A DNA stretch of 35,342 nt from Actinomycetota bacterium. GTDB lineage: Bacteria > Actinomycetota > Acidimicrobiia > Acidimicrobiales > CAIXPF01. Location of the stretch: the NCBI GenBank assembly GCA_016870475.1, contig VGBO01000023.1, positions 1 through 35,342 of the forward strand. The letters run 5' to 3'. A model generated the notes under the pieces. The model had not been told where the DNA came from, searched no databases, and was given only the letters and a program-made list of their open reading frames with translations. Each line of letters starts with the position of its first letter. Within the stretch, counting starts at the first letter, position 1. The position numbers and the translations under genes are program-made. Below are positions 1-35,342 of the stretch, one piece after another.

Positions 1-158
1 CGTGCCTCGCCGCCGACAGTCGAGTCGTCGGCGGTGGGGCGGGCGCAGAGATCGCCCTCGTGGTCGTCACCTACGGGGTAGCCCGGGGTGTCGACCGGCT
101 GCGCTCGGTAGTGTCGTCCACCCGGATCGAGCGGAGTGGGCGTGAAACGACAGCGTGA
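1..158 (+). CDS. 3' end of an unidentified upstream gene (partial, doubtful)
   Basis: Reading from base 3, the frame stays open to a TGA at 156-158, and nearly every third position is G or C, as in the real genes here. It gives about 51 C-terminal residues with a hydrophobic stretch (EIALVVVTYGVARGVDRL) and a basic tail. It would overlap the start of smpB by 17 bases. I do not recognise the family. The stretch is short enough that codon bias alone could mislead, so this is only a candidate. Confidence 0.3.
   Translation, partial: CLAADSRVVGGGAGAEIALVVVTYGVARGVDRLRSVVSSTRIERSGRETTA
109..114 (+). promoter_or_regulatory. -10-like box for smpB
   Basis: TAGTGT lies 27 bases before the preferred smpB start. 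A transcript beginning about 7 bases downstream would have a leader of about 20 bases carrying the GGAG at 133-136. No convincing -35 box is visible. Confidence 0.35.
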
Positions 159-624
159 CGAGCGCAACCGGGTGCTCGCGACGAACAAGCTCGCACACCG
201 CGAGTTCGAGATCGTCGAGACGCTCGAGTGCGGCATTCAGCTCACCGGGAGCGAGGTCAAGTCGCTGCGCGAGGCGAAGGCGCGTCTCGACGAGGCGTTC
301 GCCCGCGTCGTCCGCGGTGAGCTCTGGCTGATCGGCATGCACATCTCCCCCTACGCGTTCGGTCACGGGGTCGGTGCTCATACCCCCGACCGTCAGCGCA
401 AGCTGCTGGTGCACCGGTCGGAGCTGCTGCGCTGGCAGTCGATCGCCGAGCAGCAGCACCTCGCGCTCGTTCCCCTGCAGGTGTACCTGAAGGACGGCCG
501 GATCAAGGTCGAGCTCGGCATGGGTCGAGGCCGGAAGTCCTACGACAAACGGCAGGTGCTCGCCCGACGCGATGCCGATCTCGAGGCCCGGCGCGCGCTC
601 GCGGATGCCCGGCGGGCGCGCTGA
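142..624 (+). CDS. smpB: SsrA-binding protein SmpB
   Basis: SmpB binds tmRNA and brings it to ribosomes stalled on broken mRNAs, so that the nascent peptide is tagged and the ribosome released. The 160-residue product has the family signatures: GSEVKSLREAKARLDEAFARV near residue 35, PLQVYLKDGRIKVELG around 110-125, GRGRKSYDKRQ after it, and a basic C-terminal tail that folds into the mRNA path. GTG at 142 is preferred over the in-frame GTG at 136 because GGAG (133-136) sits 5 bases before 142 but touches 136. The tmRNA gene follows 46 bases later, the usual partner arrangement. Length matches the family (about 150-160). Nothing looks damaged. Confidence 0.97.
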   Translation: MKRQRDERNRVLATNKLAHREFEIVETLECGIQLTGSEVKSLREAKARLDEAFARVVRGELWLIGMHISPYAFGHGVGAHTPDRQRKLLVHRSELLRWQSIAEQQHLALVPLQVYLKDGRIKVELGMGRGRKSYDKRQVLARRDADLEARRALADARRAR

Positions 625-652
625 CCCCGACGCCCTCGTCCCACCGGAGGGG

Positions 653-658
653 TAGACT
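653..658 (+). promoter_or_regulatory. -10-like box for ssrA
   Basis: TAGACT lies 12 bases before the mature tmRNA 5' end, in the 46-base gap after smpB. Transcription from here would leave a short 5' leader for RNase P to remove. No clear -35 box, so ssrA may also be made by read-through from smpB. Confidence 0.4.
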
Positions 659-757
659 GGTCAGTTGTACGGGGCTGATCGGTTTCGACGTTGGAACCGG
701 GAGTCGAACGTGCGACCCGAGTTGCTCAGACTCGTGAAACGGGGCACCCAATGAGAC

Positions 758-790
758 GCCAATACGGACGATCTCACTCTCGCTGCCTGA
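758..790 (+). other. tmRNA tag-peptide reading frame, ANTDDLTLAA
   Basis: Starting at the resume codon GCC (758-760), the frame reads Ala-Asn-Thr-Asp-Asp-Leu-Thr-Leu-Ala-Ala and stops at TGA (788-790). The Ala-Asn start and Leu-Ala-Ala end are the expected features; the LAA end is what ClpXP recognises. The other two frames do not end in an LAA-type degron. The resume codon is inferred by analogy. Confidence 0.85.
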
Positions 791-876
791 TCCGTCAGGT
801 GACGTGAGGAACACAGCGACCGGCGACGGCACGCGGGGCCAGCTCATCGCAGCCCGGCAACAGAAGCGGTGGGGGA

Positions 877-916
877 CGGTGCGGAGAGACCACTGACGGT
901 GCGGAAAGACCACTGA
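877..916 (+). repeat. tandem duplication of a 20-base unit inside tmRNA
   Basis: Bases 877-896 and 897-916 are the same 20-base unit in direct tandem, differing at one base (GCGGAGAGAC versus GCGGAAAGAC). It lies between the tag frame and the 3' tRNA half, where the pseudoknots are expected. Confidence 0.9.
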
Positions 917-1070
917 CCTCAGAGAAAGTTCTGGCGGGACAGGAGCTCCGGCTCCACTCGACCCGGCGAGCCGGCGACCGTGAGCCGGGAACTCGGGAAT
1001 GGTCGTAGCGCGAACGGTGACCTTTCAGCGGACGGGGGTTCGATTCCCCCCAGCTCCACTTGTTTCACCA

Positions 1071-1085
1071 GCGCGCCCCACGCGC
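1071..1085. terminator. possible weak hairpin after ssrA
   Basis: GCGCG (1071-1075) can pair with CGCGC (1081-1085) around a CCCCA loop, 12 bases past the tmRNA end and just before the convergent gene's stop codon. There is no T-run, so it is only a candidate two-way terminator. Confidence 0.25.
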
Positions 1086-1086
1086 G

Positions 1087-1779
1087 TCAGAGGATCACGC
1101 CGCGCACGACCAGGATGCCCACAATCAGCACCGCAACACCCAGGACGCGTGACATGACTGTGGAGCGCCACCCGCGGCTGTCTCGACCAATCCAGTCAAT
1201 ACCGCCGAACGTAAGCCCGGGAACGCTCATGAGGACGAACGCCCACAAGATGAAGTTCCCGTTGTCGCCGTAGCGGGACTCGACAAGCCCTCCCCACCAC
1301 ACTGCGAGGAACAACATCAGCACCACACGCACGAGATTCCTCGGCATATACCGGTGCAGAGCAGGGACGTTCGGGAACCGGTCCGCTCTGCGGTCGATGA
1401 TCTCGGGCACGAGGAAGATCGCAGTCCCCACCCACAGCGCCCAATTGATCCCGAGGAAGGAGGCGGCGACAAACGCGAAGACCGCCGTCCGCACCAGGTC
1501 TGACATCAGCCGTTGACTATCGGCCGGATCCTCGAACTCCTCGACGAAGTTCTCGGCGAACCGGAGCGGCGAGAGGCCTTGTGCCGCGTTCTCGAGCAGC
1601 CACCTGGCCACGACCGCGAGCAGCACGGCCCCCTGGATGAAATCGACGCGCGCGGAATGGGCCGTGGTCACAACGACGAGGCCCGTCACCAGGAGTGCCA
1701 CTGTGACAACACGCAGAACTACCAGAACGTCTAATCGACGCCTGGGAGATCGGGACTCGTCGCCTTTCAGGACCAACAT
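1087..1779 (-). CDS. multi-spanning membrane protein of unknown function
   Basis: The 230-residue product begins with a short basic cytoplasmic end and has about six hydrophobic segments (roughly 18-37, 44-60, 90-125 as one or two, 150-168, 178-195, 210-228). The loop at about 62-88 is rich in acidic residues and aromatics (FAENFVEEFEDPADSQR). I do not recognise a family. ATG at 1779 is preferred over a TTG at 1785. A TAGTGT box lies 9 bases before the ATG and no Shine-Dalgarno is visible. The gene converges on ssrA, ending 28 bases from the tmRNA 3' end. Its A/T content at wobble positions is visibly higher than that of its neighbours, so it may have been acquired. It looks intact. Confidence 0.7.
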   Translation of the reverse strand: MLVLKGDESRSPRRRLDVLVVLRVVTVALLVTGLVVVTTAHSARVDFIQGAVLLAVVARWLLENAAQGLSPLRFAENFVEEFEDPADSQRLMSDLVRTAVFAFVAASFLGINWALWVGTAIFLVPEIIDRRADRFPNVPALHRYMPRNLVRVVLMLFLAVWWGGLVESRYGDNGNFILWAFVLMSVPGLTFGGIDWIGRDSRGWRSTVMSRVLGVAVLIVGILVVRGVIL

Positions 1780-1788
1780 GGGCAACGG

Positions 1789-1794
1789 ACACTA
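1789..1794 (-). promoter_or_regulatory. -10-like box for the membrane-protein gene
   Basis: On the minus strand this reads TAGTGT, 9 bases before the ATG at 1779. The transcript would have a very short leader or none. Confidence 0.35.
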
Positions 1795-1854
1795 GTCGGT
1801 CGGCAACTTACCAGTCCACGGCATGCCCCCTCTCTGCTTCCCCGGATCCACCGT

Positions 1855-1897
1855 CAACCCTCACTTGAGAGTTCTGTGAACCCTCAAGTGAGAGTTG
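1855..1897. repeat. long inverted repeat (hairpin)
   Basis: CAACCCTCACTTGAGAGTTC (1855-1874) can pair with 1878-1897 at 18 of 20 positions around a 3-base TGT loop; the two mismatches are C/A and A/C. It lies at the 3' end of the broken zinc-binding gene and upstream of the membrane-protein gene, both on the minus strand. It could be a terminator between them, a protein-binding site or a mobile-element scar. No T-run follows on either strand. Confidence 0.8.
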
Positions 1898-2139
1898 AGG
1901 GTGGCCGAACTGCCCCGGCGTGCACGAAGAGCCCCTGTCGTTCTGGCCGGGGGCCGGTGCCATGGGCTGGGGGCGGGGGCCGGAGCGGTCGGTGCCGCAT
2001 GCGCGGCCGCTCGGTCGATGAGCTTGTCGAGCTCACCGCGATCGAGCTACACCCCGCGGCACTTCGGGCAGTAGTCGAACTCGACGCCGCTGCGGTCGGT
2101 CATCACGAGATCGGTGTCGGTGTCGATCGGGAATCTCAC
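1861..2139 (-). pseudogene. zf-TFIIB-like small zinc-binding protein, cut by an in-frame TAG
   Basis: From GTG 2139, with AAAGGAAG about 8 bases upstream, the frame reads 30 residues (RFPIDTDTDLVMTDRSGVEF then DYCPKCRGV), meets TAG at 2047-2049, then continues in frame with LDRGELDKLIDRA. This is the zf-TFIIB pattern, which reads CPKCRGVWLDRGELDKL in the family, so TAG replaces the near-invariant Trp (TGG to TAG is one change). The first conserved Cys of the N-terminal CP(V/I)D motif is also Phe here (TGC to TTC is one change). Beyond about residue 45 the frame is Ala/Pro-rich, lacks the family's usual tail, and ends at a TGA inside the long hairpin. Two lost key residues suggest decay. Such proteins have no well-established function. 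Confidence 0.75.
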
Positions 2140-2180
2140 GGTGGAGACTTCCTTTCGTGGAGGGGACGACAGGATTCAGT

Positions 2181-3173
2181 ATGGCGACGCACGGCCGGGT
2201 AACCGAACGGGATCCGTGGACCTCGGTCGCCGAGGCCGCGGTGTGCGCCGTGCTGGGTGCGGGTGGGCATGCACCCTGCGGTGTGACGGTGCGCGACGTC
2301 CACGTCGCACCCCACCTCCGCTGGGCGTCGTTCGACCACACGCCGTCGGGCGACGTGCTGTGGGCGGCACAGCTCGACGGTTCGGCGCCGGCAGGGTCGC
2401 AGGCGGTCAGCACCGACCTCGGCGACGTCGGCGTGTGGTGGCATCCGAACGACCCGGCTCTCCCGAGCCTGCGGGACGCGGTGACCGAAGGCGGTCTCAC
2501 GGCGGTGGCCGCCGCCCTCGCCTCCGAGATCGACCCACAGGTCGTGCACGTCGTGTCGCTGCAGCCGCTCGAGCACGCCGTCGTCCGTGTCGGCCGGCCC
2601 GGACACGCCGTCTAGGTGAAGGTCGTGCCGCCCTGGCGCGTCGGCGACGTCGCCGACAGGCACCGACGCGGACGCGACGCCGGCCTTCCGGTACCCCGCG
2701 TCCTCCACACCGACGACGTGCGGGGAATCGTCGTGCTGTCGGAGTTGCCGGGGACACCGTTGGCCGAGCATCTCGAGAACGGTCACCCCCTCCCCGATGC
2801 CGACGACGTGTGGTCGCTGATCGAGCGGATCACCGCATCGCTGGGAACACACGGCGACCTCCACGACCGACAAGTCCTCGTCGACCACGACGGGATCGTC
2901 GTCGGCATCGTCGACCTCGACGACACCGGCGACGGCGACCTGCTCGACGACCTCGCTCGGCTCGTCGTGCACGTCAGGACACGGGACGACACGCACCCCG
3001 ATCAGAGGAACCGTGTCCGCACCTTCGCAGACGGACTCGTGTCGATCTTCGAGCAGCACGTCGACGGCGACCATCTCCGTCATCGAATCCGCGCCCACGC
3101 CGACGCCTCGACGGACGTCCGATCGCCGATGGGACCGACGCCGAACCCTAGGCTCGCCCGGTGGACCTCTTGA
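2181..3173 (+). pseudogene. APH-type phosphotransferase, cut by an in-frame TAG
   Basis: From ATG 2181 (AGGA 6 bases upstream) the frame runs 144 residues to TAG at 2613-2615, then goes on in the same frame to TGA 3171-3173, about 330 codons in all. The two parts form one aminoglycoside-phosphotransferase-fold kinase. The first ends with a beta-strand pattern (HAVVRVGRPGHAV). The second opens with VKVVPPWR, the strand holding the ATP-binding Lys, and contains the catalytic loop HGDLHDRQ and the metal-binding IVDLDD. Related proteins have Tyr, Phe or Trp where TAG stands, so TAC to TAG or TGG to TAG is likely. The substrate is unknown. The 3' end overlaps the exchanger start by 13 bases. Alternatives are read-through or a sequencing error. 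Confidence 0.75.
3149..3154 (+). promoter_or_regulatory. -10-like box, leaderless arrangement
   Basis: TAGGCT ends 6 bases before the GTG at 3161, with no Shine-Dalgarno, so transcription could start at or next to the start codon. Confidence 0.45.
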
Positions 3174-4261
3174 CCGTCGTGTGGCTCGTGGCCGGTTTCG
3201 TGTGCCTGGTGGTCGGTGCCGAGTGGCTGGTGAAGGGCGCGTCGTCGATCGCCACCAGCTTCGGGGTGCCGCCGATCGTCATCGGTCTCACCGTCGTGGC
3301 CTTCGGCACCAGTGCACCCGAGTTCGCCGTGTCGGCGAACGGGGCGCTCACCGGGAACGCCGACGTGGCCCTCGGCAACGTGGTCGGCAGCAACACGCTG
3401 AACATCCTCCTCATCCTCGGCCTGTCGGCCACCATCGGCGGGTTGGCCATCGAACAGCGCCTGCTGAAGTTCGACATCCCCGTCCTCATCGGTATCAGCG
3501 GCGTCATCTACCTGCTGCTGCTGAACGGCGTCGTCGGCCGGCTTGAAGGCGTGGTCCTCTTCGCCGGCATCGTCGCCTACACGGCGTGGCTGCTCCGAGG
3601 GGCCCGCCGACCCGAGTCGGAAACCGTCACCGAGGAGTACGAGGAATCGGTCGGCAAACTCGAGGGCTCCGCACTCGGCCGAGCGCTGCCCTTCCAGTTG
3701 GCACTCGTCGTCGTCGGTTTCGCGCTGTTGGTGCTCGGCTCGCGCCTGCTCGTAAGCGCTGCCACCGACATCGCCGAAGCGGTCGGCGTGAGCGACCTCG
3801 TGATCGGTCTCACCGTCGTAGCGCTCGGCACCTCGCTCCCCGAACTTGCGACCTCGGTGCTGGCCGCGATCCGCGGGCAACGCGACATCGCTGTCGGCAA
3901 CGTCGTGGGCTCGAACATCTTCAACCTGCTCGCAGTTCTCGGCGGGGCGGCCGTGCTGTCGGACGCCGGCGTCACAGTGAACCGTGAGCTCCTCCGGCTC
4001 GACTACCCCGTCATGCTCGCGGCCACGGTCGTGCTGCTGCCGATCTGCTGGAACGGCTTCATGATCAAGCGCTGGGAAGGCGGACTGCTCGTGCTGTTCT
4101 ACGGCGCGTACGTCGCGTTCCTCGTCATGGAGGCCGGTGACAGCTCGGCGCCCGAACTGTTTCGCACGGCGATGCTCATCATCGTGCCGCTCGTCATGGT
4201 GGTGTACAGCGCCGCCGGGTTCCAGGGCTGGCGGCGTCATCGCGCGATGGCGCAGCGCTGA
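3161..4261 (+). CDS. calcium/sodium antiporter of the K+-dependent Na+/Ca2+ exchanger-related family
   Basis: Inner-membrane cation exchanger of the CaCA superfamily, probably expelling Ca2+ against Na+ or H+. The 366-residue product has the two inverted alpha-repeats: FGTSAPE (48-54) with GNVVGSNTLN (72-81), and LGTSLPE (about 221-227) with GNVVGSNIFN (about 247-256). Their acidic and Asn/Ser residues bind the ions. About ten hydrophobic segments surround a short acidic cytoplasmic loop (residues 148-165, rich in Glu). The last part (about 275-366) holds extra membrane segments and a basic end. GTG 3161 is chosen because the N-terminal helix starts there and a TAGGCT box precedes it. It is intact between broken genes. 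Confidence 0.93.
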   Translation: MDLLTVVWLVAGFVCLVVGAEWLVKGASSIATSFGVPPIVIGLTVVAFGTSAPEFAVSANGALTGNADVALGNVVGSNTLNILLILGLSATIGGLAIEQRLLKFDIPVLIGISGVIYLLLLNGVVGRLEGVVLFAGIVAYTAWLLRGARRPESETVTEEYEESVGKLEGSALGRALPFQLALVVVGFALLVLGSRLLVSAATDIAEAVGVSDLVIGLTVVALGTSLPELATSVLAAIRGQRDIAVGNVVGSNIFNLLAVLGGAAVLSDAGVTVNRELLRLDYPVMLAATVVLLPICWNGFMIKRWEGGLLVLFYGAYVAFLVMEAGDSSAPELFRTAMLIIVPLVMVVYSAAGFQGWRRHRAMAQR

Positions 4262-4692
4262 CGAATACGGGCCGGCAGCTCGCTGATGGGTCGCCGGGAG
4301 CGCCGTTCCGGCCATCGGTGGCGGTCGGTTGGTTCTGAACGCCGTCGTAGCCGTGCTCACCAGGGTCACCGTGGGAACCGTTGAGCCCGACCTCGGCGTA
4401 CAGGGTCACGACGGAGCCCGTGGTGTTCGTGTACGAACCAGTCACCAGGTAGCCGCGGCCGCCGACACGCCGTCGCCACCGGCCCCCGAGACCACGAGGA
4501 AGACCACCGTCTCACCCGGTGCGACCGTGCAGCTCCCGTCTTCGAGGAAGGTCGTCCCGGCACAGGCGCCGGACGACACCACCGGGTCGGCCGGCACCGC
4601 AGAACCCTCCCGGTGGGAACCAGGAACGCTGCGACGACGGCAAGTCCGATAATCGCCGAACCGGTTCGGCGGGAGCGCATGAACGGAATCAT
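4260..4692 (-). pseudogene. secreted Gly-rich protein with two apparent frameshifts
   Basis: ATG 4692 has GGAGG 4 bases upstream and starts a clean signal peptide (MRSRRTGSAIIGLAVVAAFL). From about 4610 the coherent sequence moves to a second frame (EGSAVPADPVVSSGACAG, then SCTVAPGETVVFLVVSGAGG) that stops at 4442-4444. From about 4465 it moves to a third frame (GRGYLVTGSYTNTTGSVV, then LYAEVGLNGSHGDPGEHGYD). Both shifts go the same way and fit single-base losses at G-rich runs (near 4608-4614 and 4455-4465). Joined, the frames give one secreted protein of about 145 residues with a Gly-rich beta-type domain. The end runs antisense into the exchanger gene, so the true 3' end is uncertain. No enzyme motif is visible. 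Sequence error at G-runs is an alternative. Confidence 0.55.
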
Positions 4693-4748
4693 CGAACCTC
4701 CGGTAGATGACCGAGGCCGGTGTCGAGCAGGCCGGCGTTCACCCTGGC

Positions 4749-5507
4749 TCAGGCGAGCGCGACGCCGACAGCGAACATCACCGCAAACCCTGCGAGGAGA
4801 CCCGTCGTGGCCAGCGACTCATTGCCGTTGCGGTGCGCCTGCGGGACGATCTCGTGGATCACGACATAAAGCATCGCCCCGGCAGCAACCCCAAGGAGCC
4901 CGGGGAGGAGGGAACCGATCTCCGCGAGACCGAGGCCCGTCGCCCCACCGGCGAACTCGATGACTGCGGTCAGCGTGCTCAACGCCACAGCGGTGCGACG
5001 TCGACAGCCGAGCGCGAACAGCGCGACGGCGACCGCGAACCCCTCCGGAAGGTTCTGCGCGGCAAGGCCGATCGCAAGGGCGAGCCCGCTTCCCGCAGCG
5101 TCGGCCCCGACCCCGATCCCGAGCGCGACGCCCTCCGGCACGTTGTGGATCGCCATGGCGCTCACCAGGAGCGTCGACCGCCGCAGAGCGTCGACGTCGA
5201 CGTCGGCACCCGACGGTCCGCGGGTGATCAGGTCATGGGGGATGAGCCTGTCGACGAACCGGACGGCGAACGCGCCGACGAGGACCGCTGCGCCGAGACC
5301 GAACGGACCGAGCCGGCCGGGGTCCGCCATGGCCGGGACGAGGAGCGACACCACCGTCGCCGACAGCATGAGCCCTGCAGCGGCGCCGAGCAGAAGATCG
5401 AGCACCCGCCGACTCGGGCGAGGCGCCAGGTACAGGAACAGTGCGCCGAGCACCGTTGCCGCCTCCACCACGGTCACCAGCACGATCGGCGGCCATGTGC
5501 TCGGCAT
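4749..5507 (-). CDS. ZIP-family metal transporter
   Basis: Membrane transporter that moves Zn2+ or a similar divalent metal into the cytoplasm. The 252-residue product has eight likely membrane segments and the family's metal-site motifs: HNVPEG (121-126), QNLPEG (151-156) and HEIVPQ (218-223). A short acidic loop with alternating Asp (101-107) stands between segments 3 and 4, where other ZIPs have a variable metal-sensing loop. ATG 5507 is preferred over an upstream GTG at 5552 because the first helix starts just after it and TATGTT lies 6 bases before it, a leaderless arrangement. It is divergent from the small gene at 5562. Which metal it carries cannot be read from sequence. Confidence 0.9.
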   Translation of the reverse strand: MPSTWPPIVLVTVVEAATVLGALFLYLAPRPSRRVLDLLLGAAAGLMLSATVVSLLVPAMADPGRLGPFGLGAAVLVGAFAVRFVDRLIPHDLITRGPSGADVDVDALRRSTLLVSAMAIHNVPEGVALGIGVGADAAGSGLALAIGLAAQNLPEGFAVAVALFALGCRRRTAVALSTLTAVIEFAGGATGLGLAEIGSLLPGLLGVAAGAMLYVVIHEIVPQAHRNGNESLATTGLLAGFAVMFAVGVALA

Positions 5508-5513
5508 CGGATG

Positions 5514-5519
5514 AACATA
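5514..5519 (-). promoter_or_regulatory. -10-like box for the ZIP gene, leaderless arrangement
   Basis: On the minus strand TATGTT ends 6 bases before ATG 5507. It is one of the best matches to TATAAT in the window and supports that start. Confidence 0.5.
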
Positions 5520-5561
5520 CCAGTACCCCGGAATGTCACCGGGCCCGGGCACACTGCACCC

Positions 5562-5873
5562 ATGGCCTTCAACGGACCCGCCGGACCGCCCGCAACCGCC
5601 CGTCAGGTGGCCCGACTACTCGAACTGCTCGCCGCCGCCGGACACGACGGGTTCCGCGACGCCCGCGGCCCGCTCGGCCTGACGCAACGCCAGGCCGGAG
5701 GGAAGTTCTCGCGCGATGAGGCGGACGCTCTCATCAGCCGGCTCGAGGCCGAACTCGAGGGCGCGCCACCCCCGCCGCCGACGGTCGCAGCCGACCGTCG
5801 CCTGCAGTCGATCCCCGACGAGGCGCTCGCTGCCGAGCTCCAGCGTCGGGGCTGGGTGGTCGTGCAGCCCTGA
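5562..5873 (+). CDS. small conserved-looking protein of unknown function
   Basis: The 103-residue product is mainly helical: a helix rich in Leu/Ala (ATARQVARLLELLAAAGH), a segment FRDARGPLGLTQRQAGGKF, an acidic helix (SRDEADALISRLEAELEG), a five-proline linker, and a C-terminal helix ending EALAAELQRRGWVVVQP. The C-terminal part resembles short helical tails of actinobacterial regulators, but I do not recognise a named family. It has no membrane segment or signal peptide, so it is probably cytoplasmic. It starts 54 bases from the divergent ZIP gene and may share its control region. There is no Shine-Dalgarno; a weak CACACT lies 6 bases before the ATG. Codon use is normal, so the gene is probably real. 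Confidence 0.75.
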   Translation: MAFNGPAGPPATARQVARLLELLAAAGHDGFRDARGPLGLTQRQAGGKFSRDEADALISRLEAELEGAPPPPPTVAADRRLQSIPDEALAAELQRRGWVVVQP

Positions 5874-5975
5874 GGCGTCAGCCCGTGTACGACGGCGCGA
5901 CGAAGCAGACGCCGCCGTTTCAGGCTCGGGGGTGGCCGGGCCGACCATCGACCGTTCCGGTTCGGCCGACGGATC

Positions 5976-5981
5976 TAGGAT
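5976..5981 (+). promoter_or_regulatory. -10-like box for the nitroreductase gene
   Basis: TAGGAT lies 47 bases before ATG 6029, giving a leader of about 40 bases that carries a strong GGAGGGG ribosome-binding site. The rest of the 155-base gap 5874-6028 shows nothing else I can support. Confidence 0.4.
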
Positions 5982-6028
5982 CGGAGTCTGCCGATGGGCA
6001 CCCCGCCCGTCGCGACGGAGGGGACCGC

Positions 6029-6703
6029 ATGGAATTCGAGGAGCTCGTCCGCGACCGACGCAGCATCCGGGGCTTCCGGCCCGACCCGGTGCCGAAGGAG
6101 CTCATCCTCGAGATCATCGAGGTCGCGACGTTCGCACCCTCGTCCATGAACACCCAGCCCTGGCACTTCAACGTGATCACCGGCGACGCGCTCGACCGGA
6201 TCCGTCAGGGCAACACCGAACGCACCCTCGCAGGCGTGAAACCCAGCCGCGAGATCCCGGTCGAGGGGGCGTACGAGGGAGTCCACCGGGAACGCCAGGT
6301 CGAGATCGCCTACCAGCTCTTCGACGCCATGGGTATCCGCGAGGACAAGGCCGGCCGCACCGACTGGATGCTGCGCGGGTTCCGCCAGTTCGACGCCCCC
6401 GTCTCCGTCGTGGTCACCTACGACCGCAGCATGGGCCTCGAGACGATCGGGCACTTCGACCTCGGTGCGGTCACCTACGGCCTCTGCCTCGCCGCATGGG
6501 ACCGTGGGCTCGGAACGGTCATCAACGGGCAGGGCATCATGCAGTCCCCCGTGGTCCGCGAGTTCGGCAACATCCCCGAGGACCAGGTGATCATGACCTG
6601 CGTCGCCATGGGATGGCCCGACCGGGACTTCGCCGCGAACGACGTGCGGGCGCCGCGCGTCCCTGCGACCAGCGTCACCCAGTTCGTGGGGTTCGACGCC
6701 TGA
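6029..6703 (+). CDS. nitroreductase-family FMN oxidoreductase
   Basis: Cytoplasmic flavoprotein expected to bind FMN and use NAD(P)H to reduce nitro compounds, quinones or similar acceptors; the true substrate is unknown. The 224-residue product starts with the family motif RRSIRGFRPDPVP (9-21) and FAPSSMNTQPWHF (about 35-47), the FMN phosphate and ring contacts. The C-terminal half has the usual LCLAAWDRGLGTVINGQG helix and a final VMTCVAMGWPD-type strand before a C-terminal arm that swaps in the dimer. ATG 6029 has GGAGGGG 6-7 bases upstream, which rules out the longer in-frame GTG at 5885. It converges with the LOG-family gene, 20 bases apart. Length is normal. Confidence 0.9.
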   Translation: MEFEELVRDRRSIRGFRPDPVPKELILEIIEVATFAPSSMNTQPWHFNVITGDALDRIRQGNTERTLAGVKPSREIPVEGAYEGVHRERQVEIAYQLFDAMGIREDKAGRTDWMLRGFRQFDAPVSVVVTYDRSMGLETIGHFDLGAVTYGLCLAAWDRGLGTVINGQGIMQSPVVREFGNIPEDQVIMTCVAMGWPDRDFAANDVRAPRVPATSVTQFVGFDA

Positions 6704-6723
6704 GCGCCACCGGCGGCCCGTCC

Positions 6724-7470
6724 TTAGGCGGCCCGCTCGCCGATCGCCCGGATCGGGCGCAGACGCTCCCCGATGCGGAAGCGGTCGACCGCGTGCGCCC
6801 GAACGTGCGCGACCACCGCGTCGACCTCGTCGGTCACGAGCAGCTGGGCGAGTTCCTCCTCGCCGATCAGCCCGTCGGAGAGCATGCGACGGAGCTGGCC
6901 GAGCAACGGCTCCCAGAACTCGGTGCCCATCAACACGACCGGGAAGTCGTGGATCTTCCCGGTCTGGATGAGGGTCAACGCCTCGAACAGTTCGTCCGCC
7001 GTGCCGAACCCGCCGGGCATCACCACGAACGCGTACGAGTACTTCACCAGCATCACCTTGCGGACGAAGAAGTAGTCGAAATCGACGCTCACGTCGAGGT
7101 AGGGGTTCGGCTCCTGCTCGTGCTCGAGCTCGATGTTGCAGCCGATGCTCACCCCGCCCGCCTCACGGGCCCCACGGTTCGCGGCCTCCATGATCCCCGG
7201 ACCGCCGCCCGTCATCACCCCGAACCCCTCGCGGGCGAGCGCTGCAGCCGTCGCCCGGGTCAGCTCGTAGGCGGGCTCGCCCGGCGCGATCCGAGCGGAA
7301 CCGAACACGGTCACGCACGGCCCGACGAAGTGCAGCGCCCGGAAGCCGCGGAGAAGTTCACCGAACACCCTCGCCAAGGTCCGCAGCTCACGGCGACGCA
7401 GCCGGGGGCCCGACAGGAAGATCTGCTCACGCCGGGACGCCGGCACCACACGGTCACGCGGAGACGTCAT
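6724..7470 (-). CDS. LOG-family protein (TIGR00730; cytokinin-type nucleoside monophosphate phosphoribohydrolase)
   Basis: Rossmann-fold enzyme of the family often mislabelled lysine decarboxylase. Characterised members remove ribose 5-phosphate from cytokinin ribotides or AMP-like nucleotides. The 248-residue product has the two signatures: GGGPGIMEAANRGA (88-101) and PGGFGTADE (152-160), the substrate-binding and catalytic loop. An N-terminal extension of about 45 basic residues precedes the core, as in the longer group of the family. The start ATG 7470 lies 71 bases from the divergent LCP gene. Whether this one makes free cytokinin-like bases or serves nucleotide salvage cannot be told from sequence. 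It ends with TAA and is intact. Confidence 0.9.
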   Translation of the reverse strand: MTSPRDRVVPASRREQIFLSGPRLRRRELRTLARVFGELLRGFRALHFVGPCVTVFGSARIAPGEPAYELTRATAAALAREGFGVMTGGGPGIMEAANRGAREAGGVSIGCNIELEHEQEPNPYLDVSVDFDYFFVRKVMLVKYSYAFVVMPGGFGTADELFEALTLIQTGKIHDFPVVLMGTEFWEPLLGQLRRMLSDGLIGEEELAQLLVTDEVDAVVAHVRAHAVDRFRIGERLRPIRAIGERAA

Positions 7471-7541
7471 GCCCGCATGCTGCCATGCAGGCGGGGCGCG
7501 GATGGCGTGCGACGTGGCCCGGGTGCGACCATGGAGGAGCT

Positions 7542-8972
7542 GTGACGGACACCCCCCCGGTCACCCCGCTCTGGCGGGTGCTCTCCCCCGTCGTCGCCGG
7601 CATCACCGGCGGAGCGTTCGCATTCCTGCGGCGACACTGGTACGTCGCAGCCGCCCAGTTCGTCACCCTTGCGGCGCTCACCGTCGAAGCCGCACAACTC
7701 GCCGGCCAGGGTGGGTGGGCCGACCTTCTCGTCTCGCCGCGACGGCTCCTCGCCACCTGCGCGCTCGTCGTCGCGGCCGGTGTCGCCGCCGCCGTCGGCG
7801 CGTACACCCAGTGGCGGGACCTCCCACGGCGACCGCGCCCGCCCGCCGGCACGGCGATCGCCGCCACGGTGGCTGCGGTCCTCGCCCTCGGGGGGCCGGT
7901 CACCGGCGCCCTGTGGGTGCTCGTCCCTCAGGTCGACATCGCGAGCCGCACCTTCGTCGACGCACCGATCGCACTCCCGAGCGCCCTCACCGGCGAGACC
8001 ACCACGACCACCACCGACCTCCCGCCGGGATCGCTGCCACGGATGAACATCCTCCTCGTCGGCGCAGACGCCGGCCCCGACCGGTTCGGGATCCGAACCG
8101 ACTCGATGAACGTGATCTCCCTCGACCCTGGAACCGGCGACGTCGCCATCGTCGGCGTCCCCCGCAACCTCGAGGCCGCACCCCTTCCACCGGGCATCCT
8201 GCGCCAGGAGTTCCCGGGCGGCTACGACGCCTTCCTCAGCGACCTCTACCAGTGGGGTGACGAGAACGCAGCCACCGTCCGCAAGGCCCTCGGACCGACC
8301 GAGGCCCCCGGCGCGTCGCTGCTCGCCGCGTCGATGTCGGAACTCCTCGGCCAACCGATCCACGCCTGGGTCGTGATCGACCTCGCCGGGTTCGTCGACG
8401 TGATCGACGCCGTCGGTGGCGTCGACATCTACGTGCCGATCGGCGTGCCCGGCGGCGACACGATCCCGAACGAGAAGCACCCGGTGCCGGAGTGGTTCGA
8501 CGAGGGATGGCACCGCATGGACGGCACCGACGCCCTCGCCTACGCCCGAACCCGATGGGCCGACTCCGACTTCGAACGCATGGGACGGCAGCGCTGCGTG
8601 CTCGCGAGCCTCGCCGCACAGACCGAAAACCGCACCGTCGCCACCCGCTGGCCGTCGGTGAGCAAGGTCATCGCCGAGCGGGTACGCACCAACCTCCGCG
8701 CCGAGACGATGCGCAGCCTGCTCCGCCTCGCCGGCACCGATATCTCCGCAGGCCGGACCCTTGCGCTCATCCCGCCGATCGTCGAAGGTGCCGACTGGGA
8801 CCCCGCCGAGATCCGCCGCCTGACCCGGGAGGCGATCGAACCGCCCGTCGTCGACCTGCCGACACCGGTCGGACCGGCCTCGACCTCGACCCCGCTGTCG
8901 AGCACGAGCACGACCATCTGGGCGGAAGGCGGCGTGAGCACCATCGCTGAGGACTGCGTCACCCGACGCTGA
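7542..8972 (+). CDS. LytR-CpsA-Psr (LCP) family cell-wall ligase
   Basis: LCP proteins transfer lipid-linked glycopolymers (teichoic acid, arabinogalactan or capsule) to peptidoglycan outside the membrane. The 476-residue product has three or four membrane segments in its first 140 residues, more than the usual one, then a Thr-rich linker and the LCP domain from about 167. Visible landmarks are RTDSMNVISLDP and VAIVGVPRNL (usual form SIPRD), GVDIYVP, and MDGTDALAYARTRW followed by FERMGRQRCVL, which holds the Arg residues that bind pyrophosphate. The end is rich in Ser/Thr. GTG 7542 is chosen because GGAGGAG lies just upstream. It converges with lemA across a GC-rich hairpin. Confidence 0.9.
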   Translation: MTDTPPVTPLWRVLSPVVAGITGGAFAFLRRHWYVAAAQFVTLAALTVEAAQLAGQGGWADLLVSPRRLLATCALVVAAGVAAAVGAYTQWRDLPRRPRPPAGTAIAATVAAVLALGGPVTGALWVLVPQVDIASRTFVDAPIALPSALTGETTTTTTDLPPGSLPRMNILLVGADAGPDRFGIRTDSMNVISLDPGTGDVAIVGVPRNLEAAPLPPGILRQEFPGGYDAFLSDLYQWGDENAATVRKALGPTEAPGASLLAASMSELLGQPIHAWVVIDLAGFVDVIDAVGGVDIYVPIGVPGGDTIPNEKHPVPEWFDEGWHRMDGTDALAYARTRWADSDFERMGRQRCVLASLAAQTENRTVATRWPSVSKVIAERVRTNLRAETMRSLLRLAGTDISAGRTLALIPPIVEGADWDPAEIRRLTREAIEPPVVDLPTPVGPASTSTPLSSTSTTIWAEGGVSTIAEDCVTRR

Positions 8973-8980
8973 ACGCCCGA

Positions 8981-8998
8981 CCGCGCCGCGCGCCGCGG
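8981..8998. terminator. GC-rich hairpin between convergent genes
   Basis: CCGCG (8981-8985) pairs with CGCGG (8994-8998), and an inner CGCGCG can extend the stem. It lies in the 41-base gap between the LCP stop and the lemA stop, so it may end transcription both ways. There is no T-run. Confidence 0.4.
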
Positions 8999-9013
8999 CC
9001 GGCACCGAGCGGC

Positions 9014-9574
9014 TCAGAACTGGACGCGCGGGACCTCACGCTGGGTGTCGTCGGCCACCTCGAAGTACTCACGGGCGGCGAAACGCGGCTTCGACCCAGC
9101 GACGAGGTTCGTGGGGAACACCTCGCGCTTGGTGTTCAGGTCCTGCACGGCGGTGTTGTAGAGCTGTCGCACGGCGGCGATCGTGTTCTCCGTGGCGGCG
9201 AGCTCTCGCTGCAGTTCGAGGAAGTTCTGGTTCGCCTTCAGGTCCGGATAGGCCTCGGACAGGGCGAACAACTGCCGAAGTGCGCCCGCGAGCACGCCGT
9301 CGGCGGCCGCCGCAGCACGCGGCCCCGACGCGGTGACCGCCGAGTTGCGGGCCGCCACTACGGCGTCGAGCGTCTCCCGCTCGTGCGCCGCATACCCCTT
9401 CGTCGTCTCGACGAGGTTCGGCACGAGATCGTGGCGGCGCTTCAGCTGCGCATCGATGTTCGCCCAAGCGGCGTCGACCCCGTTCGCGAGGGCCACGAGA
9501 CGGTTGTACTGCGACACGAACCACAGCACGCCGACCAGTACGACCACGACGACGACGATGAGTGCGATCAACAC
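9014..9574 (-). CDS. lemA: LemA family protein
   Basis: Membrane-anchored protein of a widespread family whose role is still unclear. The 186-residue product has one N-terminal membrane helix (residues 1-19), then the conserved core: YNRLVALANGVDAAWANIDAQL followed by KRRHDLVPNLVETTKGYAAHE, the later LKANQNFLELQRELAATENTI, and the ending FAAREYFEV. This is mainly a helical bundle. GTG 9574 has GAGG about 6 bases upstream, inside the end of the preceding gene. It follows the GIDE-LemA fusion gene by 8 bases on the same strand, so the two are almost surely one transcript and may act together at the membrane. Length is usual. Confidence 0.93.
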   Translation of the reverse strand: MLIALIVVVVVVLVGVLWFVSQYNRLVALANGVDAAWANIDAQLKRRHDLVPNLVETTKGYAAHERETLDAVVAARNSAVTASGPRAAAAADGVLAGALRQLFALSEAYPDLKANQNFLELQRELAATENTIAAVRQLYNTAVQDLNTKREVFPTNLVAGSKPRFAAREYFEVADDTQREVPRVQF

Positions 9575-9582
9575 GACGGACC

Positions 9583-10899
9583 TCAGATCTGCCAGTAGGT
9601 GGCCCGGCGGTCACGGAACCGACCGGAGAACAGTGAACCCGGGAACTGCTGCATCCGGTCGAGGAGCAGAGCGACCGCGTCGTTGTAGACGGTACGCGCC
9701 GAAGCGATCCGGTGCTCGACGTCGGCGAGCTGCCGTTGCAGTTCGAGCGCGTTCTCGTTCGAGGTCAACGCCGGGTAGCGCTCCGCCAGCGCGGCGAGCA
9801 CCGGGCACACCTCGACGGTCGCGGCCTGGGACGCGACCGATCCGTCGAGCTCGGTTCGCTGCCGGCCGTCCCACCGTGACGCTGCGAGCGCCTCCTGCAC
9901 CGTGCGCTCGTGCGCGAAGGACGCCTCGACCGTCGCCACGAGCTGGGGGACGAGCGTCGCACGGCGGGCGAGCGCCACGTCGACCATCGACCAGCACGCC
10001 TCGACCTGGTTCGCGGTGATCACGATCCGGTTGTACCGGTCGAGCAACCAGCGCGCCATTGCCGTCGTGACCAACGGGACGGTGAGCGCGAGCCCGACGA
10101 CGGGCGGGAACCCGAGCACGGCCGCGACCACGCCGAGCGCCGCTCCCGCCGGCAACGGTGCCCCGAACACCACCAGCGCACCCCGACGGTTCCGCGCCTC
10201 GACCTCGTGCACCGCACCGTGCGCCAGATACAACTCGCCGCGCGAGCCGGCTGCGGGATCGTGCCGGAAGACCGGCATCGCCGGGTTCGCCGGGTCGGGG
10301 AGCACCGGTCCGAGCGCCGTCACCGTGGCGCCGACCGGCAACCACTCCTCGAGCACCCGCCACCGGCCGCGCAGCACACCGATCGGACGGTCCAGTTCGA
10401 ACCCGCGCGCCTCGACTGCGATCTCAGCCGCCTGCATCAGCAGGCCGACCGTCAACTGGTCCTTGTCCCGCGCCTCCGCCGAGAGGCCGTCGACGGTCGC
10501 CGACGCCGGATCGACGAGCACCGCACCCCGGTCGTCGAGGAGGAAGAACCGTCGGGTGCTGCACCCCTCGACCCGGGTGCGCCAGTCACCGTCGCCGTCG
10601 GAGTCCCGCTCGTACTCCTGCATTCGGAACCGGTACCACACGCACGGGCGGCGCCCCACCGTCGACCAACCCTCCGGGACCGCCGTCCGCCCCGAACACT
10701 CCGCCCGACCGAAGGGCACTGCGGACGGCGGCACCGTCGGCGTGTCGGCCATGCGGACCGACCGGCGCCACCGTCGCCAACCGACCGCATACGCAACGCC
10801 GGCGACGAGGCACACCACCACGGCGAACCCGAACCCCGTGGCGTTCGGTGACAACGACTCCTGGGCGAGCAGGGGACCCATGCCCGCGGAGCATGCCAC
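9583..10899 (-). CDS. GIDE-like domain fused to a LemA domain, membrane protein
   Basis: The 438-residue product joins two modules. After a first membrane helix (about 20-42), residues 60-235 resemble the bacterial relatives of the E3 ligase GIDE/MUL1 outer domain: a small-residue-rich start, RPCVWYRFRMQEYERDSDG, then RRFFLLDDRGAVLVDP. There is no RING finger, so no ubiquitin-ligase activity is implied. Two hydrophobic stretches (about 250-290) follow, then a LemA-type core (LDRYNRIVITANQVEACWSM, RRATLVPQLVATVEASFAHE, LTSNENALELQRQLADVEHR) ending FRDRRATYWQI. The start is ATG 10899 or ATG 10881. The gene lies 8 bases upstream of lemA. The fusion suggests the separate LemA protein works with this one. 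Confidence 0.8.
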   Translation of the reverse strand: MACSAGMGPLLAQESLSPNATGFGFAVVVCLVAGVAYAVGWRRWRRSVRMADTPTVPPSAVPFGRAECSGRTAVPEGWSTVGRRPCVWYRFRMQEYERDSDGDGDWRTRVEGCSTRRFFLLDDRGAVLVDPASATVDGLSAEARDKDQLTVGLLMQAAEIAVEARGFELDRPIGVLRGRWRVLEEWLPVGATVTALGPVLPDPANPAMPVFRHDPAAGSRGELYLAHGAVHEVEARNRRGALVVFGAPLPAGAALGVVAAVLGFPPVVGLALTVPLVTTAMARWLLDRYNRIVITANQVEACWSMVDVALARRATLVPQLVATVEASFAHERTVQEALAASRWDGRQRTELDGSVASQAATVEVCPVLAALAERYPALTSNENALELQRQLADVEHRIASARTVYNDAVALLLDRMQQFPGSLFSGRFRDRRATYWQI

Positions 10900-10927
10900 A
10901 GGAACCTCACCGAAGCCGTCGAGAACC

Positions 10928-11716
10928 TCACCCGAAAGCGTCGAACGCGAGCTTCACTGCCAGACCGAGCCCGGCGAGGCCGATCACCACACGCAGACGG
11001 GCCGCCGACACCCGGCGCACGACCGCCGGACCGGCGAGCCCACCGAGCACCGAACCGAGAGCGAGCGGCAACGCAGCCGACCAACGGACCGGACCGAACA
11101 GCGCGAAGCCGACCGCCGCCGTGCCGTTCGCCGCCCCGAGCACCACGTTCTTCGCCGCGTTCGCAACCGGGAGCGCCTCACCGCTCGTGTGGAGCAGCAA
11201 CGCCAGCAGCAGGACACCCGCCCCGGCGCCGAAGTAGCCGCTGTACACCCCGATCGCCGCCACGCCGAACAGGGTGAACCGCCGGACCCGCGGGTCGAGA
11301 CCCGCCGCAGACCGTTCCACCACACGGCCACGCAACAACATCGCCGTCGACCCAACCGCGACCAGGAACGGGACGGCCACCTCGAACGCTGCCGACGGGG
11401 TCCGCAGCAGGAGCACCGCACCCGCCGAACCACCGAGGACCCCCACGGCTGCGAGCGGGACGAGAGTGCGGGCCCTCCCGACGAGCTCCGTGCGCGATCC
11501 CCCCACCGACCCGGCCGTCGACCCGACGAGCGCCACCGTGTTCGTCACGTTCGCCACGACCGGCGGCAACCCGAGAGCGAGCAACGCCGGATACGACACC
11601 AGCGAGGCGAGCCCGGCGACGCTGCCCGTCAGCCCTGCGCCGACCCCGGCAAGGACGAGGAACAGCGGCTGCAGGACTTCGCCCGCGGCGAAGGCGGTCA
11701 CCGCGACGAGGGGCAC
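10928..11716 (-). CDS. TauE/SafE (TSUP) family membrane transporter
   Basis: Members export or import small organic or sulfur anions such as sulfite or sulfoacetate; the cargo here is unknown. The 262-residue product has seven or eight membrane helices arranged as two similar halves, each starting with a Gly-rich segment: GVGAGLTGSVAGLASLVSYP with VANVTNTVAL, and GVYSGYFGAGAGVLLLALLL with ANAAKNVVLGAANGTAAV. GTG 11716 is preferred; a CACTAT box lies 6 bases upstream on this strand, a leaderless arrangement. It is back-to-back with dedA, only 21 bases apart. The next gene on the strand (GIDE-LemA) starts 28 bases after its stop and may be co-transcribed. Confidence 0.88.
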   Translation of the reverse strand: MPLVAVTAFAAGEVLQPLFLVLAGVGAGLTGSVAGLASLVSYPALLALGLPPVVANVTNTVALVGSTAGSVGGSRTELVGRARTLVPLAAVGVLGGSAGAVLLLRTPSAAFEVAVPFLVAVGSTAMLLRGRVVERSAAGLDPRVRRFTLFGVAAIGVYSGYFGAGAGVLLLALLLHTSGEALPVANAAKNVVLGAANGTAAVGFALFGPVRWSAALPLALGSVLGGLAGPAVVRRVSAARLRVVIGLAGLGLAVKLAFDAFG

Positions 11717-11722
11717 ATGGCC

Positions 11723-11729
11723 ATAGTGT
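11723..11729. promoter_or_regulatory. overlapping divergent -10-like boxes
   Basis: On the plus strand TAGTGT (11724-11729) ends 8 bases before the dedA GTG at 11738. On the minus strand CACTAT (11728-11723) ends 6 bases before the TauE GTG at 11716. Both boxes share five bases inside a 21-base gap. Confidence 0.45.
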
Positions 11730-11737
11730 CAGGCACC

Positions 11738-12373
11738 GTGTTCGACGGCCTCACCGACGTGATCACCCGCATCGTCGAAACCCTCGGCGCCGTCGGCGTC
11801 GCCCTCCTCGTCGCCGTCGAGAACGTCTTCCCGCCGATCCCCTCCGAGCTCGTGCTGCCCCTCGCCGGGTTCGTCGCCGGACGCGGTGACGCGTCGCTCA
11901 CGGCGATGCTCATCGGCGCCACGACCGGGTCGGTCGTCGGGGCGTGGATCCTCTACGGGATCGCCGCCTGGATCGGCCACGATCGCCTCCACCGGCTCGT
12001 CCGACGCCACGGCCGGTGGTTCGGGGTCCGTATCGCCGACCTCGAACGGGCGGAGGCGTGGTTCGACCGACGCGCCGCGTCGACCGTGCTGGTCGGCCGC
12101 TGCGTGCCCCTCATCCGGTCGCTCATCTCCGTGCCCGCCGGTTTCCGCCGCATGCCGCTCGGCCGGTTCACCGTCTACACGGCGATCGGCAGCACGATCT
12201 GGAACGGTGCGCTCATCGGCGCCGGTGCGGTGCTCGGCGACCAGTGGGAACGAGTCGGCGGCGTCGTCGAACGATTCCAGTGGGTCGTCGTGGCGTGCAT
12301 CGCCCTCGGAGCGGCGGTCTTCGCCTGGAAGCGGATCCTCTCGCCTCGGCTCCGTCGCACCCCCGACTGCTAG
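11738..12373 (+). CDS. DedA family membrane protein
   Basis: DedA proteins are inner-membrane proteins; studied members act as lipid-carrier or phospholipid translocases and affect envelope stress resistance. The 211-residue product has the conserved ENVFPPIPSELVLPLAG near the start, and the core GRCVPLIRSLISVPAGFRRMPLGRF, with the Arg and Gly residues typical of the re-entrant loop. Three to four membrane helices surround these, with a basic C-terminal end. GTG 11738 is preferred over ATG 11717, because TAGTGT lies 8 bases before it and ATG 11717 would touch the divergent start codon; ATG 11717 does have GAGGGG just upstream. It ends with TAG, 9 bases before the alcohol dehydrogenase gene. 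Confidence 0.9.
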   Translation: MFDGLTDVITRIVETLGAVGVALLVAVENVFPPIPSELVLPLAGFVAGRGDASLTAMLIGATTGSVVGAWILYGIAAWIGHDRLHRLVRRHGRWFGVRIADLERAEAWFDRRAASTVLVGRCVPLIRSLISVPAGFRRMPLGRFTVYTAIGSTIWNGALIGAGAVLGDQWERVGGVVERFQWVVVACIALGAAVFAWKRILSPRLRRTPDC

Positions 12374-12382
12374 AACACCGCC

Positions 12383-13414
12383 ATGCGCGCAGGGCGGATC
12401 ACCGGCCGGTACTCCTTCGAGCTCGCCGAGGTCGACGAACCCACGCCCGCTGCCGGGCAGGCCGTCGTCGACGTGCTGCTGTGCGGCGTCTGCGGCAGCG
12501 ACGTGCACGCCTACACCGAAGGGTGGGCCTACAACCCCGGCGTCTGCGGCCACGAGTGGGTCGGCGTCGTGCGCGAGGTCGCACCCGGCGTGCGGGTCGT
12601 CCGGCCCGGCGACCGGGTCACCGCCGGGCTCGCACCCGGATGCGGCACCTGCCCGGAGTGCCGGGCCGCGCTGCCCGAGTACTGCTCGGTTGCGTTCAGC
12701 GGGTACACGGGTCGCCTCGCCCCGACGAACGGCGGATTCGCCCGCTCGATCGCGATCGACGCCAACCGGCTCTGCCCGATGCCCGCCGGCATCAGCGACG
12801 TCGCCGCAGCGATCGTGGAACCCACCGCCGTCGCCCTGCACGGTGTGCGCCGCAGCCGCATGCGGATCGGCGACGTCGTCGCCGTGGTCGGCTGCGGGCC
12901 GATCGGCCTGCTCGCCCTGCAATGCGCCAAGGTCGGCGGTGCCGGCCACGTCATCGCCGTCGAACTGGACGAGACCCGCCGGGCGCGTGCCCTCGCCGTC
13001 GGCGCCGACGCGGCCCTCGCACCCGGACCGGAACTCCGCGAGCACCTCAACACCGTCACCGGCGGGTTGCGCGCCGACATCGCCTTCGACTGCGCCGGCG
13101 TGCCCGCGACGCTGCAGGCATCGGTCGACCTCGTCCGGCGCGGCGGGTCGGTGTGCATGCTCGGCGTCACCTCCGGCGACGCCACGGTGCAGCCCATCCG
13201 CTGGATGAACAAGGAGGTCTCCGTCGACACCTCCTTCGTGTTCACCCTCGAGGAGATGGCGATCGCCGCTGACCTGATCCGCACCGGACGGATCAAGGTC
13301 GCCGAACTGCACGACGGGACGATCACCCTCGACGACCTCGGCCGAACCATCGACGATCTCGCCCACCGGCGCATCCAGGCGGTGAAGCTGCTCGTCGACC
13401 CGACCGCCGGATGA
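12383..13414 (+). CDS. zinc-dependent medium-chain alcohol dehydrogenase
   Basis: Cytoplasmic NAD(P)-linked oxidoreductase, probably acting on a secondary alcohol or polyol; the butanediol/sorbitol dehydrogenase group is the nearest guess. The 343-residue product has catalytic zinc ligands Cys37 (CGVCGSD), His57-Glu58 (CGHEW) and Glu in VEPTAV (about 149). The structural zinc site is complete (Cys87, Cys90, Cys93, Cys101). The dinucleotide-binding turn is VGCGPIGLLALQCAK (about 170-184). ATG 12383 is preceded by TAGAAC, which overlaps the dedA stop. The stop TGA shares bases with the next ATG (ATGA at 13411), so it starts a coupled three-gene operon. Confidence 0.93.
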   Translation: MRAGRITGRYSFELAEVDEPTPAAGQAVVDVLLCGVCGSDVHAYTEGWAYNPGVCGHEWVGVVREVAPGVRVVRPGDRVTAGLAPGCGTCPECRAALPEYCSVAFSGYTGRLAPTNGGFARSIAIDANRLCPMPAGISDVAAAIVEPTAVALHGVRRSRMRIGDVVAVVGCGPIGLLALQCAKVGGAGHVIAVELDETRRARALAVGADAALAPGPELREHLNTVTGGLRADIAFDCAGVPATLQASVDLVRRGGSVCMLGVTSGDATVQPIRWMNKEVSVDTSFVFTLEEMAIAADLIRTGRIKVAELHDGTITLDDLGRTIDDLAHRRIQAVKLLVDPTAG

Positions 13415-14232
13415 CGCGCCGTCGCGGCGTCGCCGCTGCGATCGCCACCGCAGCAGTCCTTCTGCTCGGGGCCTGCGAGATCGAACCGAGCGGCGTCGAC
13501 CCCGAGGTGCGCGAGGTGGTCACCGACGCCGGGGACGCCCGAGCCCCCGCCGCGACCGCCGCCGACACGAGAGGCACCACCACGGCACCCTCGCCGGGAT
13601 CGCCGTCCACCGTCCGGCCGACGTCCACCACGCGGCCCGTCGCACCGTCCGGCGGCAACGCGGCCGGCACGGCGGCGACCGTGACCCGCATCGTCGATGG
13701 CGACACCCTCGTCGTGGTCGTCGGCGGTGGGGCCACCGAGACCGTGCGCGTCGCCGGCATCGACACGCCCGAACGCGGCGACTGCGGGTACGGCGAAGCC
13801 ACCCGCCACCTCTCCTCGCTCACCCTCGGCCGGAACGTGGTGCTCACCCGAGCCGACAGCGACGACCGGGACCGGTACGGACGGCTCATCCGCTACATCG
13901 ACGTCGACGGCGTCGACGCCGGCCTCGCCCAGATCACCGGCGGGTTCGCGATCGCCCGCTACGACAGCCGCGACGGGTACGGATGGCACCCGCGCGAGGA
14001 CGACTACATCGCCGCCGACAACGCCACCGCCCACATGTGCCCGGGGTTCGGGTCGACGTCGGGTCGAGGTGTCACCGGCACCACCGCCACCTCCTCGACG
14101 AACGCCGCCGGCGAGGTGTACTACGCGAACTGCGCCGCAGCACGAGCGGCGGGGGCCGCGCCGATCCGCCAAGGGCAACCCGGCTACCGAACCGCCCTCG
14201 ACGGGGACCGGGACGGTGTCGCCTGTGAATGA
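13411..14232 (+). CDS. lipoprotein with a thermonuclease domain and an Excalibur domain
   Basis: Likely secreted, membrane-anchored nuclease. The 273-residue product starts with a lipoprotein signal (basic start, hydrophobic core, lipobox LLGAC with Cys22). A Thr/Ser/Pro-rich linker of about 60 residues is followed by the staphylococcal-nuclease-like domain (about 88-215): TRIVDGDTLVV, VRVAGIDTPERG and DRDRYGRLIRYI, which hold the Asp, Arg and Glu residues that bind Ca2+ and cut phosphodiesters. The last 38 residues are an Excalibur domain with the calcium-type motif DGDRDGVACE and paired Cys. It overlaps the dehydrogenase by 4 bases and the next gene by 8. An envelope nuclease in an operon with two oxidoreductases is unexpected. 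Confidence 0.92.
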   Translation: MTRRRGVAAAIATAAVLLLGACEIEPSGVDPEVREVVTDAGDARAPAATAADTRGTTTAPSPGSPSTVRPTSTTRPVAPSGGNAAGTAATVTRIVDGDTLVVVVGGGATETVRVAGIDTPERGDCGYGEATRHLSSLTLGRNVVLTRADSDDRDRYGRLIRYIDVDGVDAGLAQITGGFAIARYDSRDGYGWHPREDDYIAADNATAHMCPGFGSTSGRGVTGTTATSSTNAAGEVYYANCAAARAAGAAPIRQGQPGYRTALDGDRDGVACE

Positions 14233-15265
14233 GCACCTCGAGTTCGGTCTCGACACGTTCGGCGACGTCACCGTCGACCCCGACGGCCACCACGTCCCCC
14301 ACCCTCAGGTCCTCCGGGACGTCGTGGAACAGGCCGTGCTCGCCGACCGCCTCGGCCTCGACAGCTTCGGGGTGGGCGAACACCACCGAGCCGACTTCGC
14401 CGTGTCTGCACCCGAGGTGGTGCTCGGGGCCATCGCCGGGCGCACCGAGCGGATCCGCCTCACCTCCGCCGTGACGGTGCTCAGCTCCGACGACCCGGTC
14501 CGCGTCTACCAGCGGTTCGCGACCCTCGACGCTCTCGCGGAGGGACGCGCCGAGGTGGTGCTCGGACGTGGGTCGTTCACCGAGTCGTTCCCGCTGTTCG
14601 GCCACGACCTCGGCGACTACGGCACCCTGTTCGAGGAGAAGCTCGACCTGTTCGCCGCACTGCGCACCGAGGGCCCGATCACCTGGACGGGCACCACCCG
14701 TGCCCCGCTGCGCGACCAGCGCATCTATCCGACGACCGCCGCCGGGCTGCGCACGTGGGTCGGCGTCGGCGGCAGCCCGGAGTCGGTCGTACGGGCCGCC
14801 CGTCACGGGTTCCCGCTCATGCTCGCCGTCATCGGCGGCGAACCGGCACGCTTCGCCCCCTACGTCGAGCTCTACCACCGGGCACTCGACCGGTTCGGCC
14901 ACCCACCACAGCCCGTCGGCATGCACAGCCCCGGCCACGTCGCCGCCACCGACGACGAAGCACGCGACGCCTACTGGCCCCACTGGTCGGTGATGCGCGA
15001 CCGGATCGGCCGCGAACGCGGCTGGCCGCCGACGAGCCGGGCGGAGTTCGAGGCCACCGCCGGGCCGGACGGCGCGCTGTTCGTCGGCAGCCCCGACACC
15101 GTCGCACAGAAGATCGCCCGGGTCGCGCCGACGCTCGGCCTCGACCGGTTCGTGCTCAAGTACAGCTCCGGCACGCTCCCCCACGACCGGTTGCTGCGGT
15201 GCGTCGACCTCTACGCCACCGAGGTCGTGCCCAGGGTGCGTGCGCTCCTCTCCTCCGCCCGCTGA
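14225..15265 (+). CDS. LLM-class flavin-dependent oxidoreductase
   Basis: Luciferase-like (bacterial luciferase fold) enzyme using FMN or F420 to oxidise an unknown substrate. The 346-residue product has the TIM-barrel pattern: EFGLDTFGDV at the start, ADRLGLDSFGVGEHHRADFA (about 41-60, with the EHH motif), TERIRLTSAVTVLSSDDPVR, and ATLDALAEGRAEVVLGRGSF. A C-terminal DTVAQKIARVAPTLGLDRFVLKYSSG helix-strand matches the family end. The GTG at 14225 overlaps the nuclease stop (GTGAATGA), so translation is probably coupled. The EHH-type group is often FMN-dependent, but the cofactor cannot be settled here. It converges with the MFS gene, 7 bases away. Confidence 0.9.
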   Translation: MNEHLEFGLDTFGDVTVDPDGHHVPHPQVLRDVVEQAVLADRLGLDSFGVGEHHRADFAVSAPEVVLGAIAGRTERIRLTSAVTVLSSDDPVRVYQRFATLDALAEGRAEVVLGRGSFTESFPLFGHDLGDYGTLFEEKLDLFAALRTEGPITWTGTTRAPLRDQRIYPTTAAGLRTWVGVGGSPESVVRAARHGFPLMLAVIGGEPARFAPYVELYHRALDRFGHPPQPVGMHSPGHVAATDDEARDAYWPHWSVMRDRIGRERGWPPTSRAEFEATAGPDGALFVGSPDTVAQKIARVAPTLGLDRFVLKYSSGTLPHDRLLRCVDLYATEVVPRVRALLSSAR

Positions 15266-15272
15266 ACGCCCC

Positions 15273-16493
15273 TCAGCCGGCGAACGCAGCGGGCGCAGGG
15301 ATCCGACGCACCCGCCGATGCCCCCAGAACGCGGCGACCAGGCACGCCGCCGCGCCGACGGCGAAACCCGCACGGGCGCCGAACAGGTCGCAGACCGCGC
15401 CGACGAGCGGGCCACCGATGGGCGTCGACCCGAGGAACACGATCGCCTGCAGGGCCAGCACGCGACCCCGGTAGTCGGGTGCGGCTCGCGTCTGGATCAG
15501 CGCCGTCGCGGCCGTCATGATCACCATGCTCGCGAACCCGGCGACCACCACCGCCGGGAACGCGACCCACACCGTGGGGGCCGCGCCGACCGCCGCCATG
15601 CCCACCCCGAAGAACACCGACCCGCGGACCACACCCTGCACCGACGACGTCGTCCGCCGCGCCGACCACAACGCCCCGGCGAAGGAGCCCAGGCTCAACA
15701 TCGAGAACAACGCGGTGAAGAGCTGGTCGGAACCGCCGAACGTCGTCTTCGCGAGCAACGGCACGACCACGGCGAAGTTGAAGGCGAACACGCCCATGAT
15801 CGTGAGCATCACGAGCGGGACCCACAGCTCGGGCACCGCCCGCGCGTGACGGAACCCGGCCCGCACCCCGCCGCGCTCGGTCGCCGCCCGGTCGGCCGGG
15901 TGCAGGTCGGCGGTCCGCATGGCGAGCAGTCCGCCGAGCACGGCGACGTAGCTCAACCCGTCGAGCAGGAACGTCCACCCGAACCCGACCGTCGTCACGA
16001 GCACGCCGGCGAGCGCCGGGCCGACCACCCGGGAACCCGTCATCAGCGCCGAGTTCAGGCTCGCCGCGTTCGGCACCGACTCGGCCGGAACCATCTCGGC
16101 GATGAACGCCCGACGGCAGGGCGTGTCGAACGCGGTCGTCACCCCACCTGCGAGCGCGACGACGTAGACGACCCAGAGCGGCGGACCACCGGCGAACACG
16201 GCCGCCGCGAGGACGAGCGACTTCACCATCGCCGCTGACTGCACCACCAACAGGAGCCGCCGCTTGTCGCTGCGGTCCGCGACGAGACCGGCCCACGCGC
16301 CGAGCAGCAGGACCGGCAGGAACTGGCAGGCGGTGAGCACGCCGACGGCGATCCCGTTGTCGTCCGTCCGACCGAGCACGAACAGGGTCTGACTGACCAT
16401 CGTGAGCCAGTTGCCGGTCTGGGAGATCGACTGGCCGACGAAGAACAGTCGGAAGTTCCTCGACGAGAACGACCGGAACATCGCCGACGGCAC
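15273..16493 (-). CDS. MFS transporter, EntS-like exporter group
   Basis: Major facilitator with 12 predicted membrane helices, of the group that includes enterobactin exporter EntS and macrolide exporters; probably a drug or siderophore exporter. The 406-residue product opens with FRSFSSRNFRLFFVGQSISQ followed by TGNWLTMVSQ, typical for this group. It has the motif-A-like GLVADRSDKRRLLL between helices 2 and 3, and GVTTAFDTPCRRAFIAEMVP followed by NAASLNS after helix 4. GTG 16493 is preferred because TAGGGT lies 8 bases upstream; an in-frame ATG at 16481 is the alternative. It is divergent from the ADP-ribosylglycohydrolase gene (63-base gap). The cargo is unknown. Confidence 0.88.
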   Translation of the reverse strand: MPSAMFRSFSSRNFRLFFVGQSISQTGNWLTMVSQTLFVLGRTDDNGIAVGVLTACQFLPVLLLGAWAGLVADRSDKRRLLLVVQSAAMVKSLVLAAAVFAGGPPLWVVYVVALAGGVTTAFDTPCRRAFIAEMVPAESVPNAASLNSALMTGSRVVGPALAGVLVTTVGFGWTFLLDGLSYVAVLGGLLAMRTADLHPADRAATERGGVRAGFRHARAVPELWVPLVMLTIMGVFAFNFAVVVPLLAKTTFGGSDQLFTALFSMLSLGSFAGALWSARRTTSSVQGVVRGSVFFGVGMAAVGAAPTVWVAFPAVVVAGFASMVIMTAATALIQTRAAPDYRGRVLALQAIVFLGSTPIGGPLVGAVCDLFGARAGFAVGAAACLVAAFWGHRRVRRIPAPAAFAG

Positions 16494-16501
16494 GAACGGG
16501 G

Positions 16502-16507
16502 ACCCTA
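16502..16507 (-). promoter_or_regulatory. -10-like box for the MFS gene
   Basis: On the minus strand TAGGGT ends 8 bases before GTG 16493, with no Shine-Dalgarno: a leaderless arrangement. Confidence 0.4.
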
Positions 16508-16543
16508 CCGGCCGAGCCCGCCCACGACGTCACACCCTGCCGG

Positions 16544-16549
16544 TACGGT
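16544..16549 (+). promoter_or_regulatory. -10-like box for the ADP-ribosylglycohydrolase gene
   Basis: TACGGT ends 7 bases before ATG 16557, with no Shine-Dalgarno: a leaderless arrangement. Confidence 0.45.
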
Positions 16550-16556
16550 CCCCGCC

Positions 16557-17606
16557 ATGACCCCGACCCTTCGTGAACGGATCCGCGGCTGCCTTCTCGC
16601 CGGAGCGATCGGCGACGCGCTGGGGGCGCCCGTGGAGTTCGCGTCGCTCGCCGAGATCGTCGACCGGTTCGGACCGGCCGGGCTGACCGGGTACGCGCCC
16701 GCGTACGGCCGCGACGGCGGGGCGATCACCGACGACACCCAGATGACGCTCTTCACCGCCGAGGGGCTGCTGCGGGCCCGCGCCGCCGGGGTCGACGCCG
16801 AGACCGACGCGTTCGTCCAACGCGCCTACTGGCGGTGGCTCGCCACCCAGGGCCACGAGCCACCCGCCGCAGCCGGCGACGTGCGCGACGGCTGGCTCTT
16901 CGACCTCGACGACCTCCACCGGCGCCGCGGTCCCGGCACGACCTGCCTGACCGCCCTCGTGTCCGGGCAGGTGGGTGCCGTCGGCCGACCGGTGAACTGC
17001 TCCAAGGGATGCGGGGGGATCATGCGGGCCGCACCGGCCGGCATCGTGGCCACGGGCGTCGCAGCGTTCGATCTCGGGGTGCGAACGGCAGCGCTCACCC
17101 ACGGGCACCCGAGCGGCTACCTCGCCGCCGGGGTCCACGCGCTGCTCGTCGCGGAGCTCCTCGCCGGGGCCGGTCTCGACGCGGCACTCGACGTGGCCGT
17201 CGCCCAACTGCGCGACCAGGACGGCCACGACGAGACCCTCGCGGCGATCGACGCGGCGCGACGCCTCGCGGCGGAAGGTCCGCCGACCGCCCTCCGGCTG
17301 GCAACGCTCGGTGAGGGCTGGGTCGCGGAGGAGACGCTCGCCATCGCCGTATACGCAGCGCTCAGCCACCCCGGTCCGCACGAGGTGGTCGCCGGCCTGC
17401 TCCTCGCCGTCAACCACGACGGCGACACCGACTCGACGGGGAGCGTGACGGGGAACCTCCTCGGTGCACTCCACGGCGTGCCGGCCCTCCCCCGCAACCT
17501 CCTCGACGACCTCGAGCTCGCCACGGTGCTCACGACCGTCGCCGACGACCTCCACGCCGTCTTCCACGGTACCGCTCCGGTGCCGGACCGGTACCCGCCC
17601 CGCTGA
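16557..17606 (+). CDS. ADP-ribosylglycohydrolase family protein
   Basis: Cytoplasmic all-helical enzyme with a two-magnesium centre that removes ADP-ribose from proteins, nucleic acids or small molecules. The 349-residue product has the family landmarks: RGCLLAGAIGDALGAPVEF (about 9-27), TDDTQMTLF (about 61-69, first metal site), and DGDTDSTGSVTGNLLGALHG (about 287-306, second metal site). All acidic ligands are present, so it should be active. No macrodomain, ART toxin or DraT-like transferase is next to it, so the target is not suggested by context. It is followed at once by a strong hairpin (17610-17635), so it is likely a single-gene transcript. Confidence 0.93.
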   Translation: MTPTLRERIRGCLLAGAIGDALGAPVEFASLAEIVDRFGPAGLTGYAPAYGRDGGAITDDTQMTLFTAEGLLRARAAGVDAETDAFVQRAYWRWLATQGHEPPAAAGDVRDGWLFDLDDLHRRRGPGTTCLTALVSGQVGAVGRPVNCSKGCGGIMRAAPAGIVATGVAAFDLGVRTAALTHGHPSGYLAAGVHALLVAELLAGAGLDAALDVAVAQLRDQDGHDETLAAIDAARRLAAEGPPTALRLATLGEGWVAEETLAIAVYAALSHPGPHEVVAGLLLAVNHDGDTDSTGSVTGNLLGALHGVPALPRNLLDDLELATVLTTVADDLHAVFHGTAPVPDRYPPR

Positions 17607-17609
17607 GAG

Positions 17610-17635
17610 CGGACCGTCCCGCGGCGGGCGGTCCG
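17610..17635 (+). terminator. strong GC hairpin after the ADP-ribosylglycohydrolase gene
   Basis: CGGACCG (17610-17616) pairs with CGGTCCG (17629-17635); an inner CCCG/CGGG stem (17618-17621 with 17625-17628) closes a CGG loop. It starts 4 bases after the stop codon. The T-run is missing, as is common in GC-rich genomes. Confidence 0.65.
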
Positions 17636-17664
17636 TCACGGGGAATGCCGCGCACCGTCCCACC

Positions 17665-17697
17665 GTTGACGGCAGGGCCCCTCACCCAGGAGTCAAC
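17665..17697 (+). promoter_or_regulatory. inverted repeat flanking the pirin ribosome-binding site
   Basis: GTTGAC (17665-17670) and GTCAAC (17692-17697) are perfect inverted copies. The second touches the GTG start and overlaps the end of the AGGAG Shine-Dalgarno (17688-17692). In RNA the pair could hide the ribosome-binding site; in DNA it could bind a regulator. Confidence 0.3.
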
Positions 17698-18672
17698 GTG
17701 CCCGCCGTCACCGCCGACACCCTCACCCTCCCCCGCCTCCACGAACCGACACCCGCTGCCGACGGCACGGCACCCCGGTCACGGCGGGTCCGGTCGCTCA
17801 CGACGGCGCCCGAAGGGTTCGAGGGCGAGGGATTCCCCGTGCGACGGGCGTTCGCCGGCGTCCCCGTCGCGGATCTCGACCCGTTCCTCCACCTCGACCA
17901 GATGGGGGCCGTCGACTACGGGCCGTTCGAGCCGCGCGGCACGGACTGGCACCCCCACCGCGGGTTCGAGACGGTCACCTACCTCCTCGACGGCGCGTTC
18001 GTGCACCAGGACTCCCACGGCGGCGGCGGGACCATCGGCGAAGGGGCGACCCAGTGGATGACCGCCGGGCGCGGGGTGCTCCACATCGAGACCCCGCCCG
18101 AGGATCTCGTCGTGCGCGGCGGCCTCTTCCACGGCATCCAGCTCTGGGTGAACCTGCCGGCCCGGTCGAAGATGATCGAGCCCGCCTACCAGAACCTCGA
18201 GGCCGACAGGGTCACGCTCGTCAGCTCGGCCGACGGTGGCACGCTCATCCGCCTCATCGCCGGGGACCTCGACGGGCACCAGGGTCCGGGGCGCACCCAC
18301 ACGCCGATCGCACTCGCGCACGCGACCCTCGCCCCCGGCGCCCGACTCGACCTGCCCTGGGACCAGGCGTCGAACGCGCTCGTGTACGCGCTCGAGGGGA
18401 ACGGAACCGTGGGCGAGGACCGGGTCGGGATCCGGACCGGACAGCTCGCCGTGCTCGCCGACGGCGACCACCTCACCATCGCCGCCGGCGAACGACGACC
18501 GCTCGACGTCCTCCTCCTCGGCGGTCGACCGCTCCGCGAACCCGTCGCCGCCTACGGCCCGTTCGTCATGAACACCCGCGACGAACTGCTCGAGGCCTTC
18601 GAGGACTTCCAGAAGGGCAGGCTCGGGGTCGTGCCGGCCGACGGCATCCGTCCCCACCGCGGGCGGTCCTGA
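17698..18672 (+). CDS. pirin family protein (bicupin)
   Basis: Cytoplasmic iron-binding bicupin; studied bacterial members act as quercetin dioxygenases or as regulators. The 324-residue product keeps all four metal ligands: His85 and His87 in DWHPHRGFETVTYLLDG, and His129 and Glu131 in MTAGRGVLHIE (usual form HSE). A second cupin-like half (about 205-300) lacks ligands, as expected. GTG 17698 has AGGAG 5-6 bases upstream, which decides the start. The N-terminal 35 residues are Pro/Thr-rich and extend the usual family start. It is followed 17 bases later by a small cupin gene with its own -10-like box, then the NMO-like gene, so the three may form a redox-related group. Confidence 0.92.
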   Translation: MPAVTADTLTLPRLHEPTPAADGTAPRSRRVRSLTTAPEGFEGEGFPVRRAFAGVPVADLDPFLHLDQMGAVDYGPFEPRGTDWHPHRGFETVTYLLDGAFVHQDSHGGGGTIGEGATQWMTAGRGVLHIETPPEDLVVRGGLFHGIQLWVNLPARSKMIEPAYQNLEADRVTLVSSADGGTLIRLIAGDLDGHQGPGRTHTPIALAHATLAPGARLDLPWDQASNALVYALEGNGTVGEDRVGIRTGQLAVLADGDHLTIAAGERRPLDVLLLGGRPLREPVAAYGPFVMNTRDELLEAFEDFQKGRLGVVPADGIRPHRGRS

Positions 18673-18676
18673 GCCC

Positions 18677-18682
18677 TAGCCT
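18677..18682 (+). promoter_or_regulatory. -10-like box, leaderless arrangement
   Basis: TAGCCT ends 7 bases before ATG 18690, overlapping the region just after the pirin stop. It suggests the cupin/NMO pair has its own transcript. Confidence 0.4.
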
Positions 18683-18689
18683 CGCCGCC

Positions 18690-19073
18690 ATGCGCGTCAC
18701 GAGGATCTACACGGGCGACGACGGCGAGTCCCACTTCCAGACGCTCGAAGCCCCGATGACCGAGCGGCCCTACGGCTTCCTCACCGAGTGGCTGCCCGTC
18801 ACCGGGATGGCCTACCGACAGAACCATCCCGGCCAGGACCTCGACTTCCACCCGGCCCCCCGACGCCAGTTCGTCGTCAACCTCTTCGGTGCCGTCGAGC
18901 TCGAGACCGGCCACGGCGACATCCGTCGCCTCGGCCCGGGCGACATCCTGCTCGCCGACGACACCACCGGCCGGGGGCACATCTCCCGCGACGTCGAAGG
19001 CCCCCGACGGAACCTGTTCCTCCCGCTGCCCGACGACTACGACCTGTCCGGCTGGACGGTCGTGGAGGGCTGA
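18690..19073 (+). CDS. small cupin-domain protein
   Basis: The 127-residue product is a single cupin barrel of unknown substrate. The core reads DFHPAPRRQFVVNLFGAVEL (about 51-70), ETGHGDIRRLGPGDILLADD, then TTGRGHISRDVEGPRRNLFL. The first motif has one clear His and Gln in place of the usual HxH pair (HPAPRRQF), and the second motif keeps GH, so metal binding may be altered. It resembles cupins annotated only by fold in proteobacterial and actinobacterial genomes. The ATG at 18690 has no Shine-Dalgarno but a -10-like box 7 bases upstream. The next gene starts 3 bases after its stop, so the two are probably co-transcribed. Confidence 0.85.
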   Translation: MRVTRIYTGDDGESHFQTLEAPMTERPYGFLTEWLPVTGMAYRQNHPGQDLDFHPAPRRQFVVNLFGAVELETGHGDIRRLGPGDILLADDTTGRGHISRDVEGPRRNLFLPLPDDYDLSGWTVVEG

Positions 19074-19076
19074 CCG

Positions 19077-20036
19077 GTGACGGAACGCGAGCCCACCACC
19101 TTCGACAACCGGGTCACCCGCCTGCTCGGCGTCCGCATCCCGATCGTGCAGGCCCCGATGGGGTACATCGCCGGTCCCGAACTCGTCGCCGCCGTCGCGG
19201 AGACCGGCGCCGTCGGACTCGTGCCCGGGTCGCTCGGACTCGACCGGGTGCGGGACGACATCCGCCGCACCCGCGACCTCACCGCAGCGCCGTTCGGGGT
19301 CAACCTGCCGATCGCCTTCCTCCAGGACGCAGCGATCGTCGACATGATCGCGGAGGAGGGCATCCGGTTCGTGACCACCTCGGCGGGTTCCCCGGGAACC
19401 TTCACCGCTCGCCTGAAGGACGCCGGTCTCACCGTGTTCCACGTCGTGCCCTCCCTCGCCGCGGCACGCAAGGCCGTCGACGCCGGCGTCGACGGCCTCG
19501 TCGTGGAGGGCAGCGAAGGTGCCGGGTTCAAGTCGATGCAGGACGTCACCTCGCTCGTGCTCCTGCCCCTCGTCGCATCCTCGGTCGACGTGCCCGTGAT
19601 CGCCGCCGGCGGGATCGCCGACGGCGCCTCCATGGCGGCGGCGTTCGCGCTCGGCGCCGAAGGCGTCCAGATGGGCACTCGCATGGTCGCCGCCACCGAA
19701 TCCGGGGTGCACCACGCCATGAAGCAGGCCGTCGTCGACGCGGCGGAGACCGACACCTTCCTCGCGAACCGCCATGCCGGCCGACCGGTGCGCGCCCTCC
19801 GCACGACCACGACCGCGCCCTATGAGTTCGAAGGTTCCGGCAACGCGATGACGCTCCTCGCCGACATCGCCGAGCTGTACGAGCACGGGAACCTCGAGGC
19901 CTCCCTGCCCCAACTCGGTCAGGTCGCCGGTCGCATCGACGAGATCCTCCCCGCCGCCGAGATCATCCGACGAACCCTCGCCGAGTTCGACACGACGCTC
20001 GACCGCCTCGCCGCGCTGCGCCCGACCCCGGACTGA
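19077..20036 (+). CDS. nitronate monooxygenase-like FMN enzyme lacking the usual His
   Basis: TIM-barrel flavoprotein of the NMO/2-nitropropane dioxygenase superfamily, 319 residues. It has the N-terminal IPIVQAPMGYIAGPELVAAV, the FMN-phosphate loops PVIAAGGIADGASMAAAFAL (about 173-192) and GAEGVQMGTR. Canonical nitronate monooxygenases and FabK have EAGGH with a catalytic His; here the loop is EGSEGAGFK (144-152) and the His is absent. The enzyme therefore probably catalyses another FMN reaction, such as an enoyl or CoA-thioester reduction seen in some actinobacterial relatives. GTG 19077 lies 3 bases after the cupin stop. It converges with the hydrolase gene, only 4 bases apart. Confidence 0.85.
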   Translation: MTEREPTTFDNRVTRLLGVRIPIVQAPMGYIAGPELVAAVAETGAVGLVPGSLGLDRVRDDIRRTRDLTAAPFGVNLPIAFLQDAAIVDMIAEEGIRFVTTSAGSPGTFTARLKDAGLTVFHVVPSLAAARKAVDAGVDGLVVEGSEGAGFKSMQDVTSLVLLPLVASSVDVPVIAAGGIADGASMAAAFALGAEGVQMGTRMVAATESGVHHAMKQAVVDAAETDTFLANRHAGRPVRALRTTTTAPYEFEGSGNAMTLLADIAELYEHGNLEASLPQLGQVAGRIDEILPAAEIIRRTLAEFDTTLDRLAALRPTPD

Positions 20037-20040
20037 GACC

Positions 20041-20898
20041 TCAGACCGGCGCGCCGACCTGCGCGACGACCGCGGCCCCGAGCGCCGTCGCGGGGTCGAG
20101 CAGGTCGAACACGACGTCGAAGTGGTTCCGACCCGACGCTGCGAGCACCGTCGCCGCACGGTTGCCCGGCGCCGCCGACCAGTGCCGCGCCCAACGACGG
20201 GACTGACGGGCGAACTCCGCGGTCTCCTCCGCCCCCCACGTCACCACCGTCGGTACGCCCGGACGGACCGGGGTGGGAGCGCCGAGCGGGCTGAGGCGCG
20301 CCGCCATCGCCGCGTCGAGACGGACGTCGTCGTTGATCGTCGTGAACCGGGTCGGCTCGAGGTCGAACACCCCCGAGACGAACACGTACCCCGCAACTGC
20401 CGGTTCGGTGAGGGCGACCATGGCGGCAAGGTGTCCGCCCGCCGAATGCCCCATCACGTGGACACGGGCGCCGTCGTGGCCGCCGTCGACCCCGGCCACC
20501 AACCGGGCGACCGTCGCGCGGACCTGCGCGACCAGCACGTCGAGCGGAGCGCTCGGACACAGGGAGTAGTTCACCGACACGCACGCGAACCCCGCCGTCG
20601 CCGCGGCAGGGAACAGGAAGCAGCCGTCGTCACCGGAGAGACGCCGCCAGTAGCCGCCGTGCACGAACACCACGAGCGGCGCGGAGGCATCGGCCCCCGG
20701 GGCGTACCAGTACCACTCGTCCGGACCGTCGCCGAACGCGACCTTCCGGCAGGGGACCTGCGCCCGGGCCTCGACGCCACGTGCCGCGTAGGCCTCGAGG
20801 AACGGAGCGAGCGACGGGACGTGCATGCTCGGCTGGTACTGCGACTCCACCGTCGCTGCGTCCATGCCCCGGTAGACGGCGGATGACGACGACGTCAC
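20041..20898 (-). CDS. alpha/beta hydrolase, kynurenine formamidase-like
   Basis: Serine hydrolase of the esterase/arylformamidase type; a plausible reaction is N-formylkynurenine hydrolysis in tryptophan breakdown, but esters are equally possible. The 285-residue product has the oxyanion motif HGGYWR (80-85), the nucleophile elbow GHSAGGH with Ser152, and a late His in RNHFDVVFDLL (about 261). The GMDAATVESQYQPS start (residues 11-24) matches the family's substrate-entry region. GTG 20898 overlaps the upstream kinase stop (GTGA), so it is translated together with the kinase. No other kynurenine-pathway gene is in the window, which weakens the pathway guess. Confidence 0.88.
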   Translation of the reverse strand: MTSSSSAVYRGMDAATVESQYQPSMHVPSLAPFLEAYAARGVEARAQVPCRKVAFGDGPDEWYWYAPGADASAPLVVFVHGGYWRRLSGDDGCFLFPAAATAGFACVSVNYSLCPSAPLDVLVAQVRATVARLVAGVDGGHDGARVHVMGHSAGGHLAAMVALTEPAVAGYVFVSGVFDLEPTRFTTINDDVRLDAAMAARLSPLGAPTPVRPGVPTVVTWGAEETAEFARQSRRWARHWSAAPGNRAATVLAASGRNHFDVVFDLLDPATALGAAVVAQVGAPV

Positions 20899-22793
20899 GT
20901 GTCCGGCACCAGTTCTGCGTGCATCCGGTCGAGGGACTGCTGGGCGACGAGCATCGCCTTGCGGGCGGTGAAAGGGACCCGACCCGTGTTCTCGAGCACA
21001 CGCCACTCCGTGCCGAGCGATGTCACCGCCGCCCGCAGACTCGCCGGGTCGGCGTCCGCGCCGAGGCCCAGACGGTTCGCCGGCACGGCGAACAACAACA
21101 GCCGCCGCACCTGCTCCCGCAGGCCGGGCGGGAGGTTCGCCCGCCCACCGGCCAACTCGCGCAGCAGCGTCAGCTCGCTGATCGCCGCCAGCTCGCCGGC
21201 GAGCAGATCGACCTCCTCGAGGATCGCCGCCCGATCGGTGGGCGTGGCCGCACCCGTCGCCGCGACCTGCAGCAAGGCGAGACCCGCCGACGCCCGCAGC
21301 AGCGGGGCACGCAGCGCGGCGAGCTCCGCCGCCGTGGCGCCGATGCCGACGAGCGCGTCGTCGTCGAGCACCGCGGGGACCCCGGCCCCGACACCGATGG
21401 AGGGCCGCGCCGCCAGGTCGGCGGCGACCGCCGCCGCATCACCGCCCGCAGCGGGGACCACGAGGATCTCCACCGCGACGGGACCGGCGACCGCCCTGCG
21501 CAGCACGGCGCCCAGATGGCTCGTCACCTCCGCCGGCGCAGGCGAATCAGCGCCGAGCAACAACACGGCGACATCGGCCCCGGCGACGACGGGGTCGTCC
21601 GGCGACACGGCCCGCCGAACCTCCACCCCGGGACGCTGGGCGAGGAGGTCGCCGAGCACCGAACCGCCCACCGAACGTGGACCCGTGTCGCCGACGAGCA
21701 CGACCTGGACGTCGCGACGCAGTCGTTCCTCGGCCGTCGCGAGCGCCGCGACCCCCTCCGGGCCCACCACCCGCCCCCGGACCGCCGACAGCAGGTCGAG
21801 GACGCGACCTGCGGCGCCGACCGGCTCGACGGGCGCTCCACTCGGAGCGGCCGACTCGACCACCGTGGCGGGCGCGGCCGGTGGCGGCGGTGCTGCCGGT
21901 GGCACGACGGCGACGGGCGGGCCGGCGAGCTCGGCGAGCACCCCGGCGAGCGCGATCACCGACGGGAACCGGTCGTCGGGACGGTGAGCGAGACCCTGCG
22001 CGATCAGCCGGTCGAACCGGGCGTCGAGCTCGGGCCGCAACGTCGACGGCGGCGGCGCGCCCTGGTTCACCCGACCCCGCCGCACCCCCGACAGCGTGTC
22101 GGAGGAGAACGCAGGGCGACCGCACAGCAGCTCGTAGACGACCGCGGTCACGGCGAACACGTCGACCCTGCGGTCGATCACCGACGACGCCTCGGCCTGC
22201 TCCGGCGCCATGTACGCCGGGGTGCCGGCCGCCAGCGTGAACCCGCTCGCCGCCGCGAGATCCTTGGCGAGGCCGAAGTCCGCGATCATCACCGCCTCGT
22301 CGCCGCGCTCGCGTCCCGCCCGCTGTGCGGCGATCCGCTCGTGCGTCCTCACCGAACGGAACAAGATGTTCGACGGCTTGATGTCGCGGTGCACGACCCC
22401 GAAGTCGTGCACGACCGCGAGGGCCTCGCAGATCTCGATCCCGAGCGCCAAGGCCTCCGGCACCGGGAAGGGGTCCGCGGCGCTGCGGGCGGCGATCCGG
22501 TCGTAGAGCGTGCCCCGATCGGCCCAGGACATGACGATGTAGGGACGACCGTCGTCGAGCTCGTTGATCTCGTGCACCCGGACGATGTGCTCGTGGTCGA
22601 TCCGCCGCAGGATCCGGGCCTCGTCGATGAACCGCTGCCGGACCCCGGCGTTCCGCGCCCAGTTGTCGGCCAGCACCTTGATCGCGACGCGCGTCTCGAG
22701 CAGCTCGTCGAAGGCGAGCCAAACCGTCGCGAAGCTGCCGGCGCCGAGCGCCTTCTCCGCCCGGTACCTCCCGATGCGCCCTGCGTCAGCCAC
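20895..22793 (-). CDS. Ser/Thr protein kinase with a C-terminal GTPase-like domain lacking a P-loop
   Basis: The 632-residue product begins with a complete PknB-type kinase domain (about 8-290): Gly loop GAGSFATV (17-24), Lys39 (VAIK), catalytic HRDIKPSN (135-142), DFG (172-174), APE (196-198). A Pro/Ala linker (291-325) follows; no membrane helix is visible, unlike most PknB-type receptors. Residues 328-632 look like the GTPase modules found in actinobacterial dynamin-like clusters, with strand VQVVLVGDTGPRSVGGSVLG (362-381) where GxxxxGKS would be, then ADVAVLLLGADSPAP and a long helical end. The Walker A Lys-Ser is missing, so nucleotide binding is doubtful. GTG 22793 is preferred, preceded at 6 bases by GACAAT. 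Divergent from the Hsp70 gene. Confidence 0.85.
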   Translation of the reverse strand: MADAGRIGRYRAEKALGAGSFATVWLAFDELLETRVAIKVLADNWARNAGVRQRFIDEARILRRIDHEHIVRVHEINELDDGRPYIVMSWADRGTLYDRIAARSAADPFPVPEALALGIEICEALAVVHDFGVVHRDIKPSNILFRSVRTHERIAAQRAGRERGDEAVMIADFGLAKDLAAASGFTLAAGTPAYMAPEQAEASSVIDRRVDVFAVTAVVYELLCGRPAFSSDTLSGVRRGRVNQGAPPPSTLRPELDARFDRLIAQGLAHRPDDRFPSVIALAGVLAELAGPPVAVVPPAAPPPPAAPATVVESAAPSGAPVEPVGAAGRVLDLLSAVRGRVVGPEGVAALATAEERLRRDVQVVLVGDTGPRSVGGSVLGDLLAQRPGVEVRRAVSPDDPVVAGADVAVLLLGADSPAPAEVTSHLGAVLRRAVAGPVAVEILVVPAAGGDAAAVAADLAARPSIGVGAGVPAVLDDDALVGIGATAAELAALRAPLLRASAGLALLQVAATGAATPTDRAAILEEVDLLAGELAAISELTLLRELAGGRANLPPGLREQVRRLLLFAVPANRLGLGADADPASLRAAVTSLGTEWRVLENTGRVPFTARKAMLVAQQSLDRMHAELVPDT

Positions 22794-22799
22794 GCCGCC

Positions 22800-22805
22800 A
22801 TTGTC
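22800..22805 (-). promoter_or_regulatory. -10-like box for the kinase gene
   Basis: On the minus strand GACAAT ends 6 bases before GTG 22793: leaderless arrangement, imperfect box. Confidence 0.35.
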
Positions 22806-22858
22806 GCCGCTCGGCGGCGCCGCTGCTGCACCGGTGCGATGGCGCCGGGAGGACCGGC

Positions 22859-22864
22859 TACCGT
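22859..22864 (+). promoter_or_regulatory. -10-like box for the Hsp70 gene
   Basis: TACCGT lies 27 bases before GTG 22892. A transcript from about 22871 would carry the GGAAGG ribosome-binding site in a leader of about 20 bases. Confidence 0.4.
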
Positions 22865-22891
22865 TGCTCCGCACCCGACCGGAAGGCGACG

Positions 22892-24940
22892 GTGGTGGCA
22901 ACGCGACCCTGGATCCTCGCGATCGACTTCGGCACCAGCTATACGGTCGCCGCCGCGCGGCTCGAAGGACGCGAGCCCGAGGTCATCGAAATCGGGGGCG
23001 AGCGACGCATACCCTCCGTCGTCCTCGTCGACGCCGACCGGATCATCGTCGGCCGGGTCGCCGACGAACTCGCGTCGGCGAACCCCGCGGCCACGCTGCG
23101 GGCGCCGAAGAGCCGCCTCGGCGACCAGGTCCCCGTCGTGCTCGGCGGTCGCCCGTACCAGGTCGTCGATCTCGTCAGCGCACAGCTCGCGCACGTCTAC
23201 GAGGAAGCGACGCGCCAGATGGGCGGCCCACCCGACGCTGTGAAGCTCACCCACCCCGCCGGGTGGAACCGACCGTGGCTGAACCGGCTACTCGACGCAG
23301 CCCGGCGCGCCGGGATCGAGGAGGCGACCCTCGTCCCCGAACCGGTCGCCGCGGCGCTCACGTTCGCGAGCGAGGTCGGCGTCGACGACGGCGACCACAT
23401 CGCCGTGTACGACCTCGGCGGCGGAACGTTCGACACCGCAGTCGTCGCATCCGACGGCGACGGGTTCCGGGTCGTCGGCCGTCCCGGCGGCGACAACACG
23501 ATCGGCGGCGAGCTCTTCGACGAGATCCTCCTCAACCTAATCGGCGCCGAACTCCCCGCCGAGGCGTGGCAGGCCCTGCAGGTCGGCGCCGACGCCACCT
23601 GGATGCAGGTGGCCGCGAACCTGCGCAAGGAGGCCCGTCGCGCAAAGGAGATGCTGTCGGCCCACCCCTACGCCGATGCGCTCGTCGCGCTTCCCGACGG
23701 GATCCGCACCGTGCGGATCACCCAGGCCACCTACGAGACCCTCATCACCCCCTACATCGAGGAGACGATCACCCTTCTCGACCGGTGCATCGCGAACGCC
23801 GGGTTGCGCCCCGACCAGCTCGTCGCCATCTCCCTCGTCGGCGGGGCGAGCCGGACCCCGCTCGTGGAGCGCTTCGCCGCGGAGGCGTTCCCCGGGGTGC
23901 CGATCAGCCGGCGCGGCGACCCGAAGACCTCGACCGCCATGGGGGCGGTGCGAGCCAGCGAGACGAACGACGCTGCGATCGGCCTCGCCGGGTGGGCGAC
24001 CGACCCCTCCGCCGGGGCGGCCCCGGCGGCCCCGGCGGCCCCGGCGGCAGCCGCCGCAGCCACCGAGATCACCCCGGCGGACCCCTCGACCATCGGACCG
24101 CCGACGATGCAGTCGCCACCACGGGTCGAACCTCCGGCACGACCCCCCGTCGCTGCACCGGCCGCCTACGCAGCACCGGCCGCGCCGCCCGCCTTCACAC
24201 CCAACCCCCCCGTCCACGCGGCGCCGGCCGCACCGGCGCCAACCCGGCGACGACGGCGCGGCGGCCGGATCATGCTCGGACTGCTCGTCGTCGCCGCAGG
24301 TGCCGGCGTCGCCGCGTTCGCGCTGCTCCGGAGCGCCGACGGCACCGCCGGACGGTCGACGGCGACGGCGGAGGAGGAGATCACCGACGGCACGGTCCGT
24401 CCGCTCAGCACCACGGCGCTGCGCAACCGGCTGCTCGAACCGGACCAGGTCAGCGATGCGATCGGGCAACCGATCGCCGAAGTGCAGCCCGGGAACCGCG
24501 TCGTGACCTGGTGCGGTCGGGACCTGCTGCCGGCGACGAGCTACGCGAGCCGGACCTTCGAGGAGACGGTCGGCGACCGGCGGGTGCTCGTGAGCCTCAC
24601 CCGGTACGACTCCGTTCCCGACGCCGAGGCGGCGTTCGCCGAGTGGGCGAGCTTCGGCGCCGACTGTCCCGAACCGTCGGTGCTGTCGGGGGGCCAGGTC
24701 CTCACCTTCCGTCTCACCCCGCTCGAGACCGACGACCCGGGCGGCACCGCTGCGTACGCGGTCGACTACTCCGCCGACGGCACCACCGTGACCGCGACGG
24801 AGTTCTTCGCGGCGACCGTGCAGGGCGCCAACATGTCCATCGAGTCCCTCGTCGTCCTCGGCCGGGTCGCGGACGAGTTCGACGCAGCCGACTTCTTCAA
24901 CCTCGTCCTCGAGGCCACGGCGAAAGCCGCCCGGGGATGA
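22892..24940 (+). CDS. membrane-anchored Hsp70-family protein with an extracytoplasmic domain
   Basis: The 682-residue product starts with an actin-fold ATPase (about 8-370): AIDFGTSYT (phosphate 1), DLGGGTFD (about 174-181, phosphate 2), LVGGASRTPL (about 315-324, adenosine). The Hsp70 substrate-binding domain is absent. Instead there is an Ala/Pro-rich linker (about 375-455), a basic patch RRRRRGGR, one membrane helix (about 461-481), and an outer domain (about 500-682). That domain resembles the PknH-type extracellular sensor fold (LLEPDQVSDAIGQPIAEV, Cys in TWCGRD and in ADCPEP, possibly a disulfide). GTG 22892 (or 22895) has GGAAGG upstream. The antiporter follows after 16 bases. Chaperone activity should not be assumed. 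Confidence 0.88.
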   Translation: MVATRPWILAIDFGTSYTVAAARLEGREPEVIEIGGERRIPSVVLVDADRIIVGRVADELASANPAATLRAPKSRLGDQVPVVLGGRPYQVVDLVSAQLAHVYEEATRQMGGPPDAVKLTHPAGWNRPWLNRLLDAARRAGIEEATLVPEPVAAALTFASEVGVDDGDHIAVYDLGGGTFDTAVVASDGDGFRVVGRPGGDNTIGGELFDEILLNLIGAELPAEAWQALQVGADATWMQVAANLRKEARRAKEMLSAHPYADALVALPDGIRTVRITQATYETLITPYIEETITLLDRCIANAGLRPDQLVAISLVGGASRTPLVERFAAEAFPGVPISRRGDPKTSTAMGAVRASETNDAAIGLAGWATDPSAGAAPAAPAAPAAAAAATEITPADPSTIGPPTMQSPPRVEPPARPPVAAPAAYAAPAAPPAFTPNPPVHAAPAAPAPTRRRRRGGRIMLGLLVVAAGAGVAAFALLRSADGTAGRSTATAEEEITDGTVRPLSTTALRNRLLEPDQVSDAIGQPIAEVQPGNRVVTWCGRDLLPATSYASRTFEETVGDRRVLVSLTRYDSVPDAEAAFAEWASFGADCPEPSVLSGGQVLTFRLTPLETDDPGGTAAYAVDYSADGTTVTATEFFAATVQGANMSIESLVVLGRVADEFDAADFFNLVLEATAKAARG

Positions 24941-24956
24941 GGACCGGGGCGCGACC

Positions 24957-27074
24957 ATGACGGTGCTCGCAGCCGGCGCCCCTGGGACCGATCCCTTCGT
25001 CCGTCTGCTCGTCTGCCTCGTCATCGTGCTCGCACTCGGTCGCGTCGTCGGCGCCGCCTGTCGCAAGCTCGGCCAGCCGGTCGTGATCGGCGAGATCCTC
25101 GCGGGGATCGCGCTCGGACCGAGCCTGCTCGGCCTCCTCCCCGGCGACCTCGACACGCTGCTGTTCCCCGAGACCGTGCGGCCGTACCTGAAGCTGGTCG
25201 CGCAGCTCGGCCTCGTGCTGTTCATGTTCATCGTCGGTCTCGAGGTCGACCTCGACGTCGTGCGGCGCAGCGGCAAGCGAGCGCTCGCGATCTCGCTCAC
25301 CTCGATCGCGTTCCCGTTCCTCCTCGGCATCGGCATCCTCGGCACCTACCTGCACGAGGACCACAGCTGTGTCGCAGTGAGCGTCACCCGAGCGGCCGAG
25401 CTCGGCGAGGGCGACGAGCGCGCCTGCACCTCCGAGGAGGTCGAACGGAAGATCGCGGCGGCGGAGGAGGCGGGGACGACGCCACCGGTCGGTCGGACCG
25501 TCGACCAGTTCCCCTTCGGGTTCTTCATCGGCGTGTCGATGTGCGGCACCGCGTTCGCCGTGCTCGCACGGATCCTCGCCGAACGGGACATGTTCAAGAT
25601 CCCACTCGGCATGCTCCTCATCGCGTGCGCGGCGATCGACGACATCGTCGCCTTCACCCTGCTCGCCTTCGCCGCTGCACTCGCCGGCGGCGGGACCGTC
25701 GGCAGCGTCGTCGTCATGCTCGGACAGCTCGCCCTGTTCGTCGCGCTCCTCGTCGTGGTCGTCCGTCCGTTGCTCGAACGGTTCGTCGTGCGCAGCTACC
25801 GGGTGGCCGGTCGGCTCGCACCCGAACACCTCGCCGTCCTGCTGATCGGCCTGCTCGCCTCGGCGTGGACCACGTCGCTCATCGGGGTGCACGAGCTCAT
25901 CGGTGCCTTCCTGTTCGGGGCGATCGTTCCCCGACGGGACGCCCACGGCCTCTTCCACGCCGTCGCCGATCGGCTCGACGGTGTGAGCGTGCAACTCCTC
26001 CTGCCCGTGTTCTTCGTCGTCGCCGGCCAGGGGGTCGACATCGGCGGGCTCGGGCGCGACGACATCGTGCCGACGCTCGCCATCCTGGCCGTGGCCTGTG
26101 TCGGCAAGTTCGTCGGCGGGGCGCTCGCCGCTCGGGCGACCGGCGTCCCGAAACGACAGTCGCTCGCCGTCGGGACGATGATGAACACCCGCGGCCTCGC
26201 CGAACTCGTCATCCTCCAGGTCGGGCGCGACGCCGGCGTCATCGACGACGGGGCGTACACGATGCTCGTCATCATGGCGATCGTCACGACGGCGATGTCG
26301 GGGCCGTTGCTCAAGTTCGTCTACCCCGACCGTTGGCTCCAGCGGGACATCGCCGAGGCGGCCCGAACGGGCGGTGGCGACGGCGCGGTCGTCGTCGTCG
26401 ACGACCCGGCCGACGCCCTCCCGCTCGTCGACACGGCGATCGGCTTCAGCGGCGCCCGGCGTGACGCGCTGGTCCACCTCGTGCGCCTCGTCGGACCCGA
26501 CGTCGGCGTCGCCGGGATCGCCGACGCTCTCGCCGAGTCGGAGGTGCTGCGCCGGCGGGTCACCGACGCCGGCGGGAACGCCACGGTCATCAGCCGCATC
26601 ACGGTGGACCGGGCGGCCGACGTGCTCGCCGAGATCACCCGGCTCGCGCCCGACGTGGTCGTCTGCAGCACCGCCGATGCCGACCTCGTCGAATCGATCA
26701 CCGCGTCGGGCACCGACGCGGTCGTCGTCGGCGGGCCCGTACCGACCGCCGGCACGATCGGCGCACCCGGCGGAGGCGGGAACGCCGACCGTGCCGCGCT
26801 CGAGGTCGCCGCACGCCTCGCCCTGCACCACGGTCTGCCCCTCCACGTCGAGGGCGGTGGCGGTCGGCTCCTCCGTGGGCTGCGCAGCCTCGGCGTCCGG
26901 GCGGTGGACACCGCAGGGACCGACACCGAGGGGCACCTCGTCGTCGTCGCCGGTGACGGGGGTGCCACCGCCGCGCTGCGCGTGCACCCGGGCGCACGCG
27001 ACCGGGTCGCCATCACCGAACGGCTCGGGCGATGGCGACCGGGGGACACCGTCATCCCCCTCAGCAGTCGCTAG
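24957..27074 (+). CDS. CPA2-family cation/proton antiporter with a USP-like tail
   Basis: Inner-membrane monovalent cation:proton antiporter (KefB/NapA-like), 705 residues. The membrane part (about 12-465) has GQPVVIGEILAGIALGPSLL, FMFIVGLEVDLD, the ion-site pair Asp-Asp in CAAIDDIVAFTLLAF, and the late MMNTRGLAELVILQVGRD. An unusual extra loop (about 133-183) between early helices carries two Cys and many charged residues, and probably faces outside. The soluble tail (about 475-705) looks like two weak universal-stress-protein halves (VVVVDDPADALPLVDTAIGF; and DRAALEVAARLALHHGLPLH). It starts 16 bases after the Hsp70 gene, so it is probably co-transcribed. It ends with TAG and converges with the FHA gene. 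Confidence 0.9.
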   Translation: MTVLAAGAPGTDPFVRLLVCLVIVLALGRVVGAACRKLGQPVVIGEILAGIALGPSLLGLLPGDLDTLLFPETVRPYLKLVAQLGLVLFMFIVGLEVDLDVVRRSGKRALAISLTSIAFPFLLGIGILGTYLHEDHSCVAVSVTRAAELGEGDERACTSEEVERKIAAAEEAGTTPPVGRTVDQFPFGFFIGVSMCGTAFAVLARILAERDMFKIPLGMLLIACAAIDDIVAFTLLAFAAALAGGGTVGSVVVMLGQLALFVALLVVVVRPLLERFVVRSYRVAGRLAPEHLAVLLIGLLASAWTTSLIGVHELIGAFLFGAIVPRRDAHGLFHAVADRLDGVSVQLLLPVFFVVAGQGVDIGGLGRDDIVPTLAILAVACVGKFVGGALAARATGVPKRQSLAVGTMMNTRGLAELVILQVGRDAGVIDDGAYTMLVIMAIVTTAMSGPLLKFVYPDRWLQRDIAEAARTGGGDGAVVVVDDPADALPLVDTAIGFSGARRDALVHLVRLVGPDVGVAGIADALAESEVLRRRVTDAGGNATVISRITVDRAADVLAEITRLAPDVVVCSTADADLVESITASGTDAVVVGGPVPTAGTIGAPGGGGNADRAALEVAARLALHHGLPLHVEGGGGRLLRGLRSLGVRAVDTAGTDTEGHLVVVAGDGGATAALRVHPGARDRVAITERLGRWRPGDTVIPLSSR

Positions 27075-27086
27075 GGCATACGCCCG

Positions 27087-28322
27087 TCAGCGCTGGCGGA
27101 GCGGCGACTCGAACGTCGCCGCCTGACGCCCGAAGGCCACGTGCGTTCCCGGCAGGAGCGCCCGCGGCTGGTCGACGCCGAGGCGGTCCCAGGCCCGGCG
27201 CGCCTCGTCCCAGACGTAGGTGCCGTTCGTGGACCCGCGGTCGACGATGAGCACGTCCCACCCGACGAGCCGGATCTCGGCGTGCACCCGGGACAGCGTG
27301 TTCGTCACGTCGACGAGCGGGACCGCGGTCGCCTCACCGCGCAGCACGGCGGGATCGTCGACCGGATCTCGCCCGAGGACGATCGTCCGGGCGAGCGAGC
27401 GGTGCGACCCGTCACTGAAGGTGAGCACACCGAGCGGCGGCCGCACCTCCTCCTCGAGGATGAAGCTCGCCTGGTGCATCGCGATCCCACACACCGCGCA
27501 GTAGCGGACCCGGGGATCGTTGAAGTGGTCACGGGAGCACCGCAGACCCTGCACGTGCACCTGCTCGTCCTCGGTCGGCTCGATCGGTTCGACGATCGAG
27601 CCGCCCGGGACGGCCGACGCCACCGCATCGGGAACCGCCGCGGCGACGGCCGCGGCCGCCGGCTCGGGCGCTGGGGCGGGCTCCGGCGCAGGGGCGGGCT
27701 CGGGCGCAAGTGCGGGCTCGGGCGCAGGTGCGGGCTCGGGCGCAGGTGCGGCGACGACCGGGAGCGGCTCGACGGGCGGAAGGTCCTCGTCGTCGGGAGC
27801 GGTGAGGGAGACGACGTCCGGCGTCGGCGCCGACACCGCCGCGACCGCCGGCGGTGACGCCCACGCGGCGGCGGGGGCGGGCCGGGAGATCCGCACCTCG
27901 AAGCCCGCTGCAGCGACGACACCACGCTCGAGCTCGAGGAGCGGATCGGCAACGGACCCGTCCGGCACCAGCCACACGCCGTCGGCAGCGGCGACCCGCC
28001 GCCGCACCAGGCCGTCCCCCGCGACCACCTCGACCGAACCCCCCGCCCGGACCGCGAGCGGCAGACCACCGGAGACGGCCACCTCCACGGCGTCGTCGTC
28101 GAGCACGAGCAGGACGAACGGCCCGACCGACGGGCCGGTGTCGACCGCACGACCGAGGTCGGCGAGCACCTCCGCCGCCGACCGGTCGCCGACGAAACGG
28201 CACCAGCCGACGAGCGCGGCCGTCGCCGGTCCCTCCCCGGTCGTGAACAGGACGGTGCGACCCTGACGGACGAGCCGCCCCGTCCCGGCACCGTGATGGG
28301 GGATGACGACGTGCGCGGTCAT
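27087..28322 (-). CDS. FHA-domain protein with a zinc ribbon and Pro/Ala/Glu repeats
   Basis: Phosphothreonine-reading protein, 411 residues, probably cytoplasmic. The N-terminal 165 residues form a protein-phosphatase-like or unknown domain (HHGAGTGRLVRQGRTVLFTT, later AVSGGLPLAVRAGG) that I cannot name firmly. A linker of EPAPAP repeats follows (about 188-221). Near 261 is a Cys-rich element (CSRDHFNDP then YCAVCGIAM), as seen in actinobacterial FHA proteins. The FHA domain is C-terminal (about 305-405): LGRDPVDDPAV, LSRVHAEIRL, and DRGSTNGTYVW, with the Arg, Ser-Arg-His and Asn-Gly residues that bind phosphothreonine. ATG 28322 overlaps the kinase stop (ATGA), so the kinase-FHA pair is coupled and a likely substrate-reader pair. 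Confidence 0.9.
   Translation of the reverse strand: MTAHVVIPHHGAGTGRLVRQGRTVLFTTGEGPATAALVGWCRFVGDRSAAEVLADLGRAVDTGPSVGPFVLLVLDDDAVEVAVSGGLPLAVRAGGSVEVVAGDGLVRRRVAAADGVWLVPDGSVADPLLELERGVVAAAGFEVRISRPAPAAAWASPPAVAAVSAPTPDVVSLTAPDDEDLPPVEPLPVVAAPAPEPAPAPEPALAPEPAPAPEPAPAPEPAAAAVAAAVPDAVASAVPGGSIVEPIEPTEDEQVHVQGLRCSRDHFNDPRVRYCAVCGIAMHQASFILEEEVRPPLGVLTFSDGSHRSLARTIVLGRDPVDDPAVLRGEATAVPLVDVTNTLSRVHAEIRLVGWDVLIVDRGSTNGTYVWDEARRAWDRLGVDQPRALLPGTHVAFGRQAATFESPLRQR
27662..27751 (-). repeat. five tandem 18-base repeats coding for EPAPAP
   Basis: Units at 27662, 27680, 27698, 27716 and 27734; the last two are identical and the others differ at one to four bases. They encode the hexapeptide linker of the FHA protein and may vary in copy number between strains. 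Confidence 0.9.
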
Positions 28323-29131
28323 GGTTCGGTTCCTCCGGAACATCCGTCGAGGAGGTCGGCGAGCGCCTCGGCGGTGGGGGGTCTCGCCTCGACGGCCACG
28401 TCGAGGCACGCTTCGATGATCGCCGCGACGTCGTCGTCGAGCAGGTCGCGGCGCACCGTCGGCGGCCGGCGCAGCACGGTGCGCACGGCGAGCATCGGGT
28501 CGGCCGGATCGAGGCCGGCGAAGACGTCCTGGGCGGTGAGCACCCGGTGCAGCGTCGCCGCCAACGCGTACACGTCGGTCGGCCGGCCCGCCGAACCCCC
28601 GCGGAGCAGCTCCGGGTCGACGAACCCGATGGAAGCCATCGGGGCCATCGAGGTCATCGACGACGATCCGAGCTGGGCGAGCCCGAGGTCGGCGAGCGCC
28701 GCCGACCCGTCCGCACGCACCAGCACGTTCCCCGGGCGGATGTCGCGGTGCACGATGCCGGACTCGTGCAGGGCGTGCGCCGCCCGCGCCGCCTGCGCGA
28801 CCGCACGGATGCGACCGGAACGGTCGAGCGCTGCTGGATCCTCCAGCGAACCCCCCGGACACCACTCCATCGAGTAGAAGAACCGATCCTCGTGCTGGCC
28901 GGCGTCGTAGAGGCGCACGAGGTTCGGGTGCGCGACCCGGGCGAAGAGCTTCAGCTCGCGGGTGAACCGGCGGAACGCGGTGTCGTCGCCACCCGCGACG
29001 ACCTTGACGACCACACGGTCGACGTCGAGGCCGAGCCGCGCCGGCGGCACCGCGAGGTGGAACCGCCCGTGCCCGCCGTCCGCGAGCGGGTCGACCAACT
29101 CGTAGTCGGCGATCCTGCCCGCGTCCTGCAC
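28319..29131 (-). CDS. small soluble Ser/Thr protein kinase
   Basis: Single-domain kinase of 270 residues with no membrane helix or sensor domain. Landmarks: Gly loop LADGGHGRF (16-24), Lys43 (VVKVV), catalytic loop HRDIRPGN (128-135), DLG (148-150) and DPELLRGG in place of APE (172-179). The catalytic Asp, Asn and Lys are present, so it may be active, but Arg replaces the usual loop Lys (HRDIKP) and DLG replaces DFG. The activation segment SSSMTSMAPMAS is rich in Ser/Thr. GTG 29131 is preferred over ATG 29179 because GAGGAGG lies 4 bases upstream. It is coupled to the FHA gene by ATGA and divergent from an LLM gene (141-base gap). Targets may include the FHA protein. Confidence 0.9.
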   Translation of the reverse strand: MQDAGRIADYELVDPLADGGHGRFHLAVPPARLGLDVDRVVVKVVAGGDDTAFRRFTRELKLFARVAHPNLVRLYDAGQHEDRFFYSMEWCPGGSLEDPAALDRSGRIRAVAQAARAAHALHESGIVHRDIRPGNVLVRADGSAALADLGLAQLGSSSMTSMAPMASIGFVDPELLRGGSAGRPTDVYALAATLHRVLTAQDVFAGLDPADPMLAVRTVLRRPPTVRRDLLDDDVAAIIEACLDVAVEARPPTAEALADLLDGCSGGTEP

Positions 29132-29226
29132 CGGTCCTCCTCGGGACGGGCTCCCGATCCGAGCACCGTCCTCGGACATTCTGGCGCGTCCGGCCCGGAA
29201 CGTGCGTCGCCCACCATGGTGCGGCC

Positions 29227-29232
29227 TACCCT
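29227..29232 (+). promoter_or_regulatory. -10-like box for the LLM gene at 29273
   Basis: TACCCT lies 40 bases before ATG 29273, giving a leader of about 34 bases with GGGAGG. Two GTCGAC palindromes (29242-29247 and 29253-29258) lie just downstream and could form an operator; no -35 box is clear. Confidence 0.4.
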
Positions 29233-29272
29233 GGGGCGGTCGTCGACCGGGGGTCGACTCGGGGAGGACAGC

Positions 29273-30334
29273 ATGAAGGTCGAAACGCACCTGCCGCTCG
29301 GCAAGGTCGACCCGGGCATCCGGGAGACGGAGAAGCCGGTCGACCTGCCCGGCGTCCCCGCCGACGCGGCGCTCGTGGAACGCCTCGGGTTCGACGGTCT
29401 CGTCCTCACCGAGACGAAGGAGGATCCCTACGTCGTCATGGCGCTCGCGGCGTCCTCGACCGAACGGCTGAGCCTCACCACCGCCGTCGCCATGGCATTC
29501 CCCCGGAGCCCGACCATCACCGCGATGGCCGCCTGGACCCTGCAGCGCGCCTCGCGCGGCCGGTTCGTGCTCGGCCTCGGCACGCAGGTGAAGGGACACA
29601 TCGAGCGCCGCTTCGGGATGACCTGGCACAAGCCGGGACCGTGGCTCGAGGACTACGTCGGCGCCGTCCGGGCGGTGTGGGACTGCTGGCAGCACCGCAC
29701 CCCGCTCGACTTCCACAGCACCCACTACGACCTGACGCTCATGAACCCCCTGTTCGACCCGGGCCCGATCGAACACCCCGACATCCCCGTGCACATCGCC
29801 GCCGTGAACCCGCACATGGCACGTGTCGGCGGACGGATCGCCGACGGCGTCCGCCCCCACCCGATCTGCACCCGCCGCTACCTCGCCGAGGTCCTGCAGC
29901 CGGCGATCGCGCTCGGCACCGCCGATGCCGGTCGCGCCAACGACGCCGTGTCCGTGGTGGCGAGCCCGCTCATCATCGCCGCGGCGACCGAGGCCGAGCT
30001 CGAGGCGCGCGTCAGCAACGTGCGGTCGCGCATCTCGTTCTACGCGTCGACCCGCACCTACCGACCGGTGTTCGACCTGCACGGCTGGGACGACGTCGCC
30101 GACGATCTGTCCGTGCTGTCACGGCAGGGACGCTGGGACGACATGGAGCACCGGATCAGCGACGAGATGGTCGAACAGATCGCCGTCATCGGCACCTACG
30201 ACCAGATCGGCCGCAACGTCGTCGACCGCTACCGGGGGATCTGCGACCGCGTGGAGTTCTCGATCCCGGTGAACGGGCCCGCCGACGCCGAACGCCTCGC
30301 GGCCATCGTCGCCGACATGCAGAACGCCGACTGA
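29273..30334 (+). CDS. LLM-class F420-dependent oxidoreductase
   Basis: Luciferase-like TIM-barrel enzyme, 353 residues, of the actinobacterial group usually tied to F420 (TIGR03617-like); the substrate is unknown. Landmarks: ETHLPLGKVD at the start, AALVERLGFDGLVLTETKED (about 32-51), STERLSLTTAVAMAFPRSPT, ASRGRFVLGLGTQVKGHIER (about 92-111), and IPVHIAAVNPHMARVGGRIA followed by DGVRPHP. ATG 29273 has GGGAGG 5 bases upstream. A second LLM gene of a different group follows 25 bases later, so the two may act in one oxidation pathway. F420 use is inferred from similarity only; no F420 biosynthesis gene is in the window. Confidence 0.9.
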   Translation: MKVETHLPLGKVDPGIRETEKPVDLPGVPADAALVERLGFDGLVLTETKEDPYVVMALAASSTERLSLTTAVAMAFPRSPTITAMAAWTLQRASRGRFVLGLGTQVKGHIERRFGMTWHKPGPWLEDYVGAVRAVWDCWQHRTPLDFHSTHYDLTLMNPLFDPGPIEHPDIPVHIAAVNPHMARVGGRIADGVRPHPICTRRYLAEVLQPAIALGTADAGRANDAVSVVASPLIIAAATEAELEARVSNVRSRISFYASTRTYRPVFDLHGWDDVADDLSVLSRQGRWDDMEHRISDEMVEQIAVIGTYDQIGRNVVDRYRGICDRVEFSIPVNGPADAERLAAIVADMQNAD

Positions 30335-30359
30335 GCCCCGGGGCGGGAGGGGACGCACC

Positions 30360-31742
30360 ATGCGCCGACCGAAGCGGTTGATCCTGAACGCGTTCTCGAT
30401 GAACTGCGTGTCCCACATCCAGCAAGGCCTGTGGGTGCGAGACGACACGCGTCAGCTCGAGTACGCCGGGCTTGCGCCGTGGCTCGACCTCGCCCGACTC
30501 CTCGAACGGGGCGGGTTCGACACCCTGTTCCTCGCCGACGTGATGGGTCTGTACGACACCTTCCGGGGCAGCGGCGACACCTCGATCCGCGAAGGCATGC
30601 AGGTGCCCGCGAACGACCCGATGTTGCTCATCCCGGCGATGGCGTCGGTGACCGAGCACCTCGGGTTCGCGTTCACGGCGTCGGTGTACCAGGCGCACCC
30701 CTTCACCTTCGCCCGGCAGTGCTCCACCCTCGACCACCTCACCGGCGGGCGGGTCGGTTGGAACATCGTCACCACCTACCTGCCGAACGCGATGGAGAAC
30801 CTCGGCCTCGACGACCTCCCCGACCACGACGGGCGGTACGACTTCGCGGACGAGTACCTCGAGGTCGGCTACAAGCTGTGGGAGGGGAGCTGGGAGGAGG
30901 ACGCCGTCCTCGCCGACCGCACCCGACGCATCTACGCCGACCCGGCGAAGGTCCACCGCATCGACCACGTCGGGCCGAACTTCCGGGTCGCCGGGCCGCA
31001 CCTGTGCGAGCCGTCCCCGCAACGCACCCCGCTGCTGTTCCAGGCCGGGTCCTCCGACCGTGGGAGGGAGTTCGCCGCCCGCCACGCCGAAGGCGTGTTC
31101 GTGATCACCTCCCGCACCGCGCTCGCTGCGGGGACCGGACCGGTGCCCGACATCCGCCGCCGCGCCGCCGCCCTCGGCCGCAACCCCGACGACATCGCCT
31201 TCTTCCAGGGGCTCTCGATCGTCGTCGGCGGAACCGAGGCCGAGGCCCGGGCGAAGGAGGCCGCCTACCTCGAACAGCTCTCCACCGACGGCGCGCTCGC
31301 CCACCTGAGCGGCGCCCTCGGCGTCGACCTCGGCGCCTACGACCCCGACGCCCCCCTCGAGTCGTTCCGCGGGCAGGCGATGCAGGGCGTCGTGCGGGGG
31401 CTGCTCGAGAATGCGCCGTCCGGCACCCGCACCTTCCGGGACCTGATGCGGGCGAACATGGCCGGGCAGTTCCTCACCGGCACACCCGAACAGGTCGCCG
31501 ACGCACTCGTCGAATGGGGCGAGGCGGGCATCGACGGGTTCAACCTCGTCTACTCGACCACACCGGGCACCTTCGTCGACATCATCGACGGCGTGGTTCC
31601 CCTGCTCCGGGAACGCGGCCACCTCGAGGACGGGTACCGGCCGGGGCCGTTGCGCCAGAAGCTGTTCGGCGCACCACGCCTTCCCGACCGTCATCCCGGC
31701 GCCGCGTACCGGCGCCGGCCGACGGGTCCCGCCTCGTCCTAA
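30360..31742 (+). CDS. NtaA/SnaA/DszA-type flavin-dependent monooxygenase
   Basis: FMNH2-dependent monooxygenase of the nitrilotriacetate/pristinamycin/dibenzothiophene sulfone group, 460 residues; it needs a separate flavin reductase. Landmarks: LILNAFSMNCVSHIQQGLW (7-25), FDTLFLADVMGLYDTFRGS (about 53-71), PMLLIPAMASVTEHLGFAFT, HLTGGRVGWNIVTTYLPNAM followed by ENLG, and TPLLFQAGSSDRGREFAARH. These are typical of DszA-like enzymes. GAGGGG lies about 8 bases before ATG 30360. No dsz or nta partner gene or flavin reductase is visible nearby, so the substrate cannot be named. It ends with TAA and an MpaB-type gene follows after 28 bases. Confidence 0.92.
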   Translation: MRRPKRLILNAFSMNCVSHIQQGLWVRDDTRQLEYAGLAPWLDLARLLERGGFDTLFLADVMGLYDTFRGSGDTSIREGMQVPANDPMLLIPAMASVTEHLGFAFTASVYQAHPFTFARQCSTLDHLTGGRVGWNIVTTYLPNAMENLGLDDLPDHDGRYDFADEYLEVGYKLWEGSWEEDAVLADRTRRIYADPAKVHRIDHVGPNFRVAGPHLCEPSPQRTPLLFQAGSSDRGREFAARHAEGVFVITSRTALAAGTGPVPDIRRRAAALGRNPDDIAFFQGLSIVVGGTEAEARAKEAAYLEQLSTDGALAHLSGALGVDLGAYDPDAPLESFRGQAMQGVVRGLLENAPSGTRTFRDLMRANMAGQFLTGTPEQVADALVEWGEAGIDGFNLVYSTTPGTFVDIIDGVVPLLRERGHLEDGYRPGPLRQKLFGAPRLPDRHPGAAYRRRPTGPASS

Positions 31743-31757
31743 CTCCCGGCGGCTCCG

Positions 31758-31763
31758 TATCCT
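31758..31763 (+). promoter_or_regulatory. -10-like box, leaderless arrangement
   Basis: TATCCT ends 7 bases before ATG 31771, with no Shine-Dalgarno. Confidence 0.45.
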
Positions 31764-31770
31764 CGCGGGC

Positions 31771-32658
31771 ATGGGAGCCCCCTGGTCCGCCGCGGTCGAA
31801 CGGGAAGCGCGCGACCTGCTCACCCCACCGCCGCTCCCCGACACCGTGTTCGCCCGCACCGCGGACGACCCAGGTCTGTTCGAACCGGACGACGTGATCT
31901 GGCAGCTCCACGCCGAACGCAGCGGCGTCGTCGGCGGACTCCGGGCGCTGCTGCTGCAGACGCTCCACCCTGTCGCGATGGCCGCCGTGTCGGAGCACTC
32001 GGCGTACCGGACCGACCCGTGGGGCCGTCTGCACCGCACCGCGACCTTCCTCGCCGTCACCACGTATGGGACGACGAGCGCAGCGGAGGCGACCATCGCC
32101 CGCATCCGGCGGGTGCACGACACGGTCACCGGCATCGCGCCCAACGGGCTCCCCTACCGGGCGAACGATCCGGACCTGCTGGCGTGGGTGCACGCCACCG
32201 AGGTCGACAGCTTCCTCGCGGCGGCCCGCCGCTACGGCGAACACCACTACGACCGGGCGGCCGGTGACCGGTACGTCGCCGACATGGCGACCGTCGGCGC
32301 CGCACTCGGCGTGATCGACCCGCCCCGCACCGAGGACGACCTCGCCGCGTACCTCCGTGACATCCGCCCGGACCTGCACGCCACCCCCGAGGCCCGGGAA
32401 GCGGTCCGGTTCCTCCTGAACCCACCGATGCCGGCCCGACTCCGACCGGCGTACGCCGTCGTCACCGCCGCATCGGTCGGGCTCCTGCCGGGGTGGGCCC
32501 GCCGGTCGCTCCTGCTGCCTGCGAGCCCGCTGGCCGACGCGCTCGTCGTCCGACCGGTCACCGTGCAGGTGCTCGACGCCATGCGTCGGATGCTCGGTCC
32601 CTCCCCCGCCGTCACCGCCGCCGCAGCCGCCACTGCCCACGCCGGGACCGTCGCGTGA
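31771..32658 (+). CDS. MpaB-type (DUF2236) oxygenase
   Basis: Likely heme protein of the family that includes fungal MpaB and the rubber oxygenase Lcp; helical, cytoplasmic or secreted, with no signal peptide here. The 295-residue product has the characteristic LQTLHPVAMAAVSEHSAY (about 67-84), GRLHRTATFLAVTTYG, RIRRVHDTVTG, and YRANDPDLLAWVHATEVDSF (about 130-149), whose His residues are candidate heme ligands. The function of the actinobacterial short members is unknown, with a role in oxidising lipids or hydrocarbons suspected. Its stop overlaps the SDR start (GTGA at 32655), so the two are translated together. A TATCCT box 7 bases before the ATG suggests leaderless transcription. Confidence 0.9.
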   Translation: MGAPWSAAVEREARDLLTPPPLPDTVFARTADDPGLFEPDDVIWQLHAERSGVVGGLRALLLQTLHPVAMAAVSEHSAYRTDPWGRLHRTATFLAVTTYGTTSAAEATIARIRRVHDTVTGIAPNGLPYRANDPDLLAWVHATEVDSFLAAARRYGEHHYDRAAGDRYVADMATVGAALGVIDPPRTEDDLAAYLRDIRPDLHATPEAREAVRFLLNPPMPARLRPAYAVVTAASVGLLPGWARRSLLLPASPLADALVVRPVTVQVLDAMRRMLGPSPAVTAAAAATAHAGTVA

Positions 32659-33602
32659 CCAGACGCAGCGACCTGCTCGACCGGGCGCTCGAGGCGACCG
32701 GGCCGCTCGCCTGGACCCGAGCAGGACGTACCCTCCGTCGACGACTCGGAGCGGCCGCCGACCAGGCGCCCGCCGTGGACCTCACCGGTCGCCGGTACGT
32801 GGTCACCGGCAGCACCCGGGGCATCGGGCTCGCGACCGCGACGCACCTAGCCCGGCTCGGCGGTGTGGTCACGGTCGTCGGCCGCGACCCGGATCGCACC
32901 GAACGGGCACGCCGGCTCGTCGCCGATGCCACCGGCAACGACGAGATCACCGCCGTCGCCGCGGACCTGACGGACCCCGCCGCGGCCCGACGGCTCGGCG
33001 ACCTGGTGGGACCGGGCGCACCCCTCTCCGGTATCGTCCACAACGCCGGCGCCGTGCCGCCCCGTGGCGGTGCCACGCCGCCGCTCGGCGCAGCCGTCGG
33101 AGCTCACGTCCTCACGGACGCCCTGCAGCACCGCCTCGGGAGCGGAGCGACGATCGTCTGGGTGTCCTCCGGCATGCAGTACCTGGCGGCGTCGCAGCTC
33201 GGCGGCCCCTACGCGGCGACCAAGCGGGCCGAGGTGCTCCTCGCCCGCGCGTGGGCACGCCGGCTCGCAGGTCGCGGGGTCGCCGTGCACGCCACCCACC
33301 CGGGGCTCGTCGACACCCGGATCGCCGCCGAGCTCCTCGGCCGCCTGCACGAGCCGTTCCGCCCGTTGCTGCGCAGCCCCGGCGAAGCAGCCGAGGACCT
33401 CGTCTGGCTCCTCACCGATCCCGATGCGGCCCGGCACAGCGGGGCGTTCTGGCACGACCGGCGCCCACGTGCGACCGACCGGACCCCCGGTGGTCCGGCG
33501 CGCGTCGACGACGCGGCCGAAGCGCTCTGGGACGACCTCGAGATCTACCTCGAGGCCGGGGGGCCTCAGGAGAACTCGGGCTCCGTCCACCAAGGGAAGT
33601 AG
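32655..33602 (+). CDS. short-chain dehydrogenase/reductase
   Basis: NAD(P)H-dependent oxidoreductase with a Rossmann fold, 315 residues, in the DHRS12-like set. After a 40-residue N-terminal extension come VVTGSTRGIG (cofactor loop), VVTVVGRDPDRTERAR, AADLTD, HNAGA, WVSSGMQYL with the catalytic Ser, and YAATKRAEV with Tyr and Lys. HPGLVDTRIA is the usual post-active-site segment. The Asn of the tetrad region is less clear. It ends with TAG at 33600-33602 and overlaps the 3' end of the convergent crotonase gene by 37 bases. Coupling to the MpaB-type gene suggests they act on related substrates, perhaps a ketone or aldehyde made by the oxygenase. Confidence 0.9.
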   Translation: MTRRSDLLDRALEATGPLAWTRAGRTLRRRLGAAADQAPAVDLTGRRYVVTGSTRGIGLATATHLARLGGVVTVVGRDPDRTERARRLVADATGNDEITAVAADLTDPAAARRLGDLVGPGAPLSGIVHNAGAVPPRGGATPPLGAAVGAHVLTDALQHRLGSGATIVWVSSGMQYLAASQLGGPYAATKRAEVLLARAWARRLAGRGVAVHATHPGLVDTRIAAELLGRLHEPFRPLLRSPGEAAEDLVWLLTDPDAARHSGAFWHDRRPRATDRTPGGPARVDDAAEALWDDLEIYLEAGGPQENSGSVHQGK

Positions 33603-34438
33603 TCCGGCAGGTCCGTCGAGACCTTGCCCGGGAAGGCGGCAGGTCGCTTCTCGAGGAAGGACAGCACGCCCTCCGCCGCCTCGCCCGAGCGTCCGAGGGC
33701 CTGCACCCCGCGACTGTCGAGCTTGTGCGCCTCCATCGGGTGATCGGCGCCGAGGAGCCGCCACATCATGTGGCGGATCAACGTGCAGGACAGCGCCGAG
33801 GTGTTCTCGGCGATCTCCGCTGCGAGCGCCCGCGCCGTCGGCAACAGGTCCTCGTCGGCCACGACACGACTGACCAGACCACCGTCGAGGGCTTCCTGCG
33901 CCGAGAAGACCCGACCGGAGTACGCCCACTCGAGCGCCTGGCTGATGCCCACGAGACGGGGCAGGAACCAGGTCGAACAGGCCTCGGGCACGATGCCGCG
34001 ACGGCTGAACACGAACCCGAACCGTGCCGACGTCGACGCGATCCGCACATCCATCGGGAGCTGCATCGTCGCCCCGATCCCGACCGCGGCGCCGTTCACC
34101 GCCGCGATCACCGGCTTGTTGCACTGGTAGATCCGCAACGTGAGCAGGCCACCGCCGTCACGCTCGACCCCACCGACCTTCTGCGTGTCACCGGTGCGGT
34201 CGTAGTTGAACGTGTCGGCGCCCTTCTCGAGGTCGGCGCCCGCGCAGAACCCGCGGCCAGCACCCGTCACGATGATCGCCCGCACCTCGTCGTCGGCGTC
34301 CGCGAGGTCGAACGCCGCCATCATCTCCTGCTGCATGCGGACGTTGAACGCGTTCAGGCGTTCCGGGCGGTTCATCGTGATCGTCAACACCCGGTCGCTG
34401 ACCTCGTACCGGATGGTCTCGAACGTCGGCTCGCTCAT
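33566..34438 (-). CDS. enoyl-CoA hydratase/isomerase family protein (crotonase)
   Basis: CoA-thioester enzyme, probably of fatty-acid or branched-chain breakdown; 290 residues. Landmarks: NRPERLNAFNVRMQQEM (about 24-40), GAGRGFCAGADLEKGADTF (oxyanion-hole loop), NGAAVGIGATMQLPMDVRIA (second oxyanion loop), and SRRGIVPEACSTWFLPRLVG, which holds a catalytic-type Glu. The ACST segment (usual AGSS) is a small variation. ATG 34438 overlaps the stop of the upstream gene (ATGA), so it is co-translated with malQ, an odd pairing of functions. The family includes hydratases, isomerases and dehalogenases, so the exact reaction is open. Confidence 0.9.
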   Translation of the reverse strand: MSEPTFETIRYEVSDRVLTITMNRPERLNAFNVRMQQEMMAAFDLADADDEVRAIIVTGAGRGFCAGADLEKGADTFNYDRTGDTQKVGGVERDGGGLLTLRIYQCNKPVIAAVNGAAVGIGATMQLPMDVRIASTSARFGFVFSRRGIVPEACSTWFLPRLVGISQALEWAYSGRVFSAQEALDGGLVSRVVADEDLLPTARALAAEIAENTSALSCTLIRHMMWRLLGADHPMEAHKLDSRGVQALGRSGEAAEGVLSFLEKRPAAFPGKVSTDLPDYFPWWTEPEFS

Positions 34439-35342
34439 CCCGCCCCCTCGTGCTGTCCCGTCGCCGACCCCGGTGGTGGCGACGACCCGGACGGACCGTA
34501 CCAGCCGTCCCGCGCCGGGCGAGGGCGCGCCGCGGTGACCGCGCCGAGGAGTTCGACCAGGCCGGGCGTGTCGTCCCACCGTTCGAGAGGAACGGCGACC
34601 CGTCGACGCCAGTTCGGGCGCTGCACCGTGGTGCCCGGCACGTTCTGCGGGTCGAGGGCCCCCCACCCGTCCTCGACGTTCACCACGACGAACCCCGCGT
34701 CGGAACCGGCCTGCACCGCCGTCGCGGCGGCGAGCACCGTTCCGGCGGGCGCGTCCTCGTCGAGATCGAACGACGCAGCGACGGCCGAACGCAGCGCGAC
34801 GCGGCGGACCCGCTCGTCGGCGGCCTGAGCCGGGTCGATGAGCCCGAGGTCGGCCCGGTCCCCGATATCCGCCCCCGACCAGAACGCCGAGAAGGTCGGC
34901 GTGTCGTGGGTGTTCATGGTCGCCACCACCGACGGCGGCGGCGACGGGAACCGCCCCTCGGCGCCGACCCGCCACAGGTCGAACTGGCCGACCGAACAGC
35001 CGAGCAGGCCGTGGTCGACCATCGTGACGGTCACCTCCGGCGGGACCGTACCCAGGTTCTCCCCGACCACCGCCGCACCCGCCCGTGCCGCCTCGAGGCA
35101 GACGACGGCGAGGAGCTCCTCGATCGGCCCGCGGACGTACACGCCCGACCGCGGGTCGACCCCGTGGGGCACCCAGAACGTGCGCGCCAACCCGAGCACG
35201 TGGTCGATGCGCAGCAGCCCTGCGTGTCGTAGGTGATGCCGGATGCAGTCACGCCAGTACCGGTGCCCCTCGGCGCGGGACCGCTCGGGATGCACCGGCG
35301 GGAACCCCCAGTCCTGGCCGAGCGGGAAGAAGTCGTCCGGTG
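34435..35342 (-). CDS. malQ: 4-alpha-glucanotransferase (partial, 5' end outside the window)
   Basis: Amylomaltase that moves alpha-1,4-glucan segments between maltodextrins, in glycogen and maltose metabolism. About 302 C-terminal residues are in the window; the start lies beyond 35342. The visible part begins PDDFFPLGQDWGFPPVHPER, the conserved substrate-entry segment. The catalytic Asp is in LLRIDHVLGL, the acid/base Glu in VGENLGTVP, and the third carboxylate in MNTHDTPTFSAFW. All three are intact. The last 30 residues are Pro/Gly-rich and may be disordered. It is co-translated with the crotonase gene downstream. Confidence 0.93.
   Translation of the reverse strand, partial: PDDFFPLGQDWGFPPVHPERSRAEGHRYWRDCIRHHLRHAGLLRIDHVLGLARTFWVPHGVDPRSGVYVRGPIEELLAVVCLEAARAGAAVVGENLGTVPPEVTVTMVDHGLLGCSVGQFDLWRVGAEGRFPSPPPSVVATMNTHDTPTFSAFWSGADIGDRADLGLIDPAQAADERVRRVALRSAVAASFDLDEDAPAGTVLAAATAVQAGSDAGFVVVNVEDGWGALDPQNVPGTTVQRPNWRRRVAVPLERWDDTPGLVELLGAVTAARPRPARDGWYGPSGSSPPPGSATGQHEGAG

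Follow-up and report, generated by a model that had tools for sequence, protein, structure and literature searches.

An in-frame TAG very probably belongs to a set of inactivating lesions in an APH-fold phosphotransferase gene undergoing decay in an Actinomycetota bacterium

What does an in-frame TAG just before the ATP-binding lysine of an APH-type kinase mean: a sequencing error, a recoded codon, a gene split in two or a gene that is being lost? The question is raised by a 35,342-nucleotide stretch, referred to here as the window, which is the entire contig VGBO01000023.1 of an Actinomycetota bacterium assembly of 116 contigs (2.45 Mb, 98.7% complete) and has a GC content of ∼72%. A first-pass annotation had proposed one recent substitution in an otherwise normal gene. 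Our reading, with a probability of about 0.9, is that the TAG is one lesion among several that inactivate an APH-fold phosphotransferase gene now in decay. No paper on this locus was among those listed by a literature search.

The frame opens with a first GTG at 2157, followed by the ATG at 2181, and the TAG was confirmed to be in frame with the codons on both sides. Relatives of the kinase were sought in 59 genomes including its own, seven of which matched, again counting its own; of the six other genomes, G035 matched only weakly and does not enter the family alignments. In each of the remaining five relatives a single unbroken frame of 426 to 468 codons runs across the TAG site. A contig search with the 185-amino-acid downstream part of the kinase as the query gave no matches, and one with an alignment of the five relatives as the query gave 140 relatives, the best 80 of which were kept. 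Among these are Acidimicrobiia, a large number of other Actinobacteria and a small number of Chloroflexi-type assemblies. Before alignment, five of the 80 whose matched stretch has a stop at residue 376 or beyond were removed and two loci (L011 and L012) were brought in, so that 77 stop-free relatives were aligned with the window kinase; a structure alignment took 34 of the 80 loci. The column of the TAG holds Phe in 58 of the 77 relatives and Tyr in another 18, the last one having Leu, and the conserved lysine of VKVV lies two codons past it, so the proposal that the TAG takes the place of an aromatic residue beside VKVV holds. So does the proposal of a formerly single gene: the first pass had named two separate genes split at this position in sister genomes as a result that would count against it, and none of the relatives compared, which are only ∼30 to 37% identical to the window kinase, is split there. 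The features of the locus are collected in Table 1.

Table 1. Coordinates in the window of the features of the kinase gene and its divergent neighbour
Feature	Position	Strand	Basis or remark
Degraded TFIIB-type zinc-ribbon gene (PF13453), divergent neighbour	2011..2130	-	Only match to PF13453 in the assembly
Second in-frame TAG	2047..2049	-	Trp/Phe position of the CRGV(W/F)LD motif
Degraded APH-like phosphotransferase gene (probable pseudogene), read-through frame	2181..3173	+	ATG 2181 to TGA 3171-3173; relatives, Pfam, alignment
In-frame TAG	2613..2615	+	Column Phe/Tyr in 76/77 relatives; corresponds to Tyr155 on strand 153-158 of the L063 model
Codon for conserved Lys	2619..2621	+	Lys in 76/77 relatives
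Junction of in-frame deletion, 48 well-occupied columns	2841..2846	+	Corresponds to L063 residues 232-282, two helices before the catalytic loop
Catalytic-loop motif HGDLHDRQ, retained	2850..2873	+	Translation, alignment, mapping on the L063 model
Eroded C-terminus	3084..3170	+	Conserved LATGPFR..W..T stretch of relatives not recognisable

Actinobacteria commonly carry the family of APH-fold phosphotransferases to which the gene belongs. All five intact relatives that were scanned match PF01636, and the actinobacterial subfamily has ∼400 amino acids with an N-terminal extension, placing ∼140 residues before the APH match. The usual APH loop reads HGDxxxxN, with an asparagine, while the subfamily has HGDxxxxQ, with the glutamine present in 77 of 77 aligned relatives. 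A predicted structure of an intact relative, L063 (mean pLDDT of 95; the window protein itself was not the one modelled), resembles the structures of MphH, APH(4)-Ia, APH(3′) and methylthioribose kinase. Matches to the NCBIfam resistance models fall far below the cut-offs (17 versus 205 bits, for example).

Like PF01636 proteins, the window copy keeps the catalytic motifs, as the first pass had stated for the catalytic loop: both HGDLHDRQ and VDLDD are found in its translation, and in the alignment of 77 relatives it retains the residue at each of the conserved K, H, G, D, Q, D and D positions. Unlike the intact members, it has a stop before the lysine, has lost the segment ahead of the loop and has no conserved C-terminus. 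The description of both sides of the TAG as together making one APH-fold protein was therefore not borne out. The TAG interrupts any continuous frame through the N-lobe and C-lobe, and the PF01636 match of the window protein (34 to 37 bits against a curated cut-off of 23.2) is limited to the C-lobe, at profile positions from ∼147 or 150 to 224 of 239. The 48-column gap sits directly before the catalytic loop, whereas the longest internal gap in any of the 77 relatives is 14 columns; the same alignment has a second window gap of 11 columns near the N-terminus. In the L063 model, the missing residues (232-282) contain the helices 242-255 and 257-272.

The extent of the damage can be read from the 54 columns that are conserved in at least 90% of the relatives, of which the window keeps 35 (65%), compared to a leave-one-out median of 98% among the relatives themselves, the two lowest values being 82% and 75%, the latter from L099, which has 11 gapped columns. 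The losses fall mainly in the YRPxRRA stretch at residues 130-153, a degraded motif with three of seven conserved columns kept, in the deleted segment (none of two) and at the C-terminus (3 of 11). We also read the other forward frames of the tail by eye for a frameshift that might hide the C-terminus, and found no LATGPF-like stretch. A single substitution, offered earlier as a sufficient explanation, thus leaves the 48-column deletion, the 11-column gap, the degraded YRPxRRA, the eroded C-terminus and a low codon bias unaccounted for.

The claim of a single substitution is further undercut by the adjacent gene, which is also broken. This divergent neighbour resembles the TFIIB-type zinc-ribbon family in matching 34 of the 41 profile positions of PF13453, and differs from its members in carrying a TAG at a position that is Trp or Phe in all nine of the best-scoring other matches to the profile and a Phe in place of the first cysteine of the ribbon, a Cys in 9/9 of the same matches (weaker, partial matches were left out of this comparison). 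Its TAG lies 564 bases from that of the kinase. The codon score of the zinc-ribbon gene is normal, at the 55th percentile, which speaks against decay, and bias alone could therefore not have exposed the damage. A motif search for a PF13453-like motif in the kinase regions of five relatives did not find one, and a Pfam scan for a shared neighbourhood, covering ten neighbouring ORFs in seven of the eight relatives listed, found only a response regulator in two, the neighbours being the longest ORFs and so possibly including false genes.

Codon usage was scored with a home-made model, built without homology on 435 kb of the organism's own genome (20 stretches plus the window); it gave 401 called genes, some of which are probably wrong, as minus-strand calls at 9583-11716 overlap a Pfam-matching ORF at 10880-12373. 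Per codon, the read-through kinase ranks near the 2nd percentile among the 347 called genes that reach 150 amino acids, the score over its last 60 codons is negative, and the part from 2616 to 2990 reaches about the 11th percentile; these values do not bear out the reported normal codon bias. Nor does the open frame carry much information at ∼72% GC, because the antisense frame of 2157-3173 runs for 339 codons without a stop and another forward frame goes 330 codons without one. Within the 435 kb, 43 stops are flanked on either side by 50 codons of coding-like sequence. The idea of a recent event, drawn from preserved bias, is not supported, because the codon score is low and open frames arise by chance, and further lesions are seen. 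The lack of frameshifts and the survival of the catalytic motifs argue nevertheless that decay is not far advanced.

Could the TAG be a base-calling or assembly error, the organism having a sense codon there? Even though the window is one contig of a fragmented assembly, the 48-column deletion and the eroded C-terminus are independent of that base, and a second TAG stands 564 bases off in another conserved gene, where paired single-base errors at adjacent conserved sites would be unlikely. We regard this explanation as improbable, although it survives better than the others.

It is less probable still that a suppressor tRNA, pyrrolysine or reassignment lets the TAG be read as an amino acid, aromatic or otherwise, with both neighbouring genes giving full proteins. 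The position of both TAGs at conserved aromatic sites of adjacent genes would suit such decoding. TAG is nevertheless an ordinary stop in this genome: it terminates 43 of the 401 called genes, including those before SecD, SecG and the ATP-synthase delta subunit, and it separates different Pfam proteins in the pairs YajC/SecD, TIM/SecG and ATP-synthase b/delta. Twelve other TAGs with coding-like flanks were tried, 11 of which had Pfam matches, and in none of the 11 does a domain span the TAG. The organism's own genome has no PylS above the cut-off (best match, 19.6 bits versus 178), and a pattern scan for an amber-suppressor tRNA found none, the sole tRNA-like match with a CTA loop being tRNA-Arg(TCT); the pattern covers canonical T-loops only and would miss unusual tRNAs. 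The further lesions in both genes also count against decoding. TAG recoding was rejected on its terminal use, the lack of a PylS above the cut-off and the lack of an amber tRNA in the pattern scan. A conditional variant, in which aromatic amber read-through of both TAGs would produce a zinc-ribbon protein along with a kinase of reduced length, we hold to be just as remote.

Two short proteins, one ending at the TAG and the second restarting at the GTG at 2616, are equally hard to credit: the GTG follows the TAG immediately, 2616-3173 is open for 185 codons and the catalytic and metal-binding motifs are conserved in this part, but its product would have little of the N-lobe, would miss the helices that precede the catalytic loop and would end in an eroded C-terminus, no ribosome-binding site is evident by eye before 2616, open frames of such length are common here by chance and none of the aligned relatives is split.

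Decay of the gene remains the best explanation. The kinase carries inactivating lesions that are absent from its relatives, distant as these are. Bacterial pseudogenes arising from nonsense mutation and deletion form a general class, whose premature stop, partial deletion, eroded end and broken neighbour are all shared by the window locus, and no observed feature sets the window kinase apart from it. Some observations speak against decay. The gene shows no frameshift, and past each gap the homology picks up again without a change of frame, which weighs little with only two sizeable internal gaps; the K, HGD...Q and DLD residues survive; and residues 154-229 (9/9 conserved columns) and 231-290 (13/16) are well kept. 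Translation would stop ahead of the ATP-binding lysine, and therefore no working kinase would be made; the gene also lacks the helices that lead up to the catalytic loop, as well as its conserved C-terminal signature. Decay may have been too little advanced to have left frameshifts.

Elsewhere in the window, a tmRNA gene at 671-1059 is followed by a lower-GC stretch at 1060-1950 (0.61 to 0.66 compared to ∼0.72 for the window), possibly an inserted segment. One unassigned ORF on its minus strand (1087-1785) has a second copy, 44% identical, on another contig (C3), and of 58 other relatives only 4 gave hits to it. Between the low-GC stretch and the zinc-ribbon remnant sits an inverted repeat at 1848-1904, with 27 bases, 89% complementarity and 3 bases between the arms.

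The best reading of the locus is that of two adjacent decaying genes, a kinase and a zinc ribbon, in a comparatively small genome. Selection would have been lost on both genes in a lineage whose genome, at 2.45 Mb, is smaller than those of five members of the kinase family (3.1 to 5.9 Mb), a size that would fit the loss of dispensable genes. At 72% GC, an open frame says little in favour of a recent nonsense mutation, and it is alignment with relatives that reveals the additional lesions. For annotation, the finding means that pseudogene is the proper label for both neighbouring genes, rather than short protein or recoded kinase, and it means little beyond that.

Follow-up and report, generated by a model that had tools for sequence, protein, structure and literature searches.

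Five neighbouring genes in the window (the whole stretch of 35,342 nucleotides from an Actinomycetota bacterium that was analysed) belong to two conserved modules that meet at one antiporter, rather than to a fixed five-gene system. Module A consists of a Ser/Thr kinase with a C-terminal tail (STK1) and a transmembrane Hsp70, and module B of a second kinase (STK2) and a zinc-ribbon-FHA protein, sometimes together with the antiporter. At a probability of roughly 0.4, we propose that the Hsp70 is a transmembrane receptor that controls STK1, with the FHA protein and a NapA-type antiporter acting downstream.

Gene organization and linkage in related genomes

Re-reading of the window sequence confirmed the reading frames and coordinates of all five genes as the sequence-only reading had placed them, including the 16 bases between the Hsp70 stop and the antiporter start and the ATGA (28322-28319) shared by the STK2 stop and the FHA start. 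Pfam matches for the kinase, HSP70, antiporter, FHA and kinase genes were all above cut-off. The STK1 and Hsp70 genes are divergent and are separated by 98 bases (22794..22891), presumed to be a shared promoter region; their divergent order recurred in loci L042 and L119, and in L091 the two genes are arranged in tandem.

Conservation of these linkages was surveyed across the order, in up to 298 genomes, and was re-checked by tblastn because gene calls were incomplete in lower-GC loci. STK1 with its tail was found in 4 of 298 genomes and adjoined an Hsp70 of the window's clade in all four; kinase-only matches in G116, G061 and G059, which lacked both the tail and an Hsp70, were left out of this count. 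The Hsp70 clade (n = 6, support 0.84) had STK1 as a neighbour in four of its six members, the remaining two (L058 and L059) having no neighbouring kinase. STK2 adjoined the zinc-ribbon-FHA gene in 19 of 20 genomes. The antiporter subfamily is rare (7/198 genomes), and six of the seven genomes that have it tie it to module A or B. The Hsp70-antiporter order is kept in L042 (genome G005), where the genes touch at one base and FHA and STK2 are absent; this is the sole independent repeat of the link between module A and the antiporter. Module B with the antiporter occurs without the Hsp70 in L043, L123 and L124, the STK2-FHA-antiporter set without Hsp70 being found in three genomes of genus g5, and L091 has module A without the antiporter. 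L119 ends within the Hsp70 gene, short of any antiporter gene that might follow.

All five genes occur together, across the order survey, in the window genome only. A single module of five genes, as the sequence-only reading had put forward, is therefore rejected in its full form, its component pairs being conserved and its whole set not. That reading had also named absence of linkage in related genomes as grounds for its refutation; with the full set confined to the window and two sets elsewhere, it is refuted in part. The window neighbours were found again in other families at protein identities of 40-60%, which indicates that their arrangement is more than chance.

STK1 and its IniC-related tail

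STK1 (20895..22793, reverse strand) matched Pfam Pkinase (E 3.7e-41) over residues 10-275, with the motifs VAIK, HRDIKPSN, ADFGLAK and APEQ in place. The VAIK Lys, HRD Asp and DFG Asp are kept in STK1 of all four genomes, as in active Hanks-type kinases, and STK1 is therefore predicted to be a live Ser/Thr kinase.

The tail (20898..21806, reverse strand), which has an equivalent in L042, L091 and L119, gave no Pfam match and no convincing PDB match. When a profile of three orthologous tails was compared by hhalign with IniC-like dynamin GTPases, it matched the C-terminal part of the IniC-like profile over 135 columns at 25% identity (probability 98.7%, E 2e-16), showing homology to the C-terminal half of these proteins. 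A relationship to IniA-like GTPases was rejected (hhalign probability 0.4%), the match being to IniC-like proteins alone. The motifs G-x4-GK[S/T] and D-x-P-G were absent from all four STK1 tails in which they were searched, whereas P-loop and DxPG motifs were present in 13 of 13 IniC-like proteins compared. GTPase activity is thus not expected, and the tail descends from the IniC-type family without being a working GTPase; the earlier description of a GTPase-like tail holds for its descent and not for its motifs. Genome G010 shows the reverse arrangement, in which a live GTPase carries a dead kinase.

The sequence-only reading had drawn a comparison with IniBAC, and this was borne out: IniA/IniC-like GTPases adjoin related Hsp70s in ten loci. 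The IniA-like protein matched 6j72 (E 1.7e-67), and the IniC-like GTPases of these loci have intact P-loops. In contrast, no IniA dynamin was found in the locus or in the window genome (G000), where only weak Der/Era-type matches were obtained, and the window's dead GTPase forms the C-terminal part of a protein with a live kinase domain. The window further differs in having an Hsp70 and an antiporter, both absent from mycobacterial iniBAC as described (PMC6715688).

The transmembrane Hsp70 and its outer domain

The Hsp70 (22892..24940, forward strand; Pfam HSP70, E 2.7e-36) consists of an ATPase domain, a Pro/Ala linker, a transmembrane helix and an outer domain. Its Pfam match ends at profile position 368 of 599 and thus covers the ATPase half alone, in which the phosphate and adenosine motifs IDFGTSYT, DLGGGTFD and LVGGASR are in place. 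No substrate-binding domain was found with Pfam, the linker, helix and outer domain taking its position. Hydropathy predicted one transmembrane helix (residues 457-482; 24260..24337, forward strand), with RRRRR just before it. A scan of a collection of genome contigs found distant proteobacterial Hsp70s only.

The best Pfam match of the outer domain (24338..24937, forward strand) was to PknH_C (PF14032), at E 0.0094 and 16.3 bits and so below the curated cut-off of 27. The outer domains of L042 and L119 gave no PknH_C match; in alignment the identity is 25-26%, and two Cys are invariant. Single-sequence AlphaFold models of the outer domain and of the STK1 tail were unusable (pLDDT 35 and 44). 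Among related Hsp70s, the outer domains belong to Pfam families unrelated to each other (Peripla_BP_6/ANF_receptor, Big_9, propeller repeats, Septum_form, BON and FGE-sulfatase); outer domains are exchanged among these proteins, as in receptor kinases. Receptor Ser/Thr kinases such as PknH and PknB combine a cytoplasmic enzyme with one transmembrane helix and an exchangeable outer sensor. The window Hsp70 shares this plan, possibly with a PknH_C-like fold, except that the enzyme which crosses the membrane is here an Hsp70 ATPase, whereas the kinase is a distinct, soluble partner protein. The membrane-anchored Hsp70 described from the first reading looks like a protein built as a membrane receptor.

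The antiporter and module B

The antiporter (24957..27074, forward strand; Na_H_Exchanger, E 8.5e-49) is a CPA2 cation/proton antiporter with a NapA-like membrane part, and its nearest PDB chain was the Na+/H+ antiporter 4bwz (E 1.5e-23). Its AAIDDIVAF aligned to VIDDVLG of NapA, which gives the core helix the neighbouring Asp pair of electrogenic CPA2 members. Although the membrane domain and IDD motif are common to NapA-type antiporters, the window protein has in addition a long insertion between transmembrane segments, and it ends in a soluble tail of about 230 residues (from about 26379), for which no Pfam match was found.

The FHA protein (27087..28322, reverse strand; FHA, E 2.8e-7) consists of an N-terminal domain, a Pro/Ala/Glu linker, a zinc ribbon, read from the sequence as CSRDHFNDPRVRYCAVCG, and an FHA domain that keeps GRDP, SRVH and TNGT, corresponding to the GR, SxxH and NGT residues of phosphopeptide readers. 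STK2 (28319..29131, reverse strand; Pkinase, E 4.5e-31) is a soluble kinase whose catalytic motifs (VVVK, HRDIRPGN and DLG) are intact in the window by motif alignment. In several of its relatives the catalytic Asp is gone (HRA/HRN), indicating that kinase activity is not a fixed feature of STK2. Two observations in other loci concern FHA domains: in L068 an FHA domain is fused to an Hsp70, the zinc-ribbon-FHA part being 39% identical to that of the window, and in L091 an FHA-TM-trypsin protein follows the Hsp70.

Alternative explanations

The modules may also be two independent systems that lie side by side without cross-talk, STK1 and the Hsp70 serving envelope signalling and STK2, the FHA protein and the antiporter serving ion homeostasis under phospho-control, comparable to PknF-Rv1747 of M. 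tuberculosis. The antiporter would then belong to module B only. In the PknF-Rv1747 system a kinase and an FHA-bearing transporter are encoded together, and iniBAC expression rises when either gene is lost (PMC3908365). The window resembles that system in encoding kinase, FHA domain and transporter together, but the FHA domains of Rv1747 lie within an ABC exporter, whereas in the window the zinc-ribbon-FHA protein is distinct from the transporter, a CPA2 antiporter. That each module occurs alone elsewhere (A in L091, B with the antiporter in L043, L123 and L124), and that only the window unites all five genes, agrees with this explanation, which we consider a real but somewhat doubtful possibility. 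Against it, G005 joins the Hsp70 to the rare antiporter without module B, which means that the antiporter has become linked to module A as well, and the fusion in L068 puts a zinc-ribbon-FHA part on an Hsp70.

Two further explanations were considered. If the Hsp70 were a membrane-remodelling chaperone, it would assemble or disassemble membrane-bound complexes at a damaged envelope, as at IniA/IniC loci, with the kinase and antiporter as accessories to repair rather than links in a signalling chain. The ten loci with IniA/IniC-like GTPases and the match to 6j72 fit this role, as does the cutting of membranes by IniA in vitro (PMC6715688); however, the window genome has no dynamin beyond the weak matches above, the GTPase of the STK1 tail is lost and the Hsp70 has no substrate-binding domain, which makes the role unlikely. 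More improbable still is that the genes form a conflict or cell-death system triggered by stress, of the GTPase/HSP70 class that Kaur et al. (2020) described. Short HSP70s without a peptide-binding domain, GTPases and kinases are reported to cluster in actinobacteria (PMC7159879), and the Nonomuraea relative is part of a dynamin-Hsp70-caspase locus. In the window, by contrast, the Hsp70 spans the membrane and carries an outer domain, the GTPase has decayed and no effector was seen; a general Pfam scan of the neighbours gave no DO-GTPase/GAP1-N2 partner or effector domain. Assignment as a defence system was likewise rejected, PADLOC matches being to generic kinase domains.

Proposed mechanism and implications

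In the receptor mechanism that we prefer, the outer domain of the Hsp70 would sense an envelope or extracellular condition, and sensing would shift the nucleotide state of the cytoplasmic ATPase domain, which, as it has no peptide-binding domain, is proposed to be a switch rather than a folding chaperone. The tail, a putative helical remnant of an IniC-type dynamin, may dock STK1 on the Hsp70 or on the membrane, and the switch would turn STK1 on or off. Phosphorylation by STK1, STK2 or both would create sites for the zinc-ribbon-FHA protein to read, and this protein would adjust the Na+/H+ antiporter produced alongside the Hsp70. The comparisons show the gene content, the conserved linkages, the dead GTPase tail, the exchange of outer domains among related Hsp70s and the FHA-Hsp70 fusion elsewhere, whereas sensing, contact between Hsp70 and STK1, the direction of the signal and control of the antiporter by the FHA protein are inferred.

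More generally, and tentatively, such Hsp70s may form a receptor class in which an ATPase switch with an exchangeable outer domain is partnered either by live IniA/IniC-type dynamins or, in this lineage, by a Ser/Thr kinase with a dead-dynamin docking tail. Repeated exchange of outer domains behind one Hsp70 switch would also make the ligands directly testable, as several of these domains (periplasmic binding protein, cupredoxin-like) hint at their likely ligands. If the proposal is correct, Hsp70 would serve as a signal receptor as well as a folding machine, a dynamin-type GTPase would have been converted into a docking part of a kinase, and the IniA/IniC envelope-stress loci would gain a sensing component, with receptor-kinase contacts as a prediction.

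Gene arrangement of the locus

The source genome is a 2.45-Mb draft (98.7% complete) in which the window is one 35-kb contig, and the host resembles a high-GC actinobacterium. A sequence-only reading had proposed a single five-gene phospho-signalling module at 20895-29131, and all five genes were present where it placed them. Domains above the Pfam cut-off were Pkinase in STK1, a tailed Ser/Thr kinase (20895-22793, minus strand), HSP70 in a transmembrane Hsp70 (22892-24940, plus strand), Na_H_Exchanger in a CPA2-type antiporter, FHA in a zinc-ribbon-FHA protein (27087-28322, minus strand) and Pkinase in STK2, a second, soluble kinase (28319-29131, minus strand). The proposed arrangement was likewise confirmed: STK1 and Hsp70 are divergent with 98 bases between them, the antiporter starts 16 bases past Hsp70, and STK2 and the FHA gene, overlapping by ATGA, converge on the antiporter. 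A gene of the ADP-ribosylglycohydrolase family (16557-17606) lies upstream and has no obvious link to the cluster, and the window also carries a tmRNA gene (671-1059; tag ANTDDLTLAA).

The Hsp70-STK1 pair

Tailed STK1 occurred in 4 of 298 genomes of the order, three further matches being other, tailless kinases distinct from these four, and its neighbour was in every case an Hsp70 of the same clade. The pair is divergent in the window, at L042 from the same family (identity to the window 61% for STK1 and 57% for Hsp70) and at L119 from another family (62 and 54%), where the contig edge falls inside Hsp70 and the locus is readable only to there; it is in tandem at L091 from a third family (48 and 54%), where the next gene encodes an FHA-TM-trypsin-like protein. 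The six Hsp70s of the clade grouped together in a tree (support 0.84); the remaining two, both from G005, the genome of L042, have no kinase neighbour.

The window Hsp70 has an intact ATPase domain but, by Pfam and sequence, lacks a substrate-binding domain. Its ATPase domain is followed by a Pro/Ala linker, RRRRR, a single transmembrane segment (TM) and an outer domain, an arrangement for which the positive-inside rule predicts an inside position of the ATPase domain. The sole Pfam lead for the outer domain was PknH_C (E 0.0094, under cut-off). The outer domains at L042 and L119 share 25-26% identity and two invariant cysteines with that of the window and did not match PknH_C; the likeness of the window domain to PknH_C is a lead only.

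STK1 retains a complete set of catalytic motifs. Its tail had no Pfam match and no convincing match in PDB. IniA and IniC are the dynamin-like GTPases of mycobacterial iniBAC; a tail profile (window, L042 and L091) aligned with the C-terminal part of 13 IniC-like GTPases from related loci (probability 98.7%, E 2e-16, 135 columns, 25% identity) and did not match the IniA-like set. Both G-x4-GKS and DTPG were found in all 13 IniC-like proteins and in none of the four STK1 tails. The L042 tail keeps the outline VVVVGPSDGTTSELAFALAGERLSP, where the others resemble VAIAGKVKAGKSTLLNALVGEELAP, and in L119 STK1 the GTPase part is mostly gone. The tail, previously described as GTPase-like, is therefore a GTPase by descent, but a decayed one.

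The wider short-Hsp70 family

Short Hsp70s like that of the window were present in 16 of 148 genomes. IniA-like and/or IniC-like GTPases occurred at ten such loci (L066, L068, L069, L092, L093, L097, L098, L099, L105 and L110), the IniA-like protein resembling M. smegmatis IniA (6j72; E 1.7e-67); a search of the window genome found no IniA/IniC-like dynamin. The Nonomuraea gerenzanensis locus (L008:4265-12136) likewise encodes, in a row, an IniC-like GTPase, a GrpE-domain protein, a dynamin, an Hsp70 whose tail is of the CD225 type, and a caspase-domain protein. At L068, Hsp70 is fused to a zinc-ribbon-FHA unit 39% identical to that of the window, and an IniA-like gene lies divergent from it. 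The latter is followed by a fusion of a kinase domain with an IniC-like GTPase (L068:11832-14663). This fusion is the mirror image of window STK1: its GKS/P-loop is intact, whereas its kinase domain is degraded (HQN for HRD, DFE for DFG).

The C-terminal parts of related Hsp70s belong to mutually unrelated families, mostly behind a TM. They include Peripla_BP_6/ANF_receptor, a ligand-binding receptor domain (L060:1160-4003), Big_9 (L091), propeller repeats (L066), Septum_form (L101:9107-11191), BON (L105:8989-11313), FGE-sulfatase domains (L072:8569-11148 and L078:452-3154) and a weakly matched cupredoxin-like domain (L080:2589-4286). Receptor families show the same pattern, with outer domains swapped behind one inner enzyme. 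At L109:9452-14513, a kinase that carries PKD repeats comes after a short Hsp70, possibly another Hsp70-kinase pairing.

STK2, the FHA protein and the antiporter

STK2 (E up to 1e-38) was found in 20 of 298 genomes, in 19 of them within about two genes of a zinc-ribbon-FHA protein. In the FHA protein of the window, a zinc ribbon (CxxxH...YCxxCG) precedes a canonical FHA domain. Motifs of window STK2 are intact. In the relatives at L043:5010-5813, L128:8439-9260, L133:8550-9371 and L135:8760-9524, HRD has become HRA or HRN, the catalytic Asp being absent, and the corresponding region is degraded in L139; the family thus appears to be drifting to pseudokinases. STK2-FHA pairs also lie within longer runs that include a second kinase (L129:3357-10334, L131:1215-8598, L138:4749-12419), conserved proteins, about 505-545 and 140-152 residues long, with no Pfam match where scanned and, in L129 and L131, a TauE-type transporter.

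The antiporter, whose closest match in PDB is NapA (4bwz) and which keeps the IDD pair, belongs to a subfamily (E up to 1e-60) present in just 7 of 198 genomes. It accompanies STK2-FHA in G007 (an arrangement repeated in the congeneric genomes G286 and G209), STK2 in G023, FHA in G034 and G118, Hsp70-STK1 in G005 and both pairs in the window; in G015 it is alone. At L042 in G005 it follows Hsp70 as in the window, gene ends touching, and precedes an acyl-CoA ligase-like gene, neither FHA nor STK2. The antiporter is therefore joined to both pairs, but all five genes occurred together only in the window among the genomes surveyed. The one-module proposal is only partly supported.

Proposed mechanism

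Precedents exist for several elements. PknF-Rv1747 combines a kinase with an FHA-bearing transporter, and its loss induces iniBAC (PMC3908365); IniA is a dynamin that cuts membranes (PMC6715688); and HSP70s that lack a peptide-binding domain and lie near GTPases, as well as kinases, are described from actinobacteria (PMC7159879). Neither receptor-like Hsp70s nor a fusion of a kinase with a dead dynamin was described in the literature searched, which included few subscription papers, and the lack of a description there is weak evidence.

In the best-supported mechanism, Hsp70 would be a receptor whose ATPase state controls docked STK1, with the FHA protein and antiporter acting downstream. The linkage, the fusions and the losses of domains are observed; sensing by Hsp70, its contact with STK1 and the direction of the signal are inferred. 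A receptor-like Hsp70 with a kinase/pseudo-dynamin partner is a stronger finding than a single five-gene module.
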